Of a stretch of 64,000 nt of DNA, positions 1-64,000 are shown one piece after another; within the stretch, counting starts at the first letter, position 1; each line of letters opens with the position of its first letter. A program made the translations under genes and the position numbers. This DNA comes from Anderseniella sp. Alg231-50 (lineage in GTDB: Bacteria > Pseudomonadota > Alphaproteobacteria > Rhizobiales > Aestuariivirgaceae), in assembly GCF_900149695.1 (NCBI RefSeq), contig NZ_LT703003.1, positions 2,237,200-2,301,199 of the forward strand, read 5' to 3'. Under the pieces are notes generated by a model. It saw nothing but the letters and a program-made list of their open reading frames with translations, was not told where the DNA came from and did not search any database.

Positions 1-194
1 GCGCCTTCATGGCCCAGAATGGCGGGAAACGCACCTTCTGGATCATCGCCGGAGCGGGTGAACTCATCAGTGTGGCAGATGCCGGTCGCCTTGATCTCGA
101 CCAGCACCTCGCCGGCCTTGGGACCTTCAAGGTCCACTTCGACGATTTCCAGCGGTTTACCCGCCTCAAATGCAACAGCTGCACGGGTTTTCAT
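1..194 (-). CDS. frmA: S-(hydroxymethyl)glutathione dehydrogenase / class III alcohol dehydrogenase, N-terminal part
   Basis: Only the first 64 codons lie in the window, and the gene runs off the left edge. Translation from the ATG at 194 begins [20 protein letters not shown], the characteristic opening of class III zinc alcohol dehydrogenases. It includes GICHTDEFT, whose Cys is a catalytic zinc ligand, and ILGHEGA, whose His-Glu belong to the same site. The family oxidises the glutathione-formaldehyde adduct to S-formylglutathione in the cytoplasm. That fits a genome with several N-demethylating enzymes that release formaldehyde. The N-terminus is intact; the rest cannot be judged. Confidence 0.88.
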
Positions 195-427
195 TGTCTG
201 CCCTCCAACTCATAGTGGTGTTTTTATTGAGCCGCAGTTTGTCAATGAAGCCACTGCGCTGCAACCCCTCAAACGAGGCCCGGCAAAACCCGTACGCATT
301 CAACTCACGTCAAGATTTACTAACCCGTGCGGTTAGCTCTGGTCTTTTGGGTAAAACTTGTTGCACAATCTCCGCGACCGGACGTTTACCTGTCCGTTCG
401 GGAGTATCACAGGGAGACAATTTCATT
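195..427. promoter_or_regulatory. divergent intergenic region with inverted repeats
   Basis: This 233-bp space separates the divergent frmA and ABC binding-protein genes. It contains a perfect inverted repeat CTAACC-CGTGC-GGTTAG (320-336), an arrangement typical of TetR-family operators. A second, weaker repeat CGGAC-N8-GTCCG lies at 379-396. An AGGGAG ribosome site (411-416) precedes the ATG at 428. No gene is visible on either strand. Promoter elements were not resolved, and the operator reading is inference. Confidence 0.4.
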
Positions 428-2020
428 ATGTCAGACAAAGACAAACTCAACCGGGTTTTGAATTCGCCGAAGGTTTCACGGCGTGAATTTATTCAATACG
501 CCGTTGCCGGCGGCGTGGCGGCCGGACTGGCCGGCAACATGTTCGACAAAGCCAGGGCAGCGACCCCTCAAAAGGGCGGCGCCTACATTCAGGCCCTGAC
601 CGGCGGCGGCACCAAGGATGTGCTTGATCCGGCACAGACCAACGATTCCTACATGATCAATGTGGGCAACCAGCTCAGGAACAACCTGACCGAAATCGGC
701 CCGGACGGCCAGCTACGTTCAGAACTTGCTGAAAGCTGGGAAAGCGCCGACGCCAAGACCTGGGCGTTCAAGCTTCGCAAGGGTGTAGAATTCCACAACG
801 GCAAGACGCTCGATGCCAACGACGTGGTGGCTTCGTTCAACCATCACCGCGGTGAAGGCAACAAGTCTGCCGCTTCCGGTCTGACCAAGCAGATCAAGGA
901 CGTCAAGGCTGACGGCGACATGGTCATGTTTGAGCTTGAAGGCGGCAACGCCGACTGGCCGTTCATCGTATCCGATTACCATCTGATGATCTGCCCGGCC
1001 GATGGCGACAAGATGGCCTGGGACAAGGGTGTCGGCACCGGCGGTTACATGCTGGAGAAATTCGAGCCCGGCGTGTCCACGCTGGTGAAGCGCAATCCCA
1101 ACTACTGGAAGGAAAACGCCGCTTACTTCGACAGCATCGAGAACCTGTTCGTGGCAGATGCCAACGCCCGTACCACCGGCGTGCGCACCGGTTCATTGCA
1201 CTCCATGTCGAACCTCGATCTGAAAACGGTCGCGTTGCTGGAAAAAGACCCCAATGTTGTGGTCAAGCCGACCTTCGGCAACAAGCACGCAACACTGCCA
1301 ATGCTGTGCAACACGGCGCCGTTCACCGACAATCACATTCGCCTGGCTCTCAAGTACTCGGTGAACCGTGAGGAACTGGTCAAGAAGATCCTGCGCGGCC
1401 AGGGCGAGGTCGGCAACGACTCGCCGGTCGGACCCGCCAACATCTACCGCGCCACGCCGGAAGAGTTGCCGCAGCGTGCATACGACCCTGAAAAGGCGAA
1501 GTTCCACCTCAAGCAGGCCGGACTGGAAAACCTGGAAGTGTCCCTGCACATTGCAGATACAGCCTTTGAAGGCGGTGTCGACGCAGCCCAGCTTTTTGCT
1601 GCAAGCGCCAAGGCTTCAGGCATTACGATCAAGGTGGTTCGCGAAGCAGACGATGCCTACTGGGATGATGTCTGGCTCAAGAAGCCATGGTGCGGCTCCT
1701 ACTGGGGTGGCCGTCCGACCGAAGACTGGGTCTTCTCGCAGATCTATTCTTCCGGAGCGGACTGGAACGAGAGCAAGTGGGAAAACAAGAAATTCAACGA
1801 AATTCTTGTTGAGGCCCGTGCCGAGCTCGATACTGCCAAGCGCCGTGCGATGTATGTCGAAATGCAGCAGATCTGCCACAACGACTGCGGTTCGGTAATT
1901 CCGATGTTCATGGCCTACACACACGCCATCTCCAAGAAAATCGGCCTGCCTGAACAGCTCGCCAACAACTGGGAGCTGGATGGCCACAAGAACGGTGAAC
2001 GCTGGTGGATGGCAGGCTGA
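428..2020 (+). CDS. ABC transporter substrate-binding protein, peptide/opine type (SBP family 5), Tat-exported
   Basis: A 530-residue protein using the ATG at 428; the frame is open further upstream but carries no homologous sequence there. The N-terminus has a twin-arginine signal (SRREFIQYAVAGG near residue 17) followed by a hydrophobic stretch and an ARA-A cleavage region. Family 5 binding proteins capture peptides, nickel, opines or sugars in the periplasm for Dpp/Opp-type importers; the extended substrate-site pattern (DVVASFNHH, NYW, RLALKYSVNREELV) is visible. No permease or ATPase genes follow, and a terminator closes the unit at once, so this is an orphan binding protein. Tat export suggests folding, perhaps with cofactor, before secretion. 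Substrate unknown. Confidence 0.88.
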   Translation: MSDKDKLNRVLNSPKVSRREFIQYAVAGGVAAGLAGNMFDKARAATPQKGGAYIQALTGGGTKDVLDPAQTNDSYMINVGNQLRNNLTEIGPDGQLRSELAESWESADAKTWAFKLRKGVEFHNGKTLDANDVVASFNHHRGEGNKSAASGLTKQIKDVKADGDMVMFELEGGNADWPFIVSDYHLMICPADGDKMAWDKGVGTGGYMLEKFEPGVSTLVKRNPNYWKENAAYFDSIENLFVADANARTTGVRTGSLHSMSNLDLKTVALLEKDPNVVVKPTFGNKHATLPMLCNTAPFTDNHIRLALKYSVNREELVKKILRGQGEVGNDSPVGPANIYRATPEELPQRAYDPEKAKFHLKQAGLENLEVSLHIADTAFEGGVDAAQLFAASAKASGITIKVVREADDAYWDDVWLKKPWCGSYWGGRPTEDWVFSQIYSSGADWNESKWENKKFNEILVEARAELDTAKRRAMYVEMQQICHNDCGSVIPMFMAYTHAISKKIGLPEQLANNWELDGHKNGERWWMAG

Positions 2021-2070
2021 TCCTGCAAGACACGATTGCCGCCATCAGATGATGGTCTGAAACAACATAA

Positions 2071-2106
2071 CCGCATCTCCTTGCAACAGGAGGTGCGGTT
2101 TTTATT
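2071..2106 (+). terminator. Rho-independent terminator after the orphan binding protein
   Basis: A 10-bp stem, CCGCATCTCC pairing with GGAGGTGCGG through one G-T pair, has an 8-base loop and is followed by a run of five T residues and TATT. It lies 50 bp after the stop codon at 2020 and ends that transcript before bluB. Confidence 0.85.
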
Positions 2107-2125
2107 ATCAAATGACACAAGCTAA

Positions 2126-2830
<705 letters not shown>

Positions 2831-2906
2831 CAAACATCACATCACGCCGGCGTGAAGACACCTATGGTGATTTCAGGTTCATAAAAAACTTGAAAAGATT
2901 GACACC

Positions 2907-3104
2907 ATGTCCAGTCAGACAGAGATATCGGAAACCCCTGAAAACCGCTCCGTTTCAAGGCCAACGCTGATTCTGGCGATTGTCCTGACCATTGCCTGGT
3001 TCGCCATACTGGCAATCGCAATAGGCACCTCGGAAGATGTAAAAGCAGCGGGCGCTTACGGAATTGACAGCTTTCAGGCTGAAACCCTGGTTGCGTCACG
3101 ATAA
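2907..3104 (+). CDS. small single-pass membrane protein, unknown function
   Basis: A 65-residue open frame starting with ATG 77 bp after bluB. A polar N-terminus (residues 1-20) precedes a strong hydrophobic segment of about 22 residues (LILAIVLTIAWFAILAIAIG), then a short soluble tail. The composition is typical of a real single-pass inner-membrane peptide rather than an antisense artefact. No clear Shine-Dalgarno is visible (only AAAAGA upstream). I do not recognise a family. It may be co-transcribed with bluB, or have its own promoter in the 2831-2906 gap. Confidence 0.55.
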   Translation: MSSQTEISETPENRSVSRPTLILAIVLTIAWFAILAIAIGTSEDVKAAGAYGIDSFQAETLVASR

Positions 3105-3162
3105 GTCGTCATAACTTCAGGAACTGTCCGGAAATTCCCGAACCGGCCATCAGGAAAAACGT

Positions 3163-4002
3163 TTAAATACCTGAAAAATCGAACAGTTTCCGGTCCAGCA
3201 GATGACTGGGCCGGCTGTTACTCAAGGCCTTGAGCATGGTGTCTTTCCGCCCCGGTTGCCGGGTTTCCATGGCATCAAGCATGGATTTCATCTGGTTGCG
3301 TTTCAAACCGTCCTGGGACCCGCACAAATCACACGGAATGATGGGAAACTCGAGCGCTGACGAGAACTTCTCGATATCGTCCTCAGCGCAATAGGCCAAC
3401 GGGCGCAAGACAGTCAGATCACCATCGTCATTGCGCAGCTTGGGCGGCATGGCCTCAAGCCTGCCGCCATACATCAGGTTCAGGAAAAACGTTTCCAGAA
3501 TATCTTCCCGGTGATGGCCGAGCACAACGGAAGAACAGCCCTCTTCACGCGCAACGCGATACAGATTTGCCCGTCTCAGGCGGGAACACAGCGCACAGTA
3601 TGTGCCACCCTGCGGAATTTTTTCGGTCACGATGGAATACGTGTCGCGATACTCGATACGATGCCTGATGCCATGTGCGGACAGGAAGTCCGGCAGCACG
3701 TGCCTGGGAAACCCGGGTTGTCCCTGGTCAAGATTGCAGGCAACAAGGTCAACCGGCAACAGCCCGCGCCATTTCAGGTCGCTCAGAACAGCCAGCAGCG
3801 CATAGCTGTCCTTGCCGCCGGACAGGCACACCAGCCATTTGCCGCCATCGCCGGACAGCATGGCAAAATCATCCATCGCCTGGCGCACATGGCGCACCAG
3901 CCGCTTGCGCAACTTGCGAAACGACACGCTGTCGGGTGCCGCCCGCAGGAGTGACGGTCCGCTGCTGTCATCCTTTTTCGCGATGTCTTCAACAATGCTC
4001 AT
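3163..4002 (-). CDS. ttcA: tRNA 2-thiocytidine biosynthesis protein TtcA-type ATPase
   Basis: A 279-residue PP-loop ATPase. TtcA thiolates cytidine 32 of certain tRNAs using ATP and an iron-sulfur cluster. The PP-loop SGGKDS sits at residues 61-66. Conserved cysteine pairs appear as CALC (136 and 139) and CDLC (224 and 227); such cysteines bind the cluster in the family. The [15 protein letters not shown] motif is typical of TtcA. It is the last gene of the five-gene minus-strand operon that begins with thyA, 9 bp after the FAD oxidoreductase gene. The paralogous lysidine synthetase TilS lacks these cysteines, so the TtcA call is favoured. Confidence 0.9.
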
Positions 4003-4011
4003 GGCGGTTCA

Positions 4012-5268
4012 TTACTTGCCCGGTCTGAAATTGTCCACCAGCCGGCCGGCGACATCACGCCCGCTTGCCCAGGCACCATGCGCCGTGGCTTGCCACTGTC
4101 TCGAGAACGCCTCACCGGCAAATGCCAGATTACCGGTATCCGCCTCGATCATCTGATGGCGCAGATGAGCGCATCCAGGCCTGGCAAAGCTGTAACCGCC
4201 CCGCACAAACGGGTTACTGCCCCAGTCGGTCGTGGCCGCATTCACCATCCTGGACTTGATATCGGAACCAAATGCGGCAACCAGCCGTTGCATGGCAAAT
4301 TCCACCATTGCAGCATCGCCTTCGGCCACCAATTCTCCGGCCACACTGCCCGCCACGTGGCCGATCACCATCGGGTCGCCAAAGTTTGCGAACTGGAAGT
4401 TTATAGGCTCGCTGCCGTCTTGCGGCAGTACATTGACGGACGGCTGCTCAATGTGTCCGAATAGATCGCGATCGAAGGCGATCGCCACTTTCTCGCAAAA
4501 TCCGCACGGCACGTTTTCCACCAAAGCCAGCAGGTCCCGTGCAGGGCCGGCGCCGATCTCGATAGCGCCTGTGTTCAGTACCGCTGTCGAGGCCGTGACG
4601 ATCGCCGCTTTCGCCTCAATTGTCCCGCTACGGGTCGTCACCCGGACGCTGTCTGCGCGCTGCTCGATGCCGCTGACGGGAGTCTCCAGCCGCATAGGCA
4701 GTCCTTCAGCCAGCCGTTCGATCAGGTCGCCATAACCGGATTTCACCGGCCAGTTCAGGTTTGTCTCCGCGTAGTCAGCATAGCCGCGTGCGGAGACCTG
4801 CTCCGGATCACCCGAAGACATCAATTGTATCCAGAGGCGCACAATCGGCGCCAGGTCTCCGGTATCGGGCAATATATCGGCAATCGGCACGTCCTGGCCC
4901 CTGGCGCCCGCCTCGTCAACAGCCGCAAATGCAGCATCCATGGCACTCAGCGTAGCAGCGCGGCCTGCCCCATCCGCCCAACCGCCGTTCGCCCAAACCG
5001 CATTCCAGTCATCGCGGGCATCTGTGAGATACTTCGTGCCCACCCGGTCTGCCTCCGCCACCAGCGGGTTCACATCTGCACAATGCATCCAGTGACAGCC
5101 CTTGTCCCATGCGTACGGCAACGACGTCTTGTCGGTATAGGCACGCCCGCCAACCCGGGCAGAGGCTTCCAGGACGACAAACGGCACACCGCGTTTTGCA
5201 AGCTCCATACCGGCCCCGACACCGGCAGCCCCTGCCCCGATGATGACGATTTCAGGCTGGTCACTCAT
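4012..5268 (-). CDS. FAD-dependent amine-oxidase-like oxidoreductase
   Basis: A 418-residue flavoprotein. A GxGxxG dinucleotide motif at residues 10-15 (IVIIGAGAAG) with a following VVLEA and GGRAYT (the GG doublet) defines the monoamine oxidase / protoporphyrinogen oxidase fold. The C-terminal LAFAGEAFSRQWQATAHGA is the second FAD-contact motif of the family. There is no signal peptide, so the enzyme is cytoplasmic. Its start overlaps the folA stop by 4 bp (ATGA), which suggests translational coupling. Substrate cannot be read from sequence: amine, polyamine and carotenoid-like substrates are all known in this superfamily. Its place among thyA, folA and ttcA gives no obvious pathway. Confidence 0.82.
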   Translation of the reverse strand: MSDQPEIVIIGAGAAGVGAGMELAKRGVPFVVLEASARVGGRAYTDKTSLPYAWDKGCHWMHCADVNPLVAEADRVGTKYLTDARDDWNAVWANGGWADGAGRAATLSAMDAAFAAVDEAGARGQDVPIADILPDTGDLAPIVRLWIQLMSSGDPEQVSARGYADYAETNLNWPVKSGYGDLIERLAEGLPMRLETPVSGIEQRADSVRVTTRSGTIEAKAAIVTASTAVLNTGAIEIGAGPARDLLALVENVPCGFCEKVAIAFDRDLFGHIEQPSVNVLPQDGSEPINFQFANFGDPMVIGHVAGSVAGELVAEGDAAMVEFAMQRLVAAFGSDIKSRMVNAATTDWGSNPFVRGGYSFARPGCAHLRHQMIEADTGNLAFAGEAFSRQWQATAHGAWASGRDVAGRLVDNFRPGK

Positions 5269-5759
5269 GAGTTCACCCGGTCCATGACAATCAGCGTAAA
5301 GGCGGCATCATCACGCTCGCCTTTAGCAAATGACCGCCGCTCAACCTCCTGCCATTCGCTGTCTTTCAGTTCCGGCAGCAAGGTGTCGCCGTCCACCTCA
5401 AGATGAATACGGGTCAGGTAGATACGGTCTGTGCGCGCCATGGCATCTGTATAGATTTGTCCGCCACCGATGATTGAAACCTCTGCCTCTCCCGCACACA
5501 GCGACAGTGCTTCATCAACCGAATGAGCCAGTTCAGCGCCATCGGCGGAAAAATCCTGCTGCCGCGTAATGACGATGTTGCGCCTGCCCGGCAACGGTTT
5601 GCGCGGCAGGCTTTCCCAGGTCCGCCGGCCCATGATGATCGGCTTGCCCAGAGTGATCTCCTTGAACAGTTTCATGTCCGACGACACATGCCACGGCAAC
5701 CCGCCGTCACACCCGATCACACCGTTCTCAGAGGCAGCTACAACAGCAGAAATCCGCAT
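5265..5759 (-). CDS. folA: dihydrofolate reductase
   Basis: A 164-residue enzyme that reduces dihydrofolate with NADPH and regenerates the cofactor oxidised by thymidylate synthase. Signatures are [16 protein letters not shown] at the start, LPWHVSSDMKLFKE (the active-site Trp region), PIIMGRRTWES, PGRRNIVITR and SIIGGGQIY. The ATG at 5759 begins the conserved sequence; a longer frame upstream overlaps the acetyltransferase gene and is not needed. The start overlaps the last base of the acetyltransferase stop (TAATG). The gene shares an operon with thyA, the classic pairing, although an acetyltransferase gene sits between them. Confidence 0.95.
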   Translation of the reverse strand: MRISAVVAASENGVIGCDGGLPWHVSSDMKLFKEITLGKPIIMGRRTWESLPRKPLPGRRNIVITRQQDFSADGAELAHSVDEALSLCAGEAEVSIIGGGQIYTDAMARTDRIYLTRIHLEVDGDTLLPELKDSEWQEVERRSFAKGERDDAAFTLIVMDRVNS

Positions 5760-6241
5760 TACCTGTCCTCCGCCAACGCACTGATATCGGCGTCCCAAAG
5801 CTGCCATGTATCAGCTCCGCGCAGCACCGTGGCGCCAATTTGTGAATAGAATTTCCGTCCTGCATCATTGTCTTCCATGGCCAGCCACTCAAACCGAGGA
5901 CAGCCGCGCTCCATGCAAATTTCGGCCAGGGCTCTGACCAGCGCAAAACCGGCACCTGTACCGCGCGCTTGCTTGCTGACACAAATATCCTCCATGTAGA
6001 GCTTGGGCTTGGCGGTAAAGGTGGTAAATATCTCATACCAGTAGACAAAGCCGACCGGTTCGCCATCGCATTCAGCGATCAGGCATCCGTGACGATCAGA
6101 CGAAGAACACAATCCGGCTTCCAGGGCGTCCGGGGTCGACACCACACGATCCAGCTCACCGTGATGGTCCGCCAGTTCGCGGACCAACCGGTGTAAGACC
6201 GGCCCGTCACCGGGCTTTGCTTCACGAATGGTAATGCTCAT
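5759..6241 (-). CDS. GNAT-family N-acetyltransferase
   Basis: A 160-residue single-domain acetyltransferase. The acetyl-CoA loop is the [12 protein letters not shown] stretch around residues 92-103, preceded by the strand LYMEDICVS, and followed by [14 protein letters not shown], the usual beta5-alpha4 segment. The pattern KLYMEDICV-x-GTG-xG resembles diamine acetyltransferases (SSAT-like), which acetylate polyamines; that is only a suggestion. The start codon overlaps the thyA stop by 4 bp and the stop overlaps the folA start by 1 bp, so it is translationally coupled inside a nucleotide-metabolism operon. Confidence 0.85.
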
Positions 6242-7032
6242 ACCGCGATCGGCGCTGCAATACTGGGATGGGCCTCATAACCGGCGATCTCGAAATCTTC
6301 ATACACGAATTCATCCAGTGTTTTCACGTCGCGCTTCATTACCAGACGCGGCAAACCGTGCGGGGTTCTCTTGAGTTGCTCGTCCGCCTGTTCAAGATGG
6401 TTCGAGTAAATATGTGCATCACCCAGTGTGTGGATGAACTCGCCGGGCTTCAACCCTGTGACATGAGCAATCATGTGTGTCAGCAATGCATAAGATGCGA
6501 TGTTGAACGGAACCCCGAGGAAGATGTCTGCCGACCGCTGATACAACTGGCACGACAGCTTGCCGTCAGCGACATAGAACTGGAACAGGCAGTGGCATGG
6601 CGGCAGCGCCATCTTGTCCACGTCGGCCGGGTTCCAGGCTGTAACGATCAGGCGGCGCGAGTCAGGTGTGTTCCGGATGCGCTCCACAACGCCTGCAATC
6701 TGGTCAATTGTCGATCCGTTCCGCGCCGGCCAAGAGCGCCACTGGTGACCATATACAGGTCCGAGATCACCGTTTTCGTCTGCCCATTCATCCCAGATCG
6801 ACACTTTGTTCTCGTTCAGCCAGCCGATGTTGGTATCGCCGCGCAGGAACCACAGCAGTTCAATGATGATGGAGCGAAGATGCAGTTTCTTCGTCGTCAG
6901 CACGGGGAACCCGTCAGCCAGGTCAAACCGCATCTGGTGACCAAAAACCGACAAGGTGCCGGTTCCGGTGCGGTCGCCCTTTTCAGCGCCTGTGTCGCGC
7001 ACGGTCCTGAGCAGGTCGAGGTACTGCTGCAT
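6238..7032 (-). CDS. thyA: thymidylate synthase
   Basis: A 264-residue enzyme, the same length as Escherichia coli ThyA. It methylates dUMP to dTMP using methylenetetrahydrofolate and yields dihydrofolate for FolA. The active-site Cys is at residue 146 in [12 protein letters not shown]. Other signatures are [45 protein letters not shown] and DAHIYSNH. The ATG at 7032 gives the standard MQQYLDLLR start. It is the first gene of a minus-strand operon followed by GNAT, folA, FAD oxidoreductase and ttcA, with overlaps or gaps under 10 bp throughout. Confidence 0.97.
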
Positions 7033-7146
7033 CTGAAGAATCTCCGAATCCCAACAAGACCGTCAGGCTACCGCGAAAAGCCGGCTGCCGACAATCACTT
7101 GCCGGCAGCAATCACCACCCGGTTCAGGGCCCGCAGTCTCACAGGC

Positions 7147-7467
7147 TCAGGCGAGCGCACTCATTGTGTCGGACTCTTCCGCCAGCAGGTAGTAAAACGT
7201 CACCCTGCTCTTTTGCCGGTCGTCTTTCATTTTTTCGCATACCGCGGCGATGGCCTTGTCGGCTGCATCACCGGCCAGGCCAAGTTTCTTGGACGCAAAA
7301 CCATCGCGCACCCGGCCCAGCTCGACCGGATCGGAGCACGAAACCAGCGAAGCATCCTTTGAGCGCAGCGCAATGCCGCAATACTTCACGATCGCATCAA
7401 CGGCGGCATTGTTCACATTGCCGGCAAATTTATCAACATCATCATAGTACTGCGAATTATCGGCCAT
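7147..7467 (-). CDS. DUF2853 family protein
   Basis: A 106-residue cytoplasmic protein of a family with no assigned role. Recognisable features are YYDDVDKFA near the start, AAVDAIVKYCGIAL, SLVSCSDP and the ending KSRVTFYYLLAE. The ATG at 7467 is chosen because it follows a clear AAGGGGAAAG ribosome site. The frame stays open to 7542 without any homologous extension. It is 114 bp upstream of thyA on the same strand, so it may head that transcript or be separate. It is divergent from the tmRNA gene. Confidence 0.8.
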   Translation of the reverse strand: MADNSQYYDDVDKFAGNVNNAAVDAIVKYCGIALRSKDASLVSCSDPVELGRVRDGFASKKLGLAGDAADKAIAAVCEKMKDDRQKSRVTFYYLLAEESDTMSALA

Positions 7468-7689
7468 TGCTTTCCCCTTTTTGGACAAATGTTCATTGGT
7501 TGGGCTGGATGCAGTTGCAAATCGGCCGTCTCGTTTGCGCATCCCGCTACATGCTGCAGAGGTGTCACCTCCGCCGGAGTGAAAATATTAGCACATCGCG
7601 AAACATTGGGAAGGCCAAAGGCCGTCAGTACCGGCATCTTCAGGTGGAAACGTCACAAGGCTTTATTTTGCCGGCATGACACACTATAT

Positions 7690-8040
7690 TGGAGGAGCTG
7701 GTGTTCGCATCAGCTATGGCGATAAATGGCGATCGTAATAAACCATTCGGACCCGGGGGCAGTACCCGGCACCTCCACCAAATGCTGCTTTTTTGGCATC
7801 AGGTGGTCAGTTAACCCCGCAAAGCAGCATCTGCTGGGGGTGAACCAGGATCGACGAGGGCGTAAAGGGTTTGCTTTTGCTCGGCATTGTACCGCCGTTA
7901 TCGGGCTATTTTAGTAGTTGCAAACGACAACTATGCGGAAGCACGTCTGGCTGCGTAACGCAGTCTGATCGCTTCGATCTAAGTCCTAGGCCCTCGCAGG
8001 TCTAGGCGGGGTTCGGGGGCACCTGGCAACAGAAGCCCCC
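7690..8040 (+). ncRNA. ssrA: transfer-messenger RNA, circularly permuted two-piece alphaproteobacterial form
   Basis: The acceptor half comes first. A T-arm CCGGG-GGCAGTA-CCCGG (7753-7769) is followed by acceptor strand CACCTCC (7770-7776) and ACCA (7777-7780). After a 55-nt intervening segment the coding half begins with GGGGGTG (7836-7842), which pairs with CACCTCC through one G-U, followed by AACCAGGATCGACGAGG. The tag frame GCA...TAA at 7920-7958 reads ANDNYAEARLAA. A final stem GGGGGC/GCCCCC (8015-8040) closes the coding piece. tmRNA rescues stalled ribosomes and tags the nascent protein for ClpXP. The 5' boundary near 7690 is approximate; mature ends need mapping. Confidence 0.93.
7781..7835 (+). 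other. intervening (processed-out) segment of permuted tmRNA
   Basis: The 55 nt between the CCA end of the acceptor piece and the 5' end of the coding piece contain a perfect 10-bp inverted repeat, ATGCTGCTTT (7782-7791) and AAAGCAGCAT (7821-7830). This helix would extend the acceptor stem and present both mature ends for processing, as expected for permuted tmRNA precursors. Confidence 0.75.
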
Positions 8041-8217
8041 ACTCAATCACAGGCAATTGTGGCGCTCACGTCGGCAATTATGACGTTGGCAGTAATGTGA
8101 TCGCGATCACGAAACAACTCACCGGATCGTCATTTCCGCTTCACTGAAGTTAGCGATACAACAGTTTCAAAATCTCATTCGAGTTCCAACTGCAGACATT
8201 TACGAGGATTTCCCAAA
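8041..8217 (+). promoter_or_regulatory. upstream region with CRP/FNR-type palindrome
   Basis: The gap between ssrA and the cupredoxin-like gene contains TGTGA-TCGCGA-TCACG at 8096-8111; its 14-bp core GTGATCGCGATCAC is perfectly palindromic. TGTGA-N6-TCACA is the consensus shape of CRP-family sites. It lies about 107 bp upstream of the ATG at 8218, suitable for an activator. A weaker related half-pair (TGTGGCGCTCACG) lies at 8059-8071. No start site is resolved. Confidence 0.5.
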
Positions 8218-8691
8218 ATGCCGAAACGTTTCACCGCATCGACTTTCGCCACCGCCGTTACCGCGCTTGCTGCTGTTTCCATGACATCGACATCTTCATT
8301 GGCTGAAGACGCCACAGTCGTGGAACTGACCCAGACCGCCTGCCAGTTTGTTGAAGTGGAAGACCAGGACCACGGCTACACATCGACCAAGAAGGCTGAC
8401 TGTGAAGCCATCAATGCCAAGACGGCAGATGAGCGTCTCAAGACCGCCAAGGTGATGACCCTGAAGCCGGGCAAGCATGTGTTTCGCGTGAAGAACAAAA
8501 ACGTGCCGTATGGTCTGGGCTTTTACCTGCGCGGAGCCGGTGTCAGCCGCCTCACCCTGCCGAAGGTTTCCGGCGGCGGGCTGGAGCAAGGTGTTTCCAA
8601 GGATTACGCCATCAATCTGAAGCCGGGCACCTACTATTTCTCATGCCCGTTGAACACGACGCCTGACTACACCATCAAGGTCGAAGGTTAA
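8218..8691 (+). CDS. exported cupredoxin-like protein, function unknown
   Basis: A 157-residue protein with a Sec signal peptide (residues 1 to about 29, ending SSLAEDA). The mature part has the look of a small beta-sandwich: a KPGKHVFRVKN strand, then the ending LKPGTYYFSCPLNTTPDYTIKVEG-like strand with one Cys near the C-terminus. This resembles cupredoxins, but the usual Cys-x-His-x-Met copper ligand set at the C-terminus is not present, so a type 1 copper site is doubtful. Three mature cysteines (about residues 42, 61 and 144) could form a disulfide instead. It is a single-gene unit with a CRP/FNR-like site upstream and a strong terminator downstream. Confidence 0.65.
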   Translation: MPKRFTASTFATAVTALAAVSMTSTSSLAEDATVVELTQTACQFVEVEDQDHGYTSTKKADCEAINAKTADERLKTAKVMTLKPGKHVFRVKNKNVPYGLGFYLRGAGVSRLTLPKVSGGGLEQGVSKDYAINLKPGTYYFSCPLNTTPDYTIKVEG

Positions 8692-8741
8692 TGGTGTCGA
8701 CAGACTGACCGCTTCCGGTATGTCAACGACATGCCCTGTCA

Positions 8742-8773
8742 GCCTCGCTCATGATCATGAGCGAGGCCTTTTT
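8742..8773 (+). terminator. Rho-independent terminator
   Basis: A perfect 26-nt palindrome centred on ATGATCATGAGC (8742-8767) is followed by C and five T residues (8769-8773). It lies about 50 bp after the cupredoxin-like gene and insulates it from sspB. Confidence 0.88.
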
Positions 8774-8909
8774 GTGTCTGGCAACCGCCCGGCACGCGAT
8801 GTTCACAGGAAACCGTATTTTCAATGCTCTACCGATGGCCGAAACAACGCTAAAGCTGTAAGATGTGGACTGAAAAAAGAATCAGCGCGCAACAATTGGA
8901 AGAAGAACC

Positions 8910-9455
8910 GTGAGTGACGGAGACAGCATGCCGGAAGATTTGATGCGTTATGACGTTTTGGCCCAACATGCCCTGCGCTCAGTCGTCAAACTCGCTTTGC
9001 AGCGTGTTGTAAGGGACGGTTTGCCGGGCGAACATCATTTCTTCATTTCCTTCGACACCAACTATCCCGGCGCATCCGTCTCCAGTCGCATCAAGGCCAA
9101 GTATCCCAATGAAATGACGATTGTACTGCAACACCAGTTCTCCGGTCTCAATGTTTTTGACAAGTACTTTGAGGTGGAGTTGCAGTTTGACAATATTTCG
9201 GAACGGCTGGTCGTGCCGTTTGCGTCAATCAAGGGTTTCTTTGATCCCACGGTGCAGTTTGGCCTGCAATTCGAGCCAGGCGTGCTGGACGATGGTGAAG
9301 ACGGTCAGACGACTGACGTTGACAGCGCAGGCAATGCGCAGGACACTGACGCCCCTGTGCCACACCCCGGCAGTGCCAATGATCAGGCGGGCGCGGCAAA
9401 AGCGTCGAACGATGATACAACGGTAGTTTCACTGGATGCGTTTCGCAAAAAATAG
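8910..9455 (+). CDS. sspB: SspB-family ClpXP adaptor protein (alphaproteobacterial type)
   Basis: A 181-residue protein. SspB binds the ssrA tag of rescued proteins and hands them to the ClpXP protease. The family core is clear: MRYDVLAQHALRSVVKLAL, GLPGEHHFFISFDT, the YPNEMTIVLQHQ signature near residue 66, LVVPFASIKGFFDP and VQFGLQFEP. A long acidic linker (residues 128-168) ends in VVSLDAFRKK, the ClpX-binding tail. The start is GTG at 8910 with GGAAGAAG just upstream; an ATG six codons later is the alternative. Its last 20 bases overlap mepA. The substrate-tag RNA gene ssrA lies only 870 bp upstream on the same strand. Confidence 0.93.
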   Translation: MSDGDSMPEDLMRYDVLAQHALRSVVKLALQRVVRDGLPGEHHFFISFDTNYPGASVSSRIKAKYPNEMTIVLQHQFSGLNVFDKYFEVELQFDNISERLVVPFASIKGFFDPTVQFGLQFEPGVLDDGEDGQTTDVDSAGNAQDTDAPVPHPGSANDQAGAAKASNDDTTVVSLDAFRKK

Positions 9456-10452
9456 TTTCCGTATCTTCCCGGGCATTGCTGCCTTGAAGTCGCTGGGCGT
9501 CGCATTGGCGGGCACGATTGTACTGTTATCGCCAACCCAGGCACCGGCGCAGACCAAGGGATCGGTCAAGGATATCGAGAAACCGCCCGTCCCCGCCATC
9601 TCCAATGCCATTCCCGCACGACTCTACTTCGGCCATATGACGGGCCCGGCCCCGTTGAAACCGGAAGTGTTCGGGTCTTATGCCCGCGGATGTGTTGCAG
9701 GCGCCGAACAGATGCCGGCAGACGGACCCGCATGGCAGGTCATGCGGCCATCCAGGGATCGCGCCTGGGGACACCCGAAACTGATCAAGATGGTCAAGCG
9801 CCTTGCCGTCGAGGCCAAGGAACATGATGGCTGGAACGGATTGCTGGTCGGAGATTTGCAACAACCGCGCGGCGGACCCATGCTGTCCGGACACGCCTCG
9901 CACCAGGCCGGACTGGATGCCGACATCTGGCTGACGCCCATGCCGGACCGCACGCTTACGCGCAAGGAACGTGAAAACAAGTCAGCCGTCCTGATGACAC
10001 TGGACCGCAAGCGCATCAACCCGAAACGCTGGACCGAAGCCCATGCGCGTCTGATCAAGCGAGCCGCATCCCACAAGCAGGTGGCCCGGATATTCGTGCA
10101 CCCTCCGATCAAGAAAGCCCTGTGCGACTGGGCCGGGAAAAAGGGTAAGTGGCTGGCCAAGGTACGCCCTCTCAAAGGCCATAACTACCATTTTCATATC
10201 CGCATGAAATGCCCGTCCGGTTCTCCACAGTGTAAAAATCAGGCAGCCCCCCGTCCCAAGGACGGCACCGGGTGCGGCGGTGAACTGGCCTACTGGTTTT
10301 CGGACAAGCCATGGAAGAAGCGGGTATACAAAAAAGCGAAAAAACGCCCTACAATCGTCAATGGTGTGCCGATTCCGCGCAAAAAGCCGATTGCACGCAA
10401 AACCCTGGCCTGGCTGCCAAAGGCATGCCGCGCACTGGTCAAAATCCAGTAA
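9436..10452 (+). CDS. mepA: penicillin-insensitive murein endopeptidase
   Basis: A 338-residue periplasmic zinc peptidase (M74/LAS family) that cleaves D-Ala-meso-DAP cross-links in peptidoglycan. A signal peptide spans residues 1 to about 39 (hydrophobic 13-31, cleavage near APAQT). The zinc motif SGHASHQAGLDADIW is at 151-165, giving His156 and Asp163 as ligands by comparison with E. coli MepA. The third ligand region is GHNYHFHIRM. The cysteines of the family are present in CPSGSPQC and GTGCGGEL. The ATG lies inside the end of sspB, with no good ribosome site, so translational coupling is likely. Confidence 0.93.
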   Translation: MRFAKNSFRIFPGIAALKSLGVALAGTIVLLSPTQAPAQTKGSVKDIEKPPVPAISNAIPARLYFGHMTGPAPLKPEVFGSYARGCVAGAEQMPADGPAWQVMRPSRDRAWGHPKLIKMVKRLAVEAKEHDGWNGLLVGDLQQPRGGPMLSGHASHQAGLDADIWLTPMPDRTLTRKERENKSAVLMTLDRKRINPKRWTEAHARLIKRAASHKQVARIFVHPPIKKALCDWAGKKGKWLAKVRPLKGHNYHFHIRMKCPSGSPQCKNQAAPRPKDGTGCGGELAYWFSDKPWKKRVYKKAKKRPTIVNGVPIPRKKPIARKTLAWLPKACRALVKIQ

Positions 10453-10583
10453 CCCGCACAATTGCACCGCCAGGTTGTACAACTTCCATTAACAAAAATT
10501 AAGAAAGCGCGAGACAAGTAGCTGATTCGCGGGTAATCTTTTTTGGGGTAAGCGAGAAAATCCGAAAACTTAGGAGCTCAAAA

Positions 10584-10943
10584 ATGAAGAAATTCCTCCT
10601 CGCAGTCACATTGGCTACTTTTGCCGTTCTGGTTGCGATGACAGGTGCAAAGGCGGCACCGGTATCAACAGGCAACCTTGCACATTCCACGGGCGTACAA
10701 TCAACAATTGAAGGCCTCACCCTGGTTCACAGAAGGAGCCGAAGGCACAATTGCCGTCGTCATGGTTGGTGTGGCGGCGGATTCACCATCGGCCCTGGCG
10801 GTATTTACATCGGCCCTGGCATTTACAACCACCACGGCTCATTTACCCGTTCCTGCCGCCGTGTGCGTCGCTTGTGCCGCCGCGAATGGGGTGGCGGTCG
10901 CAGATATCGCCGTTGCGTACGTCGTCGTGATTGCCGTCCATAG
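10584..10943 (+). CDS. small exported Cys/Arg/Gly-rich protein, unknown
   Basis: A 119-residue protein with a Sec signal (residues 1-25, MKKFLLAVTLATFAVLVAM then GAKAAP). The mature part is strongly basic. It has a His/Arg segment (RRSRRHNCRRHGWCGGG), a Gly/Ile/Pro repeat-like stretch (TIGPGGIYIGPGIY) and an Arg-rich tail carrying several Cys in pairs (SCRRVRRLCRR, RRCVRRRDC). Six mature cysteines suggest disulfides. AGGAG sits close upstream and a terminator follows, supporting a real gene. I do not recognise a family. The composition resembles small secreted cationic proteins, but no function can be assigned. Confidence 0.65.
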   Translation: MKKFLLAVTLATFAVLVAMTGAKAAPVSTGNLAHSTGVQSTIEGLTLVHRRSRRHNCRRHGWCGGGFTIGPGGIYIGPGIYNHHGSFTRSCRRVRRLCRREWGGGRRYRRCVRRRDCRP

Positions 10944-10972
10944 GATCTGGCATCTGAACTAACAGTTTGAAA

Positions 10973-11002
10973 ACGCGGCAGGTTGCTCCTGCCGCGTTTT
11001 TA
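10973..11002 (+). terminator. Rho-independent terminator
   Basis: A 10-bp perfect stem, ACGCGGCAGG (10973-10982) with CCTGCCGCGT (10988-10997), has a TTGCT loop and is followed by a T-rich tail TTTTATT. It terminates the Cys/Arg-rich exported-protein gene. Confidence 0.88.
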
Positions 11003-11096
11003 TTAGGTACTGCAGATTGCAACATTTCTGTTGCACATGGCTGTCAGTAGGGATTGTATTCTCAAACAACAACCTGCTCTGAGGCAATCTGCAACC

Positions 11097-12044
11097 ATGT
11101 CTCCTCTTTCCCTGTTCTCCCGGCCCGGTCGCTTCTGGCGTGGCAATCTCCACACTCACTCCACCTTGTCCGACGGCGCACTGGAACCGGCGCAGGTGAT
11201 CGATGCATACCGCGATGCCGGTTATGACTTCATGTCGCTGACCGATCACTTCATAGGTCACTATGACTGGCCGGTGGCCGACACACGCGCGCTGCGCACC
11301 GATGACTTTACCACCATCATCGGCGCTGAACTGCATGCACCCGCCACGGCAGTCGGCGAACTCTGGCATATTCTGGCCAATGGCCTGCCGCTGGATTTCG
11401 CGCCCTGCGCAAATGATGAGGACGGCCCGGCGCTGGCAAGACGCGCCGCAAAGGCTGGAGCCTTCGTCACCATCGCCCATCCAGCCTGGTCACAACTTAC
11501 AATGGAAGACGGCCGCGCCCTCAATGACAGCGCTGATGCGGTTGAAATATACAATCACGGGTGTGGAGTGGAAAATGATCGCGGTGACGGTTTCTATCTG
11601 CTCGACCAACTGCTCAACGAAGACCGGCGCCTGACCAGCATCGCAACCGATGATGCCCATTTCCGAGATCATGACCATGACGCTTTCGGCGGCTGGGTAC
11701 ATGTCAAGGCGGACAGTCTTGACGCGGATGCCCTGCTCGACGCGCTCAAAGCCGGATATTTCTATTCAAGCCAGGGACCGCAGTTCCATGCGATTGATCT
11801 AGACGGCACCGAACTTGCCATCGAATGCTCACCGGTCAACGCCATAACCATCAATGGCGGCACGTCGCGAACAGTCTCGCGCACCGGGCGTTCACTGACC
11901 CGCGTTACTCTCGACCTGGCAAATCTGGATAATGGCTGGCTCAAATGCCCGCCCTCCAAATGGGTGCGGGTGGTGATCCGCGATGAGGCCGGTAAATGCG
12001 CCTGGACCAACCCGATTTGGCTCGAGGACATTGGCCTGAGCTGA
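11097..12044 (+). CDS. PHP-domain phosphoesterase-like protein
   Basis: About 315 residues from the ATG at 11097; the frame is open back to 11031 but that part looks non-coding. The N-terminal metal motif NLHTHSTLSDG identifies the polymerase-and-histidinol-phosphatase fold. It is supported by SLTDHF, GAELHA, IAHPAW and TDDAHF, which supply the remaining His and Asp ligands of a trinuclear metal site. Members hydrolyse phosphoesters; substrates vary (nucleoside phosphates, 3',5'-bisphosphates). The C-terminal third (about 220-315) is a beta-rich extension. It sits alone 60 bp upstream of fumC. The specific substrate is unknown. Confidence 0.8.
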   Translation: MSPLSLFSRPGRFWRGNLHTHSTLSDGALEPAQVIDAYRDAGYDFMSLTDHFIGHYDWPVADTRALRTDDFTTIIGAELHAPATAVGELWHILANGLPLDFAPCANDEDGPALARRAAKAGAFVTIAHPAWSQLTMEDGRALNDSADAVEIYNHGCGVENDRGDGFYLLDQLLNEDRRLTSIATDDAHFRDHDHDAFGGWVHVKADSLDADALLDALKAGYFYSSQGPQFHAIDLDGTELAIECSPVNAITINGGTSRTVSRTGRSLTRVTLDLANLDNGWLKCPPSKWVRVVIRDEAGKCAWTNPIWLEDIGLS

Positions 12045-12104
12045 CACCCGTGCTAAACGCTTGCTCCATCACCGAAAACGAATTTCCGACGGAGCATATC
12101 TAAT

Positions 12105-13493
12105 ATGGCAGACACCCGCACCGAGACCGACACTTTTGGTCCGATTGAAGTAGACAGCAGCCGCTACTGGGGCGCCCAGGCGCAGCGCTCCCTGGGTAAT
12201 TTCAAGATCGGTTGGGAAAAGCAGCCCGTGCCCGTCGTACGGGCGCTGGGCATAGTCAAGCGCGCCTGCGCCGAAGCCAATATGAAACTCGGCCAACTGG
12301 ACAAGAAACGCGGCAACGCGATCGTCAAGGCAGCCCAGGAGGTCATCGACGGCAAGCTGAACGAACATTTTCCACTGGTGGTCTGGCAGACCGGTTCCGG
12401 CACCCAGTCCAACATGAACGCCAACGAGGTGATCTCCAACCGCGCCATCGAAATGCTGGGCGGCACAATGGGATCAAAGGACCCCGTTCACCCCAATGAC
12501 CACGTCAATATGAGCCAGTCGTCGAACGACACCTACCCCACGGCCATGCACGTTGCGTGCGCTGAACAGGTGGTGCGTGACCTGCTGCCGTCGCTGAAAC
12601 ACCTGCACAAGGCACTGGCGCGCAAGGCAAAGCAGTGGGAAAAGATCATCAAGATCGGCCGCACGCACACTCAGGACGCAACTCCGATCACTCTCGGCCA
12701 GGAGTTTTCCGGTTATGCCAAGCAGGTTGAAAACGGCATGGCGCGGATTGAGCAGACACTGCCCGCACTCATGGAGCTTGCCCAGGGCGGAACCGCGGTT
12801 GGAACAGGACTTAACGCCCCCAAGGGCTTTGACAGGATGGTCGCTGCAAACATTGCCGGCATCACCAGGCTCAAGTTCAAGACGGCGCCGAACAAGTTCG
12901 AAGCCCTTGCCGCCCATGACGCGATGGTCATGGCGCATGGCGCCATCAACACCGTCGCTGCGTCCCTGTTCAAGATTGCCAACGACATACGCTTTCTCGG
13001 CTCCGGCCCGCGCTCCGGCCTGGGTGAACTGGCATTGCCGGAAAACGAACCGGGGTCTTCGATCATGCCGGGCAAGGTCAACCCGACCCAGTGCGAAGCC
13101 CTGACGCAGGTTTGCGTGCAGGTGTTCGGTAACAATGCAACGCTGACATTTGCCGGATCGCAAGGCCATTTCGAACTCAATGTGTTCAATCCGGTGATGG
13201 CCTACAATTTCCTGCAGTCCGTCCGGCTGTTGTCCGACGCATCCGTTTCGTTCACGGACAACTGTGTTGCAGGCATCACACCGCGCAAGGACAACATCAA
13301 GGCCGGCCTCAACCGGTCACTGATGCTGGTCACCGCGCTGGCGCCAAAATACGGCTACGATCTTGCTGCGAAAATCGCCAAGACCGCCCACAAGAACGGC
13401 ACGACCCTGCGTGAAGAAGCCATTGCCGCCGGTATCGAGGCGGCGGATTTCGACAGCATCGTCAAGCCGGAAGACATGATCGGTCCGAAATAG
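12105..13493 (+). CDS. fumC: fumarate hydratase, class II
   Basis: A 462-residue cytoplasmic enzyme interconverting fumarate and malate in the TCA cycle. The superfamily signature [11 protein letters not shown] is present, as are [36 protein letters not shown] and [11 protein letters not shown] (catalytic His). The length is that of standard oxygen-stable FumC. It is followed 7 bp downstream by a DUF4169 gene, then a ribbon-helix-helix gene and a DUF427 gene, a small-gene arrangement that often follows fumC in alphaproteobacteria. The 60-bp gap upstream shows no strong promoter by eye. Confidence 0.96.
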
Positions 13494-13500
13494 CACTGCC

Positions 13501-13686
13501 ATGGCAAAAGTCACCAATCTGAACCAGTTCCGAAAAGCGAAAGCTCGCGCAGACAAGACCAGGCTGGCCGAGGAGAACCGGGTCCGGTTTGGGCGGACCA
13601 AGGCGGACAAACAGCTCAACACGACGCGCAAGAACAAGGAGCACACTCATCTGGACGGACACAAGCTCGACAAAGATGATGAGTGA
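13501..13686 (+). CDS. DUF4169 family small protein
   Basis: A 61-residue, highly basic and hydrophilic protein with MAKVTNLNQFRKAKARADK at the start and HLDGHKLD at the end, which fits the DUF4169 family of alphaproteobacteria. It is probably a single charged helix. It starts 7 bp after fumC, and its end overlaps the start of the ribbon-helix-helix gene by 8 bp, so the three are co-translated. No biochemical role is known to me. Confidence 0.82.
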   Translation: MAKVTNLNQFRKAKARADKTRLAEENRVRFGRTKADKQLNTTRKNKEHTHLDGHKLDKDDE

Positions 13687-13909
13687 AACGCCCCAGGGAC
13701 CTGTAAAGCGATCGGTGACCATCGCCGGCCATCGCACCAGCCTGTCACTTGAGCCGGAATTCTGGGATGCCCTCAACACGCTGGCGACAGCGCGTGACAT
13801 GCCGCTGGCCGGACTGGTTGCCGTGATTGACGAAGCGCGTGGCCGCACCAATCTGTCCAGCGCACTCAGGGTGGCGGTACTCAAGGCGACGCGGACCGGC
13901 GAGATTTGA
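13679..13909 (+). CDS. ribbon-helix-helix domain protein (RHH_4 type)
   Basis: A 76-residue protein starting at ATG 13679 (a preceding in-frame ATG at 13676 is equivalent). The core KRSVTIAGHRTSLSLEPEFWDALNTLA matches the RHH_4 family: a beta strand that would sit in the DNA major groove followed by two helices. It ends with ARGRTNLSSALRVAVL. These proteins are assumed to bind DNA as dimers, but targets are not established. It overlaps the DUF4169 gene by 8 bp and is followed at once by the DUF427 gene. Confidence 0.82.
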   Translation: MSETPQGPVKRSVTIAGHRTSLSLEPEFWDALNTLATARDMPLAGLVAVIDEARGRTNLSSALRVAVLKATRTGEI

Positions 13910-13944
13910 CAGCCGGTTCAGGGGGTCGTCTAATCGTCGCCGTC

Positions 13945-14361
13945 ATGGCACATCCACAAATCACCCTTGCCACAGCGACGATCCACAATCCGGATGAACC
14001 CCGCCACTTCATGCGGATCAAACCGGTACACTCACGCGTTCACATTCGCCTTGGCGATACAGTCCTTGCGGACAGTTGCAACGCGATCAGGTTGCTCGAG
14101 GTCGGCACGGACTTCTACGATCCAATGATCTATCTGCCGCCGCAGGACATCGCGGTAACGCTGGCGCCGGTTGCAGGCCGCACCAGCCGTTGCCCGCTCA
14201 AGGGCGAGGCGTCCTATTGGAGTTTTGCCGGCTGGACGCCGAAAGACGCCAAAGACTACCTGGCCTGGTCATATGCCGAACCATTTGGGTTCGCCCGTGA
14301 CCTTGCCGGGCTGATCGCTTTCAATCCTGCACATGTCGCCATAGAGGAAATGCCCGGCTAA
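13945..14361 (+). CDS. DUF427 family protein
   Basis: About 138 residues from the ATG at 13945; an earlier TTG at 13906, adjacent to the upstream stop, is an alternative start. DUF427 features are visible: VHIRLGDTVLADSCNAIRLLE, FYDPMIYLP, CPLKGEASYWSF and YAEPFG. The family has a small beta-barrel fold of unknown function. It is the last gene of the fumC unit. Its stop overlaps the stop of the convergent adenylate cyclase gene by 4 bp. Confidence 0.8.
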   Translation: MAHPQITLATATIHNPDEPRHFMRIKPVHSRVHIRLGDTVLADSCNAIRLLEVGTDFYDPMIYLPPQDIAVTLAPVAGRTSRCPLKGEASYWSFAGWTPKDAKDYLAWSYAEPFGFARDLAGLIAFNPAHVAIEEMPG

Positions 14362-15596
14362 CCGGTCTTCATACTGCAATCCATACGCCAGATCGCCACG
14401 TTGCCAAAGCCCTTGAGGTCGACTGACCCGGCGCGTTCAAACTTGTGATCCTTGTGCAGCACCACCTTGATATCGCCCGTCGTAACCACACATCCCGGCG
14501 TTCCGATATGTTCAAGCCTTGCGGCAAGGTTTACCGCGGCACCCCACACATCATAGGAGTATTTGGACTTGCCGACGACGCCGGCCATTATCGGGCCCGA
14601 AGCCATGCCGATCCGCATCTGCAGATCCACGCCATGACGCTCGCCTACGTCACCGACAACGTGCAGCATCATCTTGGCGAACCGCGCCATGGCATCTTCA
14701 GGCTGGTATACAGGCGACGGCACGCCAGCCACCGCCATATAGGCGTCACCGATGGTCTTGATTTTCTCGACACCGTGTTCGGCAGCAAGGGCATCAAATT
14801 GCCGGAACATATCATCCAGCAACGCCACTACCCGCACAGCCCCGAGCCGGTTGGACATTTCCACAAACCCGACAATGTCTGAAAACAGCACCACCACATG
14901 CTCGTGCGCCTCGGCAATGGTCTCGCCGTCATTGGCCATGAGGCGCTCGGCGATGGCATCCGGCATCATGGATTTCATCAATTCCTGGAGTCGTGCCTGC
15001 GCCTGCCGGGTGAGGTAGAAAGCATAGTAGATCACCACGAAGGTGATCGCCATGATCGACACAATAGCCGATGCGAAGGTCTGTTGCATGAAGGCTGCGT
15101 CATCGTGAATACCGGGTGCAGGTTGTGGCCACAAAACCCAGCTTCCGATAATCAGTGCAGCGCCCCCGGCACTGATCAATGCGACCAGCTTCAACCGCTC
15201 CAGCCCGAGGATGGCGAAGGCCACAGCCGCCGTCCCGATAAGGTTCAGCGCGACACCGGAATCACGGCCCAGCAGACTTGTGAACCAGGTCAGCGACACA
15301 AAAAACACCGCTGTCAGCCACAACGCAGCTGAAATGCGGCCAATCCGGTGAAATGCCGGTGTCATCGCCGTACAGACCGCCGACACCAGGTTGCCAATGA
15401 CCAGCGGCATCAGCGAGTGCATTTCATGCATGGCATAGGTCGCTGCAAACCCCAAAGACGACAGCGTTGCAAGATACCCGGTCACATTGGCCACTATCAG
15501 CCCGAGCTTGTCCTGCCCGTACCAACCGTCAGTACCAAGCGTCACCAGCCGCTCAATCCAGGAGCCCTTGTACTTTGCCCTGATGTCGTTATTCAT
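14358..15596 (-). CDS. membrane-anchored class III adenylate cyclase
   Basis: A 412-residue protein. The N-terminal half (about 25-195) contains roughly five to six hydrophobic segments arranged as a membrane domain, ending in a helical linker QARLQELMKSMMPDAIAERL. The catalytic domain follows: VVVLFSDIVGFVEMS supplies the first metal Asp, EKIKTIGDAYMAVAG has the adenine-selecting Lys and second metal Asp, and SYDVWGAAVNLAARLEH has the Asp plus transition-state Asn and Arg. The Lys/Asp pair points to ATP rather than GTP. It makes cAMP at the inner membrane, sensing an unknown signal. A CRP-type site elsewhere (8096) would fit a cAMP pathway but is not proof. Confidence 0.9.
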   Translation of the reverse strand: MNNDIRAKYKGSWIERLVTLGTDGWYGQDKLGLIVANVTGYLATLSSLGFAATYAMHEMHSLMPLVIGNLVSAVCTAMTPAFHRIGRISAALWLTAVFFVSLTWFTSLLGRDSGVALNLIGTAAVAFAILGLERLKLVALISAGGAALIIGSWVLWPQPAPGIHDDAAFMQQTFASAIVSIMAITFVVIYYAFYLTRQAQARLQELMKSMMPDAIAERLMANDGETIAEAHEHVVVLFSDIVGFVEMSNRLGAVRVVALLDDMFRQFDALAAEHGVEKIKTIGDAYMAVAGVPSPVYQPEDAMARFAKMMLHVVGDVGERHGVDLQMRIGMASGPIMAGVVGKSKYSYDVWGAAVNLAARLEHIGTPGCVVTTGDIKVVLHKDHKFERAGSVDLKGFGNVAIWRMDCSMKTG

Positions 15597-15687
15597 TGGC
15601 TGAGCCTTGAAAACAGCGGTTGGTTGTCAGGATAAGTGTCTGTATGTGCAGGACGATAGCCGCAAATTGACCGATGGGGAACAACCC

Positions 15688-17361
15688 TTACTTGTGTTCT
15701 TCCACATTGGCTTCAATCAGTGCCTTGTTGTAGGCCGCCAGTGCCTCGACCTGGTCCACCCATCCAAGCAGCACGCCGCCTTCGCGCTTATCCAGTACGG
15801 CAAGGCGCGTATAACCGCCTTCATCAAACGTCCTGAGGGCCATTTCAAGTGTGTCGGACGGGATCAGGCGTGGCCGGTCAAACAGTTCCGGCGGGTCGGC
15901 CATCTCTGCCGGCGTGAGTTTCGTGGTGAATTCCCGCACTGTCCACGTGCGCACAATCCGCAAATGCGAGCCTTCCCTCAGGAACACGCCGCGCTGCGAC
16001 AATTGCCAGTCAAAGAAACTCTTGCCGAGCAGCCCCTGCATGATCATCGACGCGATGGATACCGACAACAGCAGTGCGATGGTCAACTCGTAGCCGCCGG
16101 TCAGTTCAAACACGATAAGCGCTGTAGAAATCGGCGCACCCAGTATGGCGCCCGCAACCGCGCCCATGCCGAGTAATGCATAAACACCGTAGTTGGACGC
16201 ATATTCAGGCACGGCACTGCCCGCGATAATACCAAAGGCTCCGCCGGCCATGGCGCCAATATACAAGGATGGTGAAAACACCCCGCCGCCGAACCTGCTG
16301 GCCAGGGAAATGGCAGTTGCGACCGTCTTGGCAACAAGCAGTATCAGCAGCCAGCCAAGGCCGTAACTTTCCTTGATCGCCAGGTTGGTTGCTTCGTAGC
16401 CTACACCCAAAATCTGGGGCACTGTGAGCGCCATCATGCCCACGGCCAGTCCACCAAGAGCCGGGCGCAACCACAAAGGCATGGTAAAGCGCCGGGCACT
16501 CCAGTCCGCCGTCATGACGGTCAGCTGAAAACACACAGCCACCAGCCCGCACACGACACCGAGCAGTGCAAATGCCGGAAACTCCCAATACGAGGCAATC
16601 TGTTGCTCGGCCAATATGAATGCCGGAAAATCTCCCAGCCATATTCGGGTGATCAGAGTGGCCACAACGGCCGCCAGCACTGTCGGTACAAAGGCCGACA
16701 GGGCAAAGTGTCCGAGGATCACTTCATGGGCAAACAACACGCCTGCAATCGGTGCGTTGAAGCTTGCCGATACAGCCGCAGCCGCACCCGATGCCAGCAG
16801 AACCCGGCGCGCGGCGGGCGACAAGCTGAATTTCCGGTCGAGGAAAGCCGCAATTGCCGCGCCGAGATGTACCGCCGGGCCTTCCCGGCCCACGCTTGCG
16901 CCGGACCCGATAGAGATCGCGGACGCAACCGCCGAAACCAGCCCGGCGCGCAGTGAAATGTCGGCCCGGTGCAGCGCACCTGCCTCGATCACGTCGGAAA
17001 TGCCGTGCGCACGGCGTTCCTTGATGAACTTCCAGATAATCAGACCGACGACCAGCCCGCCCAGTGTCGGGCCGGCAACAACCACCCACGGTGCGCGAAA
17101 ACTGGCAAGGGTGCCGACTACGTTTTCGTTGGAATTGCCGAGCCACAGCCATTGCACGTAGCCGATACCCAGTCTGAACCCCAAAATGGCAAAAGCGCCA
17201 ACCACGCCGATGGTCAGCGCAAGCGCCCACACAAGCGGATGACGCGCCGCCCAGAAGGCACGCAATTGTGGCAGGGTGAGTTCACCCAGCGTTGCAAATA
17301 ACCTGTCCCGCAGTTCGCCCATCGGCGAGCCCCACGTTTTATGTTTCAGCCCCAATCGCAA
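15688..17361 (-). CDS. CLC-family chloride channel/transporter with C-terminal CBS region
   Basis: A 557-residue integral membrane protein; the start may instead be the ATG at 17322. CLC signatures are SGASVGREGPAVHLGA, carrying the gating Glu, and GGVFSPSLYIGAMAG. A short C-terminal soluble tail (about 480-557) resembles CBS domains. The position equivalent to the internal proton Glu of E. coli ClC (E203) appears to be Val in VLFAHEVILG, as in channel-type CLCs. The GSGIPE segment is altered to AHGISD. This argues for passive chloride or other anion flux, by inference only. It is transcribed alone between the cyclase and thioesterase genes. Confidence 0.88.
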   Translation of the reverse strand: MRLGLKHKTWGSPMGELRDRLFATLGELTLPQLRAFWAARHPLVWALALTIGVVGAFAILGFRLGIGYVQWLWLGNSNENVVGTLASFRAPWVVVAGPTLGGLVVGLIIWKFIKERRAHGISDVIEAGALHRADISLRAGLVSAVASAISIGSGASVGREGPAVHLGAAIAAFLDRKFSLSPAARRVLLASGAAAAVSASFNAPIAGVLFAHEVILGHFALSAFVPTVLAAVVATLITRIWLGDFPAFILAEQQIASYWEFPAFALLGVVCGLVAVCFQLTVMTADWSARRFTMPLWLRPALGGLAVGMMALTVPQILGVGYEATNLAIKESYGLGWLLILLVAKTVATAISLASRFGGGVFSPSLYIGAMAGGAFGIIAGSAVPEYASNYGVYALLGMGAVAGAILGAPISTALIVFELTGGYELTIALLLSVSIASMIMQGLLGKSFFDWQLSQRGVFLREGSHLRIVRTWTVREFTTKLTPAEMADPPELFDRPRLIPSDTLEMALRTFDEGGYTRLAVLDKREGGVLLGWVDQVEALAAYNKALIEANVEEHK

Positions 17362-17407
17362 AAGACTTCAACATGTTAGCTTGGGTCGATGCAAGCCTTA
17401 GGTCATA

Positions 17408-17890
17408 CTACTTCCTGATGATCCCGATTTTGTGACCCACTTGTGGTGGAACAGATAGTCCGTCGTGGGCTTCCTGCATGGCGGCTATCCGGCTCAGGAT
17501 ATCCTCGGGAAACGGGGCTGACTTCTTCGCTTTCATGTCCACGTGCATGCAAATGGCTTCCATGGTGGCTGATAACCAGCCCTCATCGGCGTGAAACATC
17601 TCCTGCACATAGTGCATCCGTTTCGCATCGTAATCGAGCATCTGCAGCGTTACCTTGACCTTATGTTCGGCATGAAGTTCACGGATATAGGTCGTGTGGG
17701 CCTCAAGCGTGAAGAACGACGCTCCTGATTTCAGGTACTCCGGGCCGAGGCCGACCAGTTCGAATGCTTCATCGCATGTGCGATCGAACAGGACCCCGTA
17801 ATATGCCATGTTGAAGTGGCCATTGTAGTCGATCCAGTCGTCCTCGACTGTCTTGATGCTGCCAACAAAGGGCCGTCCATAATCCGTCAT
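17408..17890 (-). CDS. 4HBT-type (hotdog) thioesterase family protein
   Basis: About 160 residues from the ATG at 17890; the longer upstream frame is not conserved-looking. The hotdog motif IDYNGHFNMAYYGVLFDRTCDEAFE contains the Asp-x-Asn-x-His pattern of YbgC/FcbC-type acyl-CoA thioesterases. It is followed by FTLEAHTTYIRELHAEHKV and LDYDAKRMHYVQEMFH. Similar proteins act on betainyl-CoA in carnitine catabolism, which would fit the betaine theme of the window, but the specificity cannot be read. It is divergent from the D-lactate dehydrogenase gene across 132 bp. Confidence 0.8.
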   Translation of the reverse strand: MTDYGRPFVGSIKTVEDDWIDYNGHFNMAYYGVLFDRTCDEAFELVGLGPEYLKSGASFFTLEAHTTYIRELHAEHKVKVTLQMLDYDAKRMHYVQEMFHADEGWLSATMEAICMHVDMKAKKSAPFPEDILSRIAAMQEAHDGLSVPPQVGHKIGIIRK

Positions 17891-18022
17891 TATGTTATTT
17901 GCTCCAAATGCTCGGGATTGTGACCGTAAAAATAGTGCGCAATTGCCAAGACCCGGTATAGTGCATGCGGCAGGATACGGGGAGTCCCAAAACCGGGCTT
18001 CGAAATCAGGATGGGAATGATC

Positions 18023-19417
18023 ATGTCTGTTCAATCCATGGAGCGCCGCAACTCGGTGTCACAGGCTATTGCCGAGATCACCGAAATTCTGGGAGACAGG
18101 GTGTCGACAGCGCAGGCCGTTCGCGACCAGCACGGCAAGGACACGACCTGGAATCCCGGACATGCACCCGACGCCGTCGCATTCATCAACAACACCGAAG
18201 AAGTGCAGAAGGTGGTGCAGATATGTTCAAAGTACCATGTGCCGGTCATCCCCTACGGAACCGGTACATCACTGGAAGGCCACATCACCTGTCCGTATGG
18301 CGGAATTTCCATAGACATGAACAACATGGACCAGGTTCTTGAAGTAAACCCGCAGGATTTTGACGTGCGTGTGCAACCCGGTGTTACCCGCAAGCAGCTC
18401 AATGAATATATTCGCGACCAGGGCCTGTTTTTCCCGATTGACCCCGGCGCCGATGCATCCCTCGGCGGCATGACCGCCACCCGCGCGTCAGGCACCAATG
18501 CCGTGCGCTACGGCACCATGCGCGACAATGTGCTGTCACTGACCGCCGTCATGGCAGATGGCGAGATTGTGCGAACCGCGCGGCGTGCCAAGAAATCATC
18601 TGCCGGATATGACCTGACCCGCCTCATGGTCGGATCCGAAGGTACGCTCGGCGTCATCACGGAAATCTGCCTGAAGCTGCATGGTATTCCGGAATCAATT
18701 GCCGCCGGTGTGTGCCCGTTCCCATCGATCGAGGCTGCCTGCAATACCGCCATAACCTGCATTCAGATGGGAGTTCCCATAGCGCGTGTGGAATTGATCG
18801 ACGCTGAAAACCTGAAAGCGTTTAACGCTTATTCCAATCTTGGCCTCAAGGAAGTGCCCACCTTGTTTGTGGAGTTCCACGGCACCGAGGCAGGCGCGCG
18901 CGAGCAGGTCGAGACATTTGCTTCCATTGCGGACGAGTTTGGTGGCGGACCGTTCGACTGGGCCACCAATGAAGAAGACCGGCTCAAGCTGTGGCAGGCA
19001 CGTCACGACGGTTATTGGGCGATCAAGTCCATGATGCCTGGCAAGGAATCCCTGGGCACCGATGTGTGCGTGCCGATTTCAAGATTGGCGGAATGCGTGG
19101 AAGAAACCCGTGTGGATCTGGACAAACACGGTTTGTACGGCCCCATACTCGGCCATGTCGGAGACGGGAATTTTCATGTAGTGCTGTTTTGCGACCGTAA
19201 TGACGCTGCTGAAGTCAAGGCCACCGAGGAGTTCCTTTACCGGCTGGCCATGCGCGCCGTTGCCATGGACGGAACCTGCACCGGTGAACACGGTATTGGG
19301 TCAGGCAAGCGGAAGTTTCTGGAAGCAGAACACGGGACGGGCGTTGCCGTCATGCGCTCCATCAAACAGGCGCTCGATCCGAAGAACATAATGAACCCGG
19401 GCAAGATATTGCCATAG
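18023..19417 (+). CDS. FAD-linked D-lactate dehydrogenase (cytochrome type) / GlcD-like oxidase
   Basis: About 464 residues from ATG 18023 (MSVQSMERR); an ATG four codons earlier is possible. The FAD-binding PCMH domain shows PVIPYGTGTSLEGH, DVRVQPGVTRKQLNEY, DPGADASLGGMTATRASGTNAVRYGTMRDN-type loop and GSEGTLGVITEI. The C-terminal cap ends with GHVGDGNFH, CTGEHGIGSGK and DPKNIMNPGKI, typical of D-lactate/glycolate dehydrogenases. It oxidises a 2-hydroxy acid and passes electrons to a quinone or cytochrome. No partner subunits (GlcE, GlcF) are adjacent, favouring the single-subunit D-lactate enzyme. Confidence 0.9.
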   Translation: MSVQSMERRNSVSQAIAEITEILGDRVSTAQAVRDQHGKDTTWNPGHAPDAVAFINNTEEVQKVVQICSKYHVPVIPYGTGTSLEGHITCPYGGISIDMNNMDQVLEVNPQDFDVRVQPGVTRKQLNEYIRDQGLFFPIDPGADASLGGMTATRASGTNAVRYGTMRDNVLSLTAVMADGEIVRTARRAKKSSAGYDLTRLMVGSEGTLGVITEICLKLHGIPESIAAGVCPFPSIEAACNTAITCIQMGVPIARVELIDAENLKAFNAYSNLGLKEVPTLFVEFHGTEAGAREQVETFASIADEFGGGPFDWATNEEDRLKLWQARHDGYWAIKSMMPGKESLGTDVCVPISRLAECVEETRVDLDKHGLYGPILGHVGDGNFHVVLFCDRNDAAEVKATEEFLYRLAMRAVAMDGTCTGEHGIGSGKRKFLEAEHGTGVAVMRSIKQALDPKNIMNPGKILP

Positions 19418-19474
19418 GGACAAGACGTTGTTGAAATTTGTTGACCAATTTTTTCTGTGGGCCGGTAGCTACTC

Positions 19475-22400
19475 GTGAATATTGTGAGATCACCGCTTCT
19501 GATTTTAGGCATCCTGATCATCCTTGTGGCGGGCGCCCTTGGTGTTGGCCCGTTGCTGGTGAACTGGAACAGCTACAAGGCGGATTTCCAGCGACAGACA
19601 AGCCTCCTGATTGGCAGGCAGGTCTCCATTGACGGGCCGGTCACGGTCAGATTGTTTCCCTGGCCACGCCTGACCGCAGCCAATGTCCGGGTCGCCAATC
19701 CGCCAGGCTCCATGCTGACAGATATGCTGCAGATCGAAAAAGTGGACGCGGAGATTGCGGCTGCCCCACTGCTGTCCGGACAATTTTCCCTGCGCAAACT
19801 GACGCTGGTTCGCCCGGTGGCGTCTTTCGAGCGGCTGGCTGCCGGAGGCGTTAGCTGGCAATTGCGCCCGACCCACTCCATTGTGGGTCTTCCCGGTGCC
19901 GACCAGGTTGCCGTTGCCGGTATCGACATAATTGACGGGCGGATATTTTTCGGGGACGGCAGGCGTGGCGGGTTGTCGGAAATGACCAGTGTCCAGGGAC
20001 GGCTCAAGGCTCCTGCGCTGGATGGGCCCTGGCGCGCTGACATAACCGCCACCCAGGCCGGTTCGCCCCTGGCACTGACAATTTCGACCAGCAAGTACCG
20101 AAGAGGCAAACCTCTGAAAGTGTCGGCAGCGATTTCGCCGCGCGGCGACGCGGGTTTCATGTGGGCATTCGACGGTGAAACACTGCGCGACGACGGCAAG
20201 GTCACCGGCCGCATAACCGTACAGCCTGCCCGCCAGCCCAATGGCAAGGCAAACCCCCTGAACGCCAACCTGCAGGTACGGGTGTCCGGCGATGTCACTG
20301 CCGATTTCGACATGGTGAAGCTCGACAATATAGAGGTAGTGCCGGCGAACGACCTTACCGGACGAAACCTCATGACCGGCGAAGCATCGGTGAAACTTGG
20401 TTCCAGTTTTATCGTGACAACAAAGCTTGAGGCAGCGGCGATCAACCTGGACCAACTGGTCGGCAACAATGTGTTTGCCGAACTTGGCAGCGGTGACCAG
20501 CTCTATGCAGTGTCCAACCTGCTGGAGGCGCTGCCATCGAATACTCAGATTTTGTTCGATGCCGGCATCACCAGCCTGATCACGGGAGGTGAAACGCTTT
20601 CAAAGGCACGCCTCAGCGGTGACATTTCACCGAAAGCCATGCGCATCAAGGAGGCATCCGCCAGTTTGCCGGGGCAGACCCGGGCCCGCTTTGCCGGTGT
20701 TATATTACCGGTTGATAATGAGGGGCTGCCGCAACTTGCCGGTGAACTTGAGGTGCAATCGAGGTCGCTGCGCGAATTTGTGATGTGGGTTGCTCCGGAC
20801 ATGGCAGACGCAACCAAGCAAGTCTGGTCCGGCGCCCGTGGCCGCGCCAAGCTGCGCACCCTGCTGGGATGGACACCTGTTGCACTTCGCCTGACAGGTA
20901 CCAAGGCCAGCCTGGATGATGCCAGCGCCACCGGATCATTCAGCCTTTACCAGGGTGATAATCCGTCATTGAGCATTCGGCTGCTGGCAGACTCGATAAA
21001 TGTCGACCGCTACGCGCCTCGCGGTTTTTCAACCAGTGCCATCGAGGAAGGAACGGTAGCCGGACTGACCGATCTGGCGGCAAATGCGCTGGCATTTGGC
21101 GATGCCCACATCACCATCCAGACCGACAGCCTTGTGTTGCGGGGTGTTGAGGCACAGGACATCGCCATTGATGTCGATATGTCAGAAGGTGCCGTGGAGC
21201 TGCGGACCATTGAAATCGGTGGCATTGGTGATGCACGCCTGGATATTGCCGGCGTGCTGAATTTTCCGGAGGAAGGTATAACCGGGTCTGTTTCGGGTGA
21301 TTTCAAGGCAACCGACCCGCGCCCGTTCCTGCGCCTGATCGGGATGATGGATGCAGATCTCGCAGCCACACCATGGGCTCGGCGCCTCGGCCCGGTCGAC
21401 CTCAGGGTGTTGAGCGAGGTCAGCACAGGCAGCACCGTAAACAAATTCACCGTTGCGGCAAATGGCAAAGCCGCCGGTGCCGAAATTGCTCTCACCGGTG
21501 GATTTGACGGCAAGTTCGCAAACTGGCGCGAAGGTGACACCCAGATCACCGGCTCTGCCACGGGAACCACCAGCGCAGGCCTGCTGGCGCTTGCCGGACT
21601 TAATCCTCTTGCCGGCGGCAACGAACCCGCCAAATTGAAAATGGCCTTTGCCGGAAAGCCTTCATCCGCTCTCACCGGCACATCGGAACTGTCGCTTCTG
21701 TCCAGCACGGTTGGGTTCGAAGGTGGTATTACCGTCAGCCCGAAAGGCGGCATCAGCGCGGCTGGCGCCATAAACCTGAAGGCTGACGACATAAGTCCGC
21801 TGGCATCGGCAGTCGGGCTTGCCGTACCTGCATGGCCGGTGGAGATAGATCGCAGGTTTGCCGCGAAAGCTGATGCGGTGATTTCGCCGGGGAACGTGAA
21901 GCTGTCAAATCTGAATGCCACCATGCCGCTCAACACAATCGCCGGCGAGGCGACCGTGACCGGCACCATCAAGGCGCCGCTCATCGACGGTAAATTGACT
22001 GTCCAGACCCTCGATCTTGGCTGGCTCGCATCCAGCATGGTCATGCCGGCCGACGGCAAACCGGTTCGTTCAGCCAGTACCTTTGATGCGACCCGCCTGG
22101 CCTGGCTCAACCGCTCGCTTACGATAGCGGCACAGCGGGTTGCTCTCCTTCCGGGCCTCGCATTGAGCAGCGCCCGCACCGATATCAAGCGTGCGAACAA
22201 GGAAGCTGTGAATTTCAGCATTACCGGAAACGCCAGCTCCGAGCGCCGGTTCACAATGTTCCTGGCGGCACAGAGCGCCGGCCCCCTGCTCAAATTGTCG
22301 GGCAAACTTGATGCCACGCTGGCTCTGACGGACCTGTTGCAAACCGTGGACGGACAGGGTGCGATCAACGGGAATATCGGTCTGCAACTGGATTTCAACG

Positions 22401-23188
22401 GCGAGGGTCGCTCACCCGGTGGCCTCGTCAGCCAGTTGACGGGAACCGGCCGTGCCGTACCGACATCACTGACATTGCCAAGGTTCAATCTGCCCGGCGT
22501 GACCCGGCGCCTTGCGGCAATTGAGGATGTGAACACAATTGACGAGGCCATCAACTCAGCGCTTTCGCAGGGCGCAGTGAATGTGAATGCCGAACCGGCC
22601 GACGTGTCCTTGCAGAACGGCAGTTTAAGAACCGCCTCCATCCCGCTCAGCAATGAGTTTGCCGGTGGCACCATGCGCCTGTCCGCGGATTTCAGCACGC
22701 AGAGCGCACGTGCGGATGTTTCGCTCAAACCGAACAGCGGCAACGACGAGGTGCCCGGCATTGCCATGCGTCTCAGAGGTCATCCGCAGTCACTGAGCCG
22801 CACTTACGACACTTCTGCGTTGAAGTCCTGGGTCGTGGTCAGTGTCTTGCAGAAGGGCATGGAGCGGCTTGAAGAACTGCAGCGCGAGGAATTGCGCCTG
22901 ATCGAGGAAGAACGCAAATATCGTGAAGAACAAGCGGCCCGCGAAGCAGAGCGCGAACGCAAGCTCCGCGAGGCAAGGGAGACCGCCGCCCGCCGTGCCC
23001 GGCAGGAGGAAGAGCGTGTCAATGCCGACGAAGGCACAGACAGCCGCGCAACCACGATCGAACAGCAGCGCCTGCAAGACCTGATCGAAAAAAGCATACC
23101 GCTTGAAATTCCCGATGCAGCGATCATCGAGCCGCAAAACTCAGGACTGCTGTCTATCCAGCCAGCCCAGCCGTCAAATCCGAACTAG
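19475..23188 (+). CDS. AsmA family protein
   Basis: A 1237-residue envelope protein starting with GTG at 19475. One N-terminal transmembrane helix (about 7-28) is followed by the AsmA signature RQVSIDGPVTVRLFPWPRLTA and VRVANPPGS. The long middle is repetitive beta-rich sequence, typical of the extended bridge-like proteins thought to move lipids between membranes. The C-terminal AsmA_2 region (about 960-1110) is followed by an unusual 70-residue charged coiled coil rich in Glu and Arg (about 1128-1195). It stands alone, 57 bp after the D-lactate dehydrogenase gene. Family membership is firm; the lipid-transport role is family knowledge. Confidence 0.88.
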   Translation: MNIVRSPLLILGILIILVAGALGVGPLLVNWNSYKADFQRQTSLLIGRQVSIDGPVTVRLFPWPRLTAANVRVANPPGSMLTDMLQIEKVDAEIAAAPLLSGQFSLRKLTLVRPVASFERLAAGGVSWQLRPTHSIVGLPGADQVAVAGIDIIDGRIFFGDGRRGGLSEMTSVQGRLKAPALDGPWRADITATQAGSPLALTISTSKYRRGKPLKVSAAISPRGDAGFMWAFDGETLRDDGKVTGRITVQPARQPNGKANPLNANLQVRVSGDVTADFDMVKLDNIEVVPANDLTGRNLMTGEASVKLGSSFIVTTKLEAAAINLDQLVGNNVFAELGSGDQLYAVSNLLEALPSNTQILFDAGITSLITGGETLSKARLSGDISPKAMRIKEASASLPGQTRARFAGVILPVDNEGLPQLAGELEVQSRSLREFVMWVAPDMADATKQVWSGARGRAKLRTLLGWTPVALRLTGTKASLDDASATGSFSLYQGDNPSLSIRLLADSINVDRYAPRGFSTSAIEEGTVAGLTDLAANALAFGDAHITIQTDSLVLRGVEAQDIAIDVDMSEGAVELRTIEIGGIGDARLDIAGVLNFPEEGITGSVSGDFKATDPRPFLRLIGMMDADLAATPWARRLGPVDLRVLSEVSTGSTVNKFTVAANGKAAGAEIALTGGFDGKFANWREGDTQITGSATGTTSAGLLALAGLNPLAGGNEPAKLKMAFAGKPSSALTGTSELSLLSSTVGFEGGITVSPKGGISAAGAINLKADDISPLASAVGLAVPAWPVEIDRRFAAKADAVISPGNVKLSNLNATMPLNTIAGEATVTGTIKAPLIDGKLTVQTLDLGWLASSMVMPADGKPVRSASTFDATRLAWLNRSLTIAAQRVALLPGLALSSARTDIKRANKEAVNFSITGNASSERRFTMFLAAQSAGPLLKLSGKLDATLALTDLLQTVDGQGAINGNIGLQLDFNGEGRSPGGLVSQLTGTGRAVPTSLTLPRFNLPGVTRRLAAIEDVNTIDEAINSALSQGAVNVNAEPADVSLQNGSLRTASIPLSNEFAGGTMRLSADFSTQSARADVSLKPNSGNDEVPGIAMRLRGHPQSLSRTYDTSALKSWVVVSVLQKGMERLEELQREELRLIEEERKYREEQAAREAERERKLREARETAARRARQEEERVNADEGTDSRATTIEQQRLQDLIEKSIPLEIPDAAIIEPQNSGLLSIQPAQPSNPN

Positions 23189-23199
23189 AGCCTTCTGCC

Positions 23200-24030
23200 T
23201 CAGATAGTTTTGTGAACGTGCTCCAGCCACGGGTGCTCCTGAGCACTGGCCCTTCTGCAGTTGAAGTAAACCGCGCGGGAAATCTCCGGCACCTTTTGCA
23301 CCACATGCAAGCGGCCACCGGCAACATGGGGTTCACTCATCCGCCACGGCAGGTAGGCGGAACCGCCTTTGCGCAACAGGTAATCCAGCGCCCAGGCACT
23401 TGAACCGAACGCGATGCGGGCCGTGTTGTCGGTTGGCCAGGCAAGCGAATGCTGACGCCGGAAATCCGCTCCAAGGTCGACAAAAATGTAATTCTCGTCC
23501 CACTCCATTGCCGATCGGGGCGCGCTGGATACCTGCACCAGCCGGTCCTGTGTCAGCTCGCAACACGTAATGTCGTCACCTGTAACAGGCGCAAGGGTAA
23601 TGGCAGCATCGACCAGCCCACTATTGAGCCATCGGCCAGAATCACCGTGCTCGCCCGGCCAGGCTTCAAATGCAATATCCGCCTGCTCTGACTGCGCCAG
23701 GTCGATCCAGCGCTCCCCGAGCCCTGCCCACAGATCATCATGAACGGCCAGCGAAACCATACCCGAGTAGCCACTTGGCAACCCGACAGCCTTACGCCCC
23801 TGCTCCCAGGTCCGCACCATGAGTTCCGCGTGGCGCTGGAACGCAAAGCCAGCCTTGGTCAATTGCGCGCCCTTTCGGGAGCGCACCAGCAGCGCTTGCC
23901 CCAGTTCACTGTCCAAAGCGTCAAGCCTGGCCGTAACTGTCGATTGGGTTACGTTCACGATGTCAGCAGCCTTGTTCAGATTGCCGGTCTGGACAACAGC
24001 CAGGAAAGTTTTCAGGGCCATGAGGTTCAT
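23200..24030 (-). CDS. LysR-family transcriptional regulator
   Basis: A 276-residue regulator. The N-terminal winged helix-turn-helix is standard (FLAVVQTGNLNKAADIVNVTQSTVTARLDALDSELG, residues 9-43, with LLVRSRKGAQLT). The effector domain (about 90-276) is a little shorter than average. It is divergent from the flavin monooxygenase gene across 102 AT-rich bases, the usual layout for a LysR regulator controlling its neighbour. The inducer is unknown. The stop lies 11 bp from that of the AsmA gene, which is convergent. Confidence 0.88.
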   Translation of the reverse strand: MNLMALKTFLAVVQTGNLNKAADIVNVTQSTVTARLDALDSELGQALLVRSRKGAQLTKAGFAFQRHAELMVRTWEQGRKAVGLPSGYSGMVSLAVHDDLWAGLGERWIDLAQSEQADIAFEAWPGEHGDSGRWLNSGLVDAAITLAPVTGDDITCCELTQDRLVQVSSAPRSAMEWDENYIFVDLGADFRRQHSLAWPTDNTARIAFGSSAWALDYLLRKGGSAYLPWRMSEPHVAGGRLHVVQKVPEISRAVYFNCRRASAQEHPWLEHVHKTI

Positions 24031-24097
24031 TGATTTAAAATCGAAAAAATCGAATTATATGTCAAATTAAATTTGTTTTACGGCATCTTTCATGTCC

Positions 24098-24111
24098 TGC
24101 ATCATGATGCA
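24098..24111. promoter_or_regulatory. 14-bp palindrome in the LysR/monooxygenase divergent promoter
   Basis: TGCATCATGATGCA is a perfect palindrome 21 bp before the ATG at 24133. The same 102-bp space (24031-24132) is very AT-rich and holds two direct AATCGAA-like repeats at about 24040-24056. Either could be a regulator-binding site; the assignment to the LysR protein is inference. Confidence 0.4.
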
Positions 24112-24132
24112 AACCTCAGCCGGAGCCGCCCG

Positions 24133-25167
24133 ATGGATTTCTCAATTCAGCTTTCATCCTACTATCCCGACAAGACATACGGCGGTGACCGGGTCTACGC
24201 CGACATGCTCGAACAGGCAGTACAGGCAGACCGCACGGGCTTCGACGCGGTATCACTCACAGAACACCACCTGATCAATATACTGATGCAACCTGCACCC
24301 TTGCAGTTTGCCGTCAAGATTGCCGATCACACGCAGCAGATCAGGATTCTCACATCGGTTGTCGTGCTGCCTCTGCACGACATGCGGATTTATGCCGGCG
24401 AGGTGATCTGCGCCGACATTTTCACCAATGGCCGCCTCATGCTCGGCGTCGGCCGCGGTGCCTTCGGTTTTGAAATGGACCGACTTGGCGTGCCGCTCGA
24501 CAGTTCCCGGGAAAAGTTCGACGAATCCCTCAATGTCCTGCAGGCCTTGCTGAGCGAAGAAGAGGTCTCCTGGGACGGCAAGTATTACAAGTTTGATCCG
24601 ATCACCATCATGCCGAGGCCGGTGCGCACACCGCAGATCATGATGGCTGTCATGGTGCCGCCGGGCATTCATGCCTGCACCAAACGCGGTTTCCACATCC
24701 AGACGACACCGCTTTCCGGCAGTCATCAGATGATGCTGGATCAGGTAGCCGCTCATAAAACCGCCAAGGCCGAGATGGGCGACGACGGCGAACACCTCAC
24801 GCTGTCGCTGTCGCGCGTCGGCTTTATTTGCAAATCTCCTGCGGACCGCCAGGCGAAAATCGAGCAGGCCAACGACTATTACAGCCGCTTCGACAATGTC
24901 TTCACCGGTCCCGGCATTGTCGAGAACGGCATGATCAAGCCATTGCCGCGCAAACAGACTGTCGACGAGCTGGCCGACAGCCTGCTGATCTGCACGCCGC
25001 AGGAAATGATCGACAAGCTGGCACCTTATGCCGATGCAGGGGTCGACCGGGTTATCCTCAATGTAAATTTCGGTGCGTCGCAGTCCGAAACGCTGGACTG
25101 TATCCAGCAGTTTGCCGAAGATGTCATGCCGCACTTTACAGACCGCACCACGCTGGCCGCAGAATAG
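24133..25167 (+). CDS. luciferase-like (LLM class) flavin-dependent monooxygenase
   Basis: About 344 residues from ATG 24133 (MDFSIQLSSYY). The bacterial luciferase TIM-barrel pattern is clear: FDAVSLTEHHL near residue 37, ILTSVVVLPLHD, GRLMLGVGRGAF and a following EKFDESLNVLQALL. Enzymes of this group use FMNH2 from a reductase and O2 to oxygenate small organic molecules. It is the first gene of a run with a tautomerase, a hydrolase and an amino-acid-type ABC importer. That suggests oxidative opening of an imported nitrogen-containing substrate. No flavin reductase gene is adjacent. Confidence 0.87.
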   Translation: MDFSIQLSSYYPDKTYGGDRVYADMLEQAVQADRTGFDAVSLTEHHLINILMQPAPLQFAVKIADHTQQIRILTSVVVLPLHDMRIYAGEVICADIFTNGRLMLGVGRGAFGFEMDRLGVPLDSSREKFDESLNVLQALLSEEEVSWDGKYYKFDPITIMPRPVRTPQIMMAVMVPPGIHACTKRGFHIQTTPLSGSHQMMLDQVAAHKTAKAEMGDDGEHLTLSLSRVGFICKSPADRQAKIEQANDYYSRFDNVFTGPGIVENGMIKPLPRKQTVDELADSLLICTPQEMIDKLAPYADAGVDRVILNVNFGASQSETLDCIQQFAEDVMPHFTDRTTLAAE

Positions 25168-25177
25168 GAAATGTCAT

Positions 25178-25372
25178 ATGCCGATTATCCGCGTTGAAAT
25201 GTTCAAGGGCCGCTCGCGCGAGCAGAAGCGTGAACTTGTCGAAGCGCTCACCGATGCCATGGTCAACACCACCGGGGCCAGCCGGGACGCGGTCTGGGTT
25301 GTGCTGTCGGACGTTGAAAAGGAAGACTGGGGATTTGGCGGCAAGCTCGGTGTCGACAAATACCCCGGTTAG
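25178..25372 (+). CDS. 4-oxalocrotonate tautomerase family protein
   Basis: A 64-residue protein starting at ATG 25178, 10 bp after the monooxygenase. After removal of Met the N-terminus is the catalytic Pro (PIIRVEMFKGRSREQK), with Arg residues near 12-14 and 40 as in the 4-OT family, and TDAMVNTTGASRDAVWVVL. Such proteins isomerise unsaturated keto acids in ring-cleavage pathways and form hexamers. The length matches classical 4-OT. The adjacent hydrolase gene follows in 18 bp, so the two probably act on successive intermediates. Confidence 0.87.
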   Translation: MPIIRVEMFKGRSREQKRELVEALTDAMVNTTGASRDAVWVVLSDVEKEDWGFGGKLGVDKYPG

Positions 25373-25390
25373 GGCCGGGACCCTGACAAA

Positions 25391-26158
25391 ATGACCACGG
25401 CAATTGACTGCGATTACACCATCGAGGGCGCCGGACCGCCGCTGTTTCTGATTCACGGCATCGGCGCTGCGCGCGACGCATGGCGTTTCATGGTACCGGC
25501 ATTGCAAGAGCACTTCACCGTCATCAGTTATGACTTGCGCGGCCACGGCACATCCCCCCTGCCCGGCGGAGAGTTCGGCCTCGATGAACTGGTAGCCGAT
25601 CTGGAACGGCTGCGCCGGCGTACCGGCATTGAAACAGCCCATTTCGCCGGACACTCGCTGGGCGGGCAGGTCGGGCCCGCCTATGCCATGGCCTTCCCCG
25701 AACGGGTGCTGTCGCTCGGCATTCTGTCCACCGCCGCCTTCCGTACACAAGACGACAGCGCCAAGGTCTGGGGTGTTGTAAGGGCGATGGAGGAAAAGGG
25801 TATCGCGCAGGTGCTCGAGACGCTGACAGCCCGTTGGTTCACCGATGAATTCATCGCCAATAATCCGGACCTGGTCGAGCGCCGCCTGAAACAGGTTATC
25901 GACACTGACCCGGATGTGTTCATGAATGTGTTCCGCATCTATGCCGGAACCGAAATGGCGCCCTGGCTGCACGGGGTAACAGCCCCCTCCCTCGTCCTGA
26001 CCGGCGAGAATGACGGCGGCTGCAACCCGCGTCTCAACCGGCTGATTGATGCAGCATTGCCGGACTCCGAACTGGTCATCCTGCCCCACTACAAACACTC
26101 GATCCTGGTCGAGGCGGCAGACGAGGTGGCGGCGAACCTGATCCGCTTCATGCTCTGA
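25391..26158 (+). CDS. alpha/beta hydrolase, enol-lactonase-like
   Basis: A 255-residue hydrolase. The oxyanion motif is LFLIHGIGAARDAW (residues 18-31), the nucleophile elbow is GHSLGG with Ser at about 89, and the C-terminal His lies in HYKHSILVEA. A catalytic Asp probably lies in TGENDGG. The overall pattern is like 3-oxoadipate enol-lactonase (PcaD) and C-C bond hydrolases. Its position after a flavin monooxygenase and a tautomerase supports a role in hydrolysing a ring-opened or lactone intermediate. The substrate is not known. Confidence 0.85.
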   Translation: MTTAIDCDYTIEGAGPPLFLIHGIGAARDAWRFMVPALQEHFTVISYDLRGHGTSPLPGGEFGLDELVADLERLRRRTGIETAHFAGHSLGGQVGPAYAMAFPERVLSLGILSTAAFRTQDDSAKVWGVVRAMEEKGIAQVLETLTARWFTDEFIANNPDLVERRLKQVIDTDPDVFMNVFRIYAGTEMAPWLHGVTAPSLVLTGENDGGCNPRLNRLIDAALPDSELVILPHYKHSILVEAADEVAANLIRFML

Positions 26159-26323
26159 CCTGCAGGTAAATCCCGATTGCAATCCATCCACAGATGGTCT
26201 TGACTGCCCGGGTCGCACTGCAACCAGCCGCAACGTTCGGTTGCAGAATGGATGGTCGCTATCGAAGTGATCGAGACAAGGGGCACAACCATCTTGTCCG
26301 TCAACAAAGCAAGGGAGAATTAC

Positions 26324-27166
26324 ATGCTGAAAAAATCACTCAAACTCGGCGTTGCCACCGGTATCGCACTGGCAACCGCCGTCACGGCAGCAGCTGCAGC
26401 GCAATGCAGCAACGATACCTGGAAGAAAGTCATGTCCGCCGGCAAGCTGGTGGTAGGCGTCAAGGCCGATTACAAGCCATGGGGTTTCCGTGATCCGTCC
26501 GGCAAGCTGATCGGCATGGAAGCCGACATGGCCCAGGATGTCGCCGATGCCATGGGTGTTGAACTCGAAATGGTGCCGGTACAGTCGTCCAACCGCATGC
26601 AGTTTCTCGAGCAGGGCAAGATCGATCTGATGATCGCCACCATGTCGGACCGCGAAGACCGCCGCAAGATTGTCGGCATTGTGGGACCCAACTACTACAC
26701 CTCCGGGACCAATGTGATGTCGCCCAAAGCCGTTGGCATCAAGAACTGGGCAGACCTGAAGGACAAGCCGGTATGCGGCAAGCAGGGCGCGTTCTACAAC
26801 AAGATCGTCACCGAGCGTTATGGCGCCAAGGTCGTGGCGTTCACCGGCAACGCCGAAGCCAAGCAGGCCCTGCGTGACAAGAAGTGCATTGCCTGGGTCT
26901 ATGACGATTCCTCCATCATGTCCGACCTGTCGTCGGGTGAGTACAACGACTTCGAAATGCCGCTGAACTCAGAAGACGACAACCCATGGGGCCTGGCTGT
27001 GCCTCTGGCTGAAAAGAACTGCGTATTCGGCAACTTCATGTCCGGCATGCAGTACAACTGGCTGTCGTCCGGCCGGCTGATTGAGCTTGAAAAGAAGTGG
27101 GGCATCCAGCCGACCAAGTTCCTTGCCGACAAGAAGGAACAGTACAAGGACTGGCTCGCCAAGTAG
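26324..27166 (+). CDS. polar amino-acid-type ABC transporter substrate-binding protein
   Basis: About 280 residues from ATG 26324, which follows an AAGGGAGAA ribosome site. A Sec signal (1-27) ends TAAAAAQCS. The mature protein is a family 3 binding protein: GKLVVGVKADYKPWGFRDPSGKLIG-type opening, GMEADMAQDVADAMG and a DLMIATMSDREDRRK loop holding the ligand-binding Arg. A Cys pair (KPVCGKQG and KKCIAW) may form a disulfide. It is the first of four genes of a complete importer and is separated from its permease gene by a stem-loop at 27192-27220. The ligand is probably a small amino or carboxylate compound. Confidence 0.88.
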   Translation: MLKKSLKLGVATGIALATAVTAAAAAQCSNDTWKKVMSAGKLVVGVKADYKPWGFRDPSGKLIGMEADMAQDVADAMGVELEMVPVQSSNRMQFLEQGKIDLMIATMSDREDRRKIVGIVGPNYYTSGTNVMSPKAVGIKNWADLKDKPVCGKQGAFYNKIVTERYGAKVVAFTGNAEAKQALRDKKCIAWVYDDSSIMSDLSSGEYNDFEMPLNSEDDNPWGLAVPLAEKNCVFGNFMSGMQYNWLSSGRLIELEKKWGIQPTKFLADKKEQYKDWLAK

Positions 27167-27191
27167 CACGGCTGATCCGATACCGCATTCC

Positions 27192-27220
27192 CCGGGAGCA
27201 TTCATTGCGAGTGCTCCCGG
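27192..27220 (+). other. intercistronic stem-loop after the binding-protein gene
   Basis: A 9-bp perfect stem, CCGGGAGCA (27192-27200) with TGCTCCCGG (27212-27220), has an 11-nt loop and is not followed by a T-run. It sits between the binding-protein stop and the first permease gene. Such hairpins commonly stabilise the upstream mRNA and raise binding-protein expression relative to the permeases. Confidence 0.6.
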
Positions 27221-27251
27221 AAACTTAATCGAATGAGGGGTTTGAGGGGCT

Positions 27252-28010
27252 ATGCTGGAAGCTTTCCAGGAGTTCTTTCGCGAATTGGCGCAGACCAATC
27301 CGAAATGGAATTTCATCTACCTGTATGATCCGGTGCAGACCGAACGGGTGCTCACCGGCCTGTGGATGACCGTCAAGCTGTCGGTTATCTGCGTTGCGCT
27401 GTCGGTGGTGATCGGAGTTGTCGGCGCCTGGCTGCAGGGGTCACCGATCAAATGGCTGCGCATGGTCGTGCAGGGCTACATCCAGTTTTTCCGCAACACG
27501 CCGCCTCTGGTGCAGTTGTTGTTTTTCTATTTCGCGCTCGGTCAGTTTACCCCCACCTACTCTCCGGACGGCTGGCTGGAAGTGCCGATCATCTCCAACG
27601 TCGGCTGGGCCATTCTGTCGCTGTCGTTCTTCGCCGGCGCCTTCAATGTCGAGATTTTCCGCTCCGGCATCGAGGCGGTACCGGATTCGACCAAGGAAGC
27701 AGCCGACGCACTCGGCATGAACAGGCTGCAGATCTACCGGTACGTAGTGCTGCCGCTGGCGTTCCGGGTGTCGCTGCCGTCTCTCAACAACAACCTCGTC
27801 AACCTGGTCAAAACCACGACCCAGGCCATCGTAATCGCCGTGCCTGAACTGCTGTACCAGCTGGTCAGCATCTACAATGATTATTCCACCGCACAGAACG
27901 CCTGCATGGTGCTGATGTTCATCGTCTATATCGTGCTGGTCGGCATCCTGGTCATGGGCATGAACAAATGGGAACGCAATATGCGTATTCCCGGATACGG
28001 GCAGAGCTGA
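27252..28010 (+). CDS. amino-acid ABC transporter permease, first subunit
   Basis: A 252-residue inner-membrane protein with about five hydrophobic segments. The HisM/GlnP-type permease fold is shown by TVKLSVICVALSVVIGVVGAW, FRNTPPLVQLLFFYFALG and the cytoplasmic EAA loop EAADALGMNRLQIYRYVVLP that contacts the ATPase. It starts 85 bp after the binding-protein gene and ends 2 bp before the second permease. The two form the heteromeric channel of the importer. Confidence 0.9.
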   Translation: MLEAFQEFFRELAQTNPKWNFIYLYDPVQTERVLTGLWMTVKLSVICVALSVVIGVVGAWLQGSPIKWLRMVVQGYIQFFRNTPPLVQLLFFYFALGQFTPTYSPDGWLEVPIISNVGWAILSLSFFAGAFNVEIFRSGIEAVPDSTKEAADALGMNRLQIYRYVVLPLAFRVSLPSLNNNLVNLVKTTTQAIVIAVPELLYQLVSIYNDYSTAQNACMVLMFIVYIVLVGILVMGMNKWERNMRIPGYGQS

Positions 28011-28012
28011 TC

Positions 28013-28912
28013 ATGGCCATGCTCAAACCCATCCCCGGCATCAATTCGACGGCTGCCACCGATATGGCCGTGCTGAAACCTGTGACGGTAGCCACCCCCG
28101 GTAGCGCCAGCGATATCAACTTCTCACGCTTCATTGCCGACCTGCCCTGGTGGCTGCTGCCGGCGCTGGCCGCCATCTTCATGATGTGGCCGCTGGCTGC
28201 CTACGCGCAGTCAACCTACACCCTGGCGGACGCCACATCGGCCCTGGTCAAGTGGCTGCCCTTCCTGGTGTTCCAGGGCTTTGTGTTCAACATCCTGATA
28301 TCAATCACCACCATGGCGCTGGGCACGCTGGCCGGCGTGGTGCTCGGACTGATGCAGATATCGCCGAACCGGCTGATTTCGAAACCGGCATGGCTGATCA
28401 CCCAGACATTCCGCAACTCACCCTGGCTGGTGTTGCTGTTCATCGTCATGCTGGCATTTCCGTTCAAGGTCGAGATCGGCAGCCTGACCATTCAGATACC
28501 GGACTGGATAAAGGCGGTGTTCGGCCTGTCGCTGCCGATCATGGCCAACATTTCCGAAGTGGTGCGTGGCGCCATCGCGTCTGTCCCGTCGGGCCAGTGG
28601 GAAGCGGCTGAATCACTCGCCTACTCCCGGCAGCAGACCGTCTGGCGCATTATCCTGCCGCAGTGCTTCAAGCGCATGATCCCGCCATGGATGAACTGGT
28701 ATGCCATATTGACCATGGCAACGCCGCTGGTGTCGCTGCTCGGCGTGGAAGAAATCGTCACCCTGTCGCGCCAGGCCATGGCGGCCGAAAACGGCCGGCC
28801 GGAACTGCTGGTGCCGTTTTACGGCTTCTGCCTGGTGATCTTCTTTGCCTATTGCTATCCGATTGCGCGCTGGACCATCGCGCTCGAGAGAAAATACACG
28901 GTGAAACTGTGA
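28013..28912 (+). CDS. amino-acid ABC transporter permease, second subunit
   Basis: About 299 residues from ATG 28013; the frame is open into the end of the upstream gene. An N-terminal cytoplasmic extension of about 40 residues precedes the first membrane segment (WWLLPALAAIFMMWPLAAYA). The permease core shows FRNSPWLVLLFIVML and the EAA loop EAAESLAYSRQQTVWRIILPQ. It is longer than the partner because of the N-terminal extension and a periplasmic insert after the first helix. The ATPase gene begins 12 bp downstream. Confidence 0.9.
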   Translation: MAMLKPIPGINSTAATDMAVLKPVTVATPGSASDINFSRFIADLPWWLLPALAAIFMMWPLAAYAQSTYTLADATSALVKWLPFLVFQGFVFNILISITTMALGTLAGVVLGLMQISPNRLISKPAWLITQTFRNSPWLVLLFIVMLAFPFKVEIGSLTIQIPDWIKAVFGLSLPIMANISEVVRGAIASVPSGQWEAAESLAYSRQQTVWRIILPQCFKRMIPPWMNWYAILTMATPLVSLLGVEEIVTLSRQAMAAENGRPELLVPFYGFCLVIFFAYCYPIARWTIALERKYTVKL

Positions 28913-28924
28913 GGACCATGAACC

Positions 28925-29680
28925 ATGTCTGAAACCGAATGGACACCGGACCAGCCGATCGTCTCGATCAGGGATGTGCACAAGTCGTTCGGCGACCTTG
29001 AGGTGCTGAAAGGCGTCAGCCTGGATGTGATGAAGGGTGAGGTGATCTGCATTATTGGACCGTCCGGATCCGGCAAGTCGACGCTGATCCGGTGCATCAA
29101 TGCATTGAACGACATCCAGGCAGGTTCCATTCAGGTTGAAGGCCAGGAGGTCAATGCCCCCGGTCTGAACAAGCTGGAACTGCGCAAGAAAGTCGGCATG
29201 GTGTTCCAGCAGTACAACCTGTTCCCGCACAAGACGGCGCTCGAAAATGTCATGATGGCGCCGTTGCTGGTTTTGAAACAGCCCGAAGAAGAAGTTGAAA
29301 AACGTGCCCGTGCGCTGGTCAAGAAGGTGCGCCTGGAGGGCAAGGAAAACAATTATCCCGGCGAACTGTCAGGCGGCCAGCAACAGCGTGTCGCCATCGC
29401 CCGTTCGCTGGCCATGAACCCTGACGTGATGCTGTTTGACGAAGTCACCGCCGCCCTTGACCCGGAAACGGTCAAAGAGGTGCTGGTGACCATCAAGGAC
29501 CTGGCGGCCGAGGGCATGACCTGCATCCTGGTCACCCACGAAATGGGTTTTGCCCGCGAGATCGCCGACCATATCTATTTCACCGACCGCGGTGTCATCG
29601 TCGAGCACGGGCCGCCCAAGACATTTTTCAAAAGCGCCAAGGACCCGCGCACGCGCGAGTTCCTCAGCCAGATCCTGTAG
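28925..29680 (+). CDS. amino-acid ABC transporter ATP-binding protein
   Basis: A 251-residue ATPase of the GlnQ/HisP type that powers the importer encoded just upstream. Walker A GPSGSGKS is at residues 45-52, the Q-loop is in MVFQQYNLFPHKT, the signature is LSGGQQQR, and Walker B is VMLFDEVTAALDPE with the H-loop in LVTHEMGFA. All catalytic elements are intact. It is the last gene of the four-gene transporter run, 87 bp before the membrane-protein gene that begins the next module. Confidence 0.94.
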   Translation: MSETEWTPDQPIVSIRDVHKSFGDLEVLKGVSLDVMKGEVICIIGPSGSGKSTLIRCINALNDIQAGSIQVEGQEVNAPGLNKLELRKKVGMVFQQYNLFPHKTALENVMMAPLLVLKQPEEEVEKRARALVKKVRLEGKENNYPGELSGGQQQRVAIARSLAMNPDVMLFDEVTAALDPETVKEVLVTIKDLAAEGMTCILVTHEMGFAREIADHIYFTDRGVIVEHGPPKTFFKSAKDPRTREFLSQIL

Positions 29681-29734
29681 TCCCGCCAGACCGCCCTGCC
29701 AATTCGGACTTGCGTTTCACTTTGCGTTTCCATA

Positions 29735-29753
29735 TACTTTGCATTGTAAAGTA
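29735..29753. promoter_or_regulatory. near-palindromic operator upstream of the membrane-protein/regulator/prenyltransferase module
   Basis: TACTTTGCATTGTAAAGTA is nearly palindromic. Its 17-bp core (29736-29752) is the exact reverse complement of a second site at 30786-30802. It lies 15 bp before the ATG at 29768, where it would cover the promoter or early transcript. An extra half-site ACTTTGC lies at 29719-29725. The winged-helix regulator encoded in the module is the natural candidate to bind it. Confidence 0.7.
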
Positions 29754-29767
29754 AATTGGATTCCCTG

Positions 29768-30388
29768 ATGAAAGACATCGATCGCGCCCTTGCGGATATT
29801 TCGGATATGCGCAACCAGCTCGCCGCCGGCACCATGTTTCGCGGGTTCGGTCCCGCCGTCATGGCATTGAGCGGAGCCCTTGCAGCGCTGACCGCGTTCT
29901 CCCAGATGCTGTGGCCTGAGCTGCTTGCAGCAGATCTTACAAGCTACGTCGTGACCTGGCTCGTCACCGCAGCGCTTGCGGCCTGCCTGATCTCTGCCGA
30001 AGTCTATGCACGCTCCCATCGTCATCATGGCGGGCTGGCCGACGCCATCGTGCTGAACGCCTTCGAGCAATTCCTGCCGGCAGGCTTTGCCGGCCTGGCT
30101 GCAACCCTGGTCATCTGGAAATTTGCGCCTGAAGCTTTGTGGACCCTGCCCGGTCTATGGCAGGTGTTTCTGGCGCTCGGCATTTTTGCCGGCGCACGCT
30201 CCCTGCCCCGCACCGTTCGCTGGATCGGCGGCTGGTATTTCGTCTCCGGTTTCACTGTCCTGATGCTGGCCAGTTCCTCGTCCGCCCTGTCGCCCTGGCT
30301 GATGGGTGTACCCTTTACACTCGGCCAACTGGCGCTCGCAGGCGTCCTGCATTTTGCCTATGGAGAATACCATGCCGACACAAAGTAA
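29768..30388 (+). CDS. multi-pass membrane protein of unknown function
   Basis: About 206 residues from ATG 29768; an in-frame TTG at 29756 is less likely. A short cytoplasmic helix (MKDIDRALADISDMRNQLA) is followed by about six hydrophobic segments, including AVMALSGALAALTAF, VVTWLVTAALAACLI, GFAGLAATLVIWKFA and LWQVFLALGIFAG. No known transporter or enzyme motif is visible. Its stop overlaps the regulator gene by 17 bp, so the two are translationally coupled. It is the first gene of a three-gene module with a cis-prenyltransferase. A link to isoprenoid lipids or membrane state is an inference from context only. Confidence 0.75.
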   Translation: MKDIDRALADISDMRNQLAAGTMFRGFGPAVMALSGALAALTAFSQMLWPELLAADLTSYVVTWLVTAALAACLISAEVYARSHRHHGGLADAIVLNAFEQFLPAGFAGLAATLVIWKFAPEALWTLPGLWQVFLALGIFAGARSLPRTVRWIGGWYFVSGFTVLMLASSSSALSPWLMGVPFTLGQLALAGVLHFAYGEYHADTK

Positions 30389-30749
30389 TGCGCCGTTTTC
30401 CTATGACGGGCTCGACCGGGTGATCCATGAGAAGGCGCGGTTGAGTGTCATGACGTCGCTGATCTCGCATCCGAAAGGCCTTGCCTTCAATGAACTGAAG
30501 AAGCTATGCGGCCTGACAGACGGCAACCTGTCACGCCATGTGCAGGTACTGGCCGAGGCCGGTCTCGTAGCTGTCCACAAGGGCTATGAAGGCAACCGCC
30601 CGCACACTTCCTGCGCGCTGACCCCTGCCGGTCGCGAACGCTTCCTGGACTACCTCAACGTCCTCGAACAGGTCGTGCGCAACGCCAGTTCGGCCGTTGA
30701 CGAAACCTCTCCCGTCTCACCCGGTGCAGGCAAACTGAAGCCCGCCTGA
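30372..30749 (+). CDS. winged-helix transcriptional regulator
   Basis: A 125-residue regulator from ATG 30372. The core KARLSVMTSLISHPKGLAFNELKKL followed by LTDGNLSRHVQVLAEAGLV is a MarR/ArsR-like winged helix (HTH_34 type). The wing is KGYEGNRPHTSCALTPAGRERF. The C-terminal tail is short, with no ligand domain and no metal-binding Cys. It lies between a membrane-protein gene and a cis-prenyltransferase gene, and two matching operator copies flank the module's genes. Autoregulation and repression of the prenyltransferase are likely but inferred. Confidence 0.85.
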   Translation: MPTQSNAPFSYDGLDRVIHEKARLSVMTSLISHPKGLAFNELKKLCGLTDGNLSRHVQVLAEAGLVAVHKGYEGNRPHTSCALTPAGRERFLDYLNVLEQVVRNASSAVDETSPVSPGAGKLKPA

Positions 30750-30785
30750 CTTCAATCCCCATCCGTCAAAAAAATTTAACAAGGA

Positions 30786-30802
30786 ACTTTACAATGCAAA
30801 GT
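30786..30802. promoter_or_regulatory. second operator copy, overlapping the prenyltransferase start codon
   Basis: ACTTTACAATGCAAAGT is the exact reverse complement of the 17-bp core at 29736-29752. The ATG of the downstream gene (30794-30796) sits in its centre, so the second to fourth codons (CAA AGT ..) are partly fixed by the operator. Binding here could block transcription from an internal promoter or act as a roadblock. Confidence 0.7.
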
Positions 30803-31546
30803 AATCTGCATAACAAAACAACACCTGCTCCCTTGCATGTCGGCATCATCATGGACGGTAACGGCCGCTGGGGCGAGCAGCGCGGCCTCAGCCGGACCGA
30901 TGGCCATCATGCCGGCGTCGATGCGGTGCGCCGTGTCATGATGGCAGCCCCCGGCCTCAACATCGACACCCTGACCATGTTCGCGTTCTCGTCGGACAAC
31001 TGGAAGCGGCCGAAACCGGAAGTCGACGGCATGATGCAACTCATCGAGCACTATATGACAATGGAAGCGCAGCCGTTTGCCGACGCAGGTGTCAGGCTGA
31101 CAGTCATCGGACGCCGTGACCGGCTGCCCGCGACAACTGTGGCTGCCATCGAGAGGATCGAGGCGATCACGGCCGGCGGCACCATGCTCAATGCCCGCCT
31201 TGCCATCGACTTCTCCGGCCGTCATGCCCTGCTGGAAGCGGCAGCCAGGGCATTCTGGAACGGCCCGCTTACCGCCGACACCCTGTCGCAGTCTCTGGCC
31301 ACCGGCTCTGGATATCGCGACATCGACCTGCTGATCCGCACCAGCGGCGAGCAACGGCTGTCGGATTTCCTGCTCTGGGAATGCGCTTATGCCGAACTCT
31401 GGTTCACCAGGACACTATGGCCAGACTTCACTGGCGAAGAACTGACAGACGCAGTTGACGCTTTCAGAAACCGCAACCGCCGGTTTGGCGGTCTGCCCGG
31501 CGCCATGCCCGCAGTTGGCGCGCCGCAGATGCAGCTTACGACCTGA
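30794..31546 (+). CDS. uppS: cis-prenyltransferase (undecaprenyl diphosphate synthase family)
   Basis: A 250-residue enzyme with the full family set: IIMDGNGRWGEQRG with catalytic Asp21, GHHAGVDAVRRV, MFAFSSDNWKRPKPEV, DLLIRTSGEQRLSDFLLWECAYAE and LWPDF. The family condenses isopentenyl diphosphate onto allylic diphosphates to make Z-polyprenyl carriers. The housekeeping gene normally sits with frr and cdsA. This copy is in a regulated module with a membrane protein and a winged-helix regulator, so it may be a second, condition-specific enzyme. Its start codon lies inside an operator. The stop overlaps the convergent oxidoreductase gene by 11 bp. Confidence 0.9.
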   Translation: MQSNLHNKTTPAPLHVGIIMDGNGRWGEQRGLSRTDGHHAGVDAVRRVMMAAPGLNIDTLTMFAFSSDNWKRPKPEVDGMMQLIEHYMTMEAQPFADAGVRLTVIGRRDRLPATTVAAIERIEAITAGGTMLNARLAIDFSGRHALLEAAARAFWNGPLTADTLSQSLATGSGYRDIDLLIRTSGEQRLSDFLLWECAYAELWFTRTLWPDFTGEELTDAVDAFRNRNRRFGGLPGAMPAVGAPQMQLTT

Positions 31547-33956
31547 CCCGTATATTCTCCGGATCATACCGGCACGGGTCACAGACCCTTGCCGGGACCG
31601 GTTCACCGACCACCTCCACCTGGAGGTTTTGCCCGGAGCTGACGCAGCACGGATCGACAAACCCCATGGCCAGATTCCTGCTGACCCGGTGACCCCAGGC
31701 CGCAGACGTTACCGTACCTGCCACCTTGCCGTCGCACAGGATACTGTCACCCGGATGGGCTGCCGCATGATCAGCATCCAGTTCGAGGGACACAAACACC
31801 CGTCGCGGCCCCTCTCCGCTCATGCCTTCCAGGGCCTGTTTGCCGACGAACTGCTTGTCCATCTTCACAAACCGCTCAAGGCCGGATTCCACCGGGTTGA
31901 ACTCGGTGATCAGGTCCGCCTTCCAGTGCCGGTAACCCTTCTCGATGCGCATGGAGTCAACCGCGTGCAGACCGAAGTGTACCAGCCCGAACGGCTCTCC
32001 GGCCGCCGTCAGTGCGGCGTAACAATCTACAAGACCTTCATTCGGCACGTGTAACTCCCACGCCAGTTCGCCGGAAAAGCTTACAGCCATGGCAACGATC
32101 CGGTGCCCGGCAACCGTAAGTTCCTTTACACTCAACCAGCCGAATGCATCCTTTGACCAGTCAGTGTCGGCAAACGCCGCCTGCAACAGGCCGCGTGCCT
32201 CAGGCCCCGCCACAACCAGAATGGAGTGCGTGTCCACAAGGCCTGTGATGGTGATCGAGCCGTCACCGGGCAGATGCTCGATCAGCCAGTCCATGTCGTG
32301 CAGTTCAGCCGCCGCCGCCGAGCCGTACCAGACACGATCCGGGCCCAGGTTGGCCAGAGTTGCTTCGCCTTTTACATTGCCGTCATCATTGAGGAAGTAG
32401 GTCAGCCCCACCCTCCCCGGCTTGCGCGGCACCCGTGAGCACATGATGGTGTCCAGCCATTCATGCACGCCTTCACCGTTGATTTCATAACGGTTGAAAC
32501 CCGATACCTCCATGATGCCGACACGGTCGCGGACCGCCTCGACTTCCCTGGCAACCACGTCGAACGTGTTGTTGAAACGGAACGAATGGACCTCTTCGAA
32601 GTCCGGCGACGGCTTGAAATACAAGGCCCGCTCCCAGCCGTTCACCACCCCGAACTCGGCGCCTGCCTGTTTGAGCGTGTCGTACAACGGCGTCGTCCGG
32701 GCCGGGCGTCCGGCAGGCCGGTGTTCATGCGGCATGTGGAACCGGAACTCGTTCTGGTAATCCTCGATCGACTTCAGCGCTGTATAGTCAATATCGGCAT
32801 ACTTTGCGAAACGGCGCGGGTCGAGGCACCAGGTGTCATAACACGCCTCGCCATGCACGATCTGTTGCGCCAGCAGCCAGCCATGGCCGCCGCCTTCGCC
32901 AAGCCCCGCCCTCAATCCGGTGATACACCAGGCATTGCGCTTGCCCGGCACATGCCCGACCAGCGGCAGGCCATCAGGGGTGTAGGTGATCGGGCCATTG
33001 ATGATGGTGTGAATGCCCACCTCGGTGAGGCACGGCATCCGCTCAAACACGTTCTCCAGCACCGGCAACACCCGGTCCGGATCATCCGGGCAAAGCGCGT
33101 TGGTGAAATCAGGATCGATGCCGTCCAGCCCCCAGGTCCGGCAATCCTGCTCATAGAACCCCACCAGCAGGCCGTTCTTCTCCTGCCGGGAGTAGAAATC
33201 ATCTGTCGGGCAGCGGATCAGCGGCACCCTGAAGTCCAGCGCCTCAATGTCGGCAATCGGCTCGGTCAGAAAATACTGGTGCTCCATGGAGGCGACCGGA
33301 TGCACGACATCCATCATGGCGCCCAGTTCATTGCAGCGGTACCCGCCTGCATTCACAACATGCTCACAGGTTATGTCGCCCTGCGCCGTGTGCACGACCC
33401 ATTCATGATTTGCCGCCTGCGTCAGGCCGGTTACCGGCGTATGGCGATAGACCTCAGCACCTGCATTGCGGGCCCGGCGCGACAGTGCCTGGCACAATTG
33501 CGCCGGATCAATATCGCCATCCATCGGATCCCAAAGCGCACCGGCCAGGTTGTCTGTCGTGATCAGCGGGTGGCGTTTGCGGCATTCCTCGGCATCGATG
33601 ATCTCGAACTCAACGCCCATGCCCCTGGCCATCGACCGGAAATGTGCATACCCGTCGAGATGGTCCTGTGTTGCGGCCAGCCTGAGCCCGCCGGTGCCAT
33701 GATGATAGTTGATCGGGTATTCAGGATCTTCCGCCAATTCCTTGTAAAGATTGATGGAATGGGTTTTCAGGCCGACCATGGTCTGCACCGCGCCGAAATT
33801 CGTCACCTGCGCAGCCGAATGCCATGTCGTACCTGACGTCAGCTCATCGCGCTCGAGCAGAACGACATCACTCCAGCCTTCCTGCGTCAGGTGATACAGC
33901 GTCGAACAACCGGCGATGCCGCCGCCGATAACGACGACCCGTGCGTGAGATTTCAT
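31536..33956 (-). CDS. dimethylglycine/sarcosine dehydrogenase-like FAD enzyme with GcvT domain
   Basis: About 806 residues from ATG 33956. The N-terminal FAD domain has VVVIGGGIAGCSTLYHL and SGTTWHSAAQ; the His46 of that motif corresponds to the flavinylated His of mammalian dimethylglycine dehydrogenase. The C-terminal half (about 430-806) is a folate-binding GcvT-like domain, with the EVSGFNRYEINGEGVHEWLD start and GFVDP end. Such fusions oxidise N-methyl groups and transfer the one-carbon unit to tetrahydrofolate. The gene is divergent from an MttB-family methyltransferase gene, so both probably work on methylated amines. The exact substrate (dimethylglycine, sarcosine or another) is not determined. 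Confidence 0.87.
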   Translation of the reverse strand: MKSHARVVVIGGGIAGCSTLYHLTQEGWSDVVLLERDELTSGTTWHSAAQVTNFGAVQTMVGLKTHSINLYKELAEDPEYPINYHHGTGGLRLAATQDHLDGYAHFRSMARGMGVEFEIIDAEECRKRHPLITTDNLAGALWDPMDGDIDPAQLCQALSRRARNAGAEVYRHTPVTGLTQAANHEWVVHTAQGDITCEHVVNAGGYRCNELGAMMDVVHPVASMEHQYFLTEPIADIEALDFRVPLIRCPTDDFYSRQEKNGLLVGFYEQDCRTWGLDGIDPDFTNALCPDDPDRVLPVLENVFERMPCLTEVGIHTIINGPITYTPDGLPLVGHVPGKRNAWCITGLRAGLGEGGGHGWLLAQQIVHGEACYDTWCLDPRRFAKYADIDYTALKSIEDYQNEFRFHMPHEHRPAGRPARTTPLYDTLKQAGAEFGVVNGWERALYFKPSPDFEEVHSFRFNNTFDVVAREVEAVRDRVGIMEVSGFNRYEINGEGVHEWLDTIMCSRVPRKPGRVGLTYFLNDDGNVKGEATLANLGPDRVWYGSAAAAELHDMDWLIEHLPGDGSITITGLVDTHSILVVAGPEARGLLQAAFADTDWSKDAFGWLSVKELTVAGHRIVAMAVSFSGELAWELHVPNEGLVDCYAALTAAGEPFGLVHFGLHAVDSMRIEKGYRHWKADLITEFNPVESGLERFVKMDKQFVGKQALEGMSGEGPRRVFVSLELDADHAAAHPGDSILCDGKVAGTVTSAAWGHRVSRNLAMGFVDPCCVSSGQNLQVEVVGEPVPARVCDPCRYDPENIRVRS

Positions 33957-34146
33957 ACTGGTATTTCCACTGCATTCTTGAATTGGGTGGTCGCTAACCC
34001 GCCACACGCGGTGCGCTCATGCAAGCGGTCTTGCGCAAGTTGAGTTTTATTGATTGCCAGGTTCAATTTGGCTGACCCCCTTATATTGTACCCGCTTCGA
34101 GAACATACTCAGGTTGTGCAGGGAAAACCGTAGCGGCAGCAAACAG
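33957..34146. promoter_or_regulatory. divergent promoter region of the DMGDH-like and MttB-like genes
   Basis: A 190-bp space between two divergent demethylation genes. It contains a perfect 10-bp palindrome CTTGCGCAAG (34030-34039) and flanking GCAAGCGGTCTTGC. It also has a relatively AT-rich stretch around 34040-34090. The nearby LysR gene (35684-36733) is the likely regulator, but no clear T-N11-A box could be assigned. Confidence 0.4.
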
Positions 34147-35721
34147 ATGACATCTGGAGAAGTCAGGAACGGAAAGCGGATCAGCGCCAGGGCCGGCGGC
34201 CGGGCTGCGCGGCTGTCTGCGCGAACTGCCGACGTGCCGCAATTCAACCCCTGCCCGCCGGGCCAGAGCGGCGGGACATACAAACCGCTCAGCGAAACCG
34301 GCATCAAAGCCATCTACGACACGGCCCTGAAACTTCTGTCTGAACTGGGCATGGGTGATGTGCCTGAAGAGTTTCGCAATCTGGCCCTGAGCAAGGGGGC
34401 AAGCCTGAATGACCGCGGGCGCCTGGTCTACCCGCCGGTCCTGGTGGAAGACATCATTGCAGGAGCAGCGAAGCAATTCGTGTTCCATGGCCGTGATCCG
34501 AAACACGACTTCGAGATTGGTGGTGACGTTGTCAGGTTTGGCACCGGAGGAGCCGCCGTCCAGACACTCGATATCGAAACCGGGCAATACCGCCCCTCGA
34601 CCTTGCATGATCTGTATGACTTCACCCGGCTGATCGACACCCTTACCAATGTCAGCTGGTTCACCCGCAGTTGTGTTGCAACGGACATTCCCGACAATTT
34701 CGACCTCGATGTGAACACCGCCTATGCCCTGCTGGCGGGCACGACGAAACCGGTCGGCACCAGCTTCACCCTGGCATCCCATGTCGATCCGATCATCGAC
34801 ATGTTTGATCTGGCACTTGGCGGAGACGGCAAGTACAGCGAACGGCCGTTCTGCAAGGCCCACATTTCGCCGGTCATTTCGCCCATGCGGTACGGCGAGG
34901 ATGCCGTCGACGTGACCATGGCCTGCGTTCGCCGCCGCGTCCCGATCAACGCAATCATCGCTGCCCAGTCGGGCGCGACCGCGCCCGCACCGCCTGCCGG
35001 CTTCCTGGCACAATCGCTGGCTGAAACCCTGGCAAGCCTCATGCTGGTCAACCTGATCGAACCGGGATATCCGATGATCTTCTCCAACTGGCCGCTGGTC
35101 ATAGACCTCCGCACAGGGGGCTTCAGCGGCGGCGGCGGGGAGAACGCCGTCATGAATGCTGCGGCTGCCCAATTGTCCAACTGGCTGGGCCTGCCGTCCG
35201 GTGTGGCCAGTTCAATGAGCGACGCCAAGGCCGTTGATGCGCAAATGGGTTCAGAGAAAGCCCTGTCGGCATTGGCGGCAGGGCTTGCCGGCGCCAACAT
35301 GGTGTATGAAAGTTCCGGCATGATGGCCAGCCTGCTGGGCGCATCCTTCGAGGCATTCGTTGCCGATGATGAAATGCTGTCCCACATCTACAGGATCATA
35401 CGAGGCATCGAGGTCAGCGACGCCACGCTTGGCTATGACGCCATCTGCGACGCCGTGCTTGGCGAAGGCCATTTCCTCGGTGGCGACGATACCATTGCCG
35501 CCATGCAGCGGGACTACTTCTATCCGTCCATGGCAGACCGCGATGACCCGCGCACCTGGGCCGACAAGGGCGCACCGGACTTGTGGAGCAAGGCACGCGA
35601 CCGGGCACGCGAAACACTAGCCAGTCATTATCCCGTCTACCTGTCAAACACGGCGGACAGTGCCATACGGGATCGGTTCAACATCATGCTTGCGCGGGAG
35701 AGGATGCGGCCTCCTGCATGA
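34147..35721 (+). CDS. MttB-family (trimethylamine/glycine betaine) methyltransferase, non-pyrrolysine
   Basis: About 524 residues from ATG 34147; the frame is open back to 34054. The MttB-fold signs are YKPLSETGIKAIYDTALKLLSELGMG, FGTGGAAVQTLDIETG, AYALLAGTTKPVGTSF and EAFVADDEMLSHIYRIIRGIEV. No in-frame TAG occurs, so it lacks the pyrrolysine of archaeal MttB, like bacterial betaine methyltransferases (MtgB). Such enzymes move a methyl group from a quaternary amine to a corrinoid protein. No corrinoid protein or MtgA-like partner is in the window. The C-terminus overlaps the convergent LysR gene by 38 bp. Confidence 0.87.
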   Translation: MTSGEVRNGKRISARAGGRAARLSARTADVPQFNPCPPGQSGGTYKPLSETGIKAIYDTALKLLSELGMGDVPEEFRNLALSKGASLNDRGRLVYPPVLVEDIIAGAAKQFVFHGRDPKHDFEIGGDVVRFGTGGAAVQTLDIETGQYRPSTLHDLYDFTRLIDTLTNVSWFTRSCVATDIPDNFDLDVNTAYALLAGTTKPVGTSFTLASHVDPIIDMFDLALGGDGKYSERPFCKAHISPVISPMRYGEDAVDVTMACVRRRVPINAIIAAQSGATAPAPPAGFLAQSLAETLASLMLVNLIEPGYPMIFSNWPLVIDLRTGGFSGGGGENAVMNAAAAQLSNWLGLPSGVASSMSDAKAVDAQMGSEKALSALAAGLAGANMVYESSGMMASLLGASFEAFVADDEMLSHIYRIIRGIEVSDATLGYDAICDAVLGEGHFLGGDDTIAAMQRDYFYPSMADRDDPRTWADKGAPDLWSKARDRARETLASHYPVYLSNTADSAIRDRFNIMLARERMRPPA

Positions 35722-36733
35722 CCGGCTGGCCGTCGTCTCCGAGGATGACCGTTTCAGCGCCAATCCAGGCCGGTAACGCCGCAAATTCCTGTTCGAACTT
35801 TTCGGTCAGCAACTGCCGGGTCAACTGCGCCAGGTTTGCCGGCAGGTGGCCAAGCTCCTCGCTGCGGGCAACCATCCTGATGGTCCTGCTGAAGGCGGCA
35901 AACGGCAACCGGTGACAGTCAAGGCGCCCCAGATCAGCGCGGCTGTCCAGCAGGCACAGCGGGGTTGTGATGGCCCAGCCGCCAGATTTCTGCAGCATTG
36001 CAAACACCGATCTGGATGAATCAAAAGCCGCCAGTGGTTTCAGTTCAATGCGCAATCGCCGCAATTGTTGCGAGATCGCCTGTCCCATCGGCATGGACGC
36101 ATTATACTGGATATAGGGCCGTTCTTCGATCTGACGGCGCAGATCATGACGATTGTCCAGCAAACCCGACGGTGTGACGATCATGAAGGGTTCCCTGAGG
36201 ATCGGATAGTCCATATGGCGGATCCGGGCATCAGGCAGCAGACCCGACAGGATGATATCGGCGCTGCGGTTTTCCAGTTGCCGTACAAGATGGTCCGAAC
36301 GGCCGGACGTCACCGACAGCAAAGCCCTGGGGAAACGCGTTCGCAGATGCGTCATCAGTTCCGGTGTTACCGATGTATCAAGGTCATCGATGATGCCCAG
36401 GCACAACTCGGCCAGTGTTGACAGCGAAGCTTCCATCAGCTCGGTGCGGGCATCACTCATGACCTCAAGAATCCGATGCGCATGGCGGCGCAGGGTATAA
36501 CCGACCGGTGTCAGCTTCAGCGGGCGTGCGGCACGATCAAGCAACTGGACGCCAAGAGTGTTTTCCAGGTTCGTGATGTGTTGCGACACGCCGGAACGGC
36601 TCAGACCTATCCGGGTGGCGGCAAGTGTCATCGACCCGGTTTCCTCAACCGCTACAAATACCTGCAGCGCCCGCAGACTGATGTCAGCGAGGTCGAGCTT
36701 GTCATTGTTGCCGGGCTCAGCTTTCCTGCTCAT
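35684..36733 (-). CDS. LysR-family transcriptional regulator
   Basis: About 349 residues from ATG 36733 (a GTG one codon earlier is possible). The helix-turn-helix is SLRALQVFVAVEETGSMTLAATRIGLSRSGVSQHI-like at residues 20-54, with LLDRAARPLKLTPVG. The effector domain spans about 110-320 and an extra C-terminal tail of about 30 residues is present. It is convergent with the MttB-family gene, overlapping it by 38 bp, and divergent from the helicase gene across 76 bp. Control of the demethylation genes is the simplest guess. Confidence 0.87.
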   Translation of the reverse strand: MSRKAEPGNNDKLDLADISLRALQVFVAVEETGSMTLAATRIGLSRSGVSQHITNLENTLGVQLLDRAARPLKLTPVGYTLRRHAHRILEVMSDARTELMEASLSTLAELCLGIIDDLDTSVTPELMTHLRTRFPRALLSVTSGRSDHLVRQLENRSADIILSGLLPDARIRHMDYPILREPFMIVTPSGLLDNRHDLRRQIEERPYIQYNASMPMGQAISQQLRRLRIELKPLAAFDSSRSVFAMLQKSGGWAITTPLCLLDSRADLGRLDCHRLPFAAFSRTIRMVARSEELGHLPANLAQLTRQLLTEKFEQEFAALPAWIGAETVILGDDGQPVMQEAASSPAQA

Positions 36734-36809
36734 CACACCGTCCGATCAAATCAGAAAACTCGTAGCTACACCATCGAATCATGCATCGCCAGATGCTATA
36801 TAACAGCCC

Positions 36810-39125
36810 ATGACGTCGAACCCAGCCAGCAACTCCATCACTGAACGTGCCACCGCGCAGGCAGCACCGCCCTATCTGCGAGCGCTGAACCCGGAACAGC
36901 GTGCAGCCGTTGAGACCATGGACGGCCCATTGCTGGTGCTCGCCGGTGCCGGCACCGGCAAGACCCGGGTTCTGACCACCCGGCTTGCCCATCTGCTCAA
37001 CATGCGCAAGGCCTGGCCCGGTGAAATCCTGGCGGTGACCTTCACCAACAAGGCTGCGCGTGAAATGAAAAACCGCATTGGCGGACTGATCGGCGGCATG
37101 GTCGAGGGCATGACCTGGCTCGGCACCTTCCATTCCATCGGCGTGAAAATCCTGCGCCGCCATGCCGAACTGGTTGACCTGAAATCGGATTTCTCCATCC
37201 TTGATACCGACGACCAGGTACGGCTGTTGAAACAGCTGATCCAGTTACACGAGATCGACGAAAAACGCTGGCCGGCACGCCAGCTTGCCGCCCACATCGA
37301 CGGCTGGAAAAACCGCGGACTGATCCCCTCGAAAGTACCGGCAGGCGAAGGTGCGGCCTACGGCAACGGCCTGGGCGCGCAGATTTATGCCGAATACCAG
37401 ACCCGCCTGAAAGTTCTCAATGCGGTCGACTTCGGCGACCTGCTGCTGGAAACCCTGCGCCTGTTCCAGGAGCAGCCCGATGTGCTGGCCGAGTACCAGA
37501 AACGCTTCAAGTACATGCTGGTGGACGAGTATCAGGACACCAATGTGGCGCAATACCTGTGGTTGCGCCTGCTGGCGCAAGGCCATCGCAACATCTGCTG
37601 TGTCGGCGATGATGACCAGTCGATCTATGGCTGGCGCGGCGCCGAAGTCGACAATATCCTGCGCTTTGAAAAGGATTTTCCCGGTGCTGGCGTCATCCGG
37701 CTTGAATCGAACTATCGCTCCACGCCGCACATTCTCGGTGCTGCATCAGGGCTGATCGCGCACAATGAAGGCCGCCTCGGCAAGACCCTGCGCACCGACC
37801 AGAACGATGGTGAGAAGGTCGTCGTACGCGGCCACTGGGACGGTGATGAGGAAGCCCGCGCCATTGGCGAGGATATCGAACAGGCCCAGCGGTCTGGCAC
37901 ATCGCTGGAAGAAGTCGCCATTCTGGTGAGGGCATCGTTTCAGATGCGCGCCTTTGAAGACCGCTTCATCACCCTCGGCCTGCCCTACCGGGTTGTCGGC
38001 GGTCCGCGGTTTTATGAACGCGCTGAAGTCCGCGACGCACTCGCCTATCTCAAGGTCACCATGTCACCGGACAATGACCTTGCCCTGGAACGCATCATCA
38101 ATGTGCCCAAGCGCGGCATCGGCAACAATTCGGTCCAGAAAATCCACAACCTTGCCCGGGCCTCCGGCCAGTCGCTGTACCGCGCCGCGCAGGACATTGT
38201 GACAACTGACGAATTGCCGGCAAAGGCGCGCAAGTCGCTGATCGATTTGCTGGCGTCATTCTCGCGCTGGCGGGCATCGGTTCAGGCGGTTGCCCACACC
38301 GAGGTCGCCGAGATCATCCTGGATGAAAGCGGCTATACCGACATGCACCAGCAGGACAAGGACCCGAAAGCCCCGTCGCGGCTGGAAAACCTGAAAGAGC
38401 TGGTGCGCTCCATGAACGAGTTTGAGACCATGGAAGGGTTTCTGGAACATATCGCCCTGGTCATGGAGGTTGAACAGTCCGGCGAGCAGGAGGAAAAAAC
38501 CTCCATCATGACGCTGCATGCGGCCAAGGGGCTGGAGTTCGACATAGTGTTCCTGCCCGGTTGGGAAGAAGGCCTGTTTCCGCATCAGCGCTCGCTGGAT
38601 GAAAGCGGCAAGGCGGGCCTCGAGGAAGAACGCCGCCTCGCCTATGTCGGTATCACCAGGGCGCGCAAACGATCCACCATTTCATTCGCCCAGAACCGCC
38701 GCGTGCACGCCATGTGGCAGACCGCCCTGCCGTCACGCTTCGTTGACGAGTTGCCTGAAGCCCATGTGGAAGTGGATACAATGTCGTCCAGCTATGGTGG
38801 CTACAATATCGGCGGTGCAGACCAGTTCGGCGGCTCACGCTTCGACGAGATGAAACCGTTCAACTCCGGCTATGACACACCGGGCTGGAAGCGTGCCCAG
38901 GCCCGCCACGCCGACGGCGACGCCCTGCGTTCGACACCGCGCATCGTGGAAGGCAGCCTGACGGCGTCAGATGCAGGACCTGAATCGTTCGAGACCGGCG
39001 ACCGCATCCACCACCAGAAATTCGGCCCCGGCACGGTCACCCACGTTGACGGCAACAAATTGTCGATCAGCTTTGACAACGCCGGCGACAAGCGGGTACT
39101 CGACAGTTTCGTGACCAGAGGGTGA
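36810..39125 (+). CDS. pcrA: UvrD/PcrA-type ATP-dependent DNA helicase
   Basis: A 771-residue superfamily 1A helicase that unwinds DNA 3' to 5' in repair and replication-fork maintenance. All motifs are present: Walker A GAGTGKT at about 46-52, motif II VDEYQDTN, motif III/IV QSIYGWRGAEVDNI, NYRST, motif V TLHAAKGLEFDIVFLPGWEEG and motif VI EEERRLAYVGITRARK. The C-terminus has a Tudor-like region (GDRIHHQKFGPGTVTHVDGN), which binds RNA polymerase in PcrA/UvrD. It is a single-gene unit, with a SAM-fold gene 58 bp downstream. Confidence 0.94.
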   Translation: MTSNPASNSITERATAQAAPPYLRALNPEQRAAVETMDGPLLVLAGAGTGKTRVLTTRLAHLLNMRKAWPGEILAVTFTNKAAREMKNRIGGLIGGMVEGMTWLGTFHSIGVKILRRHAELVDLKSDFSILDTDDQVRLLKQLIQLHEIDEKRWPARQLAAHIDGWKNRGLIPSKVPAGEGAAYGNGLGAQIYAEYQTRLKVLNAVDFGDLLLETLRLFQEQPDVLAEYQKRFKYMLVDEYQDTNVAQYLWLRLLAQGHRNICCVGDDDQSIYGWRGAEVDNILRFEKDFPGAGVIRLESNYRSTPHILGAASGLIAHNEGRLGKTLRTDQNDGEKVVVRGHWDGDEEARAIGEDIEQAQRSGTSLEEVAILVRASFQMRAFEDRFITLGLPYRVVGGPRFYERAEVRDALAYLKVTMSPDNDLALERIINVPKRGIGNNSVQKIHNLARASGQSLYRAAQDIVTTDELPAKARKSLIDLLASFSRWRASVQAVAHTEVAEIILDESGYTDMHQQDKDPKAPSRLENLKELVRSMNEFETMEGFLEHIALVMEVEQSGEQEEKTSIMTLHAAKGLEFDIVFLPGWEEGLFPHQRSLDESGKAGLEEERRLAYVGITRARKRSTISFAQNRRVHAMWQTALPSRFVDELPEAHVEVDTMSSSYGGYNIGGADQFGGSRFDEMKPFNSGYDTPGWKRAQARHADGDALRSTPRIVEGSLTASDAGPESFETGDRIHHQKFGPGTVTHVDGNKLSISFDNAGDKRVLDSFVTRG

Positions 39126-39183
39126 AATCCTGCCTGTAACTACCCTCTTGACGGGAATCGCTGGCTGATCCATCACAAAACCC

Positions 39184-40008
39184 ATGCCATTGCCACCTTT
39201 GGATACAACCGGCCTGCCTGCTCTCACCCGCGCCCGCGCGTGGTGGATCGAGAGGCTGGTGGCGCGCCGCAACCGGCGGGCGGAGAAACGCTTGATGAAG
39301 CGGCCGGAGTTCGCCAACGCGATTACCGAATATGCCAAGGTATCCAATGTCACCGGCGCCTCCATGTCGGACTATCTGACGCTTTACGAGGAAGTCCGCA
39401 CCCGCAAGCCGAAGGAAATCCTGGAGTTTGGCACCGGCTTCACCACTGTTGTGATGGCGCAGGCGCTCATTGAAAACGCCTCCGAAGGCGCCCCGCTCGG
39501 CCGTATCACCTCGATGGAAGAGCATCAAGGCTGGACGGAGACCGCGCTCAAGGCCCTGCCGCAGGACGTCGCACATGTGGTGCAGATCGTCCACTCGCCA
39601 AAGGTTGACGGCTTCTACAAGATGTTCCGGGGCGTGCAATATGCCGAAATTCCCATCCGCGCCTATGATTTCGTGTTTTCAGACGGACCGGAACGCCATT
39701 CCCCGGTCAACAATGACAAATTGTTCGACCTGGACCTCATCCATATCGTGCGGCGGTCTTCAAGACCCATTCATGCGGTTGTCGACAATCACTACCTGAC
39801 TTTCTATGTGCTGCAGAAAGTGTTCGGCACCAAGCTGGCGCGCTATTCGCCGTCACACCGGCTGATGTTCGTCGGCCCGGTGACCAAGACCGATGTCCGG
39901 CATTTGCGCAAAGAGAATTTCGTGCCCGACCTGGCCCTGTTCGGCACAACGGAACTGAAACTGCGCATGGCACTCGACGATCAGCCCTACCCCATTCCGG
40001 GCAAGTAG
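39184..40008 (+). CDS. predicted SAM-dependent methyltransferase-fold protein
   Basis: A 274-residue cytoplasmic protein. The segment KPKEILEFGTGFTTVVMAQAL resembles motif I of class I methyltransferases, followed by an acidic loop ITSMEEHQGW at the position of motif II and FVFSDGPE in place of motif IV. This matches methyltransferases of the FkbM/class-24-like or unassigned type, with no clear substrate. It follows the helicase gene by 58 bp on the same strand but has no known functional link to it. The protein family is not named by me with confidence. Confidence 0.6.
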   Translation: MPLPPLDTTGLPALTRARAWWIERLVARRNRRAEKRLMKRPEFANAITEYAKVSNVTGASMSDYLTLYEEVRTRKPKEILEFGTGFTTVVMAQALIENASEGAPLGRITSMEEHQGWTETALKALPQDVAHVVQIVHSPKVDGFYKMFRGVQYAEIPIRAYDFVFSDGPERHSPVNNDKLFDLDLIHIVRRSSRPIHAVVDNHYLTFYVLQKVFGTKLARYSPSHRLMFVGPVTKTDVRHLRKENFVPDLALFGTTELKLRMALDDQPYPIPGK

Positions 40009-40286
40009 CAGTCCACTACCAGCGTATGGTGCCGAGAACGACCCGAGCATAGCGAGGAAAGTTGTTCGACCGGAAAAAACCGAGCGGACACGATGTGTCA
40101 GCGAGGCAAGCGCGACCGCGCGCCGGCCGGACAGGCCGCCCCAGCGGAGCCGTCGACCAAAGGGAGACTGGCGCGAGCAGACTCAAATGAACCGCTGATG
40201 AACGGGTTATTCAGGCTTCGCTCAACCTGATCCGGTTACACCTGACTTCAAGTTAAACGGACTACCCCCTTAAAGGAACAAGAACA
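40009..40286. repeat. intergenic region carrying a dispersed structured repeat
   Basis: 278 bp without a gene. Block A, GCGAGGAAAGTTGTTCGACC, lies at 40052-40071. Block B, GGCCGGACAGGCC-GCCCCAGCGGAG, lies at 40125-40149. Related blocks occur in the same order and orientation at 48547-48566 and 48633-48658. The 3' part (about 40230-40286) is likely the leader of the exported-protein gene, with AAAGGAAC before its ATG. Confidence 0.55.
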
Positions 40287-40715
40287 ATGAACCGTCGCAC
40301 CCTCATTTTCACTGGCATTGCCGCCGCCCTGGGCCTTGCAACTGCCGTTACTGCCTCAACTGCCTATGCCGGAAACGGCGGCCTGGTCTACAACCCCAAC
40401 GCCGTCAAGATGAAGGTCAAGGACGTCACACTGGCGATCAAGTCGCCTGCCGGCAATGTGTGCCCCGGTGTGGCAAGACTTTCGGTGTTTTTCCGTGCCA
40501 ACAAAAAGGGAAAGATTTCATTCCTGCTGGTGCGTAACAAGGGTTCAGTCATTGGTCCGATCACTGTCCAGACCAAAAAATACGGCAACGAATACCGGGC
40601 GTCCTACAACAAGCTGCTCAACATAGGGACGCCAATCAACACCAAGTATCGTGCAGTCGTCACCCATTCGGGCAAGAAGGGCTCGCGCTGGGTACCGCTC
40701 AGGGCATCCTGCTGA
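40287..40715 (+). CDS. exported protein of unknown function
   Basis: A 142-residue protein with a Sec signal peptide (residues 1-28, ending STAYAG). The mature protein is basic and predicted beta-rich, with many Lys residues, and two Cys (in NVCPGV and the C-terminal RASC) that may pair. I do not recognise a family. The mature N-terminus GGLVYNPNAVKMKVK resembles that of the convergent neighbour (GTIYDPQLLVRMKFVG). It has AAGGA before the ATG and is followed by a 9-bp hairpin and repeat blocks. Confidence 0.65.
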   Translation: MNRRTLIFTGIAAALGLATAVTASTAYAGNGGLVYNPNAVKMKVKDVTLAIKSPAGNVCPGVARLSVFFRANKKGKISFLLVRNKGSVIGPITVQTKKYGNEYRASYNKLLNIGTPINTKYRAVVTHSGKKGSRWVPLRASC

Positions 40716-40726
40716 TACAGAACAGC

Positions 40727-40829
40727 GCTCGCCGGCACCGCCGGCGAGCAAAGCAGTTCGAAAAACATCAAAGAACGGCGCGAGCCGACAAAGTCGGCGA
40801 CTAAAGCCGTTCGACAAACAAGAATGGCT
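40727..40829. repeat. hairpin plus two copies of repeat block A between convergent genes
   Basis: A perfect hairpin GCTCGCCGG-CACCG-CCGGCGAGC (40727-40749) may act as a two-way terminator. It runs into block A copy GCGAGCAAAGCAGTTCGAAA (40744-40763). A second copy GCGACTAAAGCCGTTCGACA (40797-40816) is preceded by hairpin GCCGAC-AAA-GTCGGC (40784-40798). The two copies are 53 bp apart in direct orientation. Confidence 0.6.
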
Positions 40830-41228
40830 TCAATCGTTGCGGGTGGCCTTGATCACTGCAGCAGTTGTACCCTGCAGAATTTCAAGATAATCAGCATACT
40901 GTCCCTTGCTGAGTATCTTCTTCATCTGCTTTTTCTCCCATGACTCGATCGCCTGGAGCTCATTGGACGCAGCCCGCAGAAGATCAAATTCAGGCTTCGC
41001 TTTGGGATCAATCTTGTATTTGGCAAATACCTTGACGATGCGTGTTTCGGACTTGTCGAGGATCGCTTTAACGGCAGCCAATTGCTTGCCGACAAACTTC
41101 ATACGTACAAGAAGTTGCGGATCATAGATGGTGCCTTCGGTACCTGCCGCACTGGCAGTTACTACCGGCTGAACAGCCACAAGGCCAACAAACATCAATC
41201 CCACGAAGAGTTTCTTTAACATAGACAT
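40830..41228 (-). CDS. small exported helical protein of unknown function
   Basis: A 132-residue protein from ATG 41228, which follows GGGGAA. A Sec signal covers residues 1 to about 28 (LFVGLMFVGLVAVQPVV, then ASAAG). The mature part is helical and charged, with RMKFVGKQLAAVKAILDKSETRI and LQAIESWEKKQMKKIL; it vaguely resembles small periplasmic helical proteins such as Spy-like chaperones, without a diagnostic motif. It is convergent with another exported-protein gene and divergent from the FAD monooxygenase gene. No function is assigned. Confidence 0.65.
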   Translation of the reverse strand: MSMLKKLFVGLMFVGLVAVQPVVTASAAGTEGTIYDPQLLVRMKFVGKQLAAVKAILDKSETRIVKVFAKYKIDPKAKPEFDLLRAASNELQAIESWEKKQMKKILSKGQYADYLEILQGTTAAVIKATRND

Positions 41229-41350
41229 ATCAAATTCCCCGCCAACACTTAGCTACTCACTTCGGCTGATTCCTCGCAGGTGTTCAAGGCGATTTGGCGG
41301 CACCTGTGTATAAAGATTCGTTTTTGAGCATGGCATTTTATCGTTCTAGA

Positions 41351-42463
41351 ATGAAGTCCATGTCGAACCCAGTTCCCTACCTGATTGTTGGCGGTGGTCC
41401 CGTCGGTCTCACTGCCGCACTGGAGATGTCGCGCCGCGGGTTGCCGGTTCATATCATCGACGACGATTTCGGCCCGAGCCCGGAGAGCCGGGCTCTCGCC
41501 ATCCATGCGCCGACACTGGACATGCTGGAAGCCACAGGGGTTACCGAGCGCCTGCTGGCAGCCGGTCACAAGGTCCGCAATATGGTGGTACACGAAAAAG
41601 GCCGCATCATTCTGTCCCTCCCGCTGTCGGACATACCGCATCGCTACAACTTCATCCTGTGTCTGCCGCAATCCCAAACCGAGCAGATATTGACGGATGT
41701 GCTGGCTGATACCGGCGTGCAACTGGATTACGGCACTCGTCTGGAGAGTTTCTCATGCAGTTCAGCCGGGGCAACGGCTACGCTGGTCAAAAACGCTGAA
41801 CAACAGCGGTTTGAGGCCAGGGCCATTATCGGCGCGGACGGATCCCGCTCGGTTGTGCGCAAGCAGGCAGGCATCAGTTTTGACGGTGAAAGCGAACCGC
41901 AGCAATTCGGACTGGCCGACATTACGCTATCCGCCTGGCCGTGGCCGTTTGATACGGCAGTTGTGGAATTGCTGGATGACGGCGTGGTTGGTTTCATCCC
42001 CATGGCAGAAGGTTTTGGCCGCCTGGTCAGCAATCGCGAAAATGCGCTTGACGCCTCGCCTCAAGGCGCAAAAATCAGCAAGATCGGCTGGACCTCGACG
42101 TTCCGTGTTAGTTACCGGCAGGTGGAAGCCTATCAGAAGGAGTGCGTGTATCTGGCAGGCGATGCGGCCCATATTCACTCTCCTGCCGGTGGCATGGGGA
42201 TGAACCTGGGCATGGCCGATGCCGCCACGTTGGCACGCTTGCTGGCAGAGGGAAACGAGGATCAATACACAAGGCTCAGACATGCCGCCGGTCAGGCCGT
42301 ATTGAACCAGACCCGCGGCAATACAAGGGGCATGACCAAACGCGGCCCCCTGACAAACTTCCTGATTCGCCACCTGGCGCCGCTTGCCCTGTCAATCGGA
42401 CCGATAAGACGAAAGGCGCTGAAGGGTCTTGCAGGTCTCGACTTGCCCGCCACCTGGCGCTAA
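41351..42463 (+). CDS. FAD-dependent monooxygenase (PheA/TfdB/UbiH-like)
   Basis: About 370 residues from ATG 41351 (ATG 41360 also possible). The FAD motif is YLIVGGGPVGLTAALEMSRRG, the NADPH/FAD DG motif is ARAIIGADGSRSVVRK and the second FAD motif is VYLAGDAAHIHSPAGGMGMNLGM. These define the p-hydroxybenzoate hydroxylase-type aromatic monooxygenases. The protein is short and lacks the C-terminal thioredoxin-like domain of phenol hydroxylases. It is followed 8 bp later by a cytochrome c gene and then prmA, so the three may be co-transcribed. The substrate is unknown. Confidence 0.86.
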   Translation: MKSMSNPVPYLIVGGGPVGLTAALEMSRRGLPVHIIDDDFGPSPESRALAIHAPTLDMLEATGVTERLLAAGHKVRNMVVHEKGRIILSLPLSDIPHRYNFILCLPQSQTEQILTDVLADTGVQLDYGTRLESFSCSSAGATATLVKNAEQQRFEARAIIGADGSRSVVRKQAGISFDGESEPQQFGLADITLSAWPWPFDTAVVELLDDGVVGFIPMAEGFGRLVSNRENALDASPQGAKISKIGWTSTFRVSYRQVEAYQKECVYLAGDAAHIHSPAGGMGMNLGMADAATLARLLAEGNEDQYTRLRHAAGQAVLNQTRGNTRGMTKRGPLTNFLIRHLAPLALSIGPIRRKALKGLAGLDLPATWR

Positions 42464-42471
42464 ATCAGATT

Positions 42472-42843
42472 ATGTTTCGTGTTGTCCTGACAGTTGCAAT
42501 CTTCCTGACAAGCTTTGCCGTATGCCATGCCGGCGATGCCAATAAAGGCGAAGATATTGCCATCGAACACTGCCGCCGATGCCACGTCATTCCCGGCCAG
42601 AACAATATGGGCATCGGCATTACGCCGTCCTTCAAGGCGATGATACAGTCCAAAGCAGCAGACTGGCGGCACAAGTTCGAGGTTTTCTACGCCCTGCGCC
42701 CGCACCCAAGTTTCGTTATCATCCGGGAGTTCCGCACAACGCCTGAATTTCCGCTTGGCATAACACCTGTAGTCATCGCAGTTGACGACCTCGACCACCT
42801 GATGGCCTATGTCGACAAACTCGCCCAGGACTTTCGTAAATGA
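42472..42843 (+). CDS. small monohaem cytochrome c-like protein
   Basis: A 123-residue exported protein from ATG 42472. A signal peptide (1-20, ending CHAGDA) is followed by one haem-binding CRRCH (Cys34, Cys37, His38). A Met axial ligand may come from NNMGIGITPSF, near residue 45. The C-terminal helix DLDHLMAYVDKLAQDF is typical of class I cytochromes c. The start is 8 bp after the monooxygenase stop and the stop overlaps the prmA start by 4 bp. It probably carries electrons in the periplasm; the partner is unknown. Confidence 0.85.
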   Translation: MFRVVLTVAIFLTSFAVCHAGDANKGEDIAIEHCRRCHVIPGQNNMGIGITPSFKAMIQSKAADWRHKFEVFYALRPHPSFVIIREFRTTPEFPLGITPVVIAVDDLDHLMAYVDKLAQDFRK

Positions 42844-43733
42844 ACCAGCAATTCATCCTGACCTCCCCCGGACTGGCAAGGCATCACGCCATCGAACTAT
42901 CCGATGTGCTGGAGGCCTGCCCATGGCCTGAAGCGCTTGCGGTCTCCATGGTGGAAACCGATGAAGCCCGGGATCTGTGGCGGATTGAGGCCATCTATGC
43001 CGATGAACCTGACCGTATCGGGATCGATGACGCCATGCAACGCGCCGGTCTTGACGGTAACAACCTGTCCATCACGCCCGTTCCGCAAAAGGACTGGGTG
43101 CGCGAAAGCCTGGCCGGCCTGGCACCGGTCGTGGCCGGACGCCTGTTTGTGCATGGCAATCATGACCGTCATCTGCGCCGGTCAGGCAGCATCAATATAG
43201 AAATCGATGCCGGCCTTGCATTCGGCACGGGTCACCACAACACCACGCGCGGATGCCTTGTGGCGCTGCAGAAAGTTCTGAAGGCTTACAAGCCGAAAAA
43301 CTGCCTGGATGTCGGTTGCGGTACCGGCGTTCTGGCCATTGCGGCCTGCAGGCTGACCGGGATAACAGCCATTGCCAGCGATATTGACGAAGAGGCGGTT
43401 ACCGTCACCAGGGACAATGCCCGTTTGAACGGCACCGCCCACCTGATGCGGTGCGTCACGGCGACCGGACTGGACCATCCGGCCATCACCGCCCATGCAC
43501 CGTACGACCTGATATTGGCGAATATTCTGGCCCGGCCCCTGATGGCATTGGCGCCGGCCATTGCCGCGGCGCTCAGCTCAAGCGGAAGGCTGATCCTGTC
43601 CGGCCTGACAAGCGATCAGGTCCGCATGGTACGCGCAAGCTATCTTGCTCAGGGCCTGTGCGTCATTGACACCCTGGTCGACGACAACTGGGCAACATTG
43701 ACACTTGCACATAAACAAAGAGGGATGGCCTGA
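42840..43733 (+). CDS. prmA: ribosomal protein L11 methyltransferase
   Basis: A 297-residue SAM-dependent enzyme that methylates ribosomal protein L11. Signatures are AFGTGHHNTTRGCL (residues about 128-141), motif I CLDVGCGTGVLAIAACRL, IASDIDEEAVTVTRDNA and LILANILARPLMALAP, with the NILA substrate motif. The N-terminal domain (1-110) is the L11-recognition part. The start overlaps the cytochrome stop (ATGA). A convergent terminator hairpin surrounds its stop codon. Confidence 0.92.
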   Translation: MNQQFILTSPGLARHHAIELSDVLEACPWPEALAVSMVETDEARDLWRIEAIYADEPDRIGIDDAMQRAGLDGNNLSITPVPQKDWVRESLAGLAPVVAGRLFVHGNHDRHLRRSGSINIEIDAGLAFGTGHHNTTRGCLVALQKVLKAYKPKNCLDVGCGTGVLAIAACRLTGITAIASDIDEEAVTVTRDNARLNGTAHLMRCVTATGLDHPAITAHAPYDLILANILARPLMALAPAIAAALSSSGRLILSGLTSDQVRMVRASYLAQGLCVIDTLVDDNWATLTLAHKQRGMA

Positions 43734-43743
43734 ACCATCCCTC
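43713..43743 (-). terminator. terminator of the DUF1127 gene, straddling the prmA stop
   Basis: A 9-bp perfect stem GAGGGATGG (43720-43728) with CCATCCCTC (43735-43743) surrounds a 6-nt loop holding the prmA stop codon. Read on the minus strand the stem is followed by TTTGTTTAT, giving a Rho-independent terminator for the DUF1127 gene. On the plus strand the T-run is weaker. Confidence 0.65.
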
Positions 43744-43784
43744 CTGACACTCATTTTGAAAAAGAGTCGAAAACGCTTTGTGGC

Positions 43785-43994
43785 TTAGCGACCCCAGACA
43801 TGTGCCCGGATGTCAGCGCGCTCGATACCAATGTCTGCAAGCATTCTGTCGTCCAGGCTTTCCAGACGGCTTTGAACGCGGCGGCGATGTGCGTAAGTTT
43901 TGACATTGTTCGCAAGGCGGCTCAGCTGCCCAACAAAGTCGAGACTGGCACCATCGCGCATTTCGACTGCACGGTTTGCAACGACGACGACCAT
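43785..43994 (-). CDS. DUF1127 family protein
   Basis: A 69-residue, basic protein. The C-terminal motif RLESLDDRMLADIGIERADIRAHV is the DUF1127 (YjiS-like) signature. Small DUF1127 proteins bind RNA and affect sRNA turnover and phosphate or carbon metabolism in Agrobacterium and Rhodobacter relatives; that is family knowledge, not shown here. It is a single gene with a long, AT-rich upstream region and its own terminator. The ATG at 43994 follows AAAATGGAGAAATG-type purine-rich sequence. Confidence 0.9.
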   Translation of the reverse strand: MVVVVANRAVEMRDGASLDFVGQLSRLANNVKTYAHRRRVQSRLESLDDRMLADIGIERADIRAHVWGR

Positions 43995-44444
43995 TTCATT
44001 TCTCCATTTTCAACAAGGCCCCGGGTTTTCTGTTCCAGACCCGGAGCGGTTTACATTACTGCACCGCGCTATTTTTTGCGCCGCACAATTCGTACATCCC
44101 CTATATGTGAAGTGCTGTATTTTTTACCAGCGACGTTTTGATATCGCAGATATGCGCGCCGTGCATATCGAGATATACGACTTGTTAACACTCGAATTTA
44201 CATCATTTTTATTATTTAAAATCAATATGTTAAATAAATTTTAGCCACCCGGACACACCTTACCGGAAGTTAACAAATCCGGTTGCATTTCCAGGGTGCG
44301 TCAAAAGTGACCACTTGCACTCGATTCAGGCGCGGGCCGCTACCTCGAATTTTCGAAATTGTTGCGTCGCACAATAGATCAACGCATCGGAATCAATGCC
44401 GGTAATCCATTGCCGACACGGCACGTGTTGGTTAGTCTGGCTCA
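43995..44444. promoter_or_regulatory. 450-bp divergent intergenic region with an AT-rich island
   Basis: No gene is visible between the divergent DUF1127 and aminopeptidase P genes. The stretch 44180-44243 is about 80 percent A/T in a GC-rich genome and includes ATTATTTAAAATCAATATG. It could be a strong promoter/UP-element or a site for an AT-binding silencer such as MucR. The remainder (44244-44444) shows GTTAACAAATCC and the palindrome CGAATTTTCG without clear function. Confidence 0.4.
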
Positions 44445-46271
44445 ATGTTTCAGAATTTTTCCGACACCGACCAACGCCATCTCACACCAGCACGCATTGC
44501 AGACCTCCGAGACCGGTTGGAGGCCCTGGGCATCGACGGGCTGGTTGTGCCGCGTGCCGATGAATTTCAGGGCGAATACGTCCCTGCCTGCGCCGAGCGT
44601 TTGAACTGGCTGACCGGATTTTCCGGTTCAGCCGGCAGCGCCGTGCTGCTGAAGTCGGCAGCCGCCATCTTTGTTGACGGGCGCTACACACTGCAGGTGC
44701 GCGAGCAAGTTGACCTTGACCTGATAACACCGCTTCAGGTGCCTGACGAATCTCCCCATGACTGGGTAAGTCAGAACCTTCCCGAGGGCGGGAAACTCGG
44801 TTTTGATCCATGGCTGCTCACCATCCAGGACGCGAAGCGATACGATGCGGCATGCCGAGAGGCCGGTGCCGAACTGGTCGCACTGGACAGCAACCCGATT
44901 GACGCGGTCTGGCAGGACCGCCCGGCGGCCCCCGCCAACCCCGTTGTTCAGCAACCATTGCAGTTCGCCGGTGTTTCCGGCGAAGACAAATTGCGCGCGA
45001 TTGCGGAAGGATTGCGGGAACGTGACGCTGCCGCCTGTGTGTTGACCCAGACAGATGCCGTTGCATGGGTTTTCAACATTCGCGGCAGTGACATTCCCCA
45101 CACGCCCGCTGTACTGGCCTTCACCATTGTTCATGACGATGCCTCCGCCGACCTGTTTCTGGATGCATCCAGAATTGACGAAGATGCCCGCGACGCTCTG
45201 AGCCAGGCCAATGTCCGGCTGTCGCCACCTGAAAAGATGACGGAGGTCCTGCAGGCGCTCGGTGCAGCAACCGCCAACGTGGAACTTGATTTTCCGTGGG
45301 CAGCAGAGGCTCTCAGGCGCACGCTGACGGCATCCGGCGCCACCGTAACCCATCACGAAAGCCCCTGTACGCTGCCGCGCGCCACCAAGAACCGGGCCGA
45401 GCTTGAGGGCGCGCGTGCTGCCCACCTGCGCGATGGCGTTCCCATGGCGCAATTTCTGCGCTGGCTGGATGTCAATGCACCTGCCGGCAAACTGGACGAA
45501 ATTTCAGCTGCCAAAAAACTGGAAGCGCTGCGGGCACAGACCGGTGAACTGTGCGACCTGTCGTTCGATACCATTTCAGGTGCCGGGCCGCATGCGGCCA
45601 TTCCCCATTACCGGGTGTCGGAAACCAGCAATCTGCCGATAGAAAAAGACCGCATCTACCTGGTTGATTCCGGCGCCCAATATGTGGACGGCACAACAGA
45701 CATCACCCGCACAATTATTGCCGGCACGCCGACGCCTGAAATGAAGGATCGTTTTACCCGGGTGCTCAGGGGCATGATCAACCTGTCCCGGGCCAGGTTT
45801 CCCGCAGGCACCACGGGCGGCCATCTCGATCCGGTGGCTCGGGCGCCGCTGTGGGAAGCCGGCCTCGACTTCGATCACGGCACCGGCCACGGCGTTGGCA
45901 GCTACCTGTCGGTACATGAAGGCCCGCAGCGGTTTTCAAAGACAGACAGGACAGTGCTGCAGCCGGGCATGATCCTGTCCAATGAACCCGGTTACTACAA
46001 GGCAGGCGAGTACGGCATCCGCATCGAGAACCTTCTCGTGGTTCGCGAGGCCGAAACCATCGAAGGCGGCGAGCGCCCCATGCACTGGTTTGAAACGCTT
46101 ACATTCACGCCCATCGACCGCAATCTTGTAGAACCGGCCATCATGAGCGATGCCGAACTGGACTGGCTCGACGACTATCATGCCCAGGTTCTGAAAAATG
46201 TTACTCCACGGCTGGAAAGCGAGCAGGACCAAGCCTGGTTGCAGGCGGCCTGCGCACCGATCACCCGATAA
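44445..46271 (+). CDS. pepP: Xaa-Pro aminopeptidase (aminopeptidase P family, long form)
   Basis: A 608-residue metallopeptidase removing N-terminal residues before proline. It is the three-domain long form found in alphaproteobacteria and eukaryotic APP1: two creatinase-like N-terminal domains (1-310) and the pita-bread catalytic domain (about 320-600). Metal ligands are visible in YLVDSGAQYVDGTTDITRT (two Asp), HGTGHGVG (His), LSNEPGYY (Glu) and GIRIENLL (Glu). The first His box is AIPHYRV. Its stop overlaps that of the convergent azlD gene by 11 bp. Confidence 0.93.
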   Translation: MFQNFSDTDQRHLTPARIADLRDRLEALGIDGLVVPRADEFQGEYVPACAERLNWLTGFSGSAGSAVLLKSAAAIFVDGRYTLQVREQVDLDLITPLQVPDESPHDWVSQNLPEGGKLGFDPWLLTIQDAKRYDAACREAGAELVALDSNPIDAVWQDRPAAPANPVVQQPLQFAGVSGEDKLRAIAEGLRERDAAACVLTQTDAVAWVFNIRGSDIPHTPAVLAFTIVHDDASADLFLDASRIDEDARDALSQANVRLSPPEKMTEVLQALGAATANVELDFPWAAEALRRTLTASGATVTHHESPCTLPRATKNRAELEGARAAHLRDGVPMAQFLRWLDVNAPAGKLDEISAAKKLEALRAQTGELCDLSFDTISGAGPHAAIPHYRVSETSNLPIEKDRIYLVDSGAQYVDGTTDITRTIIAGTPTPEMKDRFTRVLRGMINLSRARFPAGTTGGHLDPVARAPLWEAGLDFDHGTGHGVGSYLSVHEGPQRFSKTDRTVLQPGMILSNEPGYYKAGEYGIRIENLLVVREAETIEGGERPMHWFETLTFTPIDRNLVEPAIMSDAELDWLDDYHAQVLKNVTPRLESEQDQAWLQAACAPITR

Positions 46272-46563
46272 GCATACGCAAGCCCACCACGCTGGCCACA
46301 CCTGTTGCGACCGAGACAAGCAAAGGCAGCCGAAACGCCGCCATCACGGTAATGCCAGCAGCTAACGTTTCTGCCAGGCCCGTCGCCAGCACCGTTGGCG
46401 CGATAACCGCCATCAAGACAGCCGGTGGCAGGGCATCCATCGCCGAACGTGCCCTGCCCCCGACATTGGCAAGCCGCAGCAGCCACAGGCCGGCAATGCG
46501 GGTCAGGTAGGTCGCCAGCGCCATGCCGATGATGGCCAGCAGCGTATTTGCATCCAGGCTCAT
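46261..46563 (-). CDS. azlD: AzlD-family branched-chain amino-acid exporter small subunit (copy 1)
   Basis: A 100-residue membrane protein with about four hydrophobic segments. The AzlD pattern TYLTRIAGLWLLRL and ALPPAVLMAVIAPTVL is present. With AzlC it forms a two-component exporter for branched-chain amino acids and analogues. The ATG at 46563 overlaps the azlC stop by 4 bp. It is the last gene of a run of two AzlC-AzlD pairs. Confidence 0.9.
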   Translation of the reverse strand: MSLDANTLLAIIGMALATYLTRIAGLWLLRLANVGGRARSAMDALPPAVLMAVIAPTVLATGLAETLAAGITVMAAFRLPLLVSVATGVASVVGLRMLIG

Positions 46564-47276
46564 GACGGCATTATCCCGTCGGGATTCTGCTCGTCGCTTT
46601 TCGCGTGCAGCGCGGCAGCCGTTCCGACACCGGCAAACGCCCCCGCGATAATGTACCAGGCGCCGGGCACAAGCAGGTAAACCAGTGCTGATACCGCGCC
46701 GCTTGCAGCCAGTACGGCACCGGTGCGCCAATTGCTCCAGAAGCTGACGAGTATGCAGATGAACACTGCCGAGAATGCGAAATTGAAACCGTAGGCCGAA
46801 GGATCGCCAAGCCCGCGCCCGGCGACCGCCCCCAACAGCGATGCGGTAGTCCATATCAGCCACATGGAGACCCCGATGCCGAAATAGTAGGCCGGCGTCA
46901 GGCTGCCGTCACGCACACGGCGTTCAGCAAATGCCCAGCCCTCGTCGGTGAGGACAAACATGGCGGCATACTTTGCCGGTCTGCTGAAATCCGTCATTGC
47001 GCGGCCGATACTGGCCCCCATCAGCACATGACGCACGTTCACCACAAGTGCTGTGAACACCAGCAAGCCGATTGGTGCCGGATCGGCCCATTGATCAATG
47101 GCGACAAACTGCAGCGCACCTGCATAAACCGTGGCGCTCATCAGCCAGACTTCAAGCGGAGACAGCCCCTTTGCCGCCGCCAGGGTGCCGAACAGCAAGG
47201 CGATGGGAGTGCTGGCAACAAGCACAGGAAGAATGGCAACAGCCCCGGCTGAGAACTCCTGTATCCTTGCACCCAT
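46560..47276 (-). CDS. azlC: AzlC-family branched-chain amino-acid exporter large subunit (copy 1)
   Basis: A 238-residue inner-membrane protein with about seven hydrophobic segments. AzlC signs are PIALLFGTLAAAKGLSPLEVWLMSATVYAGALQFVA, VVNVRHVLMG and FVLTDEGWAFA. The ATG at 47276 follows AAGGG closely. It begins 5 bp after the upstream AzlD copy, so all four genes are one operon. It shares only the family pattern with the second AzlC copy, which indicates an old duplication or separate recruitment. Confidence 0.9.
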   Translation of the reverse strand: MGARIQEFSAGAVAILPVLVASTPIALLFGTLAAAKGLSPLEVWLMSATVYAGALQFVAIDQWADPAPIGLLVFTALVVNVRHVLMGASIGRAMTDFSRPAKYAAMFVLTDEGWAFAERRVRDGSLTPAYYFGIGVSMWLIWTTASLLGAVAGRGLGDPSAYGFNFAFSAVFICILVSFWSNWRTGAVLAASGAVSALVYLLVPGAWYIIAGAFAGVGTAAALHAKSDEQNPDGIMPS

Positions 47277-47281
47277 ATCCC

Positions 47282-47584
47282 TTATCCCAGCAGATGCCGC
47301 AAGGCAGCCACGGTCGCCATTGCCACAACAATCACAACGGCCGTCGGGGCTCTCAGTCCGACAAGCACGGCGATGCCTCCCGCAATTGCCTCCGGCAGGC
47401 CCTGGGTCAAGACGGCAGGTGCGATAACTGCGGTGAGCACCGCCACCGGCATTGCTTCGAACGCCGCTGTCGAGACCGGCCCCAGTTCGACCCGCGCCAT
47501 GACAACCGCACCGACGGCCCGCATGGCGAACGTCGCCAGTGTGACCAGCAGGATCAGGACCAGGTTGTAGGGATCCATCGTCAT
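47282..47584 (-). CDS. azlD: AzlD-family exporter small subunit (copy 2)
   Basis: A 100-residue, four-segment membrane protein matching AzlD in size and pattern (ATFAMRAVGAVVMARV, AFEAMPVAVLTAVIAP, ending ATVAALRHLLG). The ATGA overlap with the preceding azlC stop (47581-47584) shows translational coupling. It is similar in length to copy 1 but clearly diverged in sequence, so the two pairs probably have different specificities. Confidence 0.88.
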   Translation of the reverse strand: MTMDPYNLVLILLVTLATFAMRAVGAVVMARVELGPVSTAAFEAMPVAVLTAVIAPAVLTQGLPEAIAGGIAVLVGLRAPTAVVIVVAMATVAALRHLLG

Positions 47585-48285
47585 GGTGTCTGCGCCTGTC
47601 TGGCCTTGCGCGCAGCCATCAATCCGGCCACCGCAACGCCAGCCATCGCACCGATGAAGACATACAGCGCTGAAAACCCCGCAAGCTTGGCAGCGATAGC
47701 CACCCCACCGCTTGCAACCGCAACCGGCAGCGCGCCGGAGCGTTTCCAGAACGGCAGCGCCAGGGCTATGAAAATACCGATAAAACCAAAATCCAGTCCC
47801 AGCCTGGTCGGGTCGTCGATAAGCTTGCCCAGCAATGCACCTGCCAGTGTGCCGGATACCCAGATCAGGTATATCGGCACGGTAATGCCGGAGATGAACC
47901 AGAACGAAACCTGCCTGGTCAGGTGGCGCACTTCACTCATGCCCCACGCCGGGTCCGTAAGGGTTGCGATCGTCAGCCAGCGCTGAACCGGCGTAAAATG
48001 ATTGATCTTGCGTTGCACCGATGCAGCCTGCAGCGCGAACCGGACATTGATCGAGATCGCCGCCAGCATGACCAGCAGCCAGGCTTGTGGCTCGTACCAG
48101 ACTTCCAGTGCCAGCAGCTGGCCACCACCGGCAAACACAGTCGCACTCATCAAGGTCGCCTCAAACGCCGACAGGCCCTTCTGCACACTTGTTGCGCCGG
48201 TAATGAAGGAAAACGATATCGGCGCCACCAGCATGGGTAAAACCAGCCTGAAGCCGTCAAGGAATTCCTGTTTGCCGGTGCTCAT
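47581..48285 (-). CDS. azlC: AzlC-family exporter large subunit (copy 2)
   Basis: A 234-residue membrane protein, first gene of the four-gene operon. AzlC features are SFSFITGATSVQKGLSAFEATLMSATVFAGGGQLLALE, ISINVRFALQAAS and TLTDPAWGMSEVR. The start ATG 48285 has no evident Shine-Dalgarno (GCACCTCC precedes it), so it may be leaderless or coupled to an unseen leader. Upstream lies the structured repeat region 48286-48795. Confidence 0.88.
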   Translation of the reverse strand: MSTGKQEFLDGFRLVLPMLVAPISFSFITGATSVQKGLSAFEATLMSATVFAGGGQLLALEVWYEPQAWLLVMLAAISINVRFALQAASVQRKINHFTPVQRWLTIATLTDPAWGMSEVRHLTRQVSFWFISGITVPIYLIWVSGTLAGALLGKLIDDPTRLGLDFGFIGIFIALALPFWKRSGALPVAVASGGVAIAAKLAGFSALYVFIGAMAGVAVAGLMAARKARQAQTP

Positions 48286-48795
48286 GGAGGTGCTTTTTTA
48301 AGGGAGAGGAATACTGAAGGAGATTTTCATCATTCGCACTCCATGCGCAAGACCGAATGCTGCCGGGCTGGGTTGCATGTTTGTGGGGCTTTGTTCTTTG
48401 CCGCTCACGCAAGCAGCCTGGCGGCTGCGCTCCGCGGGGGCGCACTTCGTGCGGCGGCCGGTCGGCCTTGCCTCGGCACTTCGTGCCTCGGAGGCATTCA
48501 TCACAACAGTTGTTCGGGGTCGGAGAGCCGCGCGAGGCACGAAGTACCGAGTAAAGCTGTTCGACCAGATTAATGCCTAACAGCACACACCTGCCTTTAT
48601 GTTGAACCTCAACTAGGCCCGACCGGGCCTCGGGCCGTTCAGGCCCGCCCTAGCGGAGTGCAGCCGACAGGCTGCTTGCGTGAGCGGAGTAAAGACCCGC
48701 GCTTGCCATCCGGCAAGATACATTTATCCTTCCAATGAAACTTAAACTTCCCAGCTATTTCCTCACGCACGCAAACAGTTTAGCCGGAGTAATGA
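48286..48795. repeat. 510-bp intergenic region with a MITE-like inverted-repeat segment
   Basis: Imperfect inverted repeats of about 43-47 bp bound a segment. The left arm is 48396-48438 (contains GCTCACGCAAGCAGCC) and the right arm is 48648-48694 (contains GGCTGCTTGCGTGAGC); they are about 85 percent matched by eye. Between them lie short hairpins at 48441-48453 and 48475-48487, block A (48547-48566), hairpin CGGGCC-GTTCA-GGCCCG (48631-48647) and block B (48633-48658). No gene was found. The last 100 bp probably hold the promoter of the TMADH-like gene. Confidence 0.55.
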
Positions 48796-50835
48796 ATGCC
48801 CCGCGATCCTCGCTATGACGTCCTGTTCGAGCCAGTGAAGGTTGGTCCGGTTACCGCAAAAAACCGGTTCTACCAGGTGCCGCATTGCACGGGCATGGGC
48901 TGGCTGCGCCCAAACACGCTGGCCGCCATGCGTGGTGTGAAGGCCGAGGGAGGCTGGGGTGTCGTCAATACCGAGTACTGCTCCATACACCCGACCTCCG
49001 ATGACCTGCCCTACCCGTACGCAAGCCTGTGGGATGCCTCCGACATCAGGGCGCATGCGAAAATGACCGGTAACGTGCATGAGCACGGAGCACTGGCCGG
49101 TGTTGAGCTCTGGCACGGCGGCAGCCGCAGCAGCAATCAGTTCAGCCGCGATGTGGCAATTGGTGTGACCAGCCTGCCGTCGGCATCCGGAGTGCCGTTC
49201 CAGTCGCGGGCCATGGACAAGCAGGACATTGCACAGCTCCGGCGCTGGCACCGGGATGCGGCCCTGCGGGCGCGTGAGGCAGAGTTTGACCTGGTCTACG
49301 TTTATGCCGCTCACGGCTACCTCCTGTCACACTTCCTGTCGGCCCAAACCAATCACCGGACAGATGAATATGGCGGCAACTTGCGCAACCGGACCCGCCT
49401 GTGCCGCGAACTGATTGAAGAGACCAAACAAGCCGTCGGCGACAAGTGCGCTGTAGCAGTGCGCTTCGCCGTGGACGGGCTTTCAGACGATAATGAAAGC
49501 CGCGACATGTTTTCGCTGATGGCGGAAATGCCCGACCTGTGGGACATCACCGTCCATGATTATTCCCACGAGATGGGCGTTTCGCGCTTCGTCGGTGAAG
49601 CATCACTGGAACCGTTGATGTCGTTCGTGAAATCGGCAACCACCAAGCCGGTTGTCACCGTCGGCCGCTTTACCTCGCCCGACACCATGGTCAGTCATAT
49701 CAGGCGCGGCGTTTCCGATTTCATCGGTGCAGCCCGGCCATCAATCGCGGACCCGTTCCTGCCTAACAAGATTGCAGACGGCAGGCCGGAAGACATTCGT
49801 GAATGCATCGGCTGCAATATCTGCTATGCGGGCGACGGTCTCGGCGTGCCGATCCGTTGTACCCAGAACCCGGCCATGGGCGAGGAATGGCGCAAGGGCT
49901 GGCATCCCGAAACCATCAGCGCGAAACAATCGAACGACAAGATACTGGTCGTCGGCGCCGGTCCCGCAGGGCTGGAATGCGCCCGTGCGCTGGGCCAGCG
50001 CGGCTACGAGGTCATGCTGTCAGAGGCGCGGCGCGAACTGGGCGGCAGGGTAACGCTGGAGGCCCGCCTGCCGGGATTGAGCGAGTGGGCGCGGGTCCGC
50101 GACTACAGGACCCAGCAACTGCAGGCCATGGCAAATGTACAGATCTTTCCGGAAAGCGAGTTGAGCGCCGATGACGTGGCGCTGGTCGAACCTGACCATG
50201 TTGTCATTGCGACCGGCTCGAGCTGGCGCAATGACGGACTTGGCCGGTCCAACACAGCCGGCATCTCCAGACTGCAGGCACCGTCACAGATATTCACACC
50301 GGACGACATCATGGCAGGTCGCCTGCCTGAAGGACGGGTGCTGGTGTTTGATGACGACAACTACTACATGGCTGCGGTCGTTGCTGAACTACTAAATACG
50401 GCCAATGCCTCCGTAACCTATGTAACGCCTGAAAATCTCGTCGCGTCATTTGGCGCCGAGACAGCGGAACAGCACGGTACGCAGAAACGGCTGATAGAAC
50501 TGGGCGTCGATCTGGTCCTGGCTCATAATCTTCATGGCTTTGACGGCAATGAAGCTCTGCTCAAGTGCATCTACACCGAACGAGACCGCACAGTGCTGGC
50601 TGACGCGATCGTCATGGTCACGGCCCGGTCACCGAATGAGGCACTGTACCGGGAGTTGCTGGAAGGGCTTGCACAAGGCTCCGCCGGTCCGATGAAATCC
50701 GTCAGGCGTATCGGAGATTGCGAGGCACCCGCTATCATCGCAGCAGCGGTGTACGCCGGTCACAGATATGCGCGCGAATTCGATGCGGGCGATGCGAGCG
50801 ATAACGATGTCAAGCGGGATGGCGTGGAGACCTGA
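48796..50835 (+). CDS. trimethylamine dehydrogenase-like flavoprotein (FMN/4Fe-4S, NAD-fold domain)
   Basis: A 679-residue enzyme close to TMADH. The opening DPRYDVLFEPVKVG and KNRFYQVPHCTGMG contains Cys31, equivalent to the Cys30 of TMADH that carries 6-S-cysteinyl FMN. Tyr61, Tyr170 and His173 match Tyr60, Tyr169 and His172. The 4Fe-4S cysteines are 337, 340, 343 and 355. An FAD/ADP domain follows with VVGAGPAGLECARAL. The region of aromatic-bowl Trp355 (ISRWEIGG in TMADH) is replaced by YAGDGLG, so the amine substrate may differ. It faces a related flavoprotein gene. It probably releases formaldehyde from an N-methyl amine. Confidence 0.85.
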   Translation: MPRDPRYDVLFEPVKVGPVTAKNRFYQVPHCTGMGWLRPNTLAAMRGVKAEGGWGVVNTEYCSIHPTSDDLPYPYASLWDASDIRAHAKMTGNVHEHGALAGVELWHGGSRSSNQFSRDVAIGVTSLPSASGVPFQSRAMDKQDIAQLRRWHRDAALRAREAEFDLVYVYAAHGYLLSHFLSAQTNHRTDEYGGNLRNRTRLCRELIEETKQAVGDKCAVAVRFAVDGLSDDNESRDMFSLMAEMPDLWDITVHDYSHEMGVSRFVGEASLEPLMSFVKSATTKPVVTVGRFTSPDTMVSHIRRGVSDFIGAARPSIADPFLPNKIADGRPEDIRECIGCNICYAGDGLGVPIRCTQNPAMGEEWRKGWHPETISAKQSNDKILVVGAGPAGLECARALGQRGYEVMLSEARRELGGRVTLEARLPGLSEWARVRDYRTQQLQAMANVQIFPESELSADDVALVEPDHVVIATGSSWRNDGLGRSNTAGISRLQAPSQIFTPDDIMAGRLPEGRVLVFDDDNYYMAAVVAELLNTANASVTYVTPENLVASFGAETAEQHGTQKRLIELGVDLVLAHNLHGFDGNEALLKCIYTERDRTVLADAIVMVTARSPNEALYRELLEGLAQGSAGPMKSVRRIGDCEAPAIIAAAVYAGHRYAREFDAGDASDNDVKRDGVET

Positions 50836-50918
50836 AACGCAACCTCGCCCATGCCGGCATCTACTGGCGGTTTTCATTACGCTGCAGGCACTGGACGAAC
50901 ACAGTGTAACCGGTTCAG

Positions 50919-52871
50919 TTATACACTGCGAGCGGCCATCATCCCTTCATAAACGGCCTCTTCCGCCGAGCGCGGGCTGAGGCAGTCTCCGGCAAGCGTG
51001 ACCGGTACGCCGATCGAGCGCAATGCAGTTTCCATTCCGGTTTCCGGTTGATGTCCCTGAGCGACGACCAGCGTATCCGTATCCGCGCACTCGATCGCTT
51101 CGCCCGACAGGGTATGCATGAAGAAGGCCGTGTCGCCCATAGCGCCGAAGAACCGTGCATAGGGAACAATTTCCACGCCCAGCTTCCGGATCGTGCCGAT
51201 CCAATGCCAGCGCAGGTATTTTTGCAGGTTCTGTCCGGCCATTTCACCGTCGACGCATAAACGCACATGCGAGCCTTCGCGCGCGAGCTTTTCCGCCAGG
51301 CCCAGCCCGACCCAGTCGCAGCGCCAGTCGGCTATCACGACCGATGCGCCGGGATTGACCTCGCCCCTGAGGACCTGCCACGCATTGACCGCCTGGACAT
51401 CATCGGCAATGTCCACATCAGGCATGTACGGCGTCGCACCCGTTGCCATGATGATCGCGTCGGGGCAAAGCGCTGCCATCTGTGCCGGATCAGCGCGGCA
51501 CTTCAGCCTGACCTTTACTCCGGCCAGCTCCATCTCGCGATTCAGGTTGGTGACGATACCGCCGAACTCTGCGCGCCCGGGCAGTTGTTGTGCAAGCAGG
51601 GCTTGTCCGCCCAACTGGCCGGCAGCCTCGCATAGCGTGACACGATGGCCGCGTTCCGCAGCAATGGCTGCCGCCTTCATTCCCGCCGGCCCGCCGCCCA
51701 CAACGACAACATGCCGGGGCGTTTGGGTTTTCGGGTGCGGCAGGAGTTCACGCTCGCGTCCGGTGACAGGATGCTGGATGCAGGAAATTCTCACGCCCAT
51801 ATGGTAGTGGCCGATACATGCCTGGTTGCACCCTATGCAGGCTCGTATGTCGTCTATCCGGCCGTCGCGAGCCTTGGCTGGCATGTCCGGGTCGGAAATC
51901 AGGGCACGGGTCATGCCGCACATATCGGCCTGGTTGCTTGCCAGAACCTGTTCTGCGAGCTGTGGCTGATTTATCCGGCCTGCCACAAAAACCGACTTGC
52001 GCACCTGGGCCTTGATCGCGCCGGCCTGGGGTGCGAGGTAGGCATGCTCGACCTGCATTGGCGGCACCACGTGCACCGATCCGGCCAGTCCCATCATCGA
52101 GCCTGTCGTCACGCTCAGATAGTCGAGTTCAGGTTCCTCGTTGAGGCGCTGGCAAATGCTCAGCCAGGCGGCTTCATCGAGCCCGTCCGGTTCTACTTCT
52201 TCTGCAGAAATCCGCAGGCCGATGACCTTGTCCGGACCGACCGCCTTGCGTGTCGCTTTCAACATCTCCGCCACCATCCTGAACCGGTTTTCCGGCGTGC
52301 CGCCGAACTCGTCCGAGCGATGATTGGTCAGCGGGTTGAGAAACTGCGCAATCAGCATGCCGTGGCTTGCGGTCAGCTCGACCCCATCCAACCCGGCCTC
52401 GATCATCCGCGCCGCCGCCCTGGCAAACGCATCGATGATGAACCACACATAGTCGTTGGACATTTCGCGCGGCATGCAGTGAAACCGGTGATCCGGCACT
52501 ACCGAGGGAGCATAGGCGACACGCTGCATGCCGTCCTGGGCATAGGTGATGCGGCCGCCATGGTTGATTTGCGCAAAAAGCCGGGTGTCATGGCGGTGCA
52601 CGGCTTCCGCTACCCTGCGGTACCCCGGAATGCAGTCGTCGGTGCTTGAGTCGAGATAATAGGACGCGGAGACCTCGTCGCTGTTCGGACGCGAGGATTC
52701 CATGACAATCAGGCCTGCACCTCCACGCGCTCGAGTTTCATGATAGGCAACCATGTCGTCGCCGGGAACACCATCGCGCGCCAGGATCGTCTGGTGCGCA
52801 GTCGAGAATATGCGGTTGCGAAATTCACAAGCCCTTATCTTGTGCGGTGTGAAAAGGTGTTTGAACGACAA
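50919..52871 (-). CDS. NADH:flavin oxidoreductase-type demethylase (DgcA/StcD-like)
   Basis: A 650-residue protein with an Old-Yellow-Enzyme barrel (1-340), a 4Fe-4S motif CIGCNQACIGHYHMGVRISC and a pyridine-nucleotide domain (VVVVGGGPAGMKAAAIA). It starts with TTG at 52871, the only codon giving the conserved SFKHLFTPHKIRACEFRNRI beginning. Related enzymes include dimethylglycine demethylase subunit DgcA, N-methylproline demethylase StcD and 2,4-dienoyl-CoA reductase. Context (TMADH-like neighbour, Rieske oxygenase downstream) favours N-demethylation. The end faces the TMADH-like gene; the start is divergent from the PotF-like gene. Confidence 0.82.
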   Translation of the reverse strand: MSFKHLFTPHKIRACEFRNRIFSTAHQTILARDGVPGDDMVAYHETRARGGAGLIVMESSRPNSDEVSASYYLDSSTDDCIPGYRRVAEAVHRHDTRLFAQINHGGRITYAQDGMQRVAYAPSVVPDHRFHCMPREMSNDYVWFIIDAFARAAARMIEAGLDGVELTASHGMLIAQFLNPLTNHRSDEFGGTPENRFRMVAEMLKATRKAVGPDKVIGLRISAEEVEPDGLDEAAWLSICQRLNEEPELDYLSVTTGSMMGLAGSVHVVPPMQVEHAYLAPQAGAIKAQVRKSVFVAGRINQPQLAEQVLASNQADMCGMTRALISDPDMPAKARDGRIDDIRACIGCNQACIGHYHMGVRISCIQHPVTGRERELLPHPKTQTPRHVVVVGGGPAGMKAAAIAAERGHRVTLCEAAGQLGGQALLAQQLPGRAEFGGIVTNLNREMELAGVKVRLKCRADPAQMAALCPDAIIMATGATPYMPDVDIADDVQAVNAWQVLRGEVNPGASVVIADWRCDWVGLGLAEKLAREGSHVRLCVDGEMAGQNLQKYLRWHWIGTIRKLGVEIVPYARFFGAMGDTAFFMHTLSGEAIECADTDTLVVAQGHQPETGMETALRSIGVPVTLAGDCLSPRSAEEAVYEGMMAARSV

Positions 52872-53365
52872 GATTACAGGTCTCCCCTCACGACACGATC
52901 AACTGGAAAGCGACACCGCCGCGACGCCACGCGTTTCGGCCATGGTGCGGTGCCGGCGACGTTCCATGCCGTTGCAGCGGGGCACATGGTCGAATCCTGG
53001 TCTCCGCCGTTTTCGGGCCGATGCTGACTTGCCCGAACAGAATATGGCAGCTGGATTCTACCATTTGACGGATGTCCCTCTCATTGCTTCGGCACAATCA
53101 GTTTTCGACGGTGGCTTGGCCAACCATCAAGACCAGAAGCGGCCCGTTTGAACGGCGGGCATTCATCGCCTTGACTTACACGTTTGAGCCAAACTACTCT
53201 CTGAACGGTTGTTCAGTTAGTCAACTGCAAAATCCGGGTGGCAAAGTTTTTGGGTTAGCCGGTGACGCTTTCAAAATGCAGAGATTCCCTTTGCAATACG
53301 CAGTCGGGCTCCTGCGGATTGATCGGAATCAAGAGATCATCAAGTTTCAGGGAGGAAACACGACG
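52872..53365. promoter_or_regulatory. 494-bp intergenic region with TetR-type operator
   Basis: Lies between the divergent DgcA-like and PotF-like genes. CTGAAC-GGTT-GTTCAG at 53201-53216 is a perfect inverted repeat. Its core TGAACGGTTGTTCA (53202-53215) shares the pattern TGAACGRTYRTTCA with the site before the Rieske gene (58819-58832). It lies about 150 bp before the PotF-like ATG. The frame is open on the plus strand from 53072 without coding features, so no gene is proposed. GGGAGGAAA (53350-53358) is a strong ribosome site. Confidence 0.5.
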
Positions 53366-54478
53366 ATGAAATTCACTAGTAAATTGAAGGCACTGGCTTG
53401 CGTAGCCGCGGCTGGTGCATTGCTTACCGTGCAGGCGGCGGCTCAGGAGCGGGTCCTGAAAGTCACGAACTGGGCCGAATACATTGGCGCAGATACAATC
53501 AAAAATTTCGAGAAAGAAACCGGCATCAAGGTCGTTTACGACAATTACGAGTCTGTTGAGGCTATCGATGCCAAACTGCTCGCGGGCGACAGCGGCTACG
53601 ATGTCGTCTCTCATGCTGCCTCACAGGTCGCACGTTTGATAAAGGCCGGGGGCATACTGCAGCCCGTCGACAAATCCAAACTGGACAATTTCAAGCACAT
53701 GGACAAGGCGGTCATGGCTCAGTTGTCCGGCAAATGGGACCCGGACAACAAGTACGTTGTTCCGTTCATGTGGGGCACCCACGGTGTGACCTTCAACAAG
53801 GAACTGGTGCTTGAAACCTATCCCGACGCACCAATTGGCTCGCTCGACCTGATCTTCGACCCCAAACACATGAAAGAATTATCAAAATGCGGTGTCTCTT
53901 TCCTCGATTCACCGACTGACATGATCCCGATGGCCCTTGCCTATCTCGGACTGCCGCCGGACTCAACCAGCCGGAAAGACTACCAGCAGGTCGGAGAACT
54001 TCTCAAAAAAATCCGCCCGTACGTGAAAACGTTCGACAATTACGCCTACCAGAGAATGCCGCAGAAAGAATTCTGCGTGTCAACCACATGGGGCCCGGAT
54101 GGCCTGCTTGCCATGTCAGGTGCCGCGGAAGCCAAAACCGGTGTCGTGCTCGACTTCTTCCTGCCAACCGGAAAAGGCAAGTCCAACTTCTGGGTTGACG
54201 GCTGGGTCATCCCGGCTGACGCGAAAAACATCGAGGAAGCACACATGTTCCTCAACTACATGATGCGTCCGGAAGTGGGTGCAGCAGACAGCAACACCAC
54301 TTGGTATGCATCTGCCAACATCACCGCCAAACCGATGATCGACAAGGCGGTAACCTCAAGTCCCGCCGCCTACCCGACGCCGGAACAGGTCGCGGATATG
54401 TACACACTGAATCCGCTGCCACCCAAGGCTGAAAAATTCCGGACAAGAACCTGGACCGATTTCAAGGCCGGCAACTAG
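53366..54478 (+). CDS. polyamine-type ABC transporter substrate-binding protein (PotF/PotD-like)
   Basis: About 370 residues from ATG 53366, after a strong GGGAGGAAA site. A Sec signal (1 to about 26) ends QAAAQE. The mature start VLKVTNWAEYIGADTIKNFE matches PotF (putrescine-binding). Residues equivalent to PotF Trp244 and Asp247 (STTWGPDG) and Asp278 (FWVDGWVIP) are kept, which supports binding of a diamine or a similar cation. It is the first gene of a complete importer and is separated from the ATPase gene by a large stem-loop. A TetR-type operator lies upstream. A methylated amine is the alternative ligand, given the neighbouring oxygenase. Confidence 0.87.
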   Translation: MKFTSKLKALACVAAAGALLTVQAAAQERVLKVTNWAEYIGADTIKNFEKETGIKVVYDNYESVEAIDAKLLAGDSGYDVVSHAASQVARLIKAGGILQPVDKSKLDNFKHMDKAVMAQLSGKWDPDNKYVVPFMWGTHGVTFNKELVLETYPDAPIGSLDLIFDPKHMKELSKCGVSFLDSPTDMIPMALAYLGLPPDSTSRKDYQQVGELLKKIRPYVKTFDNYAYQRMPQKEFCVSTTWGPDGLLAMSGAAEAKTGVVLDFFLPTGKGKSNFWVDGWVIPADAKNIEEAHMFLNYMMRPEVGAADSNTTWYASANITAKPMIDKAVTSSPAAYPTPEQVADMYTLNPLPPKAEKFRTRTWTDFKAGN

Positions 54479-54533
54479 ACAGCAGTAGGCTGTGATGACG
54501 ACCCCCGGCTGGGGGCCGCCATCACACCGCTGT
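54479..54533 (+). other. long intercistronic stem-loop after the PotF-like gene
   Basis: Three nested stems are visible: ACAGC (54479-54483) with GCTGT (54529-54533), TGTGATG (54491-54497) with CATCACA (54520-54526), and CCCCC (54502-54506) with GGGGG (54511-54515) around GGCT. No T-run follows. It sits immediately after the binding-protein stop and is the second such structure in the window after an SBP gene; mRNA protection is likely. Confidence 0.65.
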
Positions 54534-54563
54534 TCAGACCGCACAAGAAAAACGAGGTCCAAC

Positions 54564-55709
54564 ATGGCTGGTGATCCGACTGCGAGTGACACTCCATGGC
54601 TCGACACCGACGCAGAACCGATGGTCCGCGTCAGGGGTGTTACGAAGAAATTCGGTGAAATCACCGCTGTAAACAACATAGATCTCGACATTTACAAAGG
54701 CGAACTGTTTTGCCTGCTCGGCGGTTCAGGGTGCGGCAAGACCACCCTGCTCAGAATGCTGGCCGGCTTCGAAACACCCACATCTGGCACGATTCTTATC
54801 GATGGTGCCGATATGTCGACGGTGCCGCCTTATGAGCGTCCGACAAACATGATGTTTCAAAGCTACGCGCTGTTTCCGCACATGAGCGTTGAAAAGAACA
54901 TCGCCTTTGGCCTTAAACAGGACAAGCTGCCAAACGATGAAATCGACCACAAGGTCCACGAGATACTCAAGCTGGTTGAGCTTCAGGACTACAAGAAGCG
55001 CAAGCCGCAACAGCTATCCGGTGGCCAGCGCCAGCGAGTGGCGCTCGCGCGCGCCCTGGTCAAGGAGCCGAAACTTCTGCTCCTCGATGAACCGCTCGGT
55101 GCCCTCGACAAGAAACTGCGTGAGCAAACTCAGTTTGAACTTGCCAACATTCAGGAGCAGGTTGGCATCACTTTTGTCGTCGTTACACACGATCAGGAAG
55201 AAGCGATGACGCTTTCTAGCCGAATTGCCGTAATGGATGCCGGCAAGCTCGCACAGATTGGTACTCCGACCGAAATATACGAATTCCCGGAATCGCGTTT
55301 TGTCGCGGATTTCATCGGTTCGGCGAATATTCTGGAAGGCAAGGTTACGGAAAACAGCCCGGACCATGTCCGGGTCGATACCGAGCTGGGCGAAATCTAT
55401 ATCGACCACGGGCAATCGGTGAAAGAAGATGGCCGAGTATGGATTGCCATACGGCCGGAAAAAATCAAGTTGAGCAAAACGGCACCGAGAAAAGGCAAGT
55501 CCACAGCCAATCAGGCACAGGGCAAAGTCGATGACATCGGTTACCTGGGCAACACCTCGATCTACAAGATTCGCCTGAACGATGGCCTGATTGTTGATGT
55601 CACTGCACCCAATCAGGTCAGGCCAAGGAGCCGGACACACCAGATCACCTGGGAGGATACCGTGTATCTCACCTGGGATCCATCAAGCGCGATGTTGCTG
55701 AAGACATGA
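54564..55709 (+). CDS. polyamine-type ABC transporter ATP-binding protein (PotA/PotG-like)
   Basis: About 381 residues from ATG 54564. Walker A GGSGCGKT is at 53-60, the Q-loop is in MMFQSYALFPHM, the signature LSGGQRQR, Walker B LLLLDEPLGALDKK and the H-loop VTHDQEEA. A C-terminal TOBE domain (about 270-381) contains VWIAIRPEKIKLSK, as in regulated PotA-type ATPases. It drives the importer with the two permeases that follow; its stop overlaps the first permease start by 4 bp. All catalytic residues are intact. Confidence 0.93.
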   Translation: MAGDPTASDTPWLDTDAEPMVRVRGVTKKFGEITAVNNIDLDIYKGELFCLLGGSGCGKTTLLRMLAGFETPTSGTILIDGADMSTVPPYERPTNMMFQSYALFPHMSVEKNIAFGLKQDKLPNDEIDHKVHEILKLVELQDYKKRKPQQLSGGQRQRVALARALVKEPKLLLLDEPLGALDKKLREQTQFELANIQEQVGITFVVVTHDQEEAMTLSSRIAVMDAGKLAQIGTPTEIYEFPESRFVADFIGSANILEGKVTENSPDHVRVDTELGEIYIDHGQSVKEDGRVWIAIRPEKIKLSKTAPRKGKSTANQAQGKVDDIGYLGNTSIYKIRLNDGLIVDVTAPNQVRPRSRTHQITWEDTVYLTWDPSSAMLLKT

Positions 55710-56668
55710 GCGACATTACCGCAAACACGACCTCCGAACCATCGGCAGACCGGTCAGGCATACTCCAGAAACTTGCCCGGCGTATTCAGTCCGGATGGCG
55801 ATCCATCATCGTGTTTGTGCCCTATGCCTGGTTGTTGGTGTTTTTCCTGCTTCCGTTTTTCATAGTCGCCAAGATAAGCCTGGCAGAGATCGTCATAGCC
55901 AGCCCGCCATTCTCCAAAATGATTGAATGGACCGATGACGGGATCATGAACATCCGGCTGGTTTTCGACAACTACATCTACATCCTGACGGATAGTCTGT
56001 ATTACCGGACATACTTCAACTCCCTGAAAATCTCGATCATTTCCACCATCGTCTGCCTGTTGATCGGCTACCCGATGGCCTACGGCATCGTTCGCTCGGG
56101 ACCCGTGGCAAAGAGACTTTTGCTGTTCGCGGTCATACTGCCGTTCTGGACATCGTTCCTGCTGCGCGTGTACGCGTGGATGGGCCTGCTGGCAGACCAG
56201 GGAACCATAAACAATTTGCTGATCTGGTTGGGGTTGATCGACGAGCCCATTCGCATGCTCTACACCGAGTTCGCGGTGTATATCGGCATCGTGTACACCT
56301 ATCTGCCGTTCATGATCCTGCCGCTTTATGCCAACATGGAACGGTTGGACAACAGCTTGAACGAAGCGGCTGCAGACCTTGGTTCGCGACCGGTAAACAC
56401 GTTTCTGAAAGTCACCCTGCCATTAACAGTGCCCGGAATTATCGCCGGTTCATTGCTTGTGTTCATTCCGGCAACCGGCGAGTACGTAATTCCCGATCTG
56501 CTTGGCGGTGGTAATGTTTTGATGATCGGACGCCTGCTTTTCAACGAGTTCTCAGCCAACACGGATTGGCCGGTTGCGTCAGCCGTTGCCATTGTCCTGC
56601 TGGTCCTGCTCGTATTGCCCATGACTATATACCAGTATTTCCAGGGCAAGGCCGCGGAGGAGCAATAA
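55706..56668 (+). CDS. polyamine-type ABC transporter permease (PotB/PotH-like)
   Basis: A 320-residue inner-membrane protein with a long N-terminal cytoplasmic tail (1-40) and six hydrophobic segments starting at VFVPYAWLLVFFLLPFFIV. The EAA loop NEAAADLGSRPVNTFLKVTLPLTVPGI contacts the ATPase. The pattern ILPFWTSFLLRVYAWMGLL is typical of PotB/PotH. It overlaps the ATPase gene by 4 bp and is followed 3 bp later by the second permease. Confidence 0.92.
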   Translation: MSDITANTTSEPSADRSGILQKLARRIQSGWRSIIVFVPYAWLLVFFLLPFFIVAKISLAEIVIASPPFSKMIEWTDDGIMNIRLVFDNYIYILTDSLYYRTYFNSLKISIISTIVCLLIGYPMAYGIVRSGPVAKRLLLFAVILPFWTSFLLRVYAWMGLLADQGTINNLLIWLGLIDEPIRMLYTEFAVYIGIVYTYLPFMILPLYANMERLDNSLNEAAADLGSRPVNTFLKVTLPLTVPGIIAGSLLVFIPATGEYVIPDLLGGGNVLMIGRLLFNEFSANTDWPVASAVAIVLLVLLVLPMTIYQYFQGKAAEEQ

Positions 56669-56671
56669 CCG

Positions 56672-57514
56672 ATGTATGGCAAGCGCTCCAGATTTCTTTC
56701 AGTGATGCTCGCTATCGGCCTGGCGTTCTTCTACATCCCGATGATTCTGCTTATCATCTACTCATTCAATTATTCAAAGCTTGTACCGGTCTGGGGTGGA
56801 TGGTCGCTGCGCTGGTACGAAGTGCTGTTCAAGTCAGAAGAGGTTTGGAACGCAGTTGCGCTCAGCGTCCAGATAGCAGTTGTGAATGCCACATTCGCAA
56901 CCATACTGGGAACGCTTGCCGGCCTGGCGATGGTGCGGTTCGGCAGATTCAAGGGGCGGACGCTGTTTGGCGGTATGCTGGTTGCGCCACTGGTCATGCC
57001 GGAAGTGATAACAGGACTGTCACTGCTGGTATTGTTCATCACGCTGAAACAATTGATCGGCTGGCCTGCCGAGCGCGGATTTACAACGATCACAATCGCG
57101 CACATTACCTTCTCTTTGGCCTACGTGGCCGTGATTGTTCAGGCACGCTTGACCGGTATGGGCCAGACCCTTGAAGAGGCCGCATCGGACCTCGGAGCCA
57201 AGCCGTTCAAAGTCCTGACAGCGATCACAATTCCGCGCCTGGCTCCGGGAATGATAAGTGGCTGGCTTCTGGCTTTCACCCTGTCGCTGGATGATCTGGT
57301 GATCGCAAGTTTTGTTACGGGACCGGGTGCGAATACCTTGCCGATTCTGATCTTTTCACGCATTCGACTGGGGTTGCGTCCCGACATCAATGCACTGGCA
57401 ACAATCATTATCCTGTTTGTTGCAGCTTTCGTCGCAATTGCTGCATTGATCATGTACTACCAGCAAAAACGCCAGGAACTCGATCAGCAGATCGCCGATC
57501 GGGGAGACACCTGA
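56672..57514 (+). CDS. polyamine-type ABC transporter permease (PotC/PotI-like)
   Basis: A 280-residue inner-membrane protein with six hydrophobic segments. PotC/PotI features are FFYIPMILLIIYSFNYSKL, WYEVLF, GGMLVAPLVMPEVITGLSLL and the EAA loop EEAASDLGAKPFKVLTAITIPRL, followed by LSLDDLVIASFVTGPG. It is the last gene of the importer. Its stop lies 22 bp from the stop of the convergent Rieske oxygenase gene. Confidence 0.92.
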   Translation: MYGKRSRFLSVMLAIGLAFFYIPMILLIIYSFNYSKLVPVWGGWSLRWYEVLFKSEEVWNAVALSVQIAVVNATFATILGTLAGLAMVRFGRFKGRTLFGGMLVAPLVMPEVITGLSLLVLFITLKQLIGWPAERGFTTITIAHITFSLAYVAVIVQARLTGMGQTLEEAASDLGAKPFKVLTAITIPRLAPGMISGWLLAFTLSLDDLVIASFVTGPGANTLPILIFSRIRLGLRPDINALATIIILFVAAFVAIAALIMYYQQKRQELDQQIADRGDT

Positions 57515-57535
57515 CGGCGGCGCCTCCGGGGACGT

Positions 57536-58798
57536 CTATGTCGGGTTCTTCAGCAGCTTGTTGTTGAGTGTCTCCAGGTGACCGGGCTCGGGCGCTTCCG
57601 GCTGATTCAGCACCGGCATAACCGCACGCAACTGGTCATGATACTGTTTTACGCCATACTCCAGGTCAGACAGGATAAAGCCCTGAAAGCCGCTTGAATG
57701 CGCTGCTTCGTTGGACCAGACAGTCAACTGGATGTCTTCTGCCGCAGTATCATTATCAATCCGCTCAGACAGGTAGCGCGCCGCCAGAATGCGCCGGTTG
57801 AAGGTCGCATCTGCAGCATCTGAAAGCGGCATGCCGTACGCGCCGCCGCGCAATGCCGTCTTGTCGGTTGCCAGCGGAAACTCCTGATAAAATCCCAGCC
57901 CTTCCGGGTAGAAATACAAAACCTGATTGGGAAACATCCCGATATAAAGCCACGCCTTGCGATGGCTTTCCGGCAGATAATCTATGTCAGGCAGAATGTT
58001 GTTATAAGCCCGCACCGACCACAGCCGGTTATGATCGGTTTTGAAGGGACCGAATGACCGTGTCGTGCCGTCCTGCCAGTGTTCATCGAAATAGTTGTTG
58101 CCGTACAGATCCTGCAAACCGGGATGTGCCATGGGGACATGATATCCCTCGTTGTCGACATCCCGGACACACTTCCAGTTGGACGCTATCTCCTGGGACC
58201 AGAAACTGTTGCGGGTCGGTTCTGCCTCGGCTGACCGGTACAGCGCAATTTCGGCTTCATGGCGGACCAGAAGGTCCCTGACCGCCGGTTGCGGGCCGGG
58301 CTGAAACCTGACGAACACAAATCCGTGCCAGATTTCAAACTCCACCGGAACAAGGCCGTGCTCGACCGGATCAAGCGTCGGCACCGATTTGGGTTGCGCA
58401 ACCGTTCGCAGTGTTCCGTCGAGGTTAAACGACCAGCCATGAAACGGACAAACCAGCGCCGAACCGCACGTGCCGGTTTCGTTGACCACCACCCGTGATC
58501 CGCGATGGCGGCAGACATTGTGGAATGCGCGTATTTCGCTGTCCTTGCCGCGCACAATGATGGCCCGCTCCCCTGCCACATCGAAACAGAAATAGTTACC
58601 CGGCTCAGGCGCGTTGCTGACATGGCCTGCCAGTTGCCAGTGACGGCGGAACAGCAGGTCCCGTTCCAGCTCAAGCTGTTCGTTGTTTGTGTATGCCCAG
58701 GCGGGCAGCCCGCTGCGGTCCCATTGCTCGGGCGCGCCACCGATTTGCGACTTGTCGAGCGCAGGTGGAGCGGCGTTGAAGCTTTCCATCCGGGTCAT
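57536..58798 (-). CDS. Rieske-type aromatic-ring-hydroxylating/quaternary-amine demethylase, oxygenase subunit
   Basis: About 420 residues from ATG 58798 (AAAGGCG is upstream). The Rieske cluster is Cys96-x-His98 and Cys117-x2-His120 (NVCRHRG, VCPFHGW). The mononuclear iron site is Glu217-Gly-Tyr-His220 with His225 (NEGYHVPMAHPGL). The bridging residue is Glu, as in carnitine monooxygenase CntA. The closest functional types are glycine betaine (GbcA), stachydrine (Stc2) and carnitine oxygenases, which remove N-methyl groups. No reductase partner gene is adjacent. The gene carries a TetR-type operator shared with the importer it faces. Confidence 0.88.
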   Translation of the reverse strand: MTRMESFNAAPPALDKSQIGGAPEQWDRSGLPAWAYTNNEQLELERDLLFRRHWQLAGHVSNAPEPGNYFCFDVAGERAIIVRGKDSEIRAFHNVCRHRGSRVVVNETGTCGSALVCPFHGWSFNLDGTLRTVAQPKSVPTLDPVEHGLVPVEFEIWHGFVFVRFQPGPQPAVRDLLVRHEAEIALYRSAEAEPTRNSFWSQEIASNWKCVRDVDNEGYHVPMAHPGLQDLYGNNYFDEHWQDGTTRSFGPFKTDHNRLWSVRAYNNILPDIDYLPESHRKAWLYIGMFPNQVLYFYPEGLGFYQEFPLATDKTALRGGAYGMPLSDAADATFNRRILAARYLSERIDNDTAAEDIQLTVWSNEAAHSSGFQGFILSDLEYGVKQYHDQLRAVMPVLNQPEAPEPGHLETLNNKLLKNPT

Positions 58799-58818
58799 CA
58801 GAAACGCCTTTGCCAAAC

Positions 58819-58832
58819 TGAACGATCATTCA
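58819..58832. promoter_or_regulatory. TetR-type operator upstream of the Rieske gene
   Basis: TGAACGATCATTCA is an almost perfect inverted repeat ending 20 bp before the Rieske ATG. It fits TGAACGRTYRTTCA together with the site at 53202-53215. BetI and other TetR proteins bind repeats of this kind (TTGAACG-type half sites); the regulator itself is not in the window. Confidence 0.6.
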
Positions 58833-58939
58833 ATATAGCATGATTTTTCCAATTGTGACAATTCGGGAGTTACGATTCCGGCCGAAAATCGACGGCCGTG
58901 TTTCAGGTACTGTTGGAAAATGGGTTTTGTGGCCCCCTG

Positions 58940-59407
58940 TCAGCAGCGCTCGACCCGGGCTGCAAAGCACCCCGGCTTTGCATAGTGCAAGTGGATGTAA
59001 TCCACCTGCGGGTCATCCAGAAACCGGTTCAGCACCGATTCCAGTTGTGTTCCTTCAACTGCTTCGGCATCGATCATGATATGATCCGCATTGAAGGCCC
59101 GCACCGACATCAGCCGATGCCGGAACAAGGCTGGTATCTCTCCTTCGTTCAGGAAACTCTGTGCCACATTGTTCCTGACATAAATGGCATGGCTTGACCT
59201 GAACGGGCTGTCCGCCGGCTGGTGTTCATAGTGAACCAGAACCACCTCTTCGCCGATCTCTGCATCTTGCAGGCTCACACGGCACGGCGTTCCGGGGTTG
59301 GCATCGACAACAACGCGTCTGGCCTGGTGGCGCTGCAGTTCATCATCGGACATTGAGAACAGCGAGCCAAACTGATCTGGCTCAAGTGATTGAATAAGAA
59401 ACGACAT
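58940..59407 (-). CDS. DUF1203 family protein
   Basis: About 155 residues from ATG 59407 (MSFLIQSLEPDQF). DUF1203 signs are ARRVVVDANPGTPCRVSL, EEVVLVHYEHQPADSPFRSSHAIYV and the ending VDYIHLHYAKPGCFAARV. The family is widespread in Proteobacteria and has no established function; it is probably cytoplasmic. It is a single gene between the Rieske gene and ligA on the same strand, 159 bp after the ligA stop, so it may share the recN-ligA transcript at low level. Confidence 0.85.
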   Translation of the reverse strand: MSFLIQSLEPDQFGSLFSMSDDELQRHQARRVVVDANPGTPCRVSLQDAEIGEEVVLVHYEHQPADSPFRSSHAIYVRNNVAQSFLNEGEIPALFRHRLMSVRAFNADHIMIDAEAVEGTQLESVLNRFLDDPQVDYIHLHYAKPGCFAARVERC

Positions 59408-59566
59408 CTTGTGCTCCCTGGATTGGATCATCTGACGATCCTGATGTCGCTCAGGCCATAAGGCCACCCGTTTTACGGGCCCGTTTCGCTTTCATCATTC
59501 AAACTTGGAGACAACACACGGCAATGTTTCCGTGCTGCTCGGATGACCGGCGAAAGCTGTGCTCGT

Positions 59567-61678
<2,112 letters not shown>

Positions 61679-63358
61679 TTAACCTGTAGCCGACAGCAGT
61701 CGGTCAGCTTGGGCGCGGGCTTCCGATGTCACCTCGGCGCCGGACAACATGCGGGCTATTTCCTCACGCCGGCCCTCGCCACTGAGTTGCGTAACGCGGG
61801 TGATCATGCGCCGTCCGGCTGCATCTCCTGCTTCTTCCATCTTGGAAATCAGCAAATGCGCGTCGGCACGCGACGCAACCTGCGGGCTGTGTGTCACCGC
61901 CAGGACCTGCAACCCCTTCGACATGCGCGCAAGCCGCTGTCCGATGGCATCGGCGACGGCACCGCCAACCCCGGTATCAATCTCGTCAAAGACGAGCGTT
62001 GGCGCTGACGCCCGTGCCGCCAGCACCACTTTCAGGGCCAGCAGGAACCGGGACAACTCGCCACCTGACGCCGCCTTGACGATGGGGGCCAACGGGGTTC
62101 CGGGATTGGCGGCAATCAGAAACTCAACCCGGTCTATGCCGTGCGGCCCGGCGCGGGCTTCGTCGGTCTCAACCCGGGTCTCAAAGCGCGCCTTTTCCAG
62201 CCGCAGCGGCGCCAGCTCCGACAAGATCTCCTGATCCAGTTTCACAGCCGCCTTCACGCGCGCGTCCGACAGCTTGCGGGCCAGCTCGTCATATGTGGTC
62301 TGTGCCTCATCGCGGGCCGCTTTGAGTTTGGCCAGCATGACACCACCGTCATCAATGGACTGCAGGTCGGTTTCAAAACGCTCCATCAGGCCGGCAAGAT
62401 CATCCACCTGCACCTTGTGCTTTCGCGCCAGCGCGCGCAGTGCAAAAAGTCTCTCCTCGGCCTTTTCCAGTTCTGCAGGGTTGAGCACGAATTCCCGGGC
62501 CGCGGCATCCAGCTGGTTTTGTGCCTCGTTCATCTCGATCACCGCGCGCTCCAGGGCGGCACATACCGGGTCCAGCCCGCCTTTCGCCTGCTCGCGGCGT
62601 CGTTCCAGCTTGCGCAGCGCCGTGTTCAGGGCGGCAATTGTGTCGCCGTCGGAGACAGCCTTCTGCGCCTCGTTGACGACGGAAGAGAATTCTTCAGCGT
62701 TCATCATCATCTGGCGCTTGTCCGCCAGGGTGGCTTCTTCACCCGGTTGCGGATCAAGTTCATGCATTTCCTTCAGCGCATGTTCCAGAAACGCCCTCTC
62801 GGTCTCCGCCCGGTCGAGCCGCGCCTGATGCGCATCATATGCCTCTCTTGCGCTGCTCAGCGCCGCCCAGACAACCTCCACCTTGCGCAGCTTCGGTTCA
62901 AGCTCGCCATAGGCATCCAGGGCCGTGCGATGGAACGAGACGTCCATAAGCGCGCGATCATCATGCTGGCCATGGATTTCCGCCAGCAGTCCGCCCAGTT
63001 GCCGAAGCAGGTTGACGCTGGACGGCTGGTCATTGATGAGCACCCGGGACTTGCCATCGGCTCCCTGAATGCGGCGGATGACGATACCCTCCTCGCCTGT
63101 CTCGATTTCCGCATCGGCCAACAGCCGGTAAGCGGAGTGATCTGCGGGGGGATGGAAGCTGGCGGTCACACTGCCCTTGTCACAGCCTGTGCGCACCAGC
63201 GATGCATCACCACGCGCGCCGAGCGCCAGGCCCAGCGAATCCAGCAGGATGGACTTGCCGGCGCCGGTCTCGCCGGTCAGCACGCCAAGACCCTCCTCAA
63301 GGGAGAGGTCCAGCTTCTCGATCAGGACAATGTCGCGTATGGCAAGATGTGTGAGCAT
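61679..63358 (-). CDS. recN: DNA repair protein RecN
   Basis: A 559-residue SMC-like ATPase that handles double-strand-break ends. Walker A is GETGAGKS at 29-36. A central antiparallel coiled coil covers about 160-390. The ABC signature SGGELSRFLLALKVVL and Walker B TLVFDEIDTGVGG lie in the C-terminal half. The start MLTHLAIRDIVLIEKLDL is the standard RecN opening. It is the first gene of the recN-ligA pair. I see no clear LexA (SOS) box in the 63-bp upstream gap. Confidence 0.96.
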   Translation of the reverse strand: MLTHLAIRDIVLIEKLDLSLEEGLGVLTGETGAGKSILLDSLGLALGARGDASLVRTGCDKGSVTASFHPPADHSAYRLLADAEIETGEEGIVIRRIQGADGKSRVLINDQPSSVNLLRQLGGLLAEIHGQHDDRALMDVSFHRTALDAYGELEPKLRKVEVVWAALSSAREAYDAHQARLDRAETERAFLEHALKEMHELDPQPGEEATLADKRQMMMNAEEFSSVVNEAQKAVSDGDTIAALNTALRKLERRREQAKGGLDPVCAALERAVIEMNEAQNQLDAAAREFVLNPAELEKAEERLFALRALARKHKVQVDDLAGLMERFETDLQSIDDGGVMLAKLKAARDEAQTTYDELARKLSDARVKAAVKLDQEILSELAPLRLEKARFETRVETDEARAGPHGIDRVEFLIAANPGTPLAPIVKAASGGELSRFLLALKVVLAARASAPTLVFDEIDTGVGGAVADAIGQRLARMSKGLQVLAVTHSPQVASRADAHLLISKMEEAGDAAGRRMITRVTQLSGEGRREEIARMLSGAEVTSEARAQADRLLSATG

Positions 63359-63421
63359 GACTGACGCCGTTTATAGCGCATTTTTGTAGAATCGGGCGAG
63401 AGGATTAGGGAGTCCCGAGAG

Positions 63422-64000
63422 TTATCCATGCATGGTCAGGCCACCTGAAACACTGATTGTCTGTCCGGTGATGTAATCGGCATCTTCACTGGCCAGAAAC
63501 ACCACAATGCCGGGATAGTCCGCCGGCTGGCCGAGACGGCGCATGGGGATGGCTCGGGTCAGGCCGTCGATCAGCTTCCTGCCCTGCTCCGCATCGCCGG
63601 CGAAGCTGGCAAACAACGGTGTATCGGTCGGGCCGGGACAAACCGTATTGATCTGAATGTTCTTGCGGGCCAGTTCACGCGCCAGGGTTTTCGAGAACGC
63701 GATAATGCCGCCCTTGCAGGCCGAATAAACCGCTTCGCCGGATGAGCCGACACGGCCCGCATCAGACGCGATATTGATCACCTTGCCGGTTTCGCGCTGC
63801 ACCATCCGCGATACCACCGTGTGGTGCAGGTTGAGCGGCCCGTACAGATTGATATCGATGATCTTGCGCCACAAGGCGGTATCAGTGGCAAGGAAGGGCC
63901 TGGCTTCATCCCAACCCGCATTATTGACCAGTATGTCGACTGAGCCGAGCTCCCTTTCGGTCGCCGCAACAGCTGCTTCCACTGCATCATAATCTGAAAT
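63422..64000 (-). CDS. short-chain dehydrogenase/reductase (BadH-like), C-terminal part
   Basis: The N-terminus lies beyond the right edge: the frame stays open to 64000 (codons read ISDYDAVEAAV), so about 193 residues are visible. SDR motifs are DILVNNAGWD (NNAG), the Ser of INIASDAGRVGSSGEA, the catalytic Tyr and Lys in VYSACKGG and the VCPGPTDTPLF loop. The sequence is close to 2-hydroxycyclohexanecarboxyl-CoA dehydrogenase (BadH) and related 3-hydroxyacyl SDRs. The ending SVSGGLTMHG is typical. It is separated from recN by 63 bp. The substrate is not known. Confidence 0.87.
   Translation of the reverse strand: MSDYDAVEAAVAATERELGSVDILVNNAGWDEARPFLATDTALWRKIIDINLYGPLNLHHTVVSRMVQRETGKVINIASDAGRVGSSGEAVYSACKGGIIAFSKTLARELARKNIQINTVCPGPTDTPLFASFAGDAEQGRKLIDGLTRAIPMRRLGQPADYPGIVVFLASEDADYITGQTISVSGGLTMHG

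Follow-up and report, generated by a model that had tools for sequence, protein, structure and literature searches.

The window, a stretch of 64,000 nucleotides from Anderseniella sp. Alg231-50, contains a three-gene unit, referred to here as the module, that encodes a membrane protein, a winged-helix regulator and a second cis-prenyltransferase, UppS2. The genes are accompanied by two predicted operators and a promoter-like sequence, and the features are listed below in positions of the window.

29710..29715, + strand: -35-like TTGCGT of the presumed module promoter, with CTTGC conserved across loci
29719..29725, + strand: extra operator half-site ACTTTGC, 17 bp upstream of operator 1, with CTTTGY conserved
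29733..29738, + strand: -10-like TATACT, overlapped by operator 1, with TAT conserved
29736..29752, no strand assigned: predicted operator 1, ACTTTGCATTGTAAAGT, upstream of the membrane-protein gene
29768..30388, + strand: membrane-protein gene, 206 aa, without a Pfam or NCBIfam family
30372..30749, + strand: winged-helix regulator gene, 125 aa, PF13601 HTH_34
30781..30785, + strand: ribosome-binding-site-like AAGGA, abutting operator 2 on its 5' side
30786..30802, no strand assigned: predicted operator 2, ACTTTACAATGCAAAGT, covering the uppS2 start codon
30794..31546, + strand: uppS2, second cis-prenyltransferase gene, 250 aa, PF01255

An earlier note on this DNA had proposed a three-gene unit with twin sites at these positions. 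Every coordinate in it proved correct, with evidence stronger than the note had claimed: ORFs lie at all three gene positions on the + strand, and the two 17-bp cores are exact reverse complements of each other. The first two ORFs overlap, the regulator gene starting (30372) inside the end of the membrane-protein gene (30388). Six flanking proteins were profiled, namely the solute-binding protein, permease and ATPase of an ABC transporter, an FAD/GcvT oxidoreductase, an MTTB protein and a UvrD helicase. No glycan or tailoring genes were found beside the module among the flank ORFs examined (ORFs of 22-40 kb, of which these six proteins were scanned). A literature search, conducted mostly at title and abstract level, returned no description of the three-gene module.

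The regulator belongs to the HTH_34 family (PF13601, 77.4 bits against a cut-off of 27), which bears out its earlier description as a winged-helix protein, and its nearest PDB sequence is that of PH1061 (1ub9, E 4.7e-8). Assignment to the metal-sensing ArsR/SmtB regulators was rejected, as the NF033788 score of 29.6 bits falls below the cut-off of 55. The structural model of the membrane protein (pLDDT 84.0, pTM 0.76) comprises a short N-terminal helix followed by six longer helices, which read as membrane helices. The absence of any known motif in this protein, remarked on previously, agrees with the Pfam and NCBIfam searches, and a fold search of the PDB was likewise empty at E <= 0.001, with 119 matches at E <= 10.

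UppS2 is a member of the cis-prenyltransferase family by profile search, with scores of 234.2 bits for PF01255 (cut-off 27) and 207.2 bits for TIGR00055 (cut-off 109.55). Its best NCBIfam model is NF011412 (PRK14839, di-trans,poly-cis-decaprenylcistransferase), at 331.3 bits against 241.2 for the next model, yet this score is 2.7 bits short of the curated cut-off of 334. By E. coli UppS numbering, all eleven active-site positions are kept, including the catalytic Asp and the IPP-binding Arg and Ser. Residues A69, V105 and L137, which we take to matter for chain length, are those of E. coli UppS, so that a medium- or long-chain product is likely. Elsewhere in the chain-length region the two enzymes differ (V97A, L139A), and UppS2 proteins share conserved changes of their own, E196 being invariant and D191 nearly so in 17 aligned rows.

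The genome holds two PF01255 matches. The other, at C3:364615-365277, is 43% identical to UppS2 and lies between frr and cdsA in the run tsf, pyrH, frr, uppS, cdsA, dxr, rseP, bamA, the gene names having been assigned by reading ORFs. The earlier suspicion of a second UppS, to be sought near frr and cdsA, was thereby confirmed; as the other copy occupies the place between these genes, uppS2 is not the housekeeping copy, and its identification as the sole, housekeeping uppS was rejected. The two enzymes share the PF01255 family and the same catalytic residues; they differ in that the housekeeping gene has another neighbourhood, lacks such a regulator and encodes a protein outside the UppS2 clade, which is separated from 26 sampled other UppS sequences with a support of 100/100. 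A precedent for a second UppS serving one polymer is found in Clostridioides difficile, whose UppS2 is located in a glycan locus and proposed to be dedicated to one surface polymer (PMC4973711, PMC12548448). Unlike the enzyme described there, the UppS2 of the window adjoins a regulator and a membrane protein, and the flank ORFs examined include no glycan gene.

The distribution of the module was examined by searching named genomes with an alignment of six regulators. This yielded 497 relatives, of which the best 80, together with the window, the Aureimonas sp. AU20 plasmid and four genomes from the class, make up the 86 module loci compared here. A relative of the membrane protein is present at all 86, and the membrane protein, HTH_34 regulator and UppS2 follow one another in the same order throughout (86/86), the cross-genome comparison that the earlier note had asked for; its description of the unit as self-contained is thus well founded. 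Bradyrhizobium contributes 61 of the 86 loci, and because of this the locus counts given below are not independent; the other 25 include Methylobacterium, Rhodobium, Faunimonas, Fulvimarina, Antarcticirhabdus and several MAGs. Among 150 genomes drawn from the order, a sample that overlaps the named-genome set, 11 carry a close regulator (at least 187 bits, next match 76.6), and none of these copies belongs to the four other sampled genomes of the family of the window. Besides the window and one further genome (G283), the order sample provides nine loci, and in each of them (9/9) relatives of the membrane protein and of UppS2 are present and the uppS2 start carries a site; a site by the membrane-protein gene is seen in six and was not shown in three. 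Across the class, UppS2-type matches occur in 5 of 289 genomes (at least 363 bits, next 296.6), the same five that contain a close regulator (E <1e-40, next 4.5e-19).

The two predicted operators, ACTTTGCATTGTAAAGT and ACTTTACAATGCAAAGT, are near-palindromes that bracket the membrane-protein and regulator genes. An IUPAC pattern scan of the window allowing up to three mismatches found these two places only, compared with a mean of 0.16 places in 100 shuffled controls, one of which reached two. In the 4.6-Mb genome, no third place lies within one mismatch of the 17-bp core; allowing up to two mismatches adds a single place (two mismatches, C1:17190), and the backwards control pattern likewise gave one. 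The core is therefore not spread over many unrelated loci, and the orthologous modules examined do carry it, two points that the earlier note had singled out as decisive. The idea that the motif is a common repeat was rejected, since scans of the window, the genome, the module genomes and the class genomes all give few sites.

Conservation was scored over the ten arm positions, ACTTT and AAAGT, and a site with nine or ten matches was counted as operator-like. Such a site precedes the membrane-protein gene in 84 of the 86 loci and lies at the uppS2 start in 82, compared with 14502 control windows of 260 nt, of which four scored 9 and none 10. Exactly two sites scoring 9-10 were present in 79 modules, one in six and three in one, and only two occurred in 1.13 Mb of module flanks. 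The distance between operator-like sites 1 and 2 ranges from 1025 to 1162 bp across the module loci.

The uppS2 start codon (30794-30796) falls within operator 2, where ATGCAAAGT encodes Met-Gln-Ser (ATG CAA AGT). This placement is a detail absent from the earlier note, which had the two cores bracketing the first two genes. At 85 of the 86 loci the start codon at positions 9-11 of site 2 leads in frame, with no intervening stop, into UppS2; at the exception, L084, its frame differs from that of the tblastn match. The first codons are ATG-CAA-AGT in 66 loci and ATG-CAA-AGC in 12, giving ATG-CAA-AGY in 78 of 86. CAA is the second codon in 85/86, compared with a share of 51 among the 321 Gln codons in the rest of the UppS2 genes, and AGT is the third in 68/86, against 18 of 878 Ser codons elsewhere, counts in which the AAAGT letters are partly conditional because the sites were picked by arm score; the position and frame of site 2 are independent of that choice. 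Upstream of the start, G stands at -4 in 83% and at -3 in 95% of 81 aligned site-2 sequences. The start of uppS2 is constrained at the DNA level, and we read the operators as being under selection as DNA, which makes an operator inside a coding start a compact example of codons constrained in this way.

At the other end of the module, site 1 coincides with promoter-like sequence. In the window, TTGCGT and TATACT are separated by 17 nt, and operator 1 begins within the latter. In 78 of the 86 loci, CTTGC occurs within the stretch from 30 to 18 nt 5' of site 1, compared with 192 of 17200 random 12-nt windows; TAT stands immediately 5' of the site in 75/86, and the half-site CTTTGY is found 18 to 9 nt before it in 59/86. 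The consensus of 84 aligned site-1 sequences contains CTTGC and, later, TAT abutting ACTTTG. A generic sigma-70 consensus scan of positions 29600-31620 returned no promoter, site 1 included. In the site-2 consensus, a T-rich stretch and then a ribosome-binding-site-like stretch lie upstream of the site, and no promoter is evident there. Sites that overlap a -10 sequence or a start codon are in places typical of repression. A conserved site thus lies on promoter-like sequence ahead of the unit that encodes the regulator itself, the arrangement of an autoregulated operator-promoter as judged by sequence, and this overlap makes autorepression likely.

Genome-wide confinement of the sites was assessed with a strict motif, RCTTTRYRNYRYAAAGY. 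Of the 36 module genomes searched, 24 have two strict-motif sites, eight have one, three have none and one has three. The third site of the last genome (G313) starts a second copy of the module (L162), where the uppS2 match is in two frames, and of the two sites in another genome, G312, one (L163) is not beside module genes. The class control of 278 genomes includes four module genomes with two sites each; among the 274 non-module genomes, 29 contain one strict-motif site and one contains two; part of the sites were re-mapped by hand. The predicted site set is nearly confined to the module and looks nearly sealed, which favours the earlier description of the regulator as dedicated.

One of the single sites in the class control, that of G063, precedes a distant HTH_34 pair (L128). 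Eleven distant HTH_34 loci were examined, and in ten the regulator gene immediately follows the end of an ORF whose product reads as a hydrophobic protein of about 180-255 aa. A site of the ACTTTn7AAAGT type stands just before the membrane gene in four of the eleven, and a fifth has one farther upstream. These pairs resemble the module in gene pairing and, partly, in site type, but differ from it in lacking a uppS match in the stretches examined (n=11); profile-profile comparison of their membrane proteins with that of the module gave no significant match, though the N-terminal patterns look alike. Since distant pairs with sites occur without uppS, the sensor-plus-regulator pair may be older than its association with uppS2.

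At some loci, further genes follow uppS2. Flank clustering mostly recovered Bradyrhizobium neighbourhoods, and because its greedy choice of ORFs sometimes took antisense frames, downstream genes were re-counted by tblastn with five chosen queries, a count that other downstream families may escape. One query, L080d, turned out to match sequence that in many Bradyrhizobium lies upstream of the module. At 23 of the 86 loci the UppS2 match is followed, 19-240 bp beyond its end, by the start of a co-directional BchE-like B12 radical-SAM gene; these loci comprise 16 Bradyrhizobium, two Methylobacterium, Rhodobium, two Aurantimonadaceae, a Hyphomicrobiales MAG and one genome of the order of the window. 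BchE-like remnants (L088, L109), a different radical-SAM match (L040) and partial matches in loci of the order sample (L196, L198, L199) were left out of this count, and in G264 the B12 radical-SAM gene behind uppS2 is of another kind. With scores of 511 and 507 bits, the BchE-like gene exceeds the cut-off of 481 in the model used to annotate BchE, and on that basis it would be called a bacteriochlorophyll enzyme. Among 18 chosen module genomes, however, BchE-like genes score 507-550 bits as against 802-820 for three presumed true BchE, Rhodobium carrying both kinds, and all seven matches in the 507-550-bit band are at the module. No match in this band was found in 278 class genomes, which contain five BchE genes at 783-831 bits and one genome with two pieces below the cut-off.

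Ldi-family (linalool-isomerase-like) and DAGK-family genes lie behind uppS2 at three loci (L037, L039, L214), and DUF4153 occurs at L214 and L042. PF18566 matches were found in four of the 278 class genomes; the highest, at 224 bits, is that of G148 and lies at the module, and none of the other three exceeds 57 bits. No radical-SAM, Ldi-like or DAGK gene was found behind uppS2 in the window or in the larger part of the 86 loci. Where relatives of the downstream partners are known, their substrates are isoprenoids, lipids or porphyrins. This speaks for a polyprenyl lipid that is tailored, and the genes at these other loci suggest that this lipid is a separate one. The linalool isomerase Lis of Thauera linaloolentis has 644 aa and four predicted N-terminal membrane helices (PMC4791888); the Ldi-family proteins at these three loci, outside the window, are similar in length and have a hydrophobic N-terminal part.

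Taken as a regulated module, the three genes are well supported, and we consider it rather probable that they form an autoregulated, dedicated cis-prenyltransferase switch with a repressor acting at operators 1 and 2, a membrane sensor and an extra supply of Z-polyprenyl diphosphate. Binding, repression over activation, the sensor role, the chain length and the fate of the product are what we infer in this scheme. A dimer of the HTH_34 regulator, most likely a repressor, would bind operator 1 across the -10 of the module promoter and also operator 2 over the uppS2 start codon. There it would form a second lock on uppS2, blocking either an internal promoter or RNA polymerase arriving from promoter 1, both of which are possible because no promoter is evident at that site. 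The six-helix membrane protein, encoded by a gene that overlaps that of the regulator, would most likely signal membrane or lipid state to it, and released UppS2 would make, in addition to the output of the housekeeping UppS, a Z-polyprenyl diphosphate of medium or long chain. Weighing against the scheme are the preponderance of Bradyrhizobium among the loci, the module genomes with one strict-motif site or none, the stray site of G312, the three order-sample loci in which no site showed by the membrane-protein gene, the empty promoter scan and the V97A and L139A differences.

Several alternatives bear on parts of this scheme. Repression is the likely mode of the regulator; an activator or dual regulator, to which the conserved extra half-site between -35 and -10 (17 bp 5' of operator 1) would be suited, is improbable given that operator 1 lies on -10-like sequence and operator 2 on a start codon. 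It is very improbable that operator 2 works as an RNA hairpin masking the start codon rather than as a DNA site: the element is indeed near-palindromic across that codon, but the same element lies on the promoter-like sequence of the first gene and, at some distant HTH_34 loci without uppS, before the membrane gene, and a hairpin with a 7-nt loop and five outer pairs, of which four are A-U, would be weak.

With respect to the product, UppS2 may start a separate tailored polyprenyl lipid, not the undecaprenyl phosphate of the wall, that would be isomerised or dehydrated, rephosphorylated or modified by a B12 radical-SAM enzyme. We regard this as quite possible, somewhat short of an even chance. 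It draws on the BchE-like genes behind uppS2 in 16 Bradyrhizobium and seven other loci, on the location of the 507-550-bit matches of 18 chosen module genomes at the module (7/7), on the Ldi-like and DAGK genes at three loci, on the sole class-genome PF18566 match above 57 bits being that at the G148 module, and on the resemblance of the Ldi-like proteins in length and membrane anchor to linalool isomerase (PMC4791888). It is weakened by the window and the remaining loci, which are without these genes behind uppS2 by the searches run, and by the genome of the window, which has no DAGK or PF18566 match and only a distantly related radical-SAM match. That UppS2 is instead an inducible spare, raising undecaprenyl phosphate supply under envelope stress, is a possibility we hold tentatively. 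Its catalytic residues and A69, V105 and L137 are as in E. coli UppS, and glycan and tailoring genes are absent among the flank ORFs examined beside the window copy; the separate clade with its own conserved changes (E196 and D191), the nearly sealed site set and the linked isoprenoid-type genes at other loci argue against it.

Combined with the dedicated switch described above, the module could represent, in a reading we put forward with some doubt, a sealed switch for an undescribed Z-polyprenyl lipid in Alphaproteobacteria, in which a UppS2 chain and lineage-specific tailoring enzymes are placed under two operator locks. In some lineages, a number of Bradyrhizobium and Methylobacterium among them, tailoring would fall to the BchE-like B12 radical-SAM paralogue, and elsewhere to a linalool-isomerase-like membrane enzyme with a DAGK-family, perhaps polyprenol, kinase. 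If this is true, many soil and plant bacteria, among them Bradyrhizobium, Methylobacterium and Aurantimonadaceae, would switch a second cis-prenyltransferase separately from the wall-building one, and study of the module could lead, by testable steps, to an unknown polyprenyl lipid and to the role of the BchE-like radical-SAM paralogue.

The gene immediately downstream of uppS2, the second cis-prenyltransferase gene of the module, encodes a BchE-like B12 radical-SAM paralogue in 23 of the 86 module loci compared; this paralogue is not present in the window. It reaches the cut-off of the BchE model, with a score well under that of the presumed true BchE. A distinct B12 radical-SAM protein, unlike this paralogue, is encoded downstream of uppS2 in genome G264 and misses every NCBIfam cut-off. 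In two Bradyrhizobium loci (L088 and L109), matches to the BchE-like gene of just 25 and 37 residues lie 3' of uppS2 and may be remnants of that radical-SAM gene. Downstream of uppS2, some loci carry linalool-isomerase-like (Ldi, PF18566) and DAGK-family genes, separated by 4 nt in L214 and 7 nt in L039, or a DUF4153 membrane protein gene; L214 has all three in its downstream run. Genes adjoining the module in the window and those downstream of uppS2 elsewhere are as follows.

Window 31536-34007 (-), FAD/GcvT oxidoreductase, dimethylglycine-dehydrogenase-like by reading
Window 34054-35721 (+), MTTB-family methyltransferase
L047:9228-10751, BchE-like paralogue (also in 22 further loci)
L040 (G264) ~9920-11355, distinct B12 radical-SAM protein
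L037:6128-8582, Ldi-family and DAGK-family genes
L039:9198-11558, Ldi-family and DAGK-family genes
L214:4733-7261 (-), Ldi-family and DAGK-family genes
L214:3139-4689 (-), DUF4153 membrane protein
L042:5509-6993 (-), DUF4153 membrane protein

An additional TTGCA...GCAAA-like palindrome lies approximately 45 bp 5' of operator 1, the predicted site before the membrane-protein gene, in Methylobacterium loci L047 and L049. Separately, one metagenome-assembled genome (G313) contains a second copy of the module on contig C111 (L162), with its own predicted operator at the uppS2 start and an uppS2 match split over two frames.

Among 11 more distant HTH_34 loci (L123-L132 and L038), a hydrophobic-protein gene precedes the regulator in ten; the module-type palindrome occurs in some, and the stretches covered contain no uppS match. 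The HTH_34 regulator and hydrophobic protein perhaps constitute a general sensor-regulator pair.
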